A stretch of DNA of 64,000 nucleotides from Pseudomonas fulva (lineage in GTDB: Bacteria; Pseudomonadota; Gammaproteobacteria; Pseudomonadales; Pseudomonadaceae), in assembly GCF_023517795.1 (NCBI RefSeq), contig NZ_CP082928.1:1116001-1180000 (forward strand). Direction: 5' to 3'. Shown in pieces: positions 1 through 64,000 of this stretch (within the stretch, counting starts at the first letter, position 1; each line of letters begins with the position of its first letter). The notes under the pieces were generated by a model. The model saw only the letters and a list, made by a program, of their open reading frames with translations, had not been told where the DNA came from and ran no database searches. Both the position numbers and the translations under genes were made by a program.

Positions 1-606
1 GCCGACGAAGGGGCGGAACAGGCGCATCTCCTTCTTCACCAGGGCGCTCTTGTCGCGATGGGGAAACATCGGGTCGAGGTAGATCACCTGGGGGGCCTCA
101 TCCTGCCAATCGCCCATCAGTTCGATGGCGTTGCCCTGCAGCAGGCCCATGCGCGCGACGATGCTCGCGACCTCTGCGTCGCTGGCCGCGCGCCGCAGGC
201 CGTCCTCGAGCAGCGCGCCGATCAGTGGCTGACGTTCGATCAGGTCCACACGGCAACCCAGGCTGGCCAGCACGAAGGCATCGCGGCCCAGGCCGGCGGT
301 GGCATCCAGCACACGCGGGCGCACGCCCTGGGCGATGCCGACCGCCTTGGCGATCATCTGCCCCGCGCCGCCGCCGAACTGGCGACGATGGGCTACCGCA
401 CCCTCGACGAAATCCACCCGCACCGGGCCTGGCGCCTGAGGGCCCAGTTCGACCAGTTGCAAACCGGCCTCTCCCAACTGCAGCGCATAGCCGGCTTCGC
501 CTTCCAGCGGCAGGCCAAGGCGCTGCGCCCACTGCTGTGCGCCGGCTTGCAGATGCGGCGCCAGGGCCTCCATGCGAATGCGCACGTCGGGCTGTATTTC
601 AGTCAT
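1..606 (-). CDS. rsmJ: 16S rRNA (guanine1516-N2)-methyltransferase RsmJ, 3' end cut by window edge
   Basis: This gene reads leftwards off the window, so only the first 202 codons are present. RsmJ is a SAM-dependent methyltransferase that modifies G1516 of 16S rRNA in the small subunit. The visible protein starts [10 protein letters not shown] and contains the SAM-binding stretch [11 protein letters not shown] near residue 100. Near residue 180 it has the catalytic-loop motif YLDPMFPHR, followed by [10 protein letters not shown], which is characteristic of this family. The ATG at 604-606 is the first start that gives the complete N-terminal domain. The distal C-terminus lies beyond base 1. 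Confidence 0.9.
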
Positions 607-717
607 TGCGGGTCGTCCATCGATTGGGGCGGCAGGATTTGCTCGGCCGTTGGCTCAACTCGGGCCGGCAACGGCCGATACCCCGGAAAGCGATAGTTTG
701 CCAGAGCCAGCCGCCTG

Positions 718-1122
718 ATGTTCGAGGTCATCTCCCATATTCCCGGTGACACCCGGGTAGCCGCCCAGAAAGCCGGTACGCCATCGAGCGCCAGCGTGGC
801 GCTGTACGACCAGATTCTGCGCAGCGTATTGCGCGAGATGGAAAGCGCCCTGGCAGCACCTGCGGCACCGGCCCCGACCACGCCTGCAGACGAAGCGCCC
901 ATGCACGGCATGCGCACCCTGGAAGACGTGATGATGCAGCGCCAGTTCGTCTGCTCGCTGAACGCTGTGGAGGCCGCCCTGCCCCTCGAAGAGCTGGCAC
1001 TGCAGCAGCAATTGCTGGCGCCTGCCGAGAATGCCGCCAGCAACCCATTGCTGCAGGCGTCGCTGGCCCCCTGGGAACTGCTGATGGGCCGCCTGACCCT
1101 GCAACGCCGCCTGTCGCGCTGA
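718..1122 (+). CDS. Conserved hypothetical protein (134 aa)
   Basis: I do not recognise a family. The frame is closed upstream by a TAG at 694-696, so ATG 718 is the first possible ATG; no strong ribosome binding site is visible. The protein is acidic and Ala/Leu-rich. It has a Pro/Ala-rich segment near residues 46-60 (APAAPAPTTP) followed by a helical, Gln/Leu-rich C-terminal half. It has no signal peptide, membrane segment or obvious catalytic motif. It diverges from rsmJ and points towards a palindromic repeat at about 1136-1259. It is probably a real Pseudomonas-specific gene because the codon choice looks normal, but the function is unknown. Confidence 0.6.
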   Translation: MFEVISHIPGDTRVAAQKAGTPSSASVALYDQILRSVLREMESALAAPAAPAPTTPADEAPMHGMRTLEDVMMQRQFVCSLNAVEAALPLEELALQQQLLAPAENAASNPLLQASLAPWELLMGRLTLQRRLSR

Positions 1123-1135
1123 GTTGAGGGCGTCT

Positions 1136-1259
1136 CAAAAAACGTAGGCGAGGCAGCTAGCGCAAGGCAAAAACAGGCGAAAAGCGGAGTTTACGGCTGT
1201 AAATGAGCATTTGAGCCTGTTTTTAACGCTGCGATGGCAACGTAGGTAGTTTTTAGAGG
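1136..1259. repeat. Palindromic dispersed repeat, copy 1
   Basis: Nested inverted arms surround a core at 1184-1212. AAAAACAGGC on the left matches GCCTGTTTTT on the right. Outer arms carry CAAAAAACGTAG on the left and GTAGGTAGTTTTT on the right. The core GAGTTTACGGCTGTAAATGA recurs in diverged form inside the repeat at 5595-5764, with the same flanking arm layout. It lies between a plus-strand gene and a minus-strand gene that converge, and could also act as a transcription barrier. No coding potential. Confidence 0.7.
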
Positions 1260-1265
1260 TGTCCT

Positions 1266-1955
1266 TCAGCGGCACATGCGGAAGCCGCCCATATCCAGAT
1301 GGAAGTGATCACGGTGCGCGGCGTTGTAGTCCGGCCCCAGGGTGGTATTGAAGCTGGAACAGGCCGCCTGCTGCACCTGGCGCAGAAACAGCGATTTGTC
1401 ATCTTCGCCCGGCCAGTCACGCAGCACACTGATGCGCCGGCCATCGGCCAGGCGGAAACCGACGATATCCAGGGCATTGGCCGAGGCATGCTGGCTGCGC
1501 CGCTGACTGCCGGCGATGGTGCGGCAGGCGAAGCTGCCGACATGGTCGACCTGCACCACCCGCTGGCCGAAACGCTGTTCGGCCGCCGGTTGCAAGCCAT
1601 GGCGTTCGAACAGGGCGAAGGCCGCGGCCACCGGGCAGGTGGCGATAAAGCTGCTGCTCAGGCGCACGTCGCTGCCCTGCACCCGCACCGTGTTGGTCAG
1701 CGGGCAATCGGCGGCCGGCGTGCTGTCGGGCAGCGCGACGTAGCGCAGCGCCGACGTATCGAGCACCGTACGGCATAACTCGGGGTCGCCCTGCAGACGC
1801 CGCAGCTTGTAGGCGGTCAGCCAGTTGGGCGTGTCACGCAGGTCGAGCGGGGCCCAGGGGTTCCAGCGCGGTGGCACGTCGATCCACTGGCGATACAGCG
1901 CCAGCGGACCGCCAACCGCCACGAAGATCAACAGCGCGCTCAGAAACTGCCGCAC
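1266..1955 (-). CDS. Extensin-like family protein
   Basis: This 229-residue protein begins at a GTG codon (1953-1955), one base after the stop of the upstream gene, so the two are probably co-transcribed. An N-terminal hydrophobic segment (about residues 4-20, LSALLIFVAVGGPLALY) suggests membrane anchoring or export. The rest matches the extensin-like C-terminal domain found in many proteobacteria: conserved cysteines (residues about 61, 84, 107, 149, 198), the ASANALDIVGF segment, and the HRDHFHLDMG motif, which resembles the metal-binding histidine motif of peptidoglycan endopeptidases. The activity of bacterial members is not established. A periplasmic cell-wall role is inference. Confidence 0.8.
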   Translation of the reverse strand: MRQFLSALLIFVAVGGPLALYRQWIDVPPRWNPWAPLDLRDTPNWLTAYKLRRLQGDPELCRTVLDTSALRYVALPDSTPAADCPLTNTVRVQGSDVRLSSSFIATCPVAAAFALFERHGLQPAAEQRFGQRVVQVDHVGSFACRTIAGSQRRSQHASANALDIVGFRLADGRRISVLRDWPGEDDKSLFLRQVQQAACSSFNTTLGPDYNAAHRDHFHLDMGGFRMCR

Positions 1956-1956
1956 G

Positions 1957-2787
1957 CTAGCCCTTGAACAGGTCGTTGATGGCGTCGAACGGCAGCGCCT
2001 GCCGGGCGCTGCTCAGGTCGCCGCGTTCGGCCAGCCCGGTGGCCGCCTGCAGAAAGGCGCCATAGGCGACGCGGGCCAGGTTGGAGCCCAGGCTCACGCG
2101 CTTGACGCCCAGCTGCGCCAGCTCGTCCAGCGACAGCGTCAGGCTCGGCGAGCCGACCAGCACGTTGACCGGCCTGGGCGCCACGGCCTCGACCACCGCC
2201 CGGATCTGCTCACGGGTGGTCAGCCCTGGCGCGTAGAGCACGTCCGCGCCGGCTTCGGCGTAGGCCACCAGGCGGCGAATGGTGTCGTCCAGGTCGGCGC
2301 GGCCATGCAGGAAGTTTTCCGCACGGGCAGTCAGGGTGAAGGGAATGTCCAGCGCCTGGGCTGCCGCGACCGAAGCGCGAATGCGCTCTACCGCTACGTC
2401 GAAGGCATAGATCGGTTGATCGGCATGGCCGGTGGCATCTTCGATGGAGCCGCCGACCAGGCCGACCTGCGCCGCCAACCGCACGGTCGCGGCGCAGTGC
2501 TCGGGCGCATCGCCGTAGCCATTTTCCAGGTCGGCGACCACCGGCAGCGCCGTCGCTTCGACGATTGCCCTGGCGTTGGCCAGTGCCTCGTCACGACTTA
2601 CCGCGCCTTCGGCATCGCGCCGCCCCAGGGAAAAGGCCAGCCCGGCGCTGGTGGTGGCCAGGGCATGGAAACCGAGCGCCGCGAGCATCTTCGCCGACCC
2701 CGCATCCCAGGGGTTGGGCAGAACCAGCAACTCACCCTGCTGGTGCAAGGATCGAAGGCGTTCGCCACGCTCACGGTAAATGGACAT
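1957..2787 (-). CDS. Isocitrate lyase/PEP mutase superfamily protein
   Basis: This 276-residue protein is a TIM-barrel enzyme of the ICL/PEPM superfamily, whose members form or break C-C or P-C bonds in oxaloacetate-like substrates using Mg2+. Visible family features are LPNPWDAGSAKML near residue 25, ADLENGYG near residue 86 (metal-binding acidic residues), SIEDATGH near residue 114, and TARAENFL near residue 153. The Cys-containing catalytic loop of true isocitrate lyases is absent, so it is more likely a PEP-mutase-type, oxaloacetate hydrolase-type or carboxy-PEP mutase-like enzyme. The substrate cannot be told from sequence. It is followed one base later by the extensin-like gene. Confidence 0.85.
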   Translation of the reverse strand: MSIYRERGERLRSLHQQGELLVLPNPWDAGSAKMLAALGFHALATTSAGLAFSLGRRDAEGAVSRDEALANARAIVEATALPVVADLENGYGDAPEHCAATVRLAAQVGLVGGSIEDATGHADQPIYAFDVAVERIRASVAAAQALDIPFTLTARAENFLHGRADLDDTIRRLVAYAEAGADVLYAPGLTTREQIRAVVEAVAPRPVNVLVGSPSLTLSLDELAQLGVKRVSLGSNLARVAYGAFLQAATGLAERGDLSSARQALPFDAINDLFKG

Positions 2788-2885
2788 CTGCTGCTCCCCC
2801 TGGGTCGAATGTTCGCTCAGGGTATCGGAGTTCGCAGCGGAGGGAGAAATTCACTGTTGCGAGCAGGCCGACCGGCGGGCCATGC

Positions 2886-3104
2886 TCAGCGCAGGCCCTG
2901 GGACAGCCCCATCACCAGCAACAGCAGGTTCTGGTTGGCCTGGGCCGACACCGGCGTCACCCGCTTGAGTTCGGGGCTCAGGCAATAGCTGCGGCCATTG
3001 CTGCTGATGACCCCGGGCTGCGGCTCATACCAGGAGGCTGCCGCGAGGGCCGAGACGCTTAGCGCCGCGACGAGAAACAAACCTCTGACTACTCCTAAGC
3101 TCAT
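2886..3104 (-). CDS. Small secreted hypothetical protein (72 aa)
   Basis: The first 22 or so residues form a plausible Sec signal peptide (MSLGVVRG, then hydrophobic LFLVAALSVSALAA, cleavage near AAA/SW). The mature part is about 50 residues, with one cysteine (RSYCLSPE) and a hydrophobic C-terminal stretch (QNLLLLVMGLSQGL). It is preceded by an AAGAGGTTG-type ribosome binding site on the minus strand. Not assignable to a named family. Small exported proteins of this type are common in Pseudomonas. Confidence 0.6.
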   Translation of the reverse strand: MSLGVVRGLFLVAALSVSALAAASWYEPQPGVISSNGRSYCLSPELKRVTPVSAQANQNLLLLVMGLSQGLR

Positions 3105-3297
3105 GATCGCAACCTCTTGATAGTGCTACCAACGCGTCCGCTAACACTAGATCACGATTACTTGAAACAGATTACAACAAGACGAACGGTCAAAACCCTT
3201 GGCGACGGCAGCTGTCAGCGCTGCCTGCATGGGTCGGCCAAAGCCCGCCGAGCAGAGCCCCGGCGCTCATTCAGGGCTGCATGACAGACAATAAAAA

Positions 3298-3321
3298 ACC
3301 CCGCGCCAGGGCGCGGGGTTC
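3298..3321 (-). terminator. Rho-independent terminator of groESL
   Basis: A perfect GC-rich stem, AACCCCGCGCC paired with GGCGCGGGGTT around a 2-nt loop, is followed on the minus strand by a run of T (A-run at 3294-3299 on the plus strand). It lies 27 bases beyond the groEL stop codon. Confidence 0.9.
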
Positions 3322-3348
3322 TCGGTGCAGCTCAGGGTGCCGGTCGGC

Positions 3349-5001
<1,653 letters not shown>

Positions 5002-5037
5002 TCAATTCTTGACGATTAAACGGAAATTCGCGGGCGA

Positions 5038-5331
5038 TCAGGCGTCGACGACGGCGAGGATTTCGTTCTCGCTCATCACCAGCAGGTCTTCGCCGTCGAC
5101 CTTGACGGTGTTGCTGCCGGAGTAAGGGCCGAACACCACCTTGTCACCGACCTTGACGGCCAGGGCACGGACTTCACCGCTGTCCAGAACACGGCCAGTA
5201 CCCACGGCAACGATTTCGCCCTGATTCGGCTTCTCGGCAGCCGAGCCCGGCAGCACGATACCGCCAGCGGTTTTGGTTTCTTCTTCGCTGCGACGGATCA
5301 CGACGCGGTCATGCAAAGGACGAAGCTTCAT
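5038..5331 (-). CDS. groES: Co-chaperonin GroES (Hsp10)
   Basis: 97 residues starting [10 protein letters not shown], the standard start for this family. The frame is open further upstream but the extension has no family match, and a GGGAGAG ribosome binding site sits just before ATG 5329-5331. The mobile loop region ([14 protein letters not shown], about residues 16-30) and the C-terminal ILAVVDA are intact. It caps GroEL. The leader of about 130 nt between promoter and start contains a small CCGGTG/CACCGG hairpin at 5364-5379. Confidence 0.99.
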
Positions 5332-5461
5332 TGTCGATCTCTCCCAATAGTTGTTGACATCAACCGGTGCTCTCACCGGCAGGATCGTGGCGCTGCGCAT
5401 TACACGTGACGCCGAAATATGTTTCAGCGCGGCAAGCGCCGAAAAACCTTGCGGTGACCGC

Positions 5462-5490
5462 TACATAAGGTCGACGAATAGCAATTCAAG
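5462..5490 (-). promoter_or_regulatory. Heat-shock sigma32 (RpoH) promoter of groESL
   Basis: On the minus strand the sequence reads CTTGAAT, a 13-base spacer, then CCTTATGTA. The RpoH consensus is CTTGAAA-N13/15-CCCCATNTA, so 6 of 7 bases match at -35 and the -10 keeps CC, AT and TA with ideal spacing. No CIRCE element is visible, as expected in Pseudomonas. Confidence 0.75.
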
Positions 5491-5547
5491 GGCGAGGCGG
5501 TAAATTTTTTACGCGTGCGGTTCAGCCGATCGGCCCGCCTGAAAACG

Positions 5548-5583
5548 CACAGCCCCGGCCAGATCGCTCCGGCCGGGGCTGTG
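5548..5583 (-). terminator. Strong GC hairpin between fxsA and groESL
   Basis: CACAGCCCCGGCC pairs perfectly with GGCCGGGGCTGTG (13 bp) around a 10-nt loop. On the minus strand it is followed by GCGTTTTC, a short T-run, so it may end fxsA transcription before the groESL promoter. The T-run is weak, so the terminator call is tentative. Confidence 0.5.
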
Positions 5584-5594
5584 GACGACGGCTA

Positions 5595-5764
5595 AGAGCC
5601 TGTTCACTATCTCGCGAGCTAGAGCGATCCACGGGCTAGGCGCCCCCGCAAAAACAAGCGAGGAAGCGAAGTTTACGAGTGGTAATGAGCATTCCGACTG
5701 GGCTGGCAATCCAGCTTGTTTTAACGCAGGAGCGCCGACGCGCAGCAGATCGCGAACAGGTTCT
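5595..5764. repeat. Palindromic dispersed repeat, copy 2
   Basis: The ends are inverted repeats: AGAGCCTGTTC at 5595-5605 against GAACAGGTTCT at 5754-5764 (10 of 11 pair). Inside, AAAAACAAGC (about 5650) opposes GCTTGTTTTAACGC (about 5714), around the core GCGAAGTTTACGAGTGGTAA (5666-5685) followed by TGAGCATT. The arm-core-arm layout and core sequence match copy 1 at about 1136-1259. It sits just after fxsA and is non-coding. Confidence 0.75.
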
Positions 5765-5770
5765 AGGCGA

Positions 5771-6229
5771 TTACTCGCGGCGCTCGTACTCGCCTTCCAG
5801 CACGTTCGGCTTGTGGGCACCGGGCTGGCCATTACGGGCTGCCAGGTCATCGGCGAAGGCCCGCTGCCGCGCGGCCTGCTCGGCGGCGCGCTGGCGCACG
5901 CGCTCGACCAGCCAGCGGCGGGTGAACGGCAGCAGGCAGAGAATGCCGATGACGTCGCTGATGAAACCCGGCAGCAGCAGCAGGCCGCCGCCGACCGCCA
6001 TCATCAGCCCCTGCAGCACTTCCTGATCCGGCATTTCGCCGCGGGCCAGGCGCTCGCGGGCACGCCAGGCGGTGGTGATCCCGGCAATGCGCAGCATCAG
6101 GCCACCGAAGATCGAGGTGAGGATCACCAGGGCAATGGTCGGCAGCACGCCGATGGCGCTGCCCACCGAGATCAGCACGGCCAACTCGAGGATCGGGAAC
6201 AGCAGGAACAACAACATGAAAATGCGCAT
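5771..6229 (-). CDS. fxsA: FxsA family membrane protein
   Basis: This 152-residue inner-membrane protein has hydrophobic segments at about residues 4-24 (MLLFLLFPILELAVLISVG), 28-50 and 76-98 (GGGLLLLPGFISDVIGILCL), and a basic cytoplasmic tail (RVRQRAAEQAARQR) ending in EYERRE. In E. coli, FxsA overproduction relieves F-plasmid exclusion of phage T7; its normal role is unclear. Location upstream of groESL is the usual Pseudomonas arrangement. The copy-2 palindromic repeat begins right after its stop codon. Confidence 0.9.
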   Translation of the reverse strand: MRIFMLLFLLFPILELAVLISVGSAIGVLPTIALVILTSIFGGLMLRIAGITTAWRARERLARGEMPDQEVLQGLMMAVGGGLLLLPGFISDVIGILCLLPFTRRWLVERVRQRAAEQAARQRAFADDLAARNGQPGAHKPNVLEGEYERRE

Positions 6230-6541
6230 CGCGGTTTCCTTGACGGAAGAACACCTTCCAGTAGGAGAGAAATATGGGGTGTTGCGCTTAATTCAAGCTG
6301 AAGCTTGGACTTCACCCGCTGGCGGCGCGTTCAACGCCAGGCGACGCGAGGCCCCGCGCAGGCCGGCCAGGCTGTTACAGGATGTTGAGGCTCGTCTCCA
6401 TGGCGCTGGTGCCAGCCCCGTGTCGCGCTCTATGCTGCCCCCGTACGTCATGGCAGTCGACCGGCCCGGGCGCGCGGCCACACCGGCGGCGGCGCCCTTA
6501 CCGGTATGACCCGTTCGACTCTTTCATTCAAGGGTATTGGC
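6230..6541. other. Divergent intergenic region fxsA / SDR
   Basis: About 310 bp between the divergent fxsA and SDR starts. Both promoters must lie here, but I see no -35/-10 pair good enough to call. The short reading frames inside look like GC-driven shadows. Confidence 0.5.
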
Positions 6542-7300
6542 ATGCAACTCGAAGACAAAGTCATCATCATCACCGGCGGCGGCCAGGGCCTCGGCCGCGC
6601 CATGGCCGAGTACCTCGCCGGGCGTCGCGTGCGCCTGGCACTGGTCGACCTCAACCAGGAAAAACTCGATGAAACCGCGGCGGCCTGCCGGGCGCTGGGC
6701 GTGCAGGCGCGCACCTACCTGTGCAACGTGGCCAGCGAAGAGCAGGTCACCCAGACCATCGCCCAGATCGCCGAGGATTTCGGCTCGATCCATGGCCTGG
6801 TCAACAATGCCGGCATCCTGCGCGACGGCCTAACCATCAAGGTCAAGGATGGCGAGATGAGCAAGATGAGCCTGGCCCAGTGGCAGTCGGTGATCGACGT
6901 CAACCTGACCGGCGTGTTCCTGTGCACCCGGGAGGTGGCGGCGAAGATGATCGAGCTGCAGAACGAGGGGGCGATCATCAATATTTCCTCGGTATCGCGG
7001 GCCGGCAACATCGGCCAGGCCAACTACTCGGCCGCCAAGGCCGCGGTGGCCGCCGATACCGTGGTCTGGGCTCGCGAGCTGGCGCGCTACGGTATCCGCG
7101 TGGCCGGCGTGGCACCGGGCTTCATCGCAACCGACATGGTCGCCGGCATGAAGCCCGAGGCCCTGCAGCGCATGACCGAGGTGATTCCGCTCAAGCGCCT
7201 CGGCAAACCGGAAGAGATCGCCCACGCCATCGCCTTTCTGCTGGAGAACGAGTATTTCACCGGGCGCATTCTCGAGCTCGACGGCGGTGTGCGCCTGTAG
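6542..7300 (+). CDS. SDR family oxidoreductase (FabG-like)
   Basis: This 252-residue short-chain dehydrogenase has the complete classical set: the nucleotide-binding TGGGQGLG near residue 12, VNNAGI near 87, an active-site Ser in NISSVSRAG near 148, the YSAAK Tyr/Lys pair near 162, and a C-terminal FTGRILELDGG. I chose ATG 6542 (MQLEDKVI) because the family begins there and an AAGGG lies upstream; an in-frame ATG at 6506 would add 12 atypical residues. It resembles 3-oxoacyl-ACP reductases, but substrate is not predictable. This family member neighbours groESL in P. aeruginosa as well. Confidence 0.9.
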   Translation: MQLEDKVIIITGGGQGLGRAMAEYLAGRRVRLALVDLNQEKLDETAAACRALGVQARTYLCNVASEEQVTQTIAQIAEDFGSIHGLVNNAGILRDGLTIKVKDGEMSKMSLAQWQSVIDVNLTGVFLCTREVAAKMIELQNEGAIINISSVSRAGNIGQANYSAAKAAVAADTVVWARELARYGIRVAGVAPGFIATDMVAGMKPEALQRMTEVIPLKRLGKPEEIAHAIAFLLENEYFTGRILELDGGVRL

Positions 7301-7351
7301 CATGCCGGCCATAAAAAGATTCTTCGCATTTTCGCGGGGAGGATAGGCTTG

Positions 7352-8111
7352 ACACCGGACTGGCAATAAAGCGTTCGTTGTCGATGGCTTGGCACTCTCC
7401 ATTACCCCGTCGCCTGGTCTGATGGGTTTCGCCCCTTACGGGCGAGTCACTTTCTCTTGCTTGCCCAAGAGAAAGTAACCAAAGAGAAGGGCACCCCACC
7501 ATCCGGCCCCGGCTGCGCCGGGGTTCCCTCCTTCCATCACCGCTCCAGGGGCACGCCGCGAAGGGCCATCCCTGCCTAGGCGGCCCCGGCCATCGCGGCT
7601 CTCGCGACATCCATGTCGCTCAACCCCTTCCACGGTGATTCCACTCGGCCTCCTGAAGGGGATTTAGGCGTCGTCTGTGAAATCGCGCTTCAAGAGCAAA
7701 AGCCAAACGCTACCGACTTTGATCTTGCGCAGATGTCGCAAGCTCGCGACATGGTCCCCTTCAGGAGGCCGAGTGGAGGTGTTGCGTAGGGGAGCGAGCC
7801 GCATGGATGCGGCGAGAGGCTTAATGGGCCAGGGATGGCCCATGTAAGCCGCCCCCCGGAGCGGCGCCGGAGCGAGGGAAGTTTCGCGCAGCGAAACCCG
7901 GATGTCGGGGTGCCCTTCTTTGGCACACCTTTCTTGGGCAAGCAAAGAGACGTAGCGAAGCGCAGTAACAGCCACAGGCTGGCCCGCAGGGTGAGCGCAG
8001 CGAATCAAGGTGTGGCGCCCGTAAGGGGCGCAACACAAAGGGTCAGTGGACGCGTTAATGGATAGTGCCAAGCCAGTAAGTGATACGCACACAAACTTGC
8101 CAGTCCGGTGT
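7352..8111. mobile_element. Large non-coding inverted-repeat element (760 bp)
   Basis: The region is a long imperfect palindrome with at least five matching blocks in mirrored order. The terminal 15-mer ACACCGGACTGGCAA at 7352-7366 is inverted exactly at 8097-8111. A 20-mer starting TGGCTTGGCACT (7385-7404) is inverted at 8056-8075 with one mismatch. CGCCCCTTACGGGCG (7430-7444) is inverted at 8016-8030. CTTGCTTGCCCAAGA (7456-7470) is inverted at 7932-7946 with one mismatch. A 22-mer, CCACTCGGCCTCCTGAAGGG plus GA (7641-7662), is inverted exactly at 7755-7776. The central loop is about 92 bp (7663-7754). No open frame with a recognisable product and no transposase. Treating it as a non-autonomous mobile element is inference. 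Confidence 0.7.
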
Positions 8112-8146
8112 CCCCCCACTCTTCCCAAACTATGCGGCCATAAGAA

Positions 8147-8168
8147 AGCCCCGCACGCAGGCGGGGCT
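8147..8168 (-). terminator. Terminator of the DUF481 gene
   Basis: AGCCCCGC (8147-8154) pairs with GCGGGGCT (8161-8168) around a 6-nt loop. On the minus strand it is followed by TTCTTA; on the plus strand by CTTTTC. It ends the gene at 8194-9198 and lies just outside the palindromic element. Confidence 0.75.
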
Positions 8169-8193
8169 CTTTTCAGCGTTGCGGCAAACCAGG

Positions 8194-9198
8194 TTACCAA
8201 CCCACCCCGAAGCCGATGGTGTAGCGGGTTTCATCCTTGTCGCCTTCCGAACCACTGACCTGGTCCTTGGATGCCTTCATGTTCAACGAGGCCCAGTCGG
8301 TGACCTTGTAGCGCAGGCCCACTTCGGCATCCAGCGCGTAGTCGGCGGCACTGGCCAGCGGCTTGCCCACCTCGCCGGTGCTGAACAGCTCGAAGGTCTT
8401 GCCGATCAGGTAACGGTTGTAGTCCCAACGCATACTGATGGCGTAGAAGTTGTCCTTCTCGCCGTTGGCGTACTCATAGTCGGAACGGTTGAGCAGACCG
8501 GCAACCGAAAACGCACCCAGCTCGTTGTCCCAGAACTGGTAACCCGGACCGGTACCCACCGTACGCTGCCGCTCGAGATCCTCGATCTGGTCGCGCTTGT
8601 ATTCGAAGCGCCCCTGCCAGAACCACTGTTCGTCGAGGAAACGGTCCAGGGCGTACTCGGTGCCCCAGTTGTCGGTGCTGACCACGTCGTTGCGCAGTTC
8701 GCGGTTGTAGTCGACCGTCGCATTGTGACGCCACTTGCCATGGCGGGCCTGGGTCTTGAGGTCGACGTCGTAGTCGTCGGTGTCGCTCTCGGCGCGCTTG
8801 TAGTCCATGGCCACGTCGACGTTGCCTTTCCACATGAAGTCTTCGACCAAGGGCTTGGGCTTCATGATCTGCTTGATGCTGGCCAGCTCGACGGTCTTCG
8901 GTGCATCGCCATTGGCGAGCGTCACCTTGCCGGAATCGGCGGCCTGCAGCGACTTGGCACGCTCACCGGTGATTTCGTTCTCCTTGACCAGCAGCTCCTG
9001 AGCGCTGTCGAGGGTGGCGATCTTTTTCCAGTCCAGCGGAATGGAACCACCGTAGTCGGTTTCCAGCAGCAGCTTGCCACCGTCGAGAACCTTGATGGTT
9101 CCGGTCAGGCGGTCGCCGTTTTTCATCCATACGGTATCGGCCAGCAGCGGTGTGGTGGCGACGCTGAGGCCCAGGCACAACAAGGTACGAGTAAACAT
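8194..9198 (-). CDS. DUF481 (YdiY-like) outer-membrane protein
   Basis: This 334-residue protein has a Sec signal peptide (residues 1-20, cleavage after PLLA, mature start DTVWMKNGDR). The N-terminal third (DRLTGTIKVLDGGKLLLETDYGG) resembles the small beta domain seen before DUF481. The remainder is alternating aromatic/charged beta strands (WRHNATVDYNREL, FWQGRFEYKRDQ, LGLRY-type strands) ending in a terminal GFGVGW, as in beta-barrels. E. coli YdiY is acid-inducible, but its function is unknown. It stands alone, divergent from the ATL gene. Confidence 0.85.
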   Translation of the reverse strand: MFTRTLLCLGLSVATTPLLADTVWMKNGDRLTGTIKVLDGGKLLLETDYGGSIPLDWKKIATLDSAQELLVKENEITGERAKSLQAADSGKVTLANGDAPKTVELASIKQIMKPKPLVEDFMWKGNVDVAMDYKRAESDTDDYDVDLKTQARHGKWRHNATVDYNRELRNDVVSTDNWGTEYALDRFLDEQWFWQGRFEYKRDQIEDLERQRTVGTGPGYQFWDNELGAFSVAGLLNRSDYEYANGEKDNFYAISMRWDYNRYLIGKTFELFSTGEVGKPLASAADYALDAEVGLRYKVTDWASLNMKASKDQVSGSEGDKDETRYTIGFGVGW

Positions 9199-9330
9199 AA
9201 GCGGATGCTGTCGCTCCGGTTCGCGGTAAATCGGGCATTATCCGCATACCCGATATTTGAGCAAGAAATGACCGACGGAAATGCTTCGAGTTCATCGAGG
9301 CCCCTGACTCCGCGGCGACAGGAGCCTGCC

Positions 9331-9699
9331 ATGCCGACACGACAGACCGATTACAGCGCGCCGCTGGCCGACGCCGATCAACAGGCCCGCCGTGATGCGC
9401 TGTACCTGGCGCTGGCCCAGGTACCGCCCGGCAAGGTGGTCACCTATGGCGAGCTGGCCGCACTGGCGGGCCTGGGGCGCGCGGCGCGCTGGGTCGGCCG
9501 GACCCTCGGCCAACTGCCCGACGGCACCGCCCTGCCCTGGCATCGTGTGGTTGCCGCCGGCGGCCGGTTGAGCCTGGCGGCCGACTCGCCAAGCGGGGTT
9601 GAACAACGTGCCCGATTGCGCGTCGAAGGGGTGCTATCCCACAATGGTCGGGTGGATATCCGACGTCACGGCTGGCGCCCCCTGGAGCACGAGGCATGA
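9331..9699 (+). CDS. Alkyltransferase-like protein (ATL), MGMT family without catalytic Cys
   Basis: This 122-residue protein matches the DNA-binding domain of O6-alkylguanine-DNA alkyltransferases, including VPPGKVVTYGELA and ARWVGRTL. The alkyl-acceptor motif PCHR is changed to PWHR, with Trp70 in place of Cys. That substitution defines ATL proteins, which bind and flip alkylated guanines and hand them to nucleotide excision repair instead of removing the adduct. I chose ATG 9331 because AGGAG sits 8 nt upstream; an in-frame ATG at 9268 has no such site and would add 21 atypical residues. Confidence 0.9.
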   Translation: MPTRQTDYSAPLADADQQARRDALYLALAQVPPGKVVTYGELAALAGLGRAARWVGRTLGQLPDGTALPWHRVVAAGGRLSLAADSPSGVEQRARLRVEGVLSHNGRVDIRRHGWRPLEHEA

Positions 9700-9725
9700 G
9701 ACTCGACGCGCCGGGCGCAACCGGC

Positions 9726-9755
9726 TTGCACTGACCCGACCCTAGCCCCTAGAGT
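9726..9755 (+). promoter_or_regulatory. Possible sigma70 promoter of the permease gene
   Basis: TTGCAC at 9726-9731 and TAGAGT at 9750-9755 are separated by 18 bases and lie 45 bases before the ATG at 9800. Both hexamers match only partly, so this is a weak call. Confidence 0.3.
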
Positions 9756-9799
9756 GCGCCACTTGTTCATGCTTTCTCCCTCCAGGCCGACTCCCTTCA

Positions 9800-11344
9800 A
9801 TGCATCGTAAAAGCTGGCGCGACGCGATCGCCGCCTACTCCAGCCCCTCGACACTGGTTCTTCTGGTGCTTGGGTTCGCCGCCGGCCTGCCTTACATGTT
9901 GGTGTTCTCGACCCTGTCGGTGTGGCTGCGTGAAGCGGGCGTGGCGCGGGAGACCATCGGCTTCGCCAGCCTGATCGGCCTGGCCTACGCCTTCAAGTGG
10001 GTGTGGTCGCCCCTGCTCGACCAGTGGCGCCTGCCGCTGCTCGGCAAGCTCGGCAGGCGGCGCTCCTGGCTGGTGCTGTCGCAGATTCTGATCGCCATCG
10101 GCCTGGCCGGCATGGCGCTGTGCGATCCGCATACCCACCTGACCTGGCTGATCGCCCTGGCCGTGCTGGTGGCCTTCGCCTCGGCGACCCAGGACATCGC
10201 CGTCGATGCCTACCGCCTGGAGATCGTCGACGACACCCGCCAGGCTGCCCTGGCCGCCAGCTACATGGCCGGCTACCGGGTCGCCGCGCTGCTGGCCACC
10301 GCCGGCGCGCTGTACGTCGCCGAGGGCCTGGGCTCGACCACCCTGCTCTACCAGCACGCCGCCTGGGCGGGCACCTACCTGCTGTTCGCGCTGCTGATGC
10401 TGCCGGGCCTGCTGACCAGCCTGTGGATGAAGGAGCCGCCGGTCTCCCTGCGTACCCAGCTGGCCGCCGCCAAGTACGGTTTCAGCCACCAGATCGCCTC
10501 GGTGCTGGTGCTGATCGTGCTACTGGTGTCGGTACCGGCGATGTTCACCCAGCTGTACAACACCGACTTCCCCAGCCTGGTAACCGGCGAAGCCACCCTG
10601 CTGGACCTGCTGCTCGAGGACCGCGCCTTCCTGCGCGCCATCCTCTATACCATCCTCACCACCCTGTGCCTGTCGTCGATGGGCCGCCGCGGCCTGGCAC
10701 CGGTGCTCACCCCGGTCAACGACTTCATCCTGCGCTACCGTTGGCAGGCGCTGCTGCTGCTCGGGCTGATAGCCACCTACCGCATGTCCGACACGGTGAT
10801 GGGCGTGATGGCCAACGTCTTCTACATCGACCAGGGCTTCACCAAGGACCAGATCGCCAGCGTCAGCAAGCTGTTCGGGCTGATCATGACCCTGGTCGGC
10901 GCCGGTGCCGGCGGTTTGCTGATCGTGCGCTTCGGGATCATGCCGATCCTGTTCATCGGTGGCGCGGCGTCGGCGGCCACCAACCTGCTGTTCATGCTGT
11001 TGGCCGGCATGGGCGCCAACCTGCAGATGCTGATCTTCACCATCTCGGCGGACAACTTCAGCTCCGGCCTGGCCACGGCGGCGTTCGTCGCCTACCTGTC
11101 GAGCCTGACCAACCTGAAATTCTCGGCCACCCAGTACGCGCTGCTGAGTTCCATCATGCTGCTGCTGCCGCGTCTGATCGGCGGCTATTCCGGCGTACTG
11201 GTGGAGAAGTTCGGCTACTCCGACTTCTTCCTGATCACCGCACTGATGGGCGTGCCCACCCTGCTGCTGATCCTGCTGCAGTGGCATCGCCAGGGTAATC
11301 GGGCCACCGCGCTGCCTGCCGACGAGCCCACAAAACCGGAATAA
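9800..11344 (+). CDS. ampG: AmpG-type MFS muropeptide permease
   Basis: This 514-residue polytopic inner-membrane protein of the major facilitator superfamily has about 12-14 hydrophobic segments. AmpG imports GlcNAc-anhydroMurNAc peptides for wall recycling and controls ampC beta-lactamase induction through AmpR. Family features include the N-terminal GFAAGLPYMLVFSTLSVWLRE, the SPLLDQWRLP segment and ASATQDIAVDAYRLE, which is typical of AmpG. Position relative to mscS, yajQ and argJ matches the P. aeruginosa ampG locus as I recall it. Many Pseudomonas carry a second paralogue (AmpP), so identity with AmpG is likely but not certain. Confidence 0.88.
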   Translation: MHRKSWRDAIAAYSSPSTLVLLVLGFAAGLPYMLVFSTLSVWLREAGVARETIGFASLIGLAYAFKWVWSPLLDQWRLPLLGKLGRRRSWLVLSQILIAIGLAGMALCDPHTHLTWLIALAVLVAFASATQDIAVDAYRLEIVDDTRQAALAASYMAGYRVAALLATAGALYVAEGLGSTTLLYQHAAWAGTYLLFALLMLPGLLTSLWMKEPPVSLRTQLAAAKYGFSHQIASVLVLIVLLVSVPAMFTQLYNTDFPSLVTGEATLLDLLLEDRAFLRAILYTILTTLCLSSMGRRGLAPVLTPVNDFILRYRWQALLLLGLIATYRMSDTVMGVMANVFYIDQGFTKDQIASVSKLFGLIMTLVGAGAGGLLIVRFGIMPILFIGGAASAATNLLFMLLAGMGANLQMLIFTISADNFSSGLATAAFVAYLSSLTNLKFSATQYALLSSIMLLLPRLIGGYSGVLVEKFGYSDFFLITALMGVPTLLLILLQWHRQGNRATALPADEPTKPE

Positions 11345-11352
11345 AGCCCATG

Positions 11353-11378
11353 AAAAAGCCGACTCTCGTCGGCTTTTT
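11353..11378. terminator. Bidirectional terminator between ampG and mscS
   Basis: AAAAAGCCGAC and GTCGGCTTTTT pair perfectly around TCTC, with T-runs on both strands. It serves the two convergent genes. Confidence 0.93.
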
Positions 11379-11400
11379 CATTTTTTGGCTGGCAGCCTTT

Positions 11401-12237
11401 TCAGTCTGCGTTGCCCTGCTGCACCACCTGCACCATGCGTGGTGGCTGCGCCAGCTCGACGCCTTCGGCACGCAGGCGATCACGCACGCTCTCGTTGAGC
11501 ATGAAGATCACCGGCCAGTAGTCGCCAGCGGCCGTCCACATGCGCAGCGACAGGTTGATCGAGGTTTCGCCCAGGTTGGACACCACCACCACCGGCGCCG
11601 GCTCCTGGTGCACGCGGGCGTCCTTGGAAAGCTCCAGCAGCACCTCGCGGGCCTTGGCCAGGTCGGCGTTGTAATCGAGCTTCACGTCATACAGCACCTG
11701 GCGGGTGTTCTGCCGCGAGTGGTTGGTGATGATGCCGTTGGACAGCGTGCCGTTGGGCACGATCACCACCTTGTTGTCGCCGGTACGCAGCACGGTGTGG
11801 AAGATCTGGATGTAGTCCACCGAACCGGAAATCCCCTGGGCCTCGATGAAATCGCCGGCCTTGAACGGGCGGAACAGCATGATCAGCACACCGCCGGCGA
11901 AGTTCGCCAGGCTGCCCTGCAGCGCCAGGCCGATGGCCAGGCCCGCCGCACCGATCACCGCGATGAACGAGGTGGTTTCCACGCCGATCATCGACGCCAC
12001 GCTGATGATCAGCAGGATCTTGAGCACGATGCTCGCCAGGCTGCCGATAAAGCTGCTCAGCGCACGATCGACCTTGCGACCATCCATCAGGGCGCTGACC
12101 TTGCCGGTCAGCTTGCTGATCAGCCACCAGCCGATCAGCAGGGTAACGATAGCCAGGGCCAGCTTGCCGCTGTACTGCAGCAATACCGGAATCCAGGCCT
12201 GTGACATGACGACCAGCTGGTCGATGCTCATATCCAT
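11401..12237 (-). CDS. mscS: Small-conductance mechanosensitive channel (MscS family)
   Basis: 278 residues, the typical size of E. coli MscS-type channels. Three N-terminal membrane segments (about residues 22-44, 66-86, 90-112) precede the pore-lining TM3 with its Ala/Gly pattern, AVIGAAGLAIGLALQGSLANF. A cytoplasmic beta domain follows (GDFIEAQG, VIVPNGTLSNGIITN), then the vestibule. It opens under membrane tension to release solutes in hypo-osmotic shock. It is transcribed towards the bidirectional terminator at 11353-11378, downstream of yajQ. Confidence 0.95.
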   Translation of the reverse strand: MDMSIDQLVVMSQAWIPVLLQYSGKLALAIVTLLIGWWLISKLTGKVSALMDGRKVDRALSSFIGSLASIVLKILLIISVASMIGVETTSFIAVIGAAGLAIGLALQGSLANFAGGVLIMLFRPFKAGDFIEAQGISGSVDYIQIFHTVLRTGDNKVVIVPNGTLSNGIITNHSRQNTRQVLYDVKLDYNADLAKAREVLLELSKDARVHQEPAPVVVVSNLGETSINLSLRMWTAAGDYWPVIFMLNESVRDRLRAEGVELAQPPRMVQVVQQGNAD

Positions 12238-12265
12238 CGGGCATTCCTTCTAGCAATTCAAACGA

Positions 12266-12291
12266 AAACGCCATGGCAAGCCATGGCGTTT
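12266..12291 (-). terminator. Likely terminator of yajQ
   Basis: AAACGCCATGG pairs with CCATGGCGTTT around CAAG. On the minus strand it is followed by TCGTTTG after the TTT of the stem, a moderately T-rich tail. Confidence 0.6.
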
Positions 12292-12351
12292 GCATGGGCG
12301 CTCACGAAATTGCGACGCCCGCAGTTCGCCGGGGTTCAATAAACCCCGGTA

Positions 12352-12831
12352 TCAGTCGCGGAAGTTGTTGTACTGCAACGGCATGCCGAAATCCTTGCCG
12401 CGCAGCGAGGCGATGCATTCCTGCAGGTCATCGCGCTTCTTGCCGGTGACGCGCACCTGCTCGCCCTGAATGGCGGCCTGCACCTTGAGCTTGGCGTCCT
12501 TGATGTGGGCGACGATCTTCTTGGCCAGCTCCTTGTCGATGCCTTCGCGGAACTCGACCTCCTGCTTGACCACCTTGCCGGACGCGTACGGATCCTTGGT
12601 TTCCATGCACTGGCTGTCGATCTTGCGCTTGATCAGGCAGCCACGAATGATGTCGAGCATCTGCTCGAGCATGAAATCGGCCTCGGCGGTCAGCGTGACG
12701 GCCTTGTCCTTGACCTCGAAACTGCACTTGCCGCGCAGGTCGAAGCGCCGCTCCAGCTCCTTGGTGGCATTGTCCAGGGCATTGGTGAGTTCGTGTTTGT
12801 CCAGCTCCGACACCACGTCGAACGAGGGCAT
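12352..12831 (-). CDS. yajQ: YajQ family nucleotide-binding protein
   Basis: 159 residues starting [10 protein letters not shown], the family start, with AGGA about 6 nt upstream; the open frame extends further but without family match. The protein folds as two RNP-like domains. YajQ homologues in Xanthomonas and Pseudomonas bind cyclic di-GMP and influence virulence gene expression. E. coli YajQ binds GTP/tRNA. The conserved [12 protein letters not shown] and C-terminal [11 protein letters not shown] blocks are present. It diverges from a gene with a degenerate GGDEF domain, though no functional link can be read from sequence. Confidence 0.95.
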
Positions 12832-12979
12832 GCAATTCCTCCAGATATAAAGCGCGAGCGGGCAGCACTGCGTCGCGAGTCGCTTGCCGGCAGCCACCTG
12901 TGCAGCGATGCGAGCCGCATCGTGCTGGGCGCCAGTTCGCGAGATCGTGAATAAGTTCTGCGCAAATCGCGCGGATGGC

Positions 12980-13009
12980 TTGACGATAAAATTGGCGCGA
13001 TCATTATAT
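12980..13009 (+). promoter_or_regulatory. Sigma70 promoter of the response-regulator gene
   Basis: TTGACG (12980-12985) and TTATAT (13004-13009) are separated by 18 bases and lie 85 bases upstream of the ATG at 13095. Confidence 0.5.
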
Positions 13010-13094
13010 CCGCTCTGATACAGACCGCTCGGCGTTGTATTGGTTACTCCCCTTCCCTCGACCCGTTTTCCTGCCAGCGAGTGCCATAAAAAAC

Positions 13095-14965
<1,871 letters not shown>

Positions 14966-15011
14966 GTCACGCGCTAACCTGCGCCCTCACCTGCCATCAC
15001 GAAACACGCCC

Positions 15012-17015
15012 ATGCGCCTGCGCCACCGCCTGAAGAATCTCCCCGTTGGCCGAAAACTGCTCGCGGCGCTGCTGGTCCTGCTGACGGCGGTGCTGGTGGT
15101 GGCCAACACGACCTTCATCAGCGCGGCCTACTGGATCTCCCAGGAAAGCGTCGCGCCCCAGGCGCTGCAGACCCTCGGCCGGCTGATCGCCACCCCGGCC
15201 CTGAGCCGCGAGGCCCTCAGCTCGCCCGAAGCGGCCCATGAACTGCTCAAGCGCCTGGATGGCTACGCACCGCTGCGCGCGGCGGTGATCTACGATGCAG
15301 GCGGCAACAGCATGGCGCAGCTGCAGCGCGGCGAGAAACTCGAGTTGCCCGCCCAGGTCGACGCGCTGGACAACTGGCGGATCGGCGAATTTCGCGCCAA
15401 CCAGCTGGTCGAGCTGCCCCAGGGCGAGGCGCCGCCCGGCCACCTGCTGCTGGTCGCGTCCAGCGAACTGCCGGGCGCCTTCTACACCGGTACCGTCACC
15501 GCCAGCCTGGTGATCCTGCTGTTCAGCCTGGTGCTCTGGCTGCTGGTGGCGCGGCAGATCCGCCGCCTGGTCACCAGCCCGATCAAGCGCCTCGAAGAAC
15601 TCACCCGCCAGGTCACCCGCGAGGAAAACTACTCGCTGCGCGCCCGGCGCGGCAACCGCGACGAAATCGGCAGCCTGGCCGAGGCCTTCAACACCATGCT
15701 CGAACGCATCGAGGCCCGCGAGCAGCAGCTCAAGCGCGCCCGCGACGACTCCGAGGAAGCCTACAACCAGGCCCGCGGCCTGGCCGAGGAAACCCGCCTG
15801 TCGAACCGCAAGCTGGAACTCGAAGTGCAGGTGCGCAGCAAGATCGAGAAGAAGCTCACCGGTTTCCAGAACTACCTCAACAGCATCATCGACTCCATGC
15901 CCTCGGCGCTGATCGCCCTGGACGAGCAGCTCTACGTGGCGCAGTGGAATCAGGAGGCCAGTGCGCTGTCCGGCACCTCCATCGACGAGGCGGTGAACCA
16001 GCCGGTGTTTCTCGCCTTCCCGCTGCTCAAGCCGTACCTGTCCAAGCTCAAGCGCACCGCCGAGCAACACCGGGTCGAGAAGATCGAGCGCGTCACCTGG
16101 ATCCGCGACGACGAGCCCCACCACTACGCCCTGACCTTCTACCCGCTGATCGGCAGTATCGGCCGCGGCGTGGTGATCCGCATCGACGACATCACCCAGC
16201 GCCTGAACCTCGAAGAAGTCATGGTGCAGTCCGAAAAGATGCTTTCCGTCGGCGGCCTGGCGGCCGGCATGGCCCACGAGATCAACAACCCCCTGGGCGC
16301 CATCCTGCACAACGTGCAGAACATCCGCCGGCGCCTGTCGCCGGAGCTGCCACGCAACCAGGAGCAGGCCGAGCTGGCCGGGGTCAGCCTGCCGGCCATC
16401 GACCGCTACCTGGCCGCCCGGGAAATTCCCATGCTGCTCGACGGCATCCAGCAGGCCGGCGCACGGGCCTCGAAGATCGTCACCCACATGCTCAGTTTTA
16501 GCCGCCTGAGCAACCGCCAGCTGGCGCCCTGCCAGTTGCCGGCGCTGATCGACCAGGCAGTGGAGATCGCCAGCAACGACTTCGACCTGACCGAAAGCTT
16601 CGACTTCAAGAGCCTGCTGATCCAGCGCGAATTCGACCCGCAGCTCGGGCCGATCCCCGGCATCGCCAACGAACTGGAGCAGGTGCTGCTCAACCTGTTG
16701 AAGAACGCGGCCCAGGCCATTCACTTGCGCGAGGACGAAAGCCAGCCCGGCAAGCTGATCCTGCGCACCCGCCTGGCGCCGCCCTGGGCCGAAGTGCAGG
16801 TCGAGGACAACGGCGTGGGCATCCCCGAAGCCGTGCGCAAGCGCATCTTCGAGCCGTTCTTCACCACCAAGGAAGTCGGCCAGGGCACCGGCCTGGGGCT
16901 TTCGGTGTCGTACTTCATCGTCACCAACAACCACAAGGGCCAGATGGAGGTGCACTCGCGCACCGGCCAGGGCACCTGCTTCACCCTGCGCCTGCCACTG
17001 GGCGTGGGCAGCTGA
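15012..17015 (+). CDS. Membrane sensor histidine kinase (HAMP-PAS-HisKA-HATPase)
   Basis: 667 residues. TM1 (about 17-41) and TM2 (about 158-178) flank a periplasmic sensor domain. A HAMP domain (RQIRRLVTSPIKRLEEL), a long coiled coil (about 230-285) and a PAS domain (SIIDSMPSALIALDEQL, about 292-400) follow. The HisKA box has phospho-acceptor His422 in GMAHEINNPLGAI. The HATPase domain shows N (LLNLLKNAAQA), G1 (VEDNGVGIP), F (FEPFFTTK) and G2 (GTGLGLS) boxes. All catalytic residues look intact, so it should be an active kinase; the signal is unknown. The start was set at ATG 15012 (MRLRHRLKNLPVGRKLL). The receiver protein two genes upstream is the natural partner candidate. Confidence 0.93.
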   Translation: MRLRHRLKNLPVGRKLLAALLVLLTAVLVVANTTFISAAYWISQESVAPQALQTLGRLIATPALSREALSSPEAAHELLKRLDGYAPLRAAVIYDAGGNSMAQLQRGEKLELPAQVDALDNWRIGEFRANQLVELPQGEAPPGHLLLVASSELPGAFYTGTVTASLVILLFSLVLWLLVARQIRRLVTSPIKRLEELTRQVTREENYSLRARRGNRDEIGSLAEAFNTMLERIEAREQQLKRARDDSEEAYNQARGLAEETRLSNRKLELEVQVRSKIEKKLTGFQNYLNSIIDSMPSALIALDEQLYVAQWNQEASALSGTSIDEAVNQPVFLAFPLLKPYLSKLKRTAEQHRVEKIERVTWIRDDEPHHYALTFYPLIGSIGRGVVIRIDDITQRLNLEEVMVQSEKMLSVGGLAAGMAHEINNPLGAILHNVQNIRRRLSPELPRNQEQAELAGVSLPAIDRYLAAREIPMLLDGIQQAGARASKIVTHMLSFSRLSNRQLAPCQLPALIDQAVEIASNDFDLTESFDFKSLLIQREFDPQLGPIPGIANELEQVLLNLLKNAAQAIHLREDESQPGKLILRTRLAPPWAEVQVEDNGVGIPEAVRKRIFEPFFTTKEVGQGTGLGLSVSYFIVTNNHKGQMEVHSRTGQGTCFTLRLPLGVGS

Positions 17016-17029
17016 TCAGCGGAGACCCC

Positions 17030-17605
17030 ATGGGTTATCGACTCTCGAAAATCTACACGCGCACCGGCGATGCCGGGCAAACCGGGCTGGCCGACGGCCG
17101 CCGGGTCGCCAAGGATCACCCGCGTATCGAAGCCATCGGCGAAGTGGACACGCTGAACAGCCAACTCGGCCTGCTGCTCGCCGACCTGCTCGAGCAGCAG
17201 GCGAACCACCCGGGGCTTGGCGAACTGGTCGAGGTGCTCGCGCCCTGTCAGCACCGCCTCTTCGACCTCGGCGGCGAGCTGGCTATGCCCGAGTACCACG
17301 CGCTGCAGGGCGCCGAAATCGAGCGCCTGGAAGCGGCCATCGACCGCTGGAACGAGGAAGTCGGCCCGCTGACCAACTTCATCCTGCCGGGCGGATCAAG
17401 GCTGATCGCCCAGGCCCACCTGTGCCGCAGCAGCGCCCGAACCGCCGAACGGCGCTGCGGCCAGCTGCATGCCATCGAGCCGCTGCGCGGCGAGCTACTG
17501 GCCTATATCAACCGGCTATCCGACCTGCTGTTCGTGGCCGCCCGGCTGATCGCCAGGCGCCAGGGCATCGACGAAGTGCTCTGGCAGGCAGCCGTCAAAG
17601 ACTGA
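17030..17605 (+). CDS. Cob(I)yrinic acid a,c-diamide adenosyltransferase, PduO type
   Basis: 191 residues. PduO-type ATP:cob(I)alamin adenosyltransferases attach the 5'-deoxyadenosyl group to cobalamin. The N-terminal ATP-binding motif KIYTRTGDAGQTGLADGRRV is characteristic, as are EVDTLNSQLG near residue 38, FILPGGS near 117 and the helix CRSSARTAERR near 132, which carries the conserved Arg residues. It starts 14 bases after the kinase stop with GGAG upstream (AGCGGAGACCCCATG). Its last 11 bases overlap the convergent pseudouridine synthase gene. Confidence 0.93.
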   Translation: MGYRLSKIYTRTGDAGQTGLADGRRVAKDHPRIEAIGEVDTLNSQLGLLLADLLEQQANHPGLGELVEVLAPCQHRLFDLGGELAMPEYHALQGAEIERLEAAIDRWNEEVGPLTNFILPGGSRLIAQAHLCRSSARTAERRCGQLHAIEPLRGELLAYINRLSDLLFVAARLIARRQGIDEVLWQAAVKD

Positions 17606-18479
17606 GGCGGCTCTCGAAACGGCGCCGCTCGCCGGTCAGCGGGTCATCGAAGGCCAACCCGCGAGCCAGCAGCTTGAGCGGCCGCGTGTAGTCGTCGGGC
17701 TCACCCTCGGCGCAGCTCACCTCGGGATAGAAGGGATCGTTTAGGATCGGCGCACCCAGAGCTGCCATATGCACGCGCAACTGGTGCTTCTTGCCGGTCA
17801 CCGGCTCCAGGCCATACAGCCAGTGCTCGGCCCGTTTCTCGATCACCTCGATACGCGTGCGGGTGTTGGCCACGCCTGGCACCTCGCGCATGCGAAAGAA
17901 CGGCTCGCCCGCTTCGAAGCGTGTTTCGCGCAACAACGGAAACTGCAGATCCGGCAACGGCACCGCCAGCGCCTCGTAGCGCTTGTCGATGGCGCGCTCG
18001 CGAAACATCGCCTGGTAACGCCCGCGGGTCCGCGGGTTGCTGGAAAACAGCACCAGCCCGGCGGTGTGCCGGTCGATGCGGTGCAAGGGCACCAGGTCGG
18101 CATTGCCGGTGCGCCTGACCAGCCGCGCCAGCAGGGTCTGCTCGACATAGGCGCCGGCCGGCATCACCGACAGGAAATGCGGCTTGTCGGCGACCAGCAG
18201 GTGTTCGTCGAGGTGCAGAATGGCTTCCTCGAAGGGAATCGTCGGCTCGGCGGGCACCTCACGGAAATAATGCACGCGCAGGCCGACCCGATAGGGGTGA
18301 TCGACACCCATCGGCGCGCCCTCGGCATCCAACACCCGACCACGGGCCATACGCTCGAGCCAGACGTCCCGTGGAATCGCCGGGAAGTGCGCACACAGGC
18401 AGTCGAGCACCGTCGCCCAGTCGCCGGCCGGCAGGTGCAGGGTGCTGGGGCGCAGGGTCGGCTGAGCGGATGGCGGCAT
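17595..18479 (-). CDS. RluA-family pseudouridine synthase
   Basis: 294 residues. The catalytic motif HRIDRHTAGLVLFS, with Asp in HRID, is the RluA-family active site, and the ADKPHFLSVMPAG segment before it and KKHQLRVHMAALG after it are typical. The enzyme converts uridine to pseudouridine in rRNA or tRNA; the target site is not predictable. There is no S4 domain, so it is not RluC/D-like in layout. It overlaps the convergent cobalamin adenosyltransferase gene by 11 bases. Confidence 0.9.
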   Translation of the reverse strand: MPPSAQPTLRPSTLHLPAGDWATVLDCLCAHFPAIPRDVWLERMARGRVLDAEGAPMGVDHPYRVGLRVHYFREVPAEPTIPFEEAILHLDEHLLVADKPHFLSVMPAGAYVEQTLLARLVRRTGNADLVPLHRIDRHTAGLVLFSSNPRTRGRYQAMFRERAIDKRYEALAVPLPDLQFPLLRETRFEAGEPFFRMREVPGVANTRTRIEVIEKRAEHWLYGLEPVTGKKHQLRVHMAALGAPILNDPFYPEVSCAEGEPDDYTRPLKLLARGLAFDDPLTGERRRFESRLSL

Positions 18480-18501
18480 ACGAAGAATCCAAGTGCGGCG
18501 C

Positions 18502-19431
18502 TCAGGGCGCGATCAGATAAAGGCAGAGCGACAGCGTCAGCAGCGAGCCCAGCGTCGACAACAGAATGGTGCTCGACACCTCGGCGCCATCGCGGCGATA
18601 GAATTCGGCGAGCATGAAGGGCCCGGTGCCGGTCGGCAATGCGCTGAGCAGCAGCGCGGCGTGTGCCCACATCGGCGGCAAGCGAAACACGTAGACGGCT
18701 AATACCCAGGTAATCAGCGGATGAGCGACCAGCTTGATCAATACCAGGCCGGTACCGCGCTGCTTCGGCCCTGCGTGCTCTGCAGCCAGGAACAAGCCAA
18801 GGGCGATGAGCGCGCAGGGCCCGGTAGCGGCGGCGAGCAGCTTGAGAAACTGGTGCAGGGGCGCCGGCAGCGGCTGCGCGGTCGCCGCCCACAGGCCACC
18901 GAGCAGCGGCGCCATGACGATGGGGTTGTTGAGCAGGGCGAGACTGACCTTGCGCACCGCCGCCAGCACGCTCTTCTCGTTCTGCAGGCCCACCTCGATA
19001 CACACCACCGCCAGGGCGAACAGCACGCAGATGACGATCAGGCAGGCGATCAGCGCCGGCTCCATGCCGGCATCGCCGAACACCAGCAGGCACAGCGGGA
19101 TGCCCATATAGCCGGTGTTGGCGTAGGACGCACTGAGCCCCCGTACGCTGGCGTCGGCGAGGCTGCCGGTACGACGCAGGGTCACCAGCAGCACCAGCAC
19201 GAAGAGCCCCAGGGTGGCGATGCCATAGGCGAGGATGAAACCGGGTTGCCAGATCTCGTCCCACACCACCGTCGCCATCGCCTCGAACAGCAGCGCCGGC
19301 AGGCACAGCCAGACCACCATGCGGTTGATCTCCGAGGCCGCGGTAGCGCCCAGCAGGCCCAGGCGCCGGCAGGCAAAACCCGCAAGGATCAGCGCGAAGA
19401 CCGGCAGGATGACATTGAGAACGGAGGCCAT
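18502..19431 (-). CDS. AEC family transporter (auxin efflux carrier-like permease)
   Basis: 309 residues, about 10 hydrophobic segments spread over the whole length, starting MASVLNVILPVFALILAGF. NRMVVWLCLPALLFEA near residue 36 and LSASYANTGYMGIPLC near residue 98 are characteristic of the AEC family, members of which export organic acids such as malonate or malate in bacteria. The substrate is unknown. It lies 22 bases upstream of the pseudouridine synthase gene on the same strand. Confidence 0.9.
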   Translation of the reverse strand: MASVLNVILPVFALILAGFACRRLGLLGATAASEINRMVVWLCLPALLFEAMATVVWDEIWQPGFILAYGIATLGLFVLVLLVTLRRTGSLADASVRGLSASYANTGYMGIPLCLLVFGDAGMEPALIACLIVICVLFALAVVCIEVGLQNEKSVLAAVRKVSLALLNNPIVMAPLLGGLWAATAQPLPAPLHQFLKLLAAATGPCALIALGLFLAAEHAGPKQRGTGLVLIKLVAHPLITWVLAVYVFRLPPMWAHAALLLSALPTGTGPFMLAEFYRRDGAEVSSTILLSTLGSLLTLSLCLYLIAP

Positions 19432-19500
19432 GGGCCGTGGATCACTCGCAAATGGGACGCCGCAGGGTAGGCGCTACGGCGTGCTCGTACAAGCGCAGGC

Positions 19501-20442
19501 TCAGCGGGGCCAGAAGGCGCGAATCCCGGCGACGCCCTGGGCACCTGCCTGCCAGGCCTGCTCGCAGTGCTGCGGGGCCACGCCACCGAGCAGGTAGCAG
19601 GGCTGATTGAAGCCCTGCAGCAACTCGCTCGCCTGCTCCCAGCCCAGTGGCTGGGCATCGGGATGGCTCTCGGTGGCCTGCAACGGCGACAGGGTGACGA
19701 AATCGGCGCCGATCCGGGTGGCCAGTTCGAGCTCTTCAGCGCTGTGGCAGGAAGCAGCCAGCCAGCGGTCTGCCGGCAACGGGCGACCTTTGCTCGCGTA
19801 CTTGCGCAGTTGCTCGGCGGTCAGGTGCCAACCAGCGGCGGGAAAGTCACCCAGCCACTCCAACGGGCCCTTGAGCATCAACTGCGCCTTGCCGGCGCAG
19901 AGTCCCTGCACGTCCACGGCGATGTCCCGATACTGGGCGTCGAACATCGCCGGCGCGCGCAGTTGGATCAGGCGAATGCCGTTGGCAATCGCTGCACGCA
20001 CACCCGCAAGCAGCTCGGGACCGTCCAACCCTTCCGGGGTGATCAGGTAATGCTCGGGCAGGCGCGCAGCCGCGACGATCGGCCGGTTGGCGGCAGGGAA
20101 TTGGTAGTCGCCCAATTGCCGTGGGCTGACCCACGCCAGCGGCTGGCCTTCGGCGCCGTGGGGTTCGCCAGCGAAGCGGCTGACCTCCCAGACATCCAGC
20201 AGCACCTGCTTGTCGCTGTAGTCGTGGCGTACCTGGATCAGCGGCCGCGCCGCCTCCACGGTAATGGCCAGTTCCTCGTGCAGCTCGCGTGACAACGCGA
20301 CTTGTACGGCCTCGCCCTCCTCGACCTTGCCGCCGGGAAACTCCCAGAGCCCGCCCTGGTGTTTGTCATCGGGGCGTTTGGCGATCAGGATCCGGCCGTC
20401 TTCACCACGAATCACCGCTGCCGCTACATGCACGCGTTTCAC
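19501..20442 (-). CDS. Nudix hydrolase-ThiE fusion (MutT/thiamine-phosphate synthase-like)
   Basis: 313 residues. The N-terminal half (1-130) is a MutT-type Nudix domain that would cleave oxidised dGTP, with box GGKVEEGEAVQVALSREL followed by HEELAI. The usual Gly near the end of the box is Ala. The C-terminal half (about 140-313) resembles thiamine-phosphate synthase ThiE (IRLIQLRAPAM, GWHLTAEQL, DFVTLSPLQAT, LLGGVAPQ), but it lacks clear pyrophosphate-binding residues. The GTG start at 20440-20442 has AGGAG 5 nt upstream and overlaps the GST stop (GTGA). This fusion is common in Pseudomonas; the role of the second domain is unclear. Confidence 0.9.
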   Translation of the reverse strand: MKRVHVAAAVIRGEDGRILIAKRPDDKHQGGLWEFPGGKVEEGEAVQVALSRELHEELAITVEAARPLIQVRHDYSDKQVLLDVWEVSRFAGEPHGAEGQPLAWVSPRQLGDYQFPAANRPIVAAARLPEHYLITPEGLDGPELLAGVRAAIANGIRLIQLRAPAMFDAQYRDIAVDVQGLCAGKAQLMLKGPLEWLGDFPAAGWHLTAEQLRKYASKGRPLPADRWLAASCHSAEELELATRIGADFVTLSPLQATESHPDAQPLGWEQASELLQGFNQPCYLLGGVAPQHCEQAWQAGAQGVAGIRAFWPR

Positions 20443-21071
20443 GTTTTCTCCTCGAGGGCTGCCTGCAACCAGCGCTGGAACGCCGGCCACTGAAAAATGG
20501 TGTCCACGTAGGCCGCTGCATCCGCCGGAAGTTGCACGCCGTAGCTGCGCAGCCGGCTGGCGACCGGAGCGAAATAGGCGTCGGCGATACTGACCTGGCC
20601 GAACAGGTATGGACCACCCTGGCCGAAGCGTTCGCGGCAGCCCGCCCATAGCGCGACGATACGCTGGATATCGTGCTTGACGTCATCCGCCACGCTGGCC
20701 AGCGGTGCATGGCGCTGCATGTCCATCGGCATGTGGCTGCGCAGCGCACCGAAACCGCTGTGCATCTCCGCGCAGACCGAACGGGCCATGGCGCGGGCAG
20801 CCACGTCACGCGGCCACAGGGCCACGTCGGGAAAGCGCTCGGCCAGGTATTCGGCGATCGCCAGGGAATCCCAGATCACCCCGGCATCCTCGGTCTTGAG
20901 CACCGGCACCTTGGCGGTCGGCGAATGCTCCAGCAGCCGTGCGTGGGTGTCGGCGCGAAACAGCGGCACCAGGGTTTCCCGGTAAGCCGCGCCGCTGAGT
21001 TCGACCAGCAGCCAGCCGCGCAGCGACCAGGACGAGTAATTCTTGTTGCCTATCACCAATTCGAGCGACAT
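20439..21071 (-). CDS. Glutathione S-transferase family protein
   Basis: 210 residues with an N-terminal thioredoxin-like domain (LVIGNKNYSSWSLRGWLLVE) and the GSH-binding segment AKVPVLKTEDAGVIWDSLAIAEYL. The helical C-terminal domain contains YLFGQVSIADAYFAPV. It is cytoplasmic; the substrate is unknown. The NYSSWSLR motif places it near a bacterial GST subgroup with Ser as the likely catalytic residue. The stop codon overlaps the GTG start of the downstream Nudix-ThiE gene, so the two are translationally coupled. Confidence 0.92.
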   Translation of the reverse strand: MSLELVIGNKNYSSWSLRGWLLVELSGAAYRETLVPLFRADTHARLLEHSPTAKVPVLKTEDAGVIWDSLAIAEYLAERFPDVALWPRDVAARAMARSVCAEMHSGFGALRSHMPMDMQRHAPLASVADDVKHDIQRIVALWAGCRERFGQGGPYLFGQVSIADAYFAPVASRLRSYGVQLPADAAAYVDTIFQWPAFQRWLQAALEEKT

Positions 21072-21133
21072 CTATTTCTCCGCGATCAGAAGGAACAGAA
21101 CGACAGCTTCACCGTTGGCTGCCGGCAAGGCAA

Positions 21134-21169
21134 ATTCCGCTCGCTCATGGGGCCATGCGCGGGCGGAAT
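21134..21169 (-). terminator. Hairpin downstream of argJ
   Basis: ATTCCGCTCGC (21134-21144) pairs with GCGGGCGGAAT (21159-21169) with one mismatch, and CATGG/CCATG extends the stem inside. The tail on the minus strand is only weakly T-rich (TTTGCC). It lies between argJ and the GST gene. Confidence 0.4.
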
Positions 21170-21207
21170 GAACGCGCCAGCCACCCTGTCGGCGACCGGC
21201 ACGGGGA

Positions 21208-22425
21208 TCAGGTGCGGTATTCGGCGTTGATCTTCACGTACTCGTGGGACAGGTCGGTGGTCCAGATGGTCTCGCTGCAGGTGCCACGGCCCAGCTCGAT
21301 GCGGATGGTGATTTCCTCTTCGGCCATCACCGCGGCGCCCTGCTCCTCGGTGTAGGTGGCGGCGCGGCAACCCTTGCTGGCGATGCACACATCACCCAGG
21401 AACACGTCGATCTTGCTGACATCCAGCTGCGCCACGCCGGCACGGCCCACGGCAGCGAGGATGCGGCCCCAGTTGGGGTCGGAGGCGAACAGCGCGGTCT
21501 TGATCAGCGGCGAATGGGCCACCGCGTAGCCGACGTCCAGGCACTCCTGGTGCGTTGCCCCGCCGTTGACCTGCACGGTGACGAACTTGGTGGCGCCTTC
21601 ACCGTCACGCACGATGGCCTGGGCCACCTCCATGCAGACCTCGAACACCGCCTGCTTCAGGGCGGCGAACAGCGCACCGCTGGCCTGGGTGATTTCCGGC
21701 AGGGCTGCCTGGCCGGTGGCGATCAGCATGCAGCAATCGTTGGTGGAGGTGTCGCCATCGATGGTGATGCGGTTGAACGACTTGTTCGCGGCGTCGCGCA
21801 GCAGATCCTGCAGCACACCCTGGGCGACCTTGGCGTCGGTGGCGATGTAGCCGAGCATGGTGGCCATGTTCGGCTTGATCATGCCCGCGCCCTTGCTGAT
21901 GCCGGTCACGGTGACGGTCACGCCCTCGTGGGTGAACTGGCGGCTGGCGCCCTTGGGCAGCGTGTCGGTGGTCATGATGCCGGTGGCGGCATCGGCCCAG
22001 TTGTTCTCGGAGAGGTTGTCCAACGCGGCCTGCAGGGCGCCTTCGATCTTCTCGACGGGCAACGGCTCACCGATCACGCCGGTGGAGAACGGCAGCACTT
22101 CGCTTTCGTCCACACCCGCCAGGTCGGCCAGGCTGGCGCAGGTACGCATGGCGTTCTGCAGGCCCGGCTCGCCGGTGCCGGCATTGGCGTTACCGGTGTT
22201 GGTCAGCAGGTAGCGAACGCTGCCGGAGGCGCGCTTCTTGGCCAGGATCACCGGCGCGGCACAGAACGCGTTGAGGGTGAACACGCCGGCCACGCTGCTG
22301 CCCTCGGCACAGCGCATCACCACCACATCCTTGCGCCCCGGGCGCTTGATGCCGGCAGAGGCGATGCCCAGCTCGAAACCTGGAACCGGATGCAGGGTAG
22401 ACAGCGGGCCAAGACCAACAGCCAT
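21208..22425 (-). CDS. argJ: Bifunctional ornithine acetyltransferase/N-acetylglutamate synthase
   Basis: 405 residues, full length. ArgJ transfers the acetyl group from N-acetylornithine to glutamate in the cyclic arginine pathway. The self-cleavage site is [15 protein letters not shown], with Thr in MATML as the nucleophile of the beta chain, near residue 190. GNANAGTG near residue 77 and the C-terminal [11 protein letters not shown] are also typical. Start ATG 22423-22425 has GGAGAGCT upstream. It follows secA on the same strand, separated by a terminator-like hairpin at 22461-22492, so it probably has its own promoter. Confidence 0.97.
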
Positions 22426-22460
22426 GGGAGAGCTCCTTGAATTAGGTTGTTCGATGCGAA

Positions 22461-22492
22461 AACGCCGCGAAGGGCTGAACCCTCGCGGCGTT
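22461..22492 (-). terminator. Terminator between secA and argJ
   Basis: AACGCCGCGA pairs exactly with TCGCGGCGTT and the stem continues with GGG/CCC around a CTGAA loop. On the minus strand it runs into TTTTCGC. Confidence 0.75.
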
Positions 22493-22514
22493 AGGATTTA
22501 CAGCCAGCTCAGCA

Positions 22515-22595
22515 AGAACCTGGGCACGACCTTGCAAGCTAGGGCCCTGCTTTCGACGCCGCAGGGCCGACGCACAGCTAGTCGTGTCCAGGTTC

Positions 22596-22596
<1 letters not shown>
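22515..22596. repeat. Long palindrome abutting the secA stop codon
   Basis: The ends AGAACCTGGGCACGAC (22515-22530) and GTCGTGTCCAGGTTCT (22581-22596) are inverted repeats with one mismatch, and GGCCCTGC/GCAGGGCC forms an inner stem. The right end overlaps the first base of the secA stop codon, so it would form an 82-nt hairpin at the 3' end of the secA message. It starts with the same AGAACCTG as one end of the repeat at 5595-5764. Confidence 0.7.
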
Positions 22597-25331
<2,735 letters not shown>

Positions 25332-25499
25332 ATCGACAGGATCTTCCACGCTATGAATGGAGGGCGGCCCCGTGAGTCGCCCATGCAGCCCGTATGGCTG
25401 CGTGCGAAGGGGGCATTCTACCCGGAAACGGAATTGAAGAAAGCAGCGCGATTGGCACAGGGCCATCGGCAGGGCGCGAGCCGGCCTCGGCCGGCCCGG

Positions 25500-26426
25500 T
25501 CAGGGCTCGTCGCTGACGCGGGCGATGTAGCTGTGCGGATTGACCAGCTCGCCGTTGCGGCTGACTTCGAAGTGCACGTGGTTGCCGGTCGAGCGCCCGG
25601 TGCTGCCGACCGTGGCGATGGCCTGGCCGCGCTGGACCAGATCACCGACCTGCACGGTGTTGCTGCGGTTGTGGGCGTAGAGGGTCACGTAGCCATCGGC
25701 GTGGCTGATTTCCACCGTGTTGCCATAGCCGTTGCGGCGTCCGGCGAAGGTCACCACACCGGCGCCGACCGCCACCACGTCGCTGCCCGCCTTGGCGGCG
25801 AAGTCCACGCCCTTGTGGACGCTGATGCGCCCGGTCAGCGGGTCGACGCGCCGGCCGAACGGTGAGGATACGTAGCCCTGCAGTACCGGGTGGCCGGACA
25901 GCATGGCCGCCTCGTCGAGGCGGCGGTCGGCCAGCAGTTGTTCGAGCACCTCGAGCTGCTGCTCGCGGCTGTCCATGCGCAGGGCCAGCTCGTCGAGCGT
26001 GCTCATGAACGGTGGCGGCGCATAGGCCGCCCCGCCCAGGGGTTCTTCGGGCCCGCCCTGCCCCACGCCCAGGGAGAAATCGAATTCGCTGGCGTCCAGT
26101 TCGGCCAGTTCGGTAAGCCGCTCGCCCAAGGCGTCGAGGCGGGTCAGGCGCGCCTGCAGCTCGGCGACATGGGCGGCAAAGGCATCGAGTTGGCGCTGGG
26201 CGTCGACCCGCACCGCGCCGACTTCGTCGCGCTGGGCATCGAGTGCCTGGCTGACCACGGCGCTGTCCAGTACCGGCACCGATTGCGGTGCCATCCAGGC
26301 GCCCAGCGCCGCACCGCCGCCCACCGCCAGCGCGGTCAAGAGCAGCAGGCCGGCCAGCAGCCAGCGCAGGTCGAGGCTGAGCGAGCGCGCGGCGCCATGG
26401 CGCCGGCTGAGCAAAATGATGTGCAT
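25500..26426 (-). CDS. M23 family metallopeptidase (LytM domain)
   Basis: 308 residues. One N-terminal membrane anchor (about residues 22-46, LLAGLLLLTALAVGGGAALG) is followed by a coiled-coil region rich in Leu/Glu (about 60-120), then a C-terminal LytM/peptidase M23 domain (about 195-300). The metal ligands of an active enzyme appear present: HKGVDFAA (first His/Asp) and the HVHFE motif near the end. It should be a periplasmic peptidoglycan endopeptidase or an amidase activator. The start MHIILLSRRHG was chosen because GGGGA lies upstream and the membrane anchor follows directly. Confidence 0.9.
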   Translation of the reverse strand: MHIILLSRRHGAARSLSLDLRWLLAGLLLLTALAVGGGAALGAWMAPQSVPVLDSAVVSQALDAQRDEVGAVRVDAQRQLDAFAAHVAELQARLTRLDALGERLTELAELDASEFDFSLGVGQGGPEEPLGGAAYAPPPFMSTLDELALRMDSREQQLEVLEQLLADRRLDEAAMLSGHPVLQGYVSSPFGRRVDPLTGRISVHKGVDFAAKAGSDVVAVGAGVVTFAGRRNGYGNTVEISHADGYVTLYAHNRSNTVQVGDLVQRGQAIATVGSTGRSTGNHVHFEVSRNGELVNPHSYIARVSDEP

Positions 26427-26513
26427 GACATCCCCATCTGAAAAAAGTGGAACCCGAGCGGGCAGCAGAGGTTCTGCTACCATGACGGCCCCAAAAGTCG
26501 CAGGCTTCCTGCC

Positions 26514-26972
26514 ATGAGTTTTCGTCCCTTGCCGGCCAAGGCGCCCGCCGCGCTCCTGCGCGAGGCGAAGCCGCTGAAAGCCCTGTTCAATCAGGCTCAA
26601 CGCCTCGACCACCTGCAACAGGTGGTGGAAAGCCAGCTGCAGCCTGCCGCCCGTGAACACTGTCGCGTGGCATCGTGGCGAGAAGGCTGTCTGCTGCTGA
26701 TCGTCACCGACGGCCACTGGGCCACCCGGCTGCGTTATCAGCAAAAACGCCTGCAAAGGCAGTTGCAGGCGCTGGAAACGTTCGCGACCTTAACGAAAAT
26801 CCTCTTCAAGGTGCAACCTCGCAGCGGCGAGAAACCCGAGGCGCCACGCCCCTTCGAGCTCTCCGACAGCGCCGCCGACAGCATCCAGGAAACCGCCGAA
26901 GGGGTCAGTGACCCGCGTCTTAAGGCCGCCCTGGAACGCCTCGCCAATCATCGCCGCCGCAGCGATTCGTAA
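26514..26972 (+). CDS. dciA: DciA-type replicative helicase loader (DUF721)
   Basis: 152 residues with the DUF721 domain at the N-terminus (AKPLKALFNQAQRLDHLQQVV, REGCLLLIVTDGHWATRLRYQQKRL, ILFKVQPR). The C-terminal tail is polar and probably disordered. DUF721 proteins were identified as DciA, the ancestral operator/loader of the DnaB helicase in bacteria that lack DnaC. Placement between secA and lpxC is a known context for this family in gamma-proteobacteria. It diverges from the M23 peptidase gene and converges on lpxC. Confidence 0.82.
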   Translation: MSFRPLPAKAPAALLREAKPLKALFNQAQRLDHLQQVVESQLQPAAREHCRVASWREGCLLLIVTDGHWATRLRYQQKRLQRQLQALETFATLTKILFKVQPRSGEKPEAPRPFELSDSAADSIQETAEGVSDPRLKAALERLANHRRRSDS

Positions 26973-27101
26973 AGCGGTCAGCCCGTTAGGTTCTCCAACG
27001 ACTGTCGCCAGAAAAATGACGCCTTTACATGCATCGCCCTTGCCCGGCGCGGCGTTGCTAGCTGCCGCCCGTCTGTCGGGAGCCTGGGGAGGAAATAAAA
27101 A

Positions 27102-27123
27102 AAGGCCACCCGAAGGTGGCCTT
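27102..27123 (-). terminator. Terminator of lpxC and the dcw cluster
   Basis: AAGGCCACC and GGTGGCCTT pair around CGAA. On the minus strand a T-run (TTTTTTTATTTCC, seen as an A-run at 27096-27103) follows. It is the distal end of the long minus-strand cluster and also faces the convergent dciA. Confidence 0.93.
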
Positions 27124-27151
27124 GAAAGGGATAAAACTAGGAGAGAGTGCC

Positions 27152-28063
27152 TTACACCGCCGCAGCCGGGCGCATGTAAGAGATCGGAGCAGTGTCGGCG
27201 TCTTCGAACGTCACCACTTCCCAAGCATCCGGCTGTGCGATCAAGGCACGCAGCAGACGGTTGTTCAGGCCATGGCCGGATTTGTAGCCGCGGAACTCAC
27301 CGATCAGGCTGTTGCCGAGCAGATAGAGGTCACCGATCGCATCGAGAATCTTGTGCCTGACGAATTCGTCCTCGTAACGCAGGCCGTCTTCGTTGAGCAC
27401 GCCGTCTTCGTCCACCACGATGGCATTGTCCACACTGCCGCCGCGCGCCAGGTTGTGCGAGCGCAGGAATTCGATATCACGCATGAAACCGAAGGTGCGG
27501 GCACGGCTGACTTCCTTGACGAACGAGGTGCTGGAGAAATCAACACTCGCGGTCTTGGTGCGGTCGTGGAATACCGGGTGATCGAAATCGATCTCGAAAC
27601 TTACCTTGAAGCCCTCGAACGGCACGAAGGTGGCGCGCTTGTCGCCGTCCGTCACGGTCACTTCACGGGTGATGCGGATGAACTTCTTGGGGGCGTCCTG
27701 CTCTTGCAGACCAGCCGACTGAATCAGGAAAACAAAGGGACCCGCACTGCCATCCATGATCGGCACTTCACAGGCGGAGAGCTCGACGTAGGCGTTATCG
27801 ATGCCCAGGCCAGCCATGGCCGAAAGCAGATGCTCTACCGTATCCACCTTGACATCACCATTGACCAGGGTGGTCGACATGGTGGTCTCACCGACGTTCA
27901 GGGCGTGCCCCCTCACCTCCACCACAGGGTCGAGGTCGGTACGACGGAACACGATGCCGGTATCCACCGGAGCCGGCTTCAGGGTCAGGTAAACCTTCTC
28001 CCCGGAGTGCAGGCCGATACCCGTGGCGCGGATGATGTTCTTCAGGGTGCGTTGTCTGATCAT
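27152..28063 (-). CDS. lpxC: UDP-3-O-acyl-N-acetylglucosamine deacetylase LpxC
   Basis: 303 residues. LpxC is the zinc enzyme of the committed step in lipid A synthesis. Zinc ligands are visible in [16 protein letters not shown] (His near residue 78) and [14 protein letters not shown] (His and Asp near 237-241), and the catalytic His is in [13 protein letters not shown]. The start [21 protein letters not shown] is the family start. It follows ftsZ with a 112-bp gap, which should hold its own promoter, as is usual in this cluster. Confidence 0.98.
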
Positions 28064-28175
28064 GGGTCTGGCCGCTATTACGCTAGGTGCGAATTGTTTT
28101 CAACAAAGGCTGGCGATAATAGCAGAACCGACCTTTGCTGAACACCAATCACCTTCATGCTCCTGATAGATTTCA

Positions 28176-29366
28176 TTAATCCGCCTGACGACGCAGGAAG
28201 GCCGGAATGTCCAGGTAATCCAAATCGTCCTGCGGATTCATTTTCGCCGCGGTGGCTGCGCCACCATGGCTCTGGCGCTGGACGGTCGGGCGCTCGTAGT
28301 CCTTGTAGTTGACGTTCTGCTCGGCGCGAGCCGGAGCCGCTACCGGCGCGACGGGCTGGGCAGCGGCGACCTGAACGGTGTTGTCGACCACCTTGACCGG
28401 TTTCTCCATGCGCGCGCCGAGACCGGTGGCGACCACGGTCACGTGCAGCTCGTCGCGCATGTCCGGATCGATCACGGTGCCGACCTTGACGGTGGCGTGC
28501 TCGGAAGCGAATTGTTCGATGATGTTACCCACGTCGGAGTACTCACCCAGGGACAGGTCAGGACCGGCGGTGATGTTGACCAGGATGCCGCGGGCGCCCT
28601 GCAGGTTGACGTCTTCGAGCAGCGGGTTGCGAATGGCCGCTTCGGTGGCTTCACGCGCACGGTTCGGACCGCTGGCGCAGCCGGTACCCATCATCGCCAT
28701 GCCCATTTCGCTCATCACGGTCTTCACGTCGGCGAAGTCGACGTTGATCATGCCCGGACGCTTGATGATGTCAGAGATACCGCGCACGGCACCGCTCAGC
28801 ACGTCGTCGGCCTTGGAGAAGGCGGACAGCAGGCTGGCGTCCTTGCCGAGGATGGTCAGCAGCTTCTCGTTGGGGATGGTGATCAGCGAGTCGACGCTTT
28901 CCTGCAGCGCGCGGATGCCTTCGTCGGCGATCTGCATGCGCTTGCGGCCTTCGAACGGGAACGGACGGGTCACCACCGCAACGGTGAGGATGCCCAGCTC
29001 CTTGGCCACTTCGGCGATCACGGGCGCCGCACCGGTACCGGTACCGCCGCCCATGCCGGTGGTGATGAACACCATGTCGCAGCCCTGCAGCACTTCGGCG
29101 ATGCGCTCACGGTCCTCGATGGCCGCCTGACGGCCGACTTCCGGGTTGGCGCCGGCGCCGAGCCCCTTGGTGACGCCGGTACCGAGCTGCAGCACGGTAC
29201 GCGCGCCGATGTTCTTCAGTGCCTGAGCATCGGTGTTGGCGCAGATGAATTCGACGCCTTCGATGTTGCTCTTGGCCATATGGTTGACTGCGTTGCCGCC
29301 GCCACCACCGACACCGATAACCTTGATGACCGCGCTCTGCGGAAGGTTGTCTACGAGTTCAAACAT
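28176..29366 (-). CDS. ftsZ: Cell division protein FtsZ
   Basis: 396 residues. This tubulin-like GTPase forms the Z ring. It has the nucleotide-binding GVGGGGGNAVNHM near residue 18, the tubulin signature GGGTGTGAAP near 105 and the T7 loop NVDFADVKTVM near 205. A variable linker (about 320-380, rich in Ala/Pro/Gln) precedes the C-terminal peptide DLDYLDIPAFLRRQAD, which binds FtsA and ZipA. The ATG has AGGAGAGA upstream. It lies 78 bases after ftsA. Confidence 0.99.
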   Translation of the reverse strand: MFELVDNLPQSAVIKVIGVGGGGGNAVNHMAKSNIEGVEFICANTDAQALKNIGARTVLQLGTGVTKGLGAGANPEVGRQAAIEDRERIAEVLQGCDMVFITTGMGGGTGTGAAPVIAEVAKELGILTVAVVTRPFPFEGRKRMQIADEGIRALQESVDSLITIPNEKLLTILGKDASLLSAFSKADDVLSGAVRGISDIIKRPGMINVDFADVKTVMSEMGMAMMGTGCASGPNRAREATEAAIRNPLLEDVNLQGARGILVNITAGPDLSLGEYSDVGNIIEQFASEHATVKVGTVIDPDMRDELHVTVVATGLGARMEKPVKVVDNTVQVAAAQPVAPVAAPARAEQNVNYKDYERPTVQRQSHGGAATAAKMNPQDDLDYLDIPAFLRRQAD

Positions 29367-29444
29367 GGTCTCTCTCCTGTATTTTCTAGTTTTTTAACGC
29401 CTACTGCCGGTGACGCCGCACACGCCCGTGCCGCGTCGCCCACA

Positions 29445-30692
29445 TTAGAAATTGCCCTGGATCCAGCGCTTGAGCCGCTCCAGAACCGGTGCCTTGGTTT
29501 CATCACCGTACCCACCATTGCCAGGCATCGGGATGTCGTCGGACTGCTTGCGCAGGCCATACATCAACAGGCCGACGCCCGTCGAGTAAATCGGGTTGCG
29601 GACCACGTCGCTGAGCCCCTTGACGCTGTGGGGCACACCGAGGCGCACCGGCATGTGGAAGATTTCCTCGGCCAGCTCGACCGCACCTTCCATCTTCGCC
29701 GTACCACCGGTGAGCACGATGCCCGCCGGGATCAGGTCCTCGTAGCCGCTGCGCCGCAGTTCGGCCTGGATCAGGGTGAACAGCTCGTCGTAACGCGGCT
29801 CGACCACTTCGGCCAGGGACTGGCGCGACAGGTCGCGCGGCGGACGATCACCGACGCTCGGCACCTTGATGGTTTCGCCGGCGCCGGCCAGCTTGGCCAG
29901 GGCGCAGGCGTAACGGATCTTGATCTCCTCGGCGTACTGGGTCGGAGTACGCAGCGCCATGGCGATGTCGTTGGTGACCTGGTCGCCGGCGATCGGGATC
30001 ACCGCGGTGTGGCGAATCGCGCCTTCGGTGAAGATGCAGATGTCGGTGGTGCCGCCGCCGATGTCGACCAGGCACACGCCCAGCTCCTTCTCGTCGTCGG
30101 TCAGTACCGCGTAGGCGGAAGCCAGTTGCTCGAGAATGATGTCGTCGACTTCCAGGCCGCAACGGCGCACGCACTTCTCGATGTTCTGCGCCGCGTTCAC
30201 CGCGCAGGTCACCACGTGCACCTTGGCTTCCAGGCGTACGCCGGACATGCCCAAGGGCTCGCGTACGCCTTCCTGGTTATCGATCACGTAGTCCTGCGGC
30301 AGGGTATGCAGCACGCGCTGGTCGGCCGGAATGGCGACGGCCTGGGCAGCATCCAGTACCCGCTCCAGGTCAGCGCTGCTGACTTCGCGGTCGCGGATGG
30401 CGACGATGCCGTGGCTGTTCAGGCTGCGGATGTGGTTGCCGGCCACGCCGACGAATGCCGAGTGAATGCGGCAGCCCGCCATCAGCTGGGCCTCTTCCAC
30501 TGCGCGCTGGATCGACGCCACGGTGGACTCGATATTGACCACCACACCCTTCTTCAGGCCGCGCGATGGGTGGGTGCCGATGCCGACGATTTCCAGTTGG
30601 CCATCGGCCGTCACTTCGCCCACCAGCGCCACCACCTTGGAGGTACCGATGTCGAGACCGACGATCATCTTGCCGCTCTGCACGTTTGCCAT
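29445..30692 (-). CDS. ftsA: Cell division protein FtsA
   Basis: 415 residues. FtsA is an actin-like ATPase that tethers FtsZ to the membrane. Actin-fold motifs are visible: GLDIGTSKVVALVG near residue 12, DIGGGTTDICIF near 205 and VLTGGTAKMEG near 335. The C-terminal amphipathic membrane-targeting helix is VLERLKRWIQGNF. It starts 22 bases after ftsQ. Confidence 0.99.
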   Translation of the reverse strand: MANVQSGKMIVGLDIGTSKVVALVGEVTADGQLEIVGIGTHPSRGLKKGVVVNIESTVASIQRAVEEAQLMAGCRIHSAFVGVAGNHIRSLNSHGIVAIRDREVSSADLERVLDAAQAVAIPADQRVLHTLPQDYVIDNQEGVREPLGMSGVRLEAKVHVVTCAVNAAQNIEKCVRRCGLEVDDIILEQLASAYAVLTDDEKELGVCLVDIGGGTTDICIFTEGAIRHTAVIPIAGDQVTNDIAMALRTPTQYAEEIKIRYACALAKLAGAGETIKVPSVGDRPPRDLSRQSLAEVVEPRYDELFTLIQAELRRSGYEDLIPAGIVLTGGTAKMEGAVELAEEIFHMPVRLGVPHSVKGLSDVVRNPIYSTGVGLLMYGLRKQSDDIPMPGNGGYGDETKAPVLERLKRWIQGNF

Positions 30693-30714
30693 GACTCTTG
30701 CCTTCTCTCCTGAT

Positions 30715-31569
30715 TCACTGCGCCGCAGCGGTGTCGACCGCTACCGGTGCCGGCGGCTCGCGCCACGCGACGGCCAGGCCGTTGGCGTAGCGCAGATCGA
30801 CCCGCGCGATATTGTCTTTCTGATCCTTCAGCGCCTTGCTGTAGATGGCACCGAAACGACGTATTTTTTCCACCAGATGGTCGCGCCCCAGCAGCACTTC
30901 GATCCCCTGCCCCGTGGACAGGAACCAGCTACCACGCTCACGCAGCTCCAGGCGTGCCACGGTGAATCCCATTGGGCGCAGCATCTGGCTCAGCACCTGA
31001 TACTGCTGCATCACTTGTTGCTGGGCCCGCTTCGGGCCGTCCAGTTGCGGCAAGTTCTCGTAATGCGCCAGTTCCTTGGGCGCGAACGCCTGGCCCTGGT
31101 TGTTGAGCAGCGCCTCGTTGCCCCAGCGGGCGATCGGCAATTGCTCTTCCAGGCGCACCATCACCTGATCGGGCCACACCCGGCGAACTTCGGCGTGGGC
31201 GATCCATGGCATCTGCTCCAGCTCGTGGCGCATACCGACAAGGTCGACACTGAAGAAGCTCGCACTGACAAAAGGTTCAATGCGTTGCTGTACCGATTGC
31301 TGGCTGATGTAGCTCAGGTCGCCTTCCACGCTGATCTTGGCGATCGGCCGGTCGGCGTAGGGCAGCAGCCGCAGCGACAGTTCATAGGCGGCGAAGCCCA
31401 GCACCAGCAGCATCACCGGCCAGCTCAGGCGCTTGAGCAGGCTGAAATTCGGCCGCGGCAAACGCACGCTGATCGGCTCCTTGGCCACCAGGCGGCTGGC
31501 GCCACGCGGCACGGCCTTGCCGCGTACCGGCGCGCCTGAACCTGGCTGATGACGAAGGACGGCGCCCAT
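30715..31569 (-). CDS. ftsQ: Cell division protein FtsQ
   Basis: 284 residues. A basic cytoplasmic N-terminus (about 1-45), one membrane segment (about 49-68, [19 protein letters not shown]), a POTRA domain ([18 protein letters not shown]) and a beta domain follow in order. FtsQ links early and late divisome proteins through FtsB/FtsL. The start ATG lies two bases after the ddlB stop, so coupling is likely. Confidence 0.97.
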
Positions 31570-31571
31570 GC

Positions 31572-33959
<2,388 letters not shown>

Positions 33960-33967
<8 letters not shown>

Positions 33968-35030
33968 GGGCCACCTCCAGGCAGACATCGACGACGGTAC
34001 GGGTAGCATCGGGCTTGGCCAGGCGACGTGCGGTGCTGGCCATTTGTTTGAGTCGTTCGGGGTGCATCAAGACCTCGGTCAGCTGCGCTGCCAGATCGGC
34101 AGCGTCAGTGGAGCGTTGTGGCAGAAGGACGGCGGCGCCGTCTTTCGCGAGATAGCTGGCATTGCGTGTCTGGTGGTCGTCGATCGCGTGGGGCAACGGC
34201 ACCAGGAAAGCCGGCAGGCCGGCGGCAGCCAGTTCGCTGACGGTGAGCGCGCCGGAGCGGCAGACCACCAGGTCGGCCCAGGCGTAGGCGCGGGCCATGT
34301 CGCTGATAAAGGGCGCGACCTGCGCTTCGACGCCCGCCGCCCTGTATCGTTCGCCGGTCACCTCGGCGTGCTGCTTGCCGGCCTGGTGGAAGACGTCCGG
34401 GCGCAACTCGGCAGACACCTGCGCCAGCGCTTCCGGCAGCAGTTTGTTCAGCGGTTCGGCGCCCAGGCTGCCACCGAGAATCAGCAGGCGTGGCCGACGA
34501 CCGGTCAGCGCATCGCGCGGGGTTTCCAGGAACAGCTCCTCGCGCACCGGGTTACCGGTGGTGCGACGCTTGTCGGACGCGGCGAAGGTGTCAGGGAAAG
34601 CCTCGCAGACCCGGCTGGCGAATGCCACCAGGCTGCGATTGGCGGTACCGGCCACGGCATTCTGCTCGTGAATGATCAGCGGTACGCCGGCCAGCTTCGC
34701 CGCCAGGCCGCCAGGGCCGGTCACATAGCCGCCCATGCCGAGCACGCACACCGGCTGCAGCTCGCGCACCACCTTGCGGGCCTGGAACAGCGCCTTGATC
34801 AGTTGCAGAGGCGCCTTGAGCAACGACAGCTTGCCCTTGCCGCGCAGGCCACTGACCTGGATCAGGTGCAGCGGCAGGCCGGCAGCCGGAACCAGTTCGT
34901 TCTCGATGCCGCGCGGTGTGCCCAGCCAGTGCACGCGGTAGCCGCGCGCCTGGAACTCGCGGGCACAGGCCAGCGCCGGGAACACGTGGCCGCCGGTGCC
35001 GCCCGCCATGATCAACACGTTACCGGACAT
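33960..35030 (-). CDS. murG: UDP-GlcNAc:lipid I GlcNAc transferase MurG
   Basis: 356 residues. MurG is a peripheral inner-membrane GT-B glycosyltransferase making lipid II. The start [21 protein letters not shown] includes the glycine-rich loop that begins the family. [12 protein letters not shown] near residue 126, a second G-loop [11 protein letters not shown] near 190 and the donor-binding [19 protein letters not shown] near 260 are visible. The start overlaps the ftsW end by 11 bases. Confidence 0.98.
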
Positions 35031-36240
35031 GCTGCACCTCCCGCTCGGGCTCGGGGAAGTCGCTCTCGTCGAACTCGACGTCTTCGCTGCCCAGGCCGTT
35101 GCGCGCCTCCCACTCGATGCGCAGCAGCAGCGCCAGGCTGACGCAGCAGATGACCAGGGAACTGCCGCCATAACTCAGGAACGGCAGGGTCAGGCCCTTG
35201 GTCGGCAGCAGGCCGATGTTCACGCCGATGTTGATCAAAAACTGGCCGATCCATAGAAAGCCCAGGCCGAAGGCCACATAGGCGGAAAAGTACTGCTTGG
35301 CCTTCTCCGCCCACAGGCCGATGTACAGGGCGCGTACGCTGACGAACACGAACAGGCCGACGGTGGCCAGCGCGCCGACCAGGCCCAGCTCCTCGGCCAG
35401 TACCGAGAACACGAAGTCGGTGTGGGCTTCGGGCAGGTAGAACTGCTTCTGGATGCTGTTGCCCAGGCCCACGCCCAGCCATTCGCCACGGCCGAAGGCG
35501 ATCAGCGCCTGGGTCAGCTGGTAGCCGGAGCCATATTGATCGGCCCAGGGGTCGGTGAAGGTGATCAGACGCTGCAGGCGGTACTCCTGGCTCTGCACCA
35601 GTACGAACACCGCGCCGACCGCCAGAGCGACCATCAGCAGGAAACGGAACAGGCCGACGCCGCCGAGGAACAGCATGGCCATGGCCGCACCCATCATCAC
35701 CACGGTCGCCCCGAAGTCGGGTTCGAGCAGCAGCAGGAAGGCCATGGGCAACAACACCACGAACGGCTTGAAGAAGCCTGCCCAGCTTTCGCGCACTTCT
35801 TCCTGGCGCCGTACCAGGTAGCCGGCGAGATAGAGCACCACGAAGACCTTGGCGATCTCCGAGGGCTGGATGTTGAACGCGCCGAAACCGATCCAGCGCT
35901 TGGCACCGTTGACCTCGCGGCCGATGCCGGGCAGCAGCACCAATACCAGCAGGACCACGGCCACCAGCAGCAGCAACCAGCTATGGCGCTGCCAGGTGGC
36001 CAGCGGAACCATCAGCACCACGCCTGCAGCGCCCAGGCCGATGGCCAGGTAGATCAGGTGACGGATCATGTAATACAGCGGGCTGCCGGTGTTCACCGCC
36101 GCCACCTCGGTGGACGCCGAGGAAATCATCACCAGGCCGAGGCCGAGCAGCGCCAGACAGCCGGCGAGCATCGGGAAGTCCATGTCCAGGCCACGACGGC
36201 TGAACAGCGGAGACGGATAAGGGCGCAGGAAGGACAGCAT
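35020..36240 (-). CDS. ftsW: Peptidoglycan glycosyltransferase FtsW (SEDS)
   Basis: 406 residues with about ten membrane segments. FtsW polymerises lipid II at the septum with FtsI. Motifs include GAKRWIGFGAFNIQPSEIAK near residue 140, the PDFGATVVM region near 195 and PTKGLTLPFLSYGGSSL near 355, which is the SEDS signature. The acidic cytoplasmic tail is EDVEFDESDFPEPE. I set the start at ATG 36238-36240, which overlaps the murD stop by one base (TGATG); the longer frame upstream is inside murD. Confidence 0.98.
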   Translation of the reverse strand: MLSFLRPYPSPLFSRRGLDMDFPMLAGCLALLGLGLVMISSASTEVAAVNTGSPLYYMIRHLIYLAIGLGAAGVVLMVPLATWQRHSWLLLLVAVVLLVLVLLPGIGREVNGAKRWIGFGAFNIQPSEIAKVFVVLYLAGYLVRRQEEVRESWAGFFKPFVVLLPMAFLLLLEPDFGATVVMMGAAMAMLFLGGVGLFRFLLMVALAVGAVFVLVQSQEYRLQRLITFTDPWADQYGSGYQLTQALIAFGRGEWLGVGLGNSIQKQFYLPEAHTDFVFSVLAEELGLVGALATVGLFVFVSVRALYIGLWAEKAKQYFSAYVAFGLGFLWIGQFLINIGVNIGLLPTKGLTLPFLSYGGSSLVICCVSLALLLRIEWEARNGLGSEDVEFDESDFPEPEREVQHVR

Positions 36241-37586
36241 CAGACGAGCGCCTCCACGGCCTGGGCGAACAGACGCCCGCGCTCTTCGAAATTCTTGAAC
36301 ATGTCCAGGCTCGCGCAGGCGGGCGACAACAGCACCGCATCGCCACGCTGGGCGAGCACGGCAGCCTGTTCGACGGCAGCCTGCAGGCTGTCGACGCGCA
36401 GGATGTCCACGGCACCGTCCAGTACCGCGGCCAGCTTGTCGGCGTCGCGGCCGAGCAGCACCACGGCGCGGCAATGGGCCGCCACCGGCTTGCGCAGGCT
36501 GGAGAAGTCGGCGCCCTTGCCGTCGCCGCCGGCGATCAGCACCAGCTTGCCGGCGATATCGGCGCCCAGGCCCTCGATGGCCGCCAGGGCAGCCCCGACG
36601 TTGGTGGCCTTGGAGTCGTCGTAGTAGCTCACGCCCGCGCGCTCACCCACCCATTGGCAGCGGTGCGCCAGGCCGGTGAAGGCCTTGAGGGTGTCGAGCA
36701 TGGCGGCCATCGGCAGGCCCACGGCGTGGCCCAGCGCCAGCGCCGCCAGGGCATTGGACTGGTTATGGGCGCCGCGCACCTTCAGCTCGCGTACGGGCAG
36801 CAGCGCGTCGAACTGATAGGCCAGGAATTTCTCGCCGTTCTCCTCGAGCAGGCCGAAACGCTTGAAGTCCGGTTTGCCGAGGCCAAAGCTCCAGCACGGC
36901 ACCTGGTCGGCGATCATCGGCCGCGACAGCGGATCGTCACGGTTGACTACCACCTGGCGGGCACCACGGAAGATGCGGTGCTTGGCCAGGTGGTAGGCCG
37001 GCAGGTCGGCGTAGCGATCCATGTGGTCTTCACTGACGTTCAGGCAGGTGGCCACTTCGGCATTGAGCAGTTCGGTGGTTTCCAGCTGGAAGCTGGACAG
37101 CTCGATCACGTACAGCTCGACGTCATCGGCCAGCAGATCCAGCGCCGGCGTGCCCAGGTTGCCGCCTACGGCGACCTTGCGCCCCGCCGCGGCGGCCATT
37201 TCGCCGACCAGGGTGGTCACGGTGCTCTTGGCGTTGGAGCCGGTGATGGCGACGATCGGCGCCTGCGCCGCGCGGGCGAACAGGTCGATGTCGCCGGACA
37301 GCTTGGCGCCGCGCCTGGCCGCTTCCTGCAGGGCCGGCGTGGCCACGGCCAGGCCGGGGCTGATCAGCAACTCGCTGGCGCGGGCGAGGAACTCCACGTC
37401 CAGCTCGCCACAACGCACTTCGACCTGCGGGAACTGTTCACGCAAGGTGCTCAGCTCCGGCGGATTGGCACGGGTGTCGACCACGGCGAAGCGCACGCCC
37501 TGGCGCGCGAGGTAGCGCACCAGGGACATGCCGCTCTTGCCGAGGCCGACAACGATGCGGAATTGGTCGGAAGCGATCAGGCTCAT
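36240..37586 (-). CDS. murD: UDP-N-acetylmuramoylalanine-D-glutamate ligase
   Basis: 448 residues. Mur ligase with N-terminal VVGLGKSGMSLVRYLARQG, P-loop TGSNAKSTVTTLVG near residue 115 (usual GSNGKS has Ala here instead of Gly), NVSEDHMDRY near 183 and SYYDDSKATNVGAAL near 320. It adds D-Glu to UDP-MurNAc-L-Ala. It starts 7 bases after the mraY stop. Confidence 0.98.
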   Translation of the reverse strand: MSLIASDQFRIVVGLGKSGMSLVRYLARQGVRFAVVDTRANPPELSTLREQFPQVEVRCGELDVEFLARASELLISPGLAVATPALQEAARRGAKLSGDIDLFARAAQAPIVAITGSNAKSTVTTLVGEMAAAAGRKVAVGGNLGTPALDLLADDVELYVIELSSFQLETTELLNAEVATCLNVSEDHMDRYADLPAYHLAKHRIFRGARQVVVNRDDPLSRPMIADQVPCWSFGLGKPDFKRFGLLEENGEKFLAYQFDALLPVRELKVRGAHNQSNALAALALGHAVGLPMAAMLDTLKAFTGLAHRCQWVGERAGVSYYDDSKATNVGAALAAIEGLGADIAGKLVLIAGGDGKGADFSSLRKPVAAHCRAVVLLGRDADKLAAVLDGAVDILRVDSLQAAVEQAAVLAQRGDAVLLSPACASLDMFKNFEERGRLFAQAVEALV

Positions 37587-37593
37587 GCTGTCC

Positions 37594-38676
37594 TCAACGC
37601 AGTTTCAAAGTAGCAAGGCCGATCAGCACCAGAATGACGGTGATGATCCAGAAACGAACGATGACCCGTGGTTCGGGCCAACCCTTCAACTCGAAATGGT
37701 GGTGAATCGGTGCCATGCGGAACACCCGCTTGCCGGTCAGCTTGAAGCTGGCGACCTGGATGATCACCGACAGGGTTTCCATGACGAACACGCCGCCCAT
37801 GATGAACAGCACGATCTCCTGGCGCACGATCACGGCGATGGTGCCCAGTGCGGCGCCCAGCGCCAGCGCACCGACGTCGCCCATGAACACTTGCGCCGGG
37901 TAGGTGTTGAACCACAGGAAGCCCAGGCCGGCGCCGATCAGCGCGCCGCAGAACACGATCAACTCACCCGCCCCCGGTACATAGGGAATCAGCAGGTACT
38001 CGGAGAAATTCACGTTGCCCGACAGGTAGCAGAAGATGCCCAGGGCACCGCCGACCATCACCGTGGGCAGGATCGCCAGGCCGTCGAGGCCGTCGGTGAG
38101 GTTCACTGCGTTGCTGGAGCCGACGATGACGAAATAGGTCAGCACCACGAACCCGATGCCCAGCGGAATGCTGACGTCCTTGAGCAGCGGCACGATCAGG
38201 GTGGTCTCGATCGGCGTCTGCGCAGTCATATAAAGGAAGGTGGCCGCGCCGATGCCGAACACCGACTGCCAGAAGTATTTCCAGCGGCTCGGCAGGCCAC
38301 GCGAGTTCTTCTCGATCACCTTGCGGTAGTCGTCGACCCAGCCGATGGCGCCGAACAGCAGGGTGACGATCAGCACCACCCACACGTAGCGGTTGCTCAG
38401 GTCGGCCCACAGCAGGGTACTGACGGCGATGGCCGAGAGGATCAGCGCGCCACCCATGGTCGGCGTGCCCTTCTTGGACAGGTGCGATTGCGGGCCGTCG
38501 TTGCGCACCGCCTGGCCGATCTGGCGGATCTGCAGGGTACGAATCATCCAGGGGCCGAGGAACAGCGCCAGCGCGAGGGCCGTCAGCACGCCGAGAATCC
38601 CGCGCAGGGTCAGGTACTGAAAGACCGCGAAGCCCTTGTGGAACTGTTGCAGATACTCTGCCAGCAGCAGCAGCAT
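37594..38676 (-). CDS. mraY: Phospho-N-acetylmuramoyl-pentapeptide transferase
   Basis: 360 residues with ten membrane segments. MraY makes lipid I. The cytoplasmic catalytic motifs are GTPTMGG near residue 70 (with [13 protein letters not shown]), DDYRKV near 115, [11 protein letters not shown] near 192 and the [11 protein letters not shown] block near 325. It starts directly after the murF stop codon. Confidence 0.99.
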
Positions 38677-40056
38677 TTAGTGACTCTCCCCACTGTCGCC
38701 ACACAGTGCGGCGACGACGTTTTCCATCGCGGCGCTGCGTGAGCCTTTAATTAGAATGGTGCTGTCGCCGGGCTCGGCGCGTACCGCGTCGATCAGCGCG
38801 GCCTGGTCGGCGAAATGCCGGCCTCCGGTGCCAAAGGCCTGCACGGCGTGTTTCATTTGCGGGCCGACCGCATAGAGCACGTCGGCCCTGCCGACTGCAT
38901 AGGCGCCGACGTCGCGGTGACCCTGCTCGGACCAGGCGCCCAACTCGCCGATATCGCCCAGCACCAGCACCTTGCGCCCGGAGAACCCGGCGAGAATGTC
39001 GATGGCCGCGCAGATCGAAGCGGGGTTGGCGTTATAGGTGTCGTCGATGACCCGGGCGCCGTTCTGCGCCAGTTGGGCCACCGCCCGGCCCTTGACCGGC
39101 AGCAGGCTTTCCAGGCCGTTCTTGATGGCCACCAGCGGCACCGCCAGGGCATGGGCAGCCGCAGCGGCAGCCAGTGCATTGGTCACGTTGTGCTCACCGA
39201 GCAGATTCAACTGCACGCGGGCCTGGCCTTCGTGGCAGAACAGGGTGAATGCCGGGCAGCCACGGGGATCGCGGCTCAGCTCGAGGGCATGGAAATCGGC
39301 GCGGCTGTCGCGCAGGGCAAAGCTCAGGACGCGGCGCCCGGCAGCACGCTCGACCCAACGTTCGAAGGCCAGGTCGTCACGGTTGAGCACGGCAACGCCG
39401 GCCTCGCCCAGGCCTTCGAGGATTTCGCCCTTGGCCAGCACGATGTTCTCCGGGCCACCAAACTCGCCGACGTGGGCGTTGCCGGCATTGGTGATGATGG
39501 CCACCTGTGGCTTGGTCAGGCCGACGGTGTAGGCGATTTCGCCGATACCCGAGGCGCCCAGTTCGATGACCGCGCCAGTGTGCTCGGGCGCCAGCTCCAG
39601 CAGGGTCAGCGGAACGCCCAGTTGATTGTTCAGGTTGCCACGGGTCGCCAATACGGCGCCGCCGTCCTGGGCGCAAGCGGCGCGCAGAATGGCAGCGAGC
39701 ATTTCCTTGACAGTGGTCTTGCCGCTGGAGCCGGTCACGGCAGCCAGCAGGCCACCGTAGGCCTGGCGGTTGAGCGCACCCAGCTGCCCGAGGGCCAGGG
39801 TGGTATCGGCCACCACCAACTGTGGCAGGTCGACGTCCGCGACCTCGCGCGTCACCAGCGCGGCGACGGCGCCCTTGGCGGCGACCTGGGCCAGGTAGTC
39901 GTGCCCATCGAAGCGTGGGCCGCTGAGGGCCACGAACAGCTGGCCCGGCACGATGCTGCGGCTGTCGGTACTGACGGCCGCGAAGGCGCAGTCGTCGCCG
40001 ACCAGGCGGCCGTTCAGGGCGCCGGCCACCTCGCTCAACCGCAATGCCTTAAGCAT
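38677..40056 (-). CDS. murF: UDP-MurNAc-tripeptide-D-alanyl-D-alanine ligase
   Basis: 459 residues. It begins MLKALRLSEVAGAL, with DSRSIVPGQLFVALSG near residue 32, P-loop TGSSGKTTVKEML near 108, AGNAHVGEFG near 195 and DDTYNANPASICAAID near 330. It adds the D-Ala-D-Ala dipeptide to the stem peptide. The ATG overlaps the murE stop by eight bases (ATGCTTAA). Confidence 0.98.
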   Translation of the reverse strand: MLKALRLSEVAGALNGRLVGDDCAFAAVSTDSRSIVPGQLFVALSGPRFDGHDYLAQVAAKGAVAALVTREVADVDLPQLVVADTTLALGQLGALNRQAYGGLLAAVTGSSGKTTVKEMLAAILRAACAQDGGAVLATRGNLNNQLGVPLTLLELAPEHTGAVIELGASGIGEIAYTVGLTKPQVAIITNAGNAHVGEFGGPENIVLAKGEILEGLGEAGVAVLNRDDLAFERWVERAAGRRVLSFALRDSRADFHALELSRDPRGCPAFTLFCHEGQARVQLNLLGEHNVTNALAAAAAAHALAVPLVAIKNGLESLLPVKGRAVAQLAQNGARVIDDTYNANPASICAAIDILAGFSGRKVLVLGDIGELGAWSEQGHRDVGAYAVGRADVLYAVGPQMKHAVQAFGTGGRHFADQAALIDAVRAEPGDSTILIKGSRSAAMENVVAALCGDSGESH

Positions 40057-41511
40057 GTGCCGCCTCCCATGCGGCCAGTGCGCGACCGGCCTCCTGCAGA
40101 TCGGAAAACGGCTGACGCACGCCGTCGATTTCCTGGTAATCCTCATGGCCCTTGCCGGCCAGCACGACCACGTCGCCGACCTGGGCTGCGCCGATCAGCT
40201 GGGCGATTGCATTGCCACGGCCGTGTACGAAGCGCACCCGATCGGCGCTGCGGAAGCCTTCGCGAATGTCGTCGAAGATCTGTGCGGGCGACTCGCTGCG
40301 TGGGTTGTCGTCGGTGACCAGGGCGGCGTCGGCCAGGCGCTCGACCACTTCGGCCATCAGCGGACGCTTGCCGCGATCACGGTCGCCACCGCAGCCGAAC
40401 AGGCACAGCAGGCGGCCGGTCACGTGGGGGCGCAGGGCACCCAGCACCTGCTCCAGCGCGTCCGGGGTGTGGGCGTAATCAACTACAACCAATGGCGCCT
40501 GCTGGCCACCCAGGCGCTGCATACGGCCGATCGGCCCCTGCAGGCGCGGCAGCGCTTTCAGAATTTCGTCGAGCGGGTAATCCATGGCCACCAGCGCCCC
40601 CACCACGGCCAGCAGGTTGCTGAGGTTGAAACGCCCCAGCAGCGCGCTGCGCAGGCTGCCTTCGCCACGCGGGGTGACCAGCGTGGCGCGCACGCCCTGG
40701 TCATCGAAATGGATATCGCGGCAGAACAGATAGGCGCTCGGATCCTGCAGGCTGTAGCTGATCAGGCGCGAGTCGCGCTCCTGGGCGGCCAGTTCACGGC
40801 CCATGGCGTCGTCCAGGTTAAGCACCCGGCCACGCAGGCTCGGCCAGGCGAACAGCGCGGCCTTGGCGGCCTGATAGGCCTCCATCGAACCGTGGTAGTC
40901 GAGATGATCGCGGGACAGGTTGGTGAACACCGCCACGTCGAAATCCAGCGCGGCAACCCGACCCTGGTGCAGGCCATGGGAGGACACTTCCATGGCGATC
41001 GCCCGTGCGCCGTTCTTCTTCAGCCCGGCCAGGGTCGCCTGCACGCCGATCGGATCCGGCGTGGTGTGCAGACCCTGGGCCAGCGCACCATAGAAGCCGT
41101 TGCCGAGGGTGCCGACGATGCCGCACGGCTCGCCGAGCAGGTCCAGGGCCTGGGCCAGCAGCTGGCTGACGCTGGTCTTGCCGTTGGTGCCGGTGATGCC
41201 GACCATATGCAGGCCACGGCTCGGCTCGCCGTAGAAGCGCCCGGCGATGGCCGAGAGCTGCCCGGCCAGGCCTTTGATGGCGACCAGCTCGGCGCTTTCG
41301 GCGGTCATCGGCAGCGCGCCGTCGACTTCATAGGCAACCGCGGCAGCGCCACGGGAAATCGCATCGGCGATATGCACGCGGCCATCCTGGCGAGTGCCGG
41401 GCACGGCCAGGAACAGGTCACCGGGCCGCACCTGGCGGCTGTCGAGGGTCAGCTCACGGATCAGCACGCCGCTGCTCGCCTGGGGCAACAACTGGTTCAA
41501 TGGCATGGGCA

Positions 41512-41512
<1 letters not shown>
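40049..41512 (-). CDS. murE: UDP-MurNAc-dipeptide-2,6-diaminopimelate ligase
   Basis: 487 residues. MurE adds the third residue of the stem peptide. The specificity motif DDNPRSE near residue 405 marks meso-diaminopimelate use. P-loop GTNGKTSVSQLL near 110, TNLSRDHLDYHG near 190 and CGGDRDRGKRPLM near 370 are also present. The start is MPMPLNQLL, ATG 41510-41512, overlapping the ftsI stop by one base (TGATG). A second ATG two codons later is possible. Confidence 0.98.
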
Positions 41513-43537
<2,025 letters not shown>

Positions 43538-43541
<4 letters not shown>

Positions 43542-44485
43542 CGCAGTTTCTCCGCGACACGCATGACCGCGCTGCGCGAGCGTGGGTTGGCCTTGAGCTC
43601 GGCCTCGGAGGCGAACTGCGGCTTGCCGAGCAGCTTCAGGCGCGGCTCGAAGGCCTTTGGAATGATCGGCAGGTCACGGGGCAGTTTGTCCATCTCGCCC
43701 TTGGCGTGCTTGCGCATGAACTGCTTGACGATGCGGTCTTCCAGGGAATGGAAGCTGATCACCACCAGACGACCGCCCACTTCCAGATTTTCCAGCGCGG
43801 CGTCGAGGCCACGCTCAAGGTCGCCCAGCTCATTGTTGACGTGGATGCGCAGGCCCTGGAAGGCACGGGTCGCCGGGTTCTTGCCTTTCTCCCAGGCGGG
43901 ATTGGCCACGGTCAGCACCTGCGCCAGGTCGGCGGTGCGTTCGAACGGCTGCTCCTGGCGACGGGCGACCACGGCGCGCGCCATGCGCCTGGCGAAACGC
44001 TCCTCACCGTATTCCTTGAATACCCGGGCGATCTCGTCTTCATCGGCGCTGGCGATGAACTGCGCAGCGCTGACGCCCCGCGAGGGATCCATGCGCATGT
44101 CCAGCGGGCCGTCGTTGAGAAAGCTGAAGCCGCGCTCGGCGTCGTCGAGTTGCGGCGAGGACACGCCCAGATCCAGCAGCACACCGCTCACGCTGCCGGC
44201 CAGGCCGCGGACAACGAGTTCATCGTCAAGTTCCGCAAAGCTGCGCTGCACAACGACAAAGCGGCCGTCTTCGGCCGCCAGCGTATTTCCTGTCGCGATT
44301 GCGAGAGGGTCCTTGTCGAACCCCAGCAAGCGACCGCCTGGCCCGATCCTCTCCAGGATCAGCCGGCTATGTCCTCCCCGCCCGAACGTGCCGTCCACAT
44401 AGCAGCCATCGGCGCGCAGCGAGAGCGCCGCAACGGCTTCCTCGAGCAACACGGTGATATGGCGAAAGGTAGCGGTCATGTTCAC
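43538..44485 (-). CDS. rsmH: 16S rRNA (cytosine1402-N4)-methyltransferase RsmH
   Basis: 315 residues, also called MraW. SAM-binding motif [14 protein letters not shown] near residue 32, [18 protein letters not shown] near 105 and [13 protein letters not shown] near 245 are diagnostic. The first possible start is a GTG at 44483-44485 that overlaps the mraZ stop (GTGA); ATG two codons later is an alternative. Confidence 0.97.
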
Positions 44486-44937
44486 AGAATCAGGTCACGA
44501 AGGTCATCGGAAAGAGCACCCGGTTGCTTGATGGCGGCCAGATCGGCATCGGCCACGGCATTCCAGGAATCCTCGTCCCACAGTTGAAATTTATTGAGCT
44601 GCCCCACCAACATCGCGCGCTTGTCCAGCTTGGCGTACTCGCGCAGACGCGGTGGAACCAAGAAACGACCACTGCCATCCAGCTCGAGATCGACGGCATT
44701 ACCAATCAGCAGACGTTGCAGGCGGCGGTTCTCTTCGCGGAAGGAAGCCAGCTCGCGCAGCTTGTTCTCGATGATTTCCCACTCCGGCAAGGGGTAGACA
44801 CAAAGGCAGGGATCGATGGCATCGATGGTGACGATGAGCTGGCCAGCCGAACGCGAAACGAGCTCGTCCCGATACCGACTTGGCATCGCGAGCCGCCCCT
44901 TGGCGTCAAGACTTATGGCGTTAGCTCCGCGAAACAC
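44482..44937 (-). CDS. mraZ: Transcriptional regulator MraZ
   Basis: 151 residues starting from a GTG (44935-44937). Two MraZ/AbrB-like halves are present: [23 protein letters not shown] and [24 protein letters not shown]. It forms a ring-shaped oligomer that binds its own operator and represses the dcw promoter. The three GTGG boxes at 44981-45004 lie just upstream and fit that role. Confidence 0.97.
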
Positions 44938-44980
44938 GATCGCGTTTCCCCTTTATTCAGCCATCCGCATCCAAAAAAAC

Positions 44981-45004
44981 CCACTTCATGCCACTTTTTA
45001 CCAC
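44981..45004 (-). promoter_or_regulatory. Predicted MraZ operator: three GTGG boxes at 10-bp spacing
   Basis: On the minus strand GTGG occurs at 45004-45001, 44994-44991 and 44984-44981, exactly one helical turn apart (CCAC on the plus strand). MraZ of E. coli recognises TGGG/GTGG-type direct repeats with this spacing between promoter and mraZ. They start just downstream of the -10 hexamer. Confidence 0.8.
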
Positions 45005-45012
45005 CGGAGCAC

Positions 45013-45042
45013 ACTATAGGAACGCGCATACCCCACCGTCAA
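45013..45042 (-). promoter_or_regulatory. Sigma70 promoter of the dcw cluster (Pmra)
   Basis: On the minus strand TTGACG (45042-45037) and TATAGT (45018-45013) are separated by 18 bases. It lies about 75 bases upstream of the mraZ GTG, immediately before the three GTGG boxes. It is the best -35/-10 pair in the 300-bp gap between rnpB and mraZ. The rest of that gap (45043-45239) is AT-richer and holds no gene that I can support. Confidence 0.75.
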
Positions 45043-45239
45043 GGCGCGCCAGAACGGAAAATTCCTTATAGAACGGAGATTTAGCGAATAAATGAGAAGT
45101 GGGACGAGCGCCCAAAGCGGGAAAGATGGCTAAAAAACAACCACATACATGAACCTACCCAACGAACTTAAAGTAGTTTGTTAAGAGTAAGATTTTTTCG
45201 GTATTAGAAATGCGGGGATGAAGCGAAAGCGGAAGGAGG

Positions 45240-45588
45240 TGGAGAGTCGATCTGTAAGCCGGGTTCTGTCGAGGACAGTCATTCCTCTACGACGTACATC
45301 ACTGCACGTCTTTAGCAACCTACCCGGTTCCAGCGCGGGCCACGCCAATGGAACCCTATTTGGTCTTGCTCCGAGTGGGGTTTGCCTAGCCACGGACTGT
45401 TACCAGCCGTGCGGTGCGCTCTTACCGCACCTTTTCACCCTTACCGGCACCGAAGCGCTTAGGCGGTTATTTTCTGTGGCACTTTCCGTAGGCTCGCGCC
45501 TCCCAGGCGTTACCTGGCACTCCGCCCTATGGAGCCCGGACTTTCCTCCCCCTTCCAAGTGGAAGGCAGCGACTGTCCGATCGACTCT
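45240..45588 (-). ncRNA. rnpB: RNase P RNA (M1 RNA)
   Basis: Read on the minus strand the RNA begins AGAGTCGATCGGACAGTCGC and ends GATCGACTCTCC, so the two ends pair as helix P1. The universal core is clear: GAGGAAAGTCCGGGCTCC early in the molecule, ACAGAAAATAACCGCC in the middle, GGTAAGGGTGAAAAGGTGCGG, and AGACGTGCAGTGATG before the 3' AACCCGGCTTACAGATCGACT. It is the catalytic RNA that removes 5' leaders from pre-tRNA. The position between rsmI and mraZ is usual for Pseudomonas. Ends are accurate to a few bases. Confidence 0.96.
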
Positions 45589-45597
45589 CCGCCGCCT

Positions 45598-45627
45598 AGG
45601 GTAACCGCTGGCGCCCGGCAAGAACAA
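45598..45627 (-). promoter_or_regulatory. Probable rnpB promoter
   Basis: On the minus strand TTGTTC (45627-45622) and TACCCT (45603-45598) are separated by 18 bases, with a GC-rich discriminator before the predicted RNA 5' end at about 45588. The hexamers are imperfect. Confidence 0.45.
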
Positions 45628-45629
45628 GG

Positions 45630-46502
45630 TCAAACGTCCTGCTGGCGCTCCAGCGCAACCTCATAGAGCAGGTTCTTGCGTACCCCGGTGATCTGCGCCG
45701 CCAGCGCTGCCGCACGCTTGAGGGGCATTTCGGCGAGCAGCAGATCGAGCACCCGCAGGGCCTCGACACTCACCGCCGCCTCATCTTCCGGCGCCTGCCA
45801 ACCCGCCACCAGCACCACGCATTCGCCGCGCTGCTGATTGGCATCGCCCGCCACCCACTCGCACAACTGCTCGAGCGGCATACCCTGCAGGGTCTCGAAG
45901 GTCTTGGTCAGTTCCCGGGCCAGCAGCGCCTGGCGCTCGCCGCCGAACACCTCGCGCATGTCCTGCAGGCACTCGAGAATGCGATGCGGCGCTTCATAGA
46001 AGATCAGCGTGCGCGGCTCCTCGCGAACCCGCTCGAGACGCGCGCGCCGGCCCACGGACTTGGCCGGCAGAAAGCCTTCGAAGACGAAGCGATCGGACGG
46101 CAGGCCGGCAGCCGACAGGGCCGCAATCAACGCACAGGCACCGGGCACCGGCACCACGCGAACCCCGGCGGCCCGCGCCTGGCGCACCAGGTGATAGCCG
46201 GGATCGGAGATCAGCGGCGTGCCCGCATCGGAAATCAGCGCTACATCGTCACCCGCCAGCAAGCGCTCGATGAAGCGATTGCCCTCGTCGCGCTCGTTGT
46301 GCTCATGGCAAGCCGCCAGCGGCGTGCCGATGCCGAAGTGCTGCATCAGCCGCGCCGAGTGCCGGGTGTCTTCGGCAGCGATCAGCGCCACATCACCAAG
46401 CACCTTCAATGCCCGGGCACTGAGGTCGTCGAGATTGCCAATGGGCGTCGCCACCACGAACAGGGTGCCCGTGGCGGATCGGGGTGCGTCATTAGCGATC
46501 AC
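45630..46502 (-). CDS. rsmI: 16S rRNA (cytidine1402-2'-O)-methyltransferase RsmI
   Basis: 290 residues from a GTG start (46500-46502) with AGAGG about 8 nt upstream. The family block LFVVATPIGNLDDLSARAL follows within 12 residues. AAEDTRHSARLM near residue 42, SDAGTPLISDPGY near 80, FEGFLPAKSVGRRARL near 130 and YEAPHRI near 157 mark the tetrapyrrole-methylase fold. With RsmH it makes m4Cm1402 in the ribosomal P site. It diverges from lpoA. Confidence 0.96.
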   Translation of the reverse strand: MIANDAPRSATGTLFVVATPIGNLDDLSARALKVLGDVALIAAEDTRHSARLMQHFGIGTPLAACHEHNERDEGNRFIERLLAGDDVALISDAGTPLISDPGYHLVRQARAAGVRVVPVPGACALIAALSAAGLPSDRFVFEGFLPAKSVGRRARLERVREEPRTLIFYEAPHRILECLQDMREVFGGERQALLARELTKTFETLQGMPLEQLCEWVAGDANQQRGECVVLVAGWQAPEDEAAVSVEALRVLDLLLAEMPLKRAAALAAQITGVRKNLLYEVALERQQDV

Positions 46503-46688
46503 GGCAATGCCTCTTCTAATAGCTGGAAAGCCGCCATTGTAACCCGTGCGAACCGCCAGGGCGGAAACCGTCGCCAGCACGGGAGCAGCTGCGACCTCTG
46601 CGTACCGGTTAACACCTTCATCGTCGCGCCAAGGCGGTGCCTTGGGTACAATCCCGTGCTCATTTGCTCAAGAACCGGAATCGCTTAC

Positions 46689-48446
46689 ATGATTGCCTGC
46701 CTGCGTCCGCTCTCTGCACTCTGCCTAGCCGGCCTGCTCGTTGCCTGCAGCAGCTCGCCTTCCTCGAACCTCGGCGAACTGCCCCGCACGCCCCAGGCCA
46801 GCGTGGAGCAGATGCTCCAGCAAGCCGGCACCAGCCAGAGCGAAGACGCCCAGCTGCTGCGCCTGTCGGCCGCCGACCTGGCCGCCAAGCAGGGCAACGC
46901 GCAACGCGCCGAGAGCATTCTCGGGCAGGTCGATCTGCAATTGCTCAAGCCGGCGCAGCAGATCTACGCCAGCACCCTCAAGGCCGAACTGGCCCTGGCG
47001 CGCAACGATGCCAAGGCCGCCCTCGCCGCCCTGGCCCACCCCAGCCTCGAGCGCCTCGGCGAACTGCCGGTCGAGCAGCAGACGCGCACCCAGCTGGCCC
47101 GCGCCAACGCGCTGGAGAAGGACGGCCAGGTGCTCGCCGCCGCCCGCGAGCGGGTGTTCATCGCCCCCCTGCTGAGCGGCGACGAGGCGCAGCGCAATCA
47201 GGACCACATCTGGAGCCTGGTCAGCAACCTGCCGGCCGAGCCGGCTCCGACCGCCGATGACGCCGACCTGGCCGGCTGGCTGGCGCTGGCCCAGGTGGCG
47301 AAAACCGTCGGCACGCTCAAGCAGCAGCAGGACGCCATCGACAGCTGGCTGGCCCAGCATCCGAACCATCCGGCGGCCAAGCAATTGCCCAAGGCCCTCG
47401 CCGACCTGCGCGCGCTGTCCAGCAAGCCGCTGGAGAAGATCGCCTTGCTGCTGCCCCAGGAGGGCCAGCTGGCCTCGGTATCGCGCGCCCTGCGCGATGG
47501 CTTTCTGGCGGCCCATTACCAGGCCCAGCAGGCCGGCGAGAAACCACCACAGATCCAGCTGTACGACAGCGCCCGCCTGACCTCCCTGGACGACTTCTAT
47601 CGCCAGGCCCAGGCCGATGGCGTGGAGCTGGTGATCGGCCCGCTGGAAAAGAACCTGGTCACCCAGCTGGGTAACCGCGACCAGTTGCCGATCACCACCC
47701 TGGCCCTGAACTATGCCGAGCCGGGCGCCAAGAACCCGGCCCAGCTGTTCCAGTTCGGCCTGGCCGCCGAGGACGAGGCCCGCGAAGTCGCTCGCCGCGC
47801 CTGGGCCGATGGCATGCGCAACGCCGTCGCCCTGGTTCCCAAGGGCGATTGGGGCAATCGCGTGCTGGACGCTTTCCGGCAGAGCTGGCAAGCCGCCGGC
47901 GGCACCTTCCTCGGCGCCGAGCAGATCGACCAGCCGGTGGACATGGCCAGCCAGGTCGCCCGCCTGCTGCAGGTCAGCGGCACCTCGCGTCGCCAGGACG
48001 TGGACTTCATCTTCCTCGCCGCCACGCCGCAACAGGCTCAGCAGATCAAGCCGACCCTGGCCTACCAGTACGCCGGCGACGTACCGGTGTACGCCACCTC
48101 GCACCTGTTCAGCGGCAGCATGAGCGCGGCCCAGTACCGCGACCTGGACGGTATCCGCTTCTGCGAAACGCCGTGGTTGCTGGATGCCAACGACCCACTG
48201 CGCCAACAGGTCAACAGCCAGTGGCCGCAAGCCGGCGGCAGCCTGGGTCGCCTGTACGCCATGGGCGTCGATGCCTTCCGCCTGGCGCCGCGCCTCGATC
48301 AGCTCAAGACCCTGCCCGACAGCCGCGTCGAAGGCCTGTCCGGCAACCTGAGCCTGAACGCCGCGCAGCGCGTCGAGCGCCGGCTGCCCTGGGCGCAGTT
48401 CAGCAATGGCCAGGTCCAGCGCCTGCCCGAAAGCAACATTGAGTGA
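46689..48446 (+). CDS. lpoA: Penicillin-binding protein activator LpoA
   Basis: 585 residues. A lipoprotein signal with lipobox LVAC places Cys20 at the mature N-terminus, and Ser at +2 favours the outer membrane. The N-terminal half is TPR-like helical (QGNAQRAESILGQVD). The C-terminal half is a periplasmic-binding-protein fold (KIALLLPQEGQLASVSRALRDGF, VELVIGPLEKNLV, YATSHLFSGS). LpoA activates PBP1A from the outer membrane. A TACAAT -10 box lies at 46647-46652. It heads a yraN-diaA-dolP unit with the same order as in E. coli. Confidence 0.95.
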   Translation: MIACLRPLSALCLAGLLVACSSSPSSNLGELPRTPQASVEQMLQQAGTSQSEDAQLLRLSAADLAAKQGNAQRAESILGQVDLQLLKPAQQIYASTLKAELALARNDAKAALAALAHPSLERLGELPVEQQTRTQLARANALEKDGQVLAAARERVFIAPLLSGDEAQRNQDHIWSLVSNLPAEPAPTADDADLAGWLALAQVAKTVGTLKQQQDAIDSWLAQHPNHPAAKQLPKALADLRALSSKPLEKIALLLPQEGQLASVSRALRDGFLAAHYQAQQAGEKPPQIQLYDSARLTSLDDFYRQAQADGVELVIGPLEKNLVTQLGNRDQLPITTLALNYAEPGAKNPAQLFQFGLAAEDEAREVARRAWADGMRNAVALVPKGDWGNRVLDAFRQSWQAAGGTFLGAEQIDQPVDMASQVARLLQVSGTSRRQDVDFIFLAATPQQAQQIKPTLAYQYAGDVPVYATSHLFSGSMSAAQYRDLDGIRFCETPWLLDANDPLRQQVNSQWPQAGGSLGRLYAMGVDAFRLAPRLDQLKTLPDSRVEGLSGNLSLNAAQRVERRLPWAQFSNGQVQRLPESNIE

Positions 48447-48804
48447 CGATCCGCGCCATGTCAGCGGGCGAGCGGCCGAAGCCCTCGCCTGCGAGCATCT
48501 GCAAAGCCATGGCCTGCGCCTGATCTGCCAGAACTGGCGCGGTCAGCGTGGCGAACTCGATCTGGTCATGCTCGATGGCGATACAGTAGTATTCGCCGAA
48601 GTGCGCTACCGCAAGCACAGCGCCTGGGGCGGTGCGGTCGAAAGCGTCGACAGGCGCAAGCGTGACAAGCTGATCGCCACGGCCATGCAATTTCTGCAAC
48701 AGGAGAAACGCTGGGCCAAACATCCCTGCCGTTTCGATGTCATAGCCGTAGGCCATGGCAGACCCGCATCACTGGAATGGATCAGAAACGCTTTCGACAG
48801 TTGA
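48406..48804 (+). CDS. yraN: YraN family protein (UPF0102, endonuclease-like fold)
   Basis: 132 residues from ATG 48406, which overlaps lpoA by 41 bases. A TTG at 48439 (overlap of 8 bases, TTGAGTGA) is a likely alternative, since family members usually have about nine residues before the conserved GRAAEALACEHLQSHG. NWRGQRGELDLVMLDGDTVVFAEVRYR carries the predicted nuclease residues (GELDLV and EVR), followed by SVDRRKRDKL and RFDVIAV. Function is not established; it resembles Holliday-junction resolvase folds. Confidence 0.9.
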   Translation: MARSSACPKATLSDDPRHVSGRAAEALACEHLQSHGLRLICQNWRGQRGELDLVMLDGDTVVFAEVRYRKHSAWGGAVESVDRRKRDKLIATAMQFLQQEKRWAKHPCRFDVIAVGHGRPASLEWIRNAFDS

Positions 48805-48886
48805 GCCCAGGCTCGCTGCGATACGCTGGTCCACCGCCGTTTCCAACGACAGCGCCGCGCGCCCACGGGCCGAGGCCTCGTTATAG

Positions 48887-50028
<1,142 letters not shown>

Positions 50029-50049
50029 TCACGGCCTGGCTCGACGAAG

Positions 50050-50082
50050 AAACGCCAGCCAGGCAGCGCCTGACTGGCGTTT
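50050..50082 (+). terminator. Terminator after dolP
   Basis: AAACGCCAG pairs with CTGGCGTTT, and the stem continues inside with CAGGC/GCCTG after one mismatch; TTTTTTTT follows on the plus strand. Confidence 0.95.
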
Positions 50083-50112
50083 TTTTTGATACGCAGCGAA
50101 CGACCGCCTGCC

Positions 50113-50862
50113 CTATCCCAACACGACCTCTCGCCCGCACCAATCCCGTGGCTGCCCGGCAACGATCAGCAGACGGTTTCCCGCACCGCCCACCTGAGCC
50201 ACGCAGTGGCCCTGCTCATCCCAGAAGGCACTACGCCCTGCTGCCGCCCAGCCTCCCGTGGGGCCGCCGTGATTGGCCATCAGCACCGCCATGCCATGGC
50301 GCTGCGCATGGCCCAGCAGCAAGGCGCTGTCATGCTCATAGCCACCTTCGCCGATCAGCACACTGGTAGCGTACACCCGGGCGCCACCCGCCGCAGCCCG
50401 CGCCGGGTGATCGGCGTGGCTGAAATCGGCGCACACCGACAGGGCCACCAGTTGGTCACCGACAGGCAGCAACTCGCCGCCCTGGCCCGGGGAAAAGAAC
50501 CGCGCCTCACCGCCGTGCAGGTACTGTTTGGTATAGAAAGCCAGCGCTCCATCGGCCTGCAGGATGCAGGCGGCGATTTGCGGCTTGTCGCGGCCCGGCA
50601 CACGTGGCGGCACACCGACCACCGTGGTCATCCCCGCCTCCCTGGCGAGACGCCGCAAGGGGTCGAATAGGGCACTCTCAGGCGTCTGCGCCAGATCGAG
50701 GGCCAGGGTGGGCTCGTAGCCGGTCAGCGACAGCTCGGGAAAGACCAGCAGCCTGGCACCCGACTCGGCGGCGTGCTGCATGAAAACCTTGTGCGTGGCC
50801 AGATTGGCCTCGAGGTCACCGGCGCGAACCGCACACTGGGCGGCGACCAGAACGGATGCCAT
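50113..50862 (-). CDS. Carbon-nitrogen hydrolase (nitrilase superfamily)
   Basis: 249 residues. The Glu-Lys-Cys catalytic triad of the superfamily is visible: Glu in LLVFPELSLTGY near residue 43, Lys in AFYTKQYLH near 113 and Cys in LSVCADFSHAD near 147. It is a cytoplasmic amidase-type enzyme whose substrate cannot be predicted. ATG 50860-50862 was chosen because GGAGA lies 8 nt upstream; the frame runs on upstream without a family match. It lies alone between the terminators of dolP and pnp, at the synteny junction described in the findings. Confidence 0.88.
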   Translation of the reverse strand: MASVLVAAQCAVRAGDLEANLATHKVFMQHAAESGARLLVFPELSLTGYEPTLALDLAQTPESALFDPLRRLAREAGMTTVVGVPPRVPGRDKPQIAACILQADGALAFYTKQYLHGGEARFFSPGQGGELLPVGDQLVALSVCADFSHADHPARAAAGGARVYATSVLIGEGGYEHDSALLLGHAQRHGMAVLMANHGGPTGGWAAAGRSAFWDEQGHCVAQVGGAGNRLLIVAGQPRDWCGREVVLG

Positions 50863-50957
50863 GGGTTTCTCCGGCAAAAACGCCACCTTAACCCGCCCTC
50901 CGGGTGAGGCACCAGAACGCCGGGCGCGGTTGGCCATGCCGAATGGCAGCCAATAAA

Positions 50958-50987
50958 AAAGCCAGTCAGGTCACCCTGACTGGCTTT
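50958..50987 (-). terminator. Terminator of pnp
   Basis: AAAGCCAGTCAGG and CCTGACTGGCTTT pair perfectly around TCAC. On the minus strand a run of T (A at 50955-50960) follows. Confidence 0.93.
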
Positions 50988-51012
50988 CTCGACGCGGCGG
51001 CTTCAGCCCGGA

Positions 51013-53118
51013 TCAGACACCCGAGGCCTTGGCAGCGGCGACGTCCTTGATGGACAGCTTGATACGGCCGCGGTTGTCCACGTCCAGCACCAGCACTTCC
51101 ACTTCCTGGCCTTCCTTGAGGATGTCGGTGACCTTCTCCACGCGTGCATCGCTGAGCATGGAGATGTGCACCAGACCGTCCTTGCCCGGCAGGATGTTGA
51201 CGAAGGCGCCGAAGTCGACGATACGCTCGACCTTGCCGACGTAGATCTTGCCGATCTCGGCCTCGGCGGTGATCGCCAGTACGCGCTGCTTGGCGGCGTC
51301 GGCGGCTTCCTTGGTTTCGCCGAAGATCTTGATCGAGCCGTCGTCTTCGATGTCGATCGACGCCTTGGTTTCTTCGCAGATGGCGCGGATGGTGGCGCCG
51401 CCCTTGCCGATGACGTCACGGATCTTGTCCTGGTCGATCTTCATCGCCAGCATGGTCGGAGCGTTGGCCGACAGCTCGCTGCGCGACTGGGCGATCACCT
51501 GGTTCATCTGGCCGAGGATGTTCAGGCGCGCTTCCAGGGCCTGGTTCAGGGCGATCTCCATGATCTCTTCGGTGATGCCCTGGATCTTGATGTCCATCTG
51601 CAGCGCGGTGACGCCATTGGCGGTACCGGCTACCTTGAAGTCCATGTCGCCCAGGTGGTCTTCGTCACCGAGGATATCGGTCAGCACGGCGAATTTCTCG
51701 CCTTCCTTGACCAGACCCATGGCGATACCGGCAACCGGCGCCTTCATCGGTACACCGGCGTCCATCAGGGCCAGGGAAGCACCGCAAACGGAAGCCATGG
51801 AGGACGAACCGTTGGACTCGGTGATCTCCGAGACGATACGGATGGTGTACGGGAACTCGTCGGCGCTCGGCAGCATGGCGGCAACGCCACGACGGGCCAG
51901 GCGGCCGTGGCCGATTTCACGACGACCGGTGGCGCCCATGCGACCACACTCACCCACCGAGTACGGCGGGAAGTTGTAGTGCAGCATGAAGGGGTCTTTC
52001 TTCTCGCCTTCGAGGGTGTCGAGCAACTGCGCATCGCGGGCGGTACCGAGGGTGGCCACGACCAGCGCCTGGGTTTCGCCACGGGTGAACAGGGCCGAGC
52101 CGTGGGTCTTGTCCAGCACCCCGACTTCGATGTTCAGGCCACGTACGGTACGGGTGTCACGGCCATCGATACGCGGCTTGCCGTTGACGATGTTCTCGCG
52201 CACGGTGCGGTATTCGATTTCGCCGAAGGCGTCTTTGACTTCGCCGGCGCTCGGCTGGCCTTCCTCACCGGAGAACTTGGCAACCACCTGGTCGCGCAGC
52301 TCGCCCAGGCGCGCATAGCGATCCTGCTTGATGATGATGGTGTAGGCGTCGGAAATCGCGGCACCGAACTCGGCGCGGATGGCGTCCAGCAGGCTGGTGT
52401 TGGCGGCAGCGGCCTGCCAGTCCCAACGCGGCTTGCCGGCTTCGGCGGCCAGTTCGGTAACGGCCTGGATGACGGCCTGGAATTCGTCATGGGCGAACAG
52501 CACGGCGCCCAGCATCTGGTCTTCGGTCAGTTCCTTGGCTTCGGATTCGACCATCAGTACCGCGTCTTTGGTACCGGCCACGACCATGTCCAGGCTCGAC
52601 GCCTTGAGCTGCTCGTAGTTCGGGTTCAGCAGGTAGCCGGTCTCGGGATGGTAGGCAACACGGGCGGCACCGATGGGGCCGTCGAACGGGATGCCGGAGA
52701 TGGCCAGGGCAGCCGAGGTACCGATCATCGCGGCGATGTCCGGATCGGTCTTCTTGCTGGTGGAGACCACGGTGCAGATGACCTGCACTTCGTTCTGGAA
52801 GCCTTCCGGGAACAGCGGGCGGATCGGCCGATCGATCAGGCGCGAGGTCAGGGTTTCCTTCTCGCTCGGGCGCGCTTCACGCTTGAAGAAGCCGCCAGGG
52901 ATCTTGCCGGCTGCGTAGGTCTTTTCCTGGTAGTGCACGGACAGCGGGAAGAAGCCCTTGCTCGGGTCGGCGGACTTGGCGCCTACCACGGTGACCAGCA
53001 CGGTGACGTCGTTGTCGACGGTGACCAGCACGGCGCCGGAAGCCTGACGGGCGATACGGCCAGTCTCGAGGGTGACGGTCGACTGACCGAATTGAAATTT
53101 CTTGATTACCGGGTTCAC
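51013..53118 (-). CDS. pnp: Polynucleotide phosphorylase
   Basis: 701 residues from a GTG start (53116-53118) with AAGGA upstream, giving [20 protein letters not shown], the family start. Two RNase PH-like domains contain [16 protein letters not shown] and [19 protein letters not shown], with catalytic [20 protein letters not shown] ([16 protein letters not shown]) and S1 ([23 protein letters not shown]) RNA-binding domains follow. PNPase degrades RNA 3'-5' using phosphate. It follows rpsO, separated by a strong hairpin. Confidence 0.98.
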
Positions 53119-53260
53119 GGTGTTTTCCTTCTCTCTGTTGCCTTTGGGGGAAACGGTTCTTGCGAATTCGTGGGCAATCGCTGCGGGAGTCGGCCCGGCA
53201 CTGTCCAGAGGTGAAGCGGCAAAGGGCTTCGGTGCTGCTAAAAACGGGTAGAGCATAAAC

Positions 53261-53301
53261 GCAAAAGCTGGAAGCGGGGCGAGCCCACTTCCAGCTTTTG
53301 C
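53261..53301 (-). terminator. rpsO-pnp intergenic hairpin
   Basis: GCAAAAGCTGGAAG (53261-53274) pairs exactly with CTTCCAGCTTTTGC (53288-53301), and GGGC/GCCC lengthens the inner stem. On the minus strand it lies just after rpsO and is followed by GTTTATGC. It may be the rpsO terminator, or the double-stranded RNase III site that PNPase uses for autoregulation in E. coli. Confidence 0.75.
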
Positions 53302-53324
53302 GGTCAACGACGACTAAGCATTGC

Positions 53325-53594
53325 TTAGCGACGCAGACCCAGGCGACCGATCAGGGCGCTGTAACGGCTGGTGTCCTTACCCTTCAGGTAGTCCAGCAGC
53401 TTGCGGCGCTGGTTGACCATGCGGATCAGGCCACGACGCGAGTGGTGGTCTTTGCCGTTGGCCTTGAAGTGGCCTTGCAGCTTGTTGATGTTGGCGGACA
53501 GCAGAGCAACCTGGACTTCCGGGCTACCGGTATCGCCTTCGGCTTGCTTGTAGTCGTTAACGATCTGGGCTTTTTCTTCAACGCTGAGTGCCAT
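53325..53594 (-). CDS. rpsO: 30S ribosomal protein S15
   Basis: 89 residues, the standard length. [32 protein letters not shown] at the start, [24 protein letters not shown] in the middle and [12 protein letters not shown] at the end are diagnostic. S15 binds the central domain of 16S rRNA. It is upstream of pnp, the universal arrangement in proteobacteria. Confidence 0.99.
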
Positions 53595-53733
53595 GTGGGC
53601 ATCCTCTCATCTGGAGACAGTCGCAAGGACAGTCTCAATAGGCCGGGAATCGCTTCCCGTGTTTTAAAAGGAGGTATGACCGTGCCTATTGACAGCCACC
53701 CTCGTTACGAGCCGCCGAAACGGCTCGCCACGG

Positions 53734-54651
53734 TCACGCGGACCGAATCAGACGACGCGGCGCAATGCGCCCGTCTTCGCTCACTTCACCGATACCGATG
53801 AAGCGAGCATTGTGATCTTGCACCCGGACCATGCCGAACTTCGGCGCATCCGCGGCGCGAACCGGCTGCCCTTGCAGCCAGTAGAACGCACTGTGCTCCG
53901 AGAAGCTCAGCAGCGGCCAATGCTCCAGCCCGCTGTCCACCGGCAGCAGGAAGCGATCGACGGCTTCGTTGCCACCCTCTTCGTGGGCCTGCAGCAATTC
54001 ATCCAGGCTGACACTCTGCGCCAGGTCGAACGGGCCGGCCTTGGTACGACGCAGCTCGGCGACATGGGCGCCGCAGCCCAGCAGGTGACCGATATCCTCG
54101 ACCAGCGTGCGGATATAGGTGCCTTTGCTGCAATCCACCGCCAGGCTCGCCCGGTCGGCAGCGCAGGACAGCAACTCCAGGCGCGCAATAGTAACAGAAC
54201 GCGCCTCGCGCTCCACTACTTCTCCGGCACGGGCAAGCTTGTACAGCGGCTGGCCGTCGCGCTTGAGCGCCGAATACATCGGCGGCACCTGGCTGATGTC
54301 ACCACGAAAACGCGGCAGCAGCGCCTCGATGTCCGCGCCGTCGACATTCACCTCGCGACGTTCGATCACCTCACCCTCGGCATCGGCCGTGGTGGTGGTG
54401 ACGCCCAGCTGCATGACCGTCTCGTAGCCCTTGTCGGCATCGAGCAGGTACTGGGAGAACTTGGTCGCCTCGCCGAAGCACAGCGGCAGCACGCCGGTGG
54501 CCAGCGGATCGAGGCTGCCGGTGTGCCCGGCCTTCTCGGCATTGAGCAACCAGCGCACCTTCTGCAGCGCCGCGTTGGAGCTGAAGCCCTTGGGCTTGTC
54601 GAGCAGGATGATGCCGTCGACCTTGCGACGAATACGCTTAACCTGGGCCAC
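53734..54651 (-). CDS. truB: tRNA pseudouridine55 synthase TruB
   Basis: 305 residues from a GTG start (54649-54651) with AGGAG upstream inside the end of rbfA. The catalytic Asp is in [18 protein letters not shown] near residue 45, and [17 protein letters not shown] (DADKGYETV) and [15 protein letters not shown] motifs follow. It makes pseudouridine 55 in the T-loop of tRNAs. It starts four bases after the rbfA stop. Confidence 0.98.
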
Positions 54652-54655
54652 GCGC

Positions 54656-55063
54656 TTACTCCTTGGCCTCGGTATCGCTGTCGACGTGCTTGCTGTCCTC
54701 GGTCACCGCACGCTCGATCAGCGCCGACAACTGGGCACCGCGCACGATGCTTTCGTCGTAATGGAAACGCAGGTGCGGCACGCTGCGCAGCTTCATCGCC
54801 TTGCCCAGCTGCATGCGCAGGAAACCACTGGCGTCGTTGAGCACCTTGAGGCTCTGCGCGATGGGGTCGGAACCCTCCTGCGGCTCGGCGCCCATGACGG
54901 TGATGAACACCTTGGCATGGCTGGCGTCACGGCTGACATCGACCGCGGTAACGGTGACCAGGCCACCCAGGCGCGGGTCTTTGACTTCGGTACGAATCAG
55001 CTGCGCCAACTCGCGTTGAATCTGGTCGCCGATACGCTGGGCACGGCTGTAGTCTTTTGCCAT
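54656..55063 (-). CDS. rbfA: 30S ribosome-binding factor A
   Basis: 135 residues, KH-like fold. [40 protein letters not shown] in the first half and [14 protein letters not shown] near residue 90 are typical. RbfA assists maturation of the 16S 5' end, notably in the cold. It is 109 bases downstream of infB and four bases before truB. Confidence 0.97.
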
Positions 55064-55172
55064 CGTTGCTACCTTCCACTCGTCTCGCTGCCTGCAAAGG
55101 CAGCGGACTCAAAAGCGGCAAACGCCCGGCCGCGCAGATGCGGGGCCGGGCGTTGCGTGTTGCGACTCGCGA

Positions 55173-57662
55173 TTACAGGCTGCGAGCCACCTGGACTTTC
55201 TCGAACACTTCGATCTTGTCGCCGACCTTGACGTCGTTGTAGCTCTTCACGGCGATACCGCACTCCATGCCGTTACGCACTTCGGCCATGTCGTCCTTGA
55301 AGCGACGCAAGGACTCCAGCTCGCCTTCGAAGATCACCACGTCGTCACGCAGTACGCGGATCGGGCGGTTACGGTAGACCGTACCCTCGACCACCATACA
55401 ACCGGCGACCGCACCGAACTTCGGCGAACGGAACACGTCGCGCACTTCGGCGATGCCGAGGATGTTCTCGCGAACGTCGCTGCCGAGCATACCGGTGAGC
55501 GCCTTCTTGACGTCCTCGATGATGTCGTAGATGACGTTGTAGTAGCGCATGTCCAGGCCTTCGGCCTCGACGATCTTGCGCGCACCGGCGTCAGCACGGA
55601 CGTTGAAGCCGAACAGCACGGCGTTCGACGCCAGGGCCAGGTTGGCATCGGACTCGGTGATACCACCGACGCCGCCACCGACCACGCGCACCTGCACTTC
55701 GTCGTTGCCCAGGGTGCTGAGCGAGCCCTGCAGTGCCTCGAGAGAACCCCGCACATCGGACTTGAGCACGATGTTGAGGGTCTTCTTCTCTTCCTGGCCC
55801 ATGCTTTCGAAGATGTTTTCCAGCTTGCCAGCGTGGGCACGTGCCAGTTTCACTTCGCGGAACTTGCCCTGACGGAACAGCGCAACCTCGCGGGCCTTCT
55901 TCTCGTCGGCCACGACGGTCATGTCGTCACCGGCTTCCGGTGTGCCGTCCAGGCCGAGAATCTCGACCGGGATGGACGGGCCGGCTTCCTTAACAGGCTT
56001 GCCGTTCTCGTCCAGCATGGCGCGGATGCGGCCGTAGTTGGAGCCGACCAGCACCATGTCGCCCTGGCGCAGCGTACCGTCCTGAACCAGCACGGTGGCC
56101 ACCGGGCCGCGGCCCTTGTCCAGACGCGATTCGACGACCACACCACGACCAGGTGCCGACGGCATGGCCTTGAGTTCGAGGACTTCGGCCTGCAGCAGAA
56201 CCGCTTCGAGCAGCTCGTCCACGCCGGTACCCATCTTGGCCGACACATGCACGTACGGTGCGTCGCCGCCCCACTCTTCCGGAATCACGTCGAGCGCGGC
56301 CAGGCCGTTCTTGATGTTGTCCGGGTTGGCATCGGGCTTGTCGATCTTGTTCACCGCGACCACGATCGGTACGCCAGCCGCTTTCGCGTGCTGCACCGCT
56401 TCCTGGGTCTGCGGCATCACGCCGTCGTCGGCCGCCACCACGAGGATGACGATGTCGGTGGCCTTGGCACCACGGGCACGCATAGCGGTGAACGCCGCGT
56501 GACCCGGGGTGTCGAGGAAGGTCACCATGCCGCGCTCGGTTTCCACGTGGTAGGCACCGATGTGCTGGGTGATGCCCCCGGCTTCGCCGGATGCCACCTT
56601 GGCACGACGGATGTAGTCGAGCAGCGAGGTCTTGCCATGGTCGACGTGACCCATGACGGTCACTACCGGCGCACGGGAGATCGCCTCGCCTTCGAACTTC
56701 AGGGACTCGGCCAGCTGCTCTTCGAGCGCGTTGTCGCTGACCAGCTTGACCTTGTGGCCCAGCTCTTCGGCGACCAGCTGAGCGGTCTCCTGATCCAGCA
56801 CCTGGTTGATGGTGGCAGGCGAGCCCATCTTGAACATGAACTTGATGACTTCAGCAGCCTTCACCGACATCTGCTGGGCCAGTTCGCCCACGGTGATGGT
56901 CTCGCCGATCGACACTTCACGCACCACCGGGCCGGCCGGAGCCTGGAAGCCATGCTGGTTGCGCTTCTTGAGCTTGGACTTGCCACGACCGCCGCGACGG
57001 AAGCCATCGCTCTCTTCGTCGATGGTACGCGGCGCGACACGCGGAGCAGGCGCCTTTTCCTTGACGGTCGGGCGGTGCTGGGTGGTCTTGCGCTCGCCAC
57101 CACGGCGATCGGCTTCGTCGCTACGGCTCTTGTCCGGACGGCGCGGCTCTTCCTTCTTGCGCTCGTCAACGGCCGGGGCAACCGGTGCGTCGACGACGGC
57201 CGGGGCCGCAGCCGCTTGCGCAGTACGCTCGGCCGGCGCCGCAGCCGCCTGACGCTTGGCCTCTTCTTCGGCCTGGCGCTTGGCTTCTTCCTCGGCCTTC
57301 AGGCGAGCAGCTTCGGCCGCAGCACGCTGCTCTTCGAGCTCGCGCTGTTTCTCGGCTTCGATCTCTTCGTTGCTGCGCTTGACGAAGGTCTTCTTCTTGC
57401 GCACTTCAACGCTGATGGTCTTGCTACCCGCAACCTTGAGGGTGCTGGTGGTCTTGCGCTGCAAGGTAATCTTGCGCGGTTCCTCGGCTTTCTTGTCGCC
57501 GTGGCTGCTCTTCAGGTGAGCAAGCAGGGCCTGCTTTTCGTTATCGGTGACAACTTGCTCGGCACTGCTGTGCGGCAAACCCGCCTCTCGCATCTGCTGC
57601 AGCAGGCGCTCTACCGGTGTGTCGACCACTTGGGCCAGTTCTTTCACCGTGACTTGCGTCAT
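55173..57662 (-). CDS. infB: Translation initiation factor IF-2
   Basis: 829 residues. The N-terminal IF2_N domain ([21 protein letters not shown]) is followed by a long charged Ala/Glu/Lys/Arg coiled and low-complexity region (about 85-230), a second IF2_N, and the G domain: G1 [13 protein letters not shown]3 [13 protein letters not shown]4 [10 protein letters not shown]. Domains II-IV bind the ribosome and formyl-Met-tRNA. Neighbouring nusA, rbfA and an initiator tRNA gene form the classic nusA-infB operon. Confidence 0.98.
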
Positions 57663-57688
57663 GCACTTCTCTCCTCAGGCCGTAAAAC

Positions 57689-59170
57689 TTACTCGAACCA
57701 ATGGGCTCGGGCGGCCATGATCAGCTTGCCGGCACGCTCTTCGTCGATGCCGTCGATGTCGAGCAGGTCGTCGATCGACTGCTCGGCCAGGTCTTCACGG
57801 GTAACCACCCCGCGTACTGCCAGTTCCTGCGCCAGGCCTTTGTCCATACCCTCGACTTCGAGGAGGTCTTCGGCTGGCTGGGCGTCTGCCAGTTTTTCTT
57901 CCGTGGCGATGGCCTTGGTCAGCAAACGATCCTTCGCCCGAGAGCGCAGTTCGTTGACGATTTCCTCGTCGAAACCGTCGATGCTGAGCATCTCTTCCAT
58001 CGGCACGTAGGCGATTTCTTCCAGGCTGGTGAAGCCCTCTTCGACCAGCACCTGGGCCAGTTCTTCGTCGACTTCCAGCTCGTCGATGAAGCCCTGCAGG
58101 ATATCGCCGGTCTCGGCCTGCTGCTTGGCCTGGATGTCCGCCTCGGTCATCACGTTCAACGTCCAGCCGGTCAACTGACTGGCCAGGCGCACGTTCTGAC
58201 CACCACGGCCGATGGCCTGGGCCAGGTTGTCCTCGCCAACGGCGATGTCCATGGCGTGGGCATCCTCATCGACGATGATCGCCGCGACTTCAGCCGGCGA
58301 CATGGCGTTGATGACGAACTGCGCCGGGTTGTCGTCCCACAGCACGATATCCACACGCTCACCGACCAGTTCGCCGGAAACCGCCTGAACGCGCGAGCCG
58401 CGCATGCCGATGCAGGCGCCTTGCGGGTCGATGCGCTTGTCCTTGGAACGTACCGCGATCTTGGCGCGCGAACCCGGGTCACGGGAGGCGGCCTTGACTT
58501 CGATGAGGCCTTCGGCGATCTCCGGCACCTCGATGCGGAACAGCTCGATCAGCATTTCCGGCGCGGTACGCGACAGGATCAGCTGAGGGCCGCGGTTCTC
58601 GGTGCGGATTTCCTTGAGCAGCGCACGCAGGCGCACGCCGACACGGAAGGTCTCACGCGGGATGATGTCTTCGCGAGCCAGCAGAGCCTCGGCGTTGGCG
58701 CCCAGGTCGACGATGACGTTGTCGCGGGTAACCTTCTTGACAGTACCGGCGATGATCTCACCCAGGCGCTCGCGATAGGCTTCGACGACCTGGGCGCGCT
58801 CGGCTTCACGCACCTTCTGCACGATGACCTGCTTGGCGGTCTGCGCAGCGATACGCCCGAATTCGATGGACTCGATCTTCTCCTCGAGTACATCGCCGAC
58901 CTTGGCGTTGGCCTCGACCGCACGCGGCATGTCAGTCGTTACCTGGTGCGCCGGATCCTCGAAGTTTTCCTCGTCGACCACGGTCCAGCAGCGGAAGGTC
59001 TCGTAGCTACCACTCTGGCGGTTGATCGCCACCCGCAGTTCGACTTCATCTTCAAAACGTTTCTTGGTCGCCGTGGCCAGCGCCAACTCCAGCGCCTCGA
59101 AAATCACAGCGGCCGGTACGCCCTTTTCATTGGATACCGACTCAACAACCAGCAGTACTTCTTTGCTCAT
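57689..59170 (-). CDS. nusA: Transcription termination/antitermination factor NusA
   Basis: 493 residues starting [19 protein letters not shown]; the seven-residue upstream extension lacks a family match. The N-terminal RNAP-binding domain, S1 domain ([19 protein letters not shown]), two KH domains ([37 protein letters not shown]) and two acidic C-terminal repeats (about 360-490) are all present. It lies between rimP and infB, and may autoregulate through the terminators ahead of rimP. Confidence 0.98.
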
Positions 59171-59233
59171 CGTACGCCTCGCCTTTCGCAATCCATTGGG
59201 ATCGACACATTCCGATCCCGCAGGATCCGTGTC

Positions 59234-59692
59234 TCAATCAAATCGGGGGATAATGTTGGCCTTGTCGATCATATCGATCGGCAAAAGAAACTCGTGGTCA
59301 TCCACCTGCACCACCACGTCCTCTTCCTCCACACCGCGGAGCAGACCCTGAAAGTTGCGGCGCCCTTCGAACGGTGAGCGCAACTTGATTTTCACCTGCT
59401 CGCCGACGTGACTGGCGAACTGGGCCAACGTGAACAGTGGCCGATCCATACCGGGCGACGACACCTCGAGGGTGTACTCCGCACTGATGGGATCCTCGAC
59501 GTCGAGAACGCCGCTGATCTGCCGGCTGACCTTCTCGCAGTCGTCGATGAGAATGCCGTCGGCATGATCGATGTAGATACGCAGCAGCGAATGCCGCCCC
59601 TGAGACAGGAACTCGATACCCCAGCATTCGTAGCCAAGCGCTTCGACTACCGGGGCCACCAAGGCCTGCAACTGTTCTAGCTTGCTCGACAC
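59234..59692 (-). CDS. rimP: Ribosome maturation factor RimP
   Basis: 152 residues from a GTG start (59690-59692) with GAGGGG upstream, giving [40 protein letters not shown] near residue 80 is the family signature. It helps 30S subunit assembly. The longer open frame upstream runs through terminator hairpins and a tRNA and is not coding. Confidence 0.96.
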
Positions 59693-59725
59693 CTGAACCC
59701 CTCGCGCATGCTGTGCAAATAAAAA

Positions 59726-59742
59726 ATGGGCGAAACGCCCAT
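59726..59742 (-). terminator. Terminator hairpin just upstream of rimP
   Basis: ATGGGCG and CGCCCAT pair around AAA. On the minus strand TTTTTATTT follows. It lies 34 bases before the rimP start, a position suited to attenuation or to NusA-dependent control. A further small stem CCGCC/GGCGG lies at 59752-59765. Confidence 0.75.
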
Positions 59743-59790
59743 CTACAAGACCGCCCAGACGGCGGGAAATCTGTCTGCCAGCTAACAAAA

Positions 59791-59808
59791 AGCCCCTTGA
59801 AAGGGGCT
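59791..59808 (-). terminator. Terminator after the initiator tRNA
   Basis: AGCCCCTT pairs with AAGGGGCT around two bases; on the minus strand the stem is followed by TTTGTTAGC after its own AAGGGGCT-side T-run. It lies just 3' of the initiator tRNA. Confidence 0.8.
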
Positions 59809-59818
59809 CAGTGACAAC

Positions 59819-59894
<76 letters not shown>

Positions 59895-59960
59895 CTAAAA
59901 CTGGGAGCGGATTATAAGGCTGAACCGCCATACAGGTCAACCAACCCCCAGATACAGAAA

Positions 59961-59979
59961 AGCCCGCATGCAGCGGGCT
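59961..59979 (-). terminator. Terminator between tRNA-Leu and tRNA-fMet
   Basis: AGCCCGC pairs with GCGGGCT around ATGCA, followed on the minus strand by TTTTCTG. Confidence 0.75.
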
Positions 59980-59991
59980 GTTCCGTTCAAT

Positions 59992-60077
59992 TGGTACCGA
60001 GAAGGGGACTCGAACCCCTACAGCCTATGGCCACTACCACCTCAAGGTAGCGTGTCTACCAATTCCACCACCTCGGC
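59992..60077 (-). tRNA. tRNA-Leu (GAG)
   Basis: 86 nt. On the minus strand it begins GCCGAGGTGGTGGAATTGG and ends with an encoded CCA after CTCGGTA. The anticodon loop TTGAGGT between CTACC and GGTAG gives anticodon GAG, reading CUC/CUU. The long class II variable arm (TGGCCATAGGCTGT) and a perfect T-arm (GGGGTTCGAGTCCCC) are present. It lies between secG and the initiator tRNA, the usual Pseudomonas position. Confidence 0.97.
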
Positions 60078-60088
60078 AAATTTGACAC

Positions 60089-60478
60089 TTACTGCGCTTC
60101 GGGAGCCTGAGGTACGTCTTGCTCACCCGAAGTTGGCGCCTGCTGTTGCTGCTCAAGCACCGGTACATCTTCTGCAGGCTTGTTGCCCTGCGGCACTTCC
60201 ATCACTGCCGGATCTGGCAAACCAGCCTGACCCAGTGTATCAGACTTTTGATTAGCAAAATACGCTAACCCCAAGCTGGTAATGAAAAAACTGGCGGCGA
60301 GTATAGCAGTAACTCGGCTCAGAAAGGTAGTGCTTCCTTGACTACCGAAAACGGTATTGGACGCACCCGCACCAAACGAAGCACCTGCATCGGCACCTTT
60401 ACCCTGCTGCAGCAGAACCAGCACAACCACACCGATCGCTGCCAGCAGATGAAGAACTACAACGCCTGTTTCCAGCAT
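60089..60478 (-). CDS. secG: Preprotein translocase subunit SecG
   Basis: 129 residues. Two membrane segments (about 3-24, [20 protein letters not shown]; about 55-77) flank the cytoplasmic loop [25 protein letters not shown], a family hallmark. The C-terminal tail is long and rich in Gln/Pro/Glu. SecG supports SecYE translocation with SecA. ATG 60476-60478 ([10 protein letters not shown]) is four bases after the tpiA stop. Confidence 0.97.
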
Positions 60479-60482
60479 ATTC

Positions 60483-61238
60483 TTAGTTTCCTGCAGCGCG
60501 ACAGATCGCACCGAACTCATCCGAATTCAGAGAGGCTCCACCCACAAGCCCCCCATCGATATCAGGCATGCCGAAAAGCTCGGCTGCATTGGCGGCCTTG
60601 ACGCTGCCGCCATAAAGAATTCTCAAACCACTTGCCACCTGCGGGTCTTTCGCAGCGACCTGCGCGCGAATTGCCGCATGTACATCCTGCGCCTGCTGAG
60701 GCGTTGCCGTCAGCCCGGTGCCAATGGCCCAGACCGGCTCGTACGCCACCACCGCACTCGACAGCACCGCAACACCCAGCGCCTCGATCACACTGTCGAG
60801 CTGACCGGCAACCACCTTGAGGGTTTCGCCCGCCTCGCGCTGCTCCAGGGTCTCCCCGACGCACAGCACCGGCACCAGCCCGTTGAACTGAGCCGCCGCG
60901 AACTTGCGCACGACCTGCTCATCGCTGTCACCCAGAATCAGGCGACGCTCGGAATGACCGACCAAGACCAGCCTGCAACCCGCATCGCGCAGCTGCTCGC
61001 TCGACACTTCTCCAGTCAATGCGCCCTGCCCGGCTTCGACCGCACAGTCCTGGGCGCCTACCGACACCGCACGACCAGCGAGCCCCTCGACAACCTGACC
61101 GAGGTGCACGCTGACAGGAAACACTGCAACCTCGACGTCGGCAGGCAGCGCCTGCCGACCCAGACCATCGATCAGCTCTGCGACACTGGCGCGGGTACCG
61201 TGCATTTTCCAGTTACCAGCAACCATTGAGCGACGCAT
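60483..61238 (-). CDS. tpiA: Triosephosphate isomerase
   Basis: 251 residues. [15 protein letters not shown] contains catalytic Lys and Asn, LVGHSERR near residue 95 carries the electrophilic His, and [11 protein letters not shown] near 163 carries catalytic Glu. It interconverts DHAP and glyceraldehyde-3-phosphate. It lies between glmM and secG, the normal order in Pseudomonas. Confidence 0.99.
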
Positions 61239-61303
61239 GCTTTACCTCGTTGGTCAAAGAGGGCGCAGATGTTACCCAACCGCTTGGGGACTGGCAAGCC
61301 GAA

Positions 61304-62641
61304 TCAAGCACAGACGCGCGAGACAATTTCAGCCAATTCATCGGCATAGGCGCGAACCTGGGTTTCCTCCTCGCCTTCGACCATCACCCGCACCAGCGGC
61401 TCGGTGCCGGACTTGCGCAGCAGCACGCGGCCGCGGCCGGCCATGCGCTGGGTCACGCTGTCGCTGGCAGCCTGTACATCGGGATGCTTGAGCGGATCGA
61501 TACCTCCGCCGAAACGCACATTGACCAACACTTGCGGGCACTTGCGCAGCCCCTGGCGCGCTTCGGCCAGGCTCTGATCGCGGCGACGAATGGCCAGCAG
61601 CACCTGCAGCGCGGCGACGATGGCATCACCGGTCGTCACGTGCTGGAAGCACACCAGGTGCCCGGAATTTTCTCCGCCCACCTGCCAGCCACGTTCGAGC
61701 AGCTCGGCGATCACGTAACGGTCGCCGACATTGGCGCGCACGAAGGGGATGTCCAGTTCCTTGAGCGCGAGCTCCAGACCCAGGTTGCTCATCAGCGTGC
61801 CGACCACGCCGCCCTGCAGCTTGCCGCGGGCCTGCAGATCGCGGGCGATGATGAACAGCAGCTCGTCACCATCCACCACCGCACCGGTATGGTCGACCAT
61901 CAACACCCGATCGGCATCGCCGTCGAAGGCGATACCCAGGTCGGCATGGCGCGCCGTGACTTCGGCCTGCAGGTTCTCGATATGGGTGGAGCCGCAATCG
62001 GCGTTGATATTCAGCCCGTTGGGCTGGGCCGACAGCACCGACACCTCGGCACCCAGCTCCTGGAATACCGCCGGCGCCACCTTGTAGGCCGCGCCGTGGG
62101 CGCAGTCGAGCACGATTTTCAGGCCGGAGAAGTCGGTACTGGTCGGCACGCTGCTCTTGCAGAACTCGATATAGCGACCCGCGGCGTCGTTGATACGCGA
62201 CACCTTGCCGAGCTGCTCGGACTCGACCACGGTCATCGGCGCGTCGAGCAGTTCCTCGATCATCAGCTCGACTTCATCGGGCAGCTTGGTGCCCTGCCCC
62301 GAGAAGAACTTGATGCCGTTGTCGTGGTGCGGGTTGTGCGAGGCGCTGATGACGATACCCGCCTCGGCATGGAAGGTGCGCGTCAGGTAGGCGATCGCCG
62401 GCGTCGGCATAGGCCCCAGCAGCATGACGTCAGCACCGGCCGCAGAGAGCCCAGCCTCCAGTGCCGACTCGAACATGTAGCCGGAGATACGCGTGTCCTT
62501 GCCAATCAGGATGCGGCACTTGCCCTGCTTGCGAAACGCCATGCCGGCGGCCCAGCCCAGCTTGAGCATGAAATCCGGGGTAATGGGGTACTGACCGACG
62601 CGCCCACGGATACCGTCGGTGCCAAAATACTTGCGACTCAA
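61304..62641 (-). CDS. glmM: Phosphoglucosamine mutase
   Basis: 445 residues from a TTG start (62639-62641) with GGGAG 9 nt upstream, giving the family N-terminus [15 protein letters not shown]. The catalytic phosphoserine is in [17 protein letters not shown] near residue 101, the metal site is [15 protein letters not shown] near 240, and the phosphate-binding loop is [12 protein letters not shown] near 410. It converts GlcN-6-P to GlcN-1-P for UDP-GlcNAc. Confidence 0.97.
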
Positions 62642-62663
62642 AACGACAACTCCCTTTTTCTGT

Positions 62664-63515
62664 TTACTGCGCCGCTTCGACCGCAGCGACCATGCGCACC
62701 ACGTCGACGGTTTCCGCCACATCGTGCACCCGCAGGATATGCGCCCCCTTGGCGACCGCCAACGCCGCCAGGGCCAGGCTGCCGTACAGCCGACCGTCGA
62801 CTTCGCGGCCCAGCACGGCGCCAATCATACTCTTGCGCGAGACGCCGACCAGCAGCGGCAGACCAAAAGCCTGCAGCGCCGGCATGCGCCTGAACAGGCT
62901 GAGATTATGCTCCAGCGTCTTGGCGAAGCCGAAACCCGGATCGAGCACGATACGCTGCGCCGCGATGCCGGCCGCCTCGCAGACCGCCAGGCGCTCGCGC
63001 AGAAAGTCGGCCACCGCTTCCAGCACGTCATCGTACCGGGGGCTTTGCTGCATGGTCGTGGGTTCGCCACGCATGTGCATCAGGCAAACCGGCAGACCAC
63101 TCTCGGCAGCCGCCTGCAGGGCGCCCTCGCGCTGCAGCGAGCGCACGTCGTTGATCATACCGGCACCGAGCCGAGCCGACTCGCGCATCACCTCGGGGGT
63201 GGAGGTATCCACGGAAATGATCACGTCCAGCTCGGCAGCGACCGCTTCCACCATCGGCGCGACACGCTCCAGCTCTTCGGCCACCGACACCGGGGCCGCA
63301 CCGGGGCGCGTTGACTCGCCGCCGATATCGATCAGTGTCGCGCCGGCGCGCACCATGCCTTCGGCATGCCGCAACGCCGCATCGCGCAAGGCGAAGCGAC
63401 CACCATCGGAAAAGGAGTCGGGGGTGACGTTGAGGATGCCCATCACTTGCGGATGGCCCAAATCAAGAAACCGGCTGCCACAGGGCAGCCGGTTGTTTTT
63501 TTGCACTAGAGACAT
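62664..63515 (-). CDS. folP: Dihydropteroate synthase
   Basis: 283 residues, TIM barrel. The two DHPS signatures are visible: [16 protein letters not shown] near residue 24 and [14 protein letters not shown] near 60, plus the C-terminal [16 protein letters not shown]. It makes dihydropteroate from pABA and is the sulfonamide target. It starts nine bases after the ftsH stop, as is usual. Confidence 0.98.
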
Positions 63516-63524
63516 GTGACGGTT

Positions 63525-64000
63525 TTATACCTCGGCAGCAGGACCGCCGATGGGCTTCTCGGGACGATCCGCTTCGTCAGGCTTGGCAGATGGCTTGCCG
63601 GCATCGTTGCCGCCGCCGGTCCAGTCCTTCGGCTCGCGCACGGTACGGCCGCTCATGATGTCGTCGATCTGATCGATATCGATGGTCTCGAATTTCATCA
63701 GCGCTTCGGCCATGGCGTCGAGCTTGTCGCGGTTGTCGGTCAGGATCTGCTTGGCGGTGTTGTAGCAGTTGTCGATGATCGCCCGCACTTCGGAGTCGAT
63801 CAGCTTGGCCGTTTCGCCCGATACGCTGGCACCGGAGGAGCCACCACCGCCCCGCAGGAACGGCTGATCGTCATCTTCGGCGTACAGCAGCGGACCCAAC
63901 TTCTCGGACAAACCCCACTTGGTGACCATGTTGCGCGCGATCTGGCTGGCACGCATGATGTCGTTGGACGCCCCCGTGGTGACGCCATCGAAGCCCAGGG
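63525..64000 (-). CDS. ftsH: ATP-dependent zinc metalloprotease FtsH, C-terminal part only
   Basis: Only the last 158 codons are in the window; the gene enters from beyond base 64000. LGFDGVTTGASNDIMRASQIARNMVTKWGLSEKLGPLLY is the end of the peptidase M41 domain, downstream of the zinc motif. RAIIDNCYNTAKQILTDNRDKLDAMAEALMKFETID follows, and then a Pro/Gly/Asp/Lys-rich tail to the stop. FtsH degrades misassembled membrane proteins and LpxC, the gene for which is also in this window. Confidence 0.97.
   Translation of the reverse strand, partial: LGFDGVTTGASNDIMRASQIARNMVTKWGLSEKLGPLLYAEDDDQPFLRGGGGSSGASVSGETAKLIDSEVRAIIDNCYNTAKQILTDNRDKLDAMAEALMKFETIDIDQIDDIMSGRTVREPKDWTGGGNDAGKPSAKPDEADRPEKPIGGPAAEV

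Follow-up and report, generated by a model that had tools for sequence, protein, structure and literature searches.

Between the gene for an SDR oxidoreductase (positions 6506-7300, plus strand) and a convergent DUF481 gene (8194-9198, minus strand; both assigned from the ORF list and Pfam) in Pseudomonas fulva lies a long stretch of DNA whose two halves mirror one another, raising the question of what such a structure is, how it came to be there and whether it serves its host. The window, i.e., the whole stretch of 64,000 nucleotides that was analysed and to which all unprefixed positions refer, had been given a first-pass annotation from its letters, which saw here a 760-bp mirrored element with exact ends and no gene, and suggested among other possibilities a non-autonomous mobile element or a structured RNA. 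Both suggestions were borne out: the first by ISL3-type ends, 8-bp A/T duplications and three empty sites, and the second, for each arm separately, by Rfam matches and covariation.

Geometry of the element

A repeat search recovered the nested mirrored blocks in the order originally described, as five mirrored segments across 7337-8126 of 29-90 nt each with a complementarity of 71-80%, and an additional short local hairpin at 7446-7479. The ends are exact, as claimed, but are 16 bp long and not 15 (GACACCGGACTGGCAA at 7351-7366 and TTGCCAGTCCGGTGTC at 8097-8112), while the loop of about 92 bp was measured at precisely that length (7663-7754). Folded as single-stranded DNA, 7318-8143 reaches -262 kcal/mol, compared with -155 +/- 6 in 20 shuffles (z -17.6), so the mirrored stretch is not a product of chance. 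Profile searches with nhmmer place the left arm at 7423-7662 and the right arm at 7755-8047, with the RNA sense strand running from the centre outward in each, that is, minus on the left and plus on the right.

The mirrored element is therefore real, but its extent of 760 bp had to be revised, as conservation among the copies extends outward. In copies from the window's own genome (G000), G001 and G012, conserved sequence continues for about 33 bp outside the ends first described, on both sides, toward GGTTCTTCGCATTTTCGCGGGGAGGATAGGCTTGACACCGGACTGGCAA. When 20 left-hand and 17 right-hand ends of these three genomes and G008 are aligned, the two G008 copies do not clearly show the extension. 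With boundaries drawn by eye from the copy-conserved ends and the comparison of filled and empty sites, the whole non-autonomous ISL3-type element spans 822 bp (7318-8139).

ISL3-type ends and the transposase

The left terminal inverted repeat (7318-7366, plus strand) runs from an ISL3-like GATTCTTCGCATTTTCGCGGGGAG to GACACCGGACTGGCAA and scores 60.1 bits with a profile of the family's ends, and the right one (8097-8139, minus strand), in which the outermost bases are eroded (GGCCGCATAGTTTGGG), scores 41.0 bits (L171/L174). This profile finds ISL3 elements unprompted, with L113 at E 1.5e-5 and L111, L112 and L131 at E of about 1e-3. The end of L113, GGTTCTTCGCATTATCGCGGGAAAG, agrees with the consensus at 21 of 24 positions and its duplication is CTTTTTTT. 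Duplications were likewise read at other ISL3 elements of 1305-1308 bp, namely GGATTTTT at L112, TTATTTTT at L115 and AAAAAAAA at L116, and at further ones CAAAAAAA (L118), ATAAAAAA (L122), AAAAATTT (L123) and 7 of 8 positions (L111); G005 contains an ISL3 element of more remote kinship that has GGCTCTTCGCATTT in common. By eye, terminator-like hairpins were present at four of nine A/T-run ISL3 insertions inspected (L113, L117, L118 and L122), and the five inspected insertions of the G005/G030 type were not at such hairpins. A published case, described in excerpts of PMC11702846, is an insertion that bears an ISL3 element at the 3' end and lies, flanked by an 8-bp duplication, within a putative terminator of an rRNA operon.

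A PF01610 search of the window's own genome returned no ISL3 transposase, only a false match; such transposases do occur elsewhere in the genus. The tally of 243 of 249 genus genomes with PF01610 is inflated by a match of about 40 bits in nearly every genome, which was discarded as a conserved transposase as the three that were read (L055, L057 and L062) look like a fatty-acid desaturase. That the curated PF01610 cut-off is passed at about 40 bits by an apparent desaturase, roughly one per Pseudomonas genome, is an annotation hazard in its own right. The absence of a transposase today is compatible with past mobilisation; present mobility is unsupported.

The end profile matches at least once in 23 of 120 stretches from a scan with at least that many hits; the 80 listed come from Pseudomonas and Stutzerimonas, plus a small number of metagenome records assigned to gammaproteobacteria or Pseudomonadaceae. 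Used by itself and with one mismatch allowed, the 13-base end was rejected as a family marker, being unspecific (23 places in the own genome versus 19 for the reversed control). As a separate observation, GATCTTGATCTT stretches around the copies in G020 look like the inner end that certain ISL3 elements have, although they point the wrong way.

Insertion site and empty sites

An 8-bp match, GGCCATAA, had been pointed out on both sides as a possible duplication. The match is real and its ATAA part does belong to the target duplication, but the rest does not, the GGCC on the right being the element's own eroded end and that on the left being host DNA (GGCG in G001). From the end alignment and the empty site, the duplication reads ATAAAAA on the left (7311-7317), one A short of eight, and ATAAGAAA with one change on the right (8140-8147); G001 has GATAAAAA and ATAAAAAA in these positions. 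Immediately beyond is a bidirectional terminator hairpin of the host (GCCCCGC-ACGCAG-GCGGGGC, then TCTTTT; 8148-8173), which has a counterpart in G027 and the A-tract of which was the insertion target.

A check for empty sites between the SDR and DUF481 genes had been proposed at the outset. Among 30 DUF481 loci retrieved from relatives, the two genes adjoin in six; the element is present in two of the six (G000 and G001) and absent from four, where the gaps are 60, 117, 14 and 50 bp. The empty 60-bp gap of G027 reads ...CCCAATAAAAAGCCCCGCCGAAGCGGGGCTTTTTTG, and G000 and G001 hold the element in the A-tract of the very hairpin seen there. Two further comparisons come from G001: its copy C5 is flanked on each side by an exact ATAAAAAA, at a place where G000 has an empty site (AATAAAAAAAGGGCG), and its copy C7 (GAAAAATA/AAAAAATA) also faces an empty site in G000 (GGCAAAAATAGGCG). 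In all three filled and empty comparisons, the window site included, the element has thus entered an A/T-tract and duplicated 8 bp exactly or nearly so. Among individual copies, the duplication is exact at L041, L038 and L045 (with ATTAAAAA on both sides of L038 and of L045, its G001 counterpart), holds at 7 of 8 positions at L043 and L047, and is eroded in the window copy; no clear duplication was found in the end alignment at L031, L042 and L048, which age could explain.

Judged by their flanks, five sites look common to G000 and G001 (184, 1123, 1380, 3602 and 4470 kb), and two more G000 sites for which empty counterparts in G001 had been hoped (4484 and 4966 kb) both hold element sequence there. 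With at least five sites common to the sister species and element sequence at two others, the family has not been recently active in this pair, and the G000 copies look old.

RNA units carried by the arms

What, then, does the element carry? Across the loci searched, some of them duplicate, the arm profile gave 132 hits, and once four duplicate loci were dropped, neighbouring arms stood as 46 outer-to-inner pairs, 2 opposite pairs and 15 same-strand neighbours, the latter taken as split arms. In the centre-to-end direction, the 122 unique arms contain CANGGANG 186 times, 174 of them with a stem of at least 3 bp, and never on the reverse strand; 50 first-order Markov sets gave a mean of 12 (maximum 22), and of 0.7 with a stem (maximum 3). 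Since the arms are homologous, these counts are not independent draws and the covariation test is the stronger evidence. Hairpins with CANGGANG loops have the pattern of RsmA/CsrA (RsmA/RsmE) binding sites, and the own genome has one csrA/rsmA gene.

For that test, 66 distinct cores were taken in which two motifs stand at a suitable distance, and 62 of them were aligned; the other four, among them the window's left arm, have long inserts separating the hairpins and were omitted; the cores were chosen by motif, so that the invariance of the loops is by construction, with the stems unselected. The three helices are paired at 93.5, 99.7 and 83.5%. Changes on both sides occur at 16 of 23 pairs versus 10.3 in shuffles, the covariation score is 0.318 versus 0.107, and none of 500 shuffles was as high on any measure; pairing falls to under 50% once the partners are offset by 1-3 columns. 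The weak part is the lower stem of hairpin 2, in which four pairs fail in 21-24 of the 62 rows, partly from a shift between two arm types. At pair 10-31, U-G wobbles in 24 of the 62 rows favour this strand as RNA.

A covariance model built from the arms (R1) scores 86.8 bits on the right unit (7786-7863, plus strand), whose hairpins, also seen in the fold, are GCCGCATGGATGCGGC (7798-7813) and ATGGGCCAGGGATGGCCCAT (7824-7843), and 70.2 bits on the left unit (7541-7631, minus strand), in which one hairpin (7604-7619) is intact and the second is broken by a 13-nt insertion. The Rfam family that these units resemble is TwoAYGGAY (RF01731), which matches the right arm at 7791-7856 with 37.4 bits (E 3.5e-4), below its gathering score of 43; the loops there are AUGGAU and AGGGAU, the second departing from AYGGAY, and the left unit has no RF01731 match among those listed. 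Two plant microRNA precursor models also match the long hairpin, at E 6.4e-5 and 2.8e-4 though with scores far short of the cut-offs set for those models, which means that an E-value by itself does not settle the matter. In relatives, RF01731 gave 25 hits in 14 of 15 loci, 10 of them above gathering (in 8 loci), and in a set of mostly more distant loci 13 hits in 10 of 15, with 6 above gathering. According to an excerpt of PMC2864571, the TwoAYGGAY motif is probably an RNA and not cis-regulatory, and comes from the human gut, gammaproteobacteria and Clostridiales; CsrA binding by this motif is a prediction made in PMC4333381 on the strength of motif matches. Elsewhere in the window, Rfam matches were RNase P RNA, a ribosomal S15 leader and two tRNAs (at 45239-45588, 53538-53640 and 59822-60077).

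Origin of the arm pair and distribution of the family

Repair between the arms had been offered as a possible reason for their conserved blocks, and this was not supported. In the 36 pairs compared, an arm has its own partner as closest relative in only 7 of 72 cases, and 20 of 22 elements picked out of them join one arm from each of two clusters. In these 22 elements, identity is 0.700 to the own partner and 0.811 to same-cluster arms of other elements. The clustering and the identities indicate that two unlike arms are inherited together as a heterodimer, and they show no trace of inter-arm repair.

Related genomes matched the element in a DNA search in 24 of 57 cases, and the own genome has it in at least nine places (of 42 first-look candidates nine were scored, and all nine match). 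R1 finds 20 units at 14 places in that genome, as six divergent pairs and eight singles. Across the phylum, at least 36 of 398 genomes and at least 15 of 212 genera match, the counts being minima because 11 candidates per genome were scored under strict filters; all of the matches listed belong to the same class or nearer. The 36 loci fetched with flanks of about 1.5 kb comprise eight divergent pairs, one convergent pair (L198), two tandem sets (L194 and L206) and 25 singles. The idea that the units always occur as inverted pairs was dropped on account of these 25 and the eight singles in the own genome; the TwoAYGGAY-like unit is thus wider in distribution than its ISL3 vehicle and is not tied to pairing.

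Several individual loci deserve mention. L206 (1293-2797), from a genome of another family in the same class, has three tandem 300-nt repeats, 593 and 612 bases apart, with TwoAYGGAY above gathering in each. In a G020 copy (L010:1247-1408), the centre is filled with REP-like palindromes (TAGTGGGACCGGCTTCAGCCGGGAAG). RgsA is a Gac-controlled sRNA, and at L031 (2826-3016, about 184.6-184.8 kb in the own genome) a copy of the element starts within the T-run that follows an RgsA match (2826-3007, 140.7 bits), 8 bases past the end of the match, which makes an Rsm-like unit beside RgsA noteworthy.

The local hairpin at 7446-7479, in the outer part of the left arm (GTCACTTTCTCTTG-CTTGCC-CAAGAGAAAGTAAC), has a distribution of its own. 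The first-pass annotation had recognised the CTTGCCCAAGAGAAAGTAACC-like stretch as widespread, and it is very widespread indeed: one record in the plasmid collection matches 52 bp of it at 90%, in six places, and this is a Fusobacterium replicon. There (NC_014633.1, Ilyobacter polytropus; L327:1490-1549), the block GTTACTTTCTTTGCTTGCCCAAAGAAAGTAACC...GGCACCCC is intergenic. L327 gave no real match to the arm model, and the phage collection gave no match.

Folding, transcription and a proposed role

Taken alone, the right arm folds into both GGA hairpins (z -2.8), and the left arm forms the first only, in a fold no better than shuffles (z -1.0). Full-element RNA was folded for both strands of 13 elements: among the strand folds that have the loop in question, 24 of 25 hide the first GGA loop, and 16 of 24 hide the second. 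For the window element, the second loop stays accessible on the plus strand, and on the minus strand neither loop does. Simple scans found no sigma-70-like promoter in 7280-8200, the 92-bp centre included, and no Gac box in 7301-8160. Given the hidden loops and the lack of these signals in the scans, a decoy role would need single-arm transcripts.

With moderate confidence, we regard this locus as an ISL3-family, MITE-like element in the terminator of convergent genes that carries a divergent TwoAYGGAY-type pair and would act as an RsmA decoy or tag when present as a single arm. Its mobility and RNA structure are well supported, by the demonstrated insertion, target and type of ends and by a covarying RNA fold; its transcription, RsmA binding, decoy or sponge effect and fold switch are what we infer. 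An ISL3 transposase acting in trans would have moved the 822-bp element into the terminator A-tract between the SDR and DUF481 genes and duplicated about 8 bp. The cargo would be a divergent TwoAYGGAY-type unit in each arm, with two GGA loops apiece that could suffice for one RsmA/CsrA dimer. As the element lies between the SDR stop codon and the terminator, an SDR read-through RNA would contain it, and single-arm RNA might arise by processing of that RNA or from a start near the centre, and then bind RsmA as a small decoy or a 3'-UTR tag; in a whole-element transcript, the arms would pair together and most loops would be hidden. A bolder version, which we consider speculative and rather unlikely, is that an RNA able to bind CsrA/RsmA was captured by a lineage of transposons, which then spread it as paired decoys to the 3' ends of many genes, tuning a global translational regulator, with the arm-on-arm fold as a switch that is silent in read-through RNA and active as a single arm.

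Of the competing explanations, the strongest makes this a plain selfish ISL3-derived element, with TwoAYGGAY units that are long-ago passengers, play no present part in Rsm/Csr regulation and inherited their structure from functional RNA genes elsewhere. The failure to find a promoter, the loops mostly hidden in read-through RNA, the hairpin broken in the window copy and the old, shared sites all fit this account; weighing against it are stems that covary while loops keep GGA over many arms (in an alignment chosen by motif, not by stem) and the complete lack of motifs on the opposite strand. We find it doubtful, though a serious possibility.

The position of most copies between convergent genes speaks for the favoured reading, but it could also hint at a two-sided transcription barrier, in which the long hairpin is kept by selection to insulate the genes. 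With the stricter third-position ORF filter, flanking genes are convergent at 15 of 19 copies, tandem at 4 and divergent at none (two G008 copies were left out, and some sites are shared, so that the copies are not all independent), over a background of 7 convergent pairs out of 47 in the window (6 of 46 without the element's own pair) and 4 of 62 in other loci; a looser filter gives 12 of 21 convergent, 7 and 1 tandem and 1 divergent. However, an insertion rule of A/T-tracts, often those of terminators, explains this siting by itself, without any role there; the terminator-like sites in 7280-8200 number 2 versus 1.0 +/- 1.2 expected, in a scan whose output lacks the host terminator at 8148-8173; and related units also occur single and in tandem, which together make a barrier very improbable. 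Just as poorly placed is a DNA-level structural site, a cruciform or a protein-binding or recombination site whose palindromes act as DNA: the strong foldback and the palindromic sub-blocks are what it would predict, but the U-G pairs noted above and the strand-specific GGA loops point to RNA. A small protein-coding gene is scarcely credible: ORFs of 65-178 aa are open across the element, but its conservation tracks base pairing and none of the five ORFs tested matches Pfam, in agreement with the original description of the element as geneless.

Relation to known systems

RsmX, RsmY and RsmZ, like CsrB and CsrC, are regulator-binding sRNAs with GGA hairpin loops. The element's units share paired GGA hairpin loops with them but have two hairpins per unit and many dispersed copies, and neither a promoter nor a Gac box was found. 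With TwoAYGGAY RNA (RF01731, clan CL00106), the arms of the element family share the closing stem and two GGA-loop hairpins at the same spacing; the window's copy differs in the sub-gathering score of its right arm, in the AGGGAU of that arm's second loop, in the broken second hairpin of its left arm and in being a divergent pair inside a transposon. The Pseudomonas ISL3 elements of 1305-1308 bp (L111-L113, L115, L116, L118, L122 and L123) are alike in GGTTCTTC-type ends, through about 36 bp in L113, and in 8-bp duplications within A/T runs, whereas the window element has no transposase gene and mirrored arms replace the interior.

Among repeats described in excerpts of the literature, R178 and R200 of P. 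fluorescens (PMC2718517) are similar, compared by description only, in being intergenic and biased to gene tails. The Pseudomonas MITEs and TIMEs, as excerpted from PMC3189936 and PMC4133298, are also miniature elements bearing the ends of parent transposons; the TIMEs differ in that their ends are of the Tn3 type, MITEPsy1 in its entry as "IS5?" and a duplication of 4 nt, and MITEPsy2 in ends that resemble a Tn3-family element. Literature searches of open-licence PMC papers, judged mostly by title and abstract, yielded no link between TwoAYGGAY or Rsm-binding RNA and a bacterial transposon.

The vehicle is thus of a known kind, non-autonomous and ISL3-derived, and the cargo of paired TwoAYGGAY-type RNA units is unexpected. 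It joins an orphan Rfam family, for which CsrA binding is the sole functional idea in the literature examined, to the mirrored repeats between Pseudomonas genes in which spurious ORFs arise, and if the arms do bind RsmA, the 20 units of this one genome would be mobile or once-mobile regulator-binding sites that change models of Rsm titration and its evolution.
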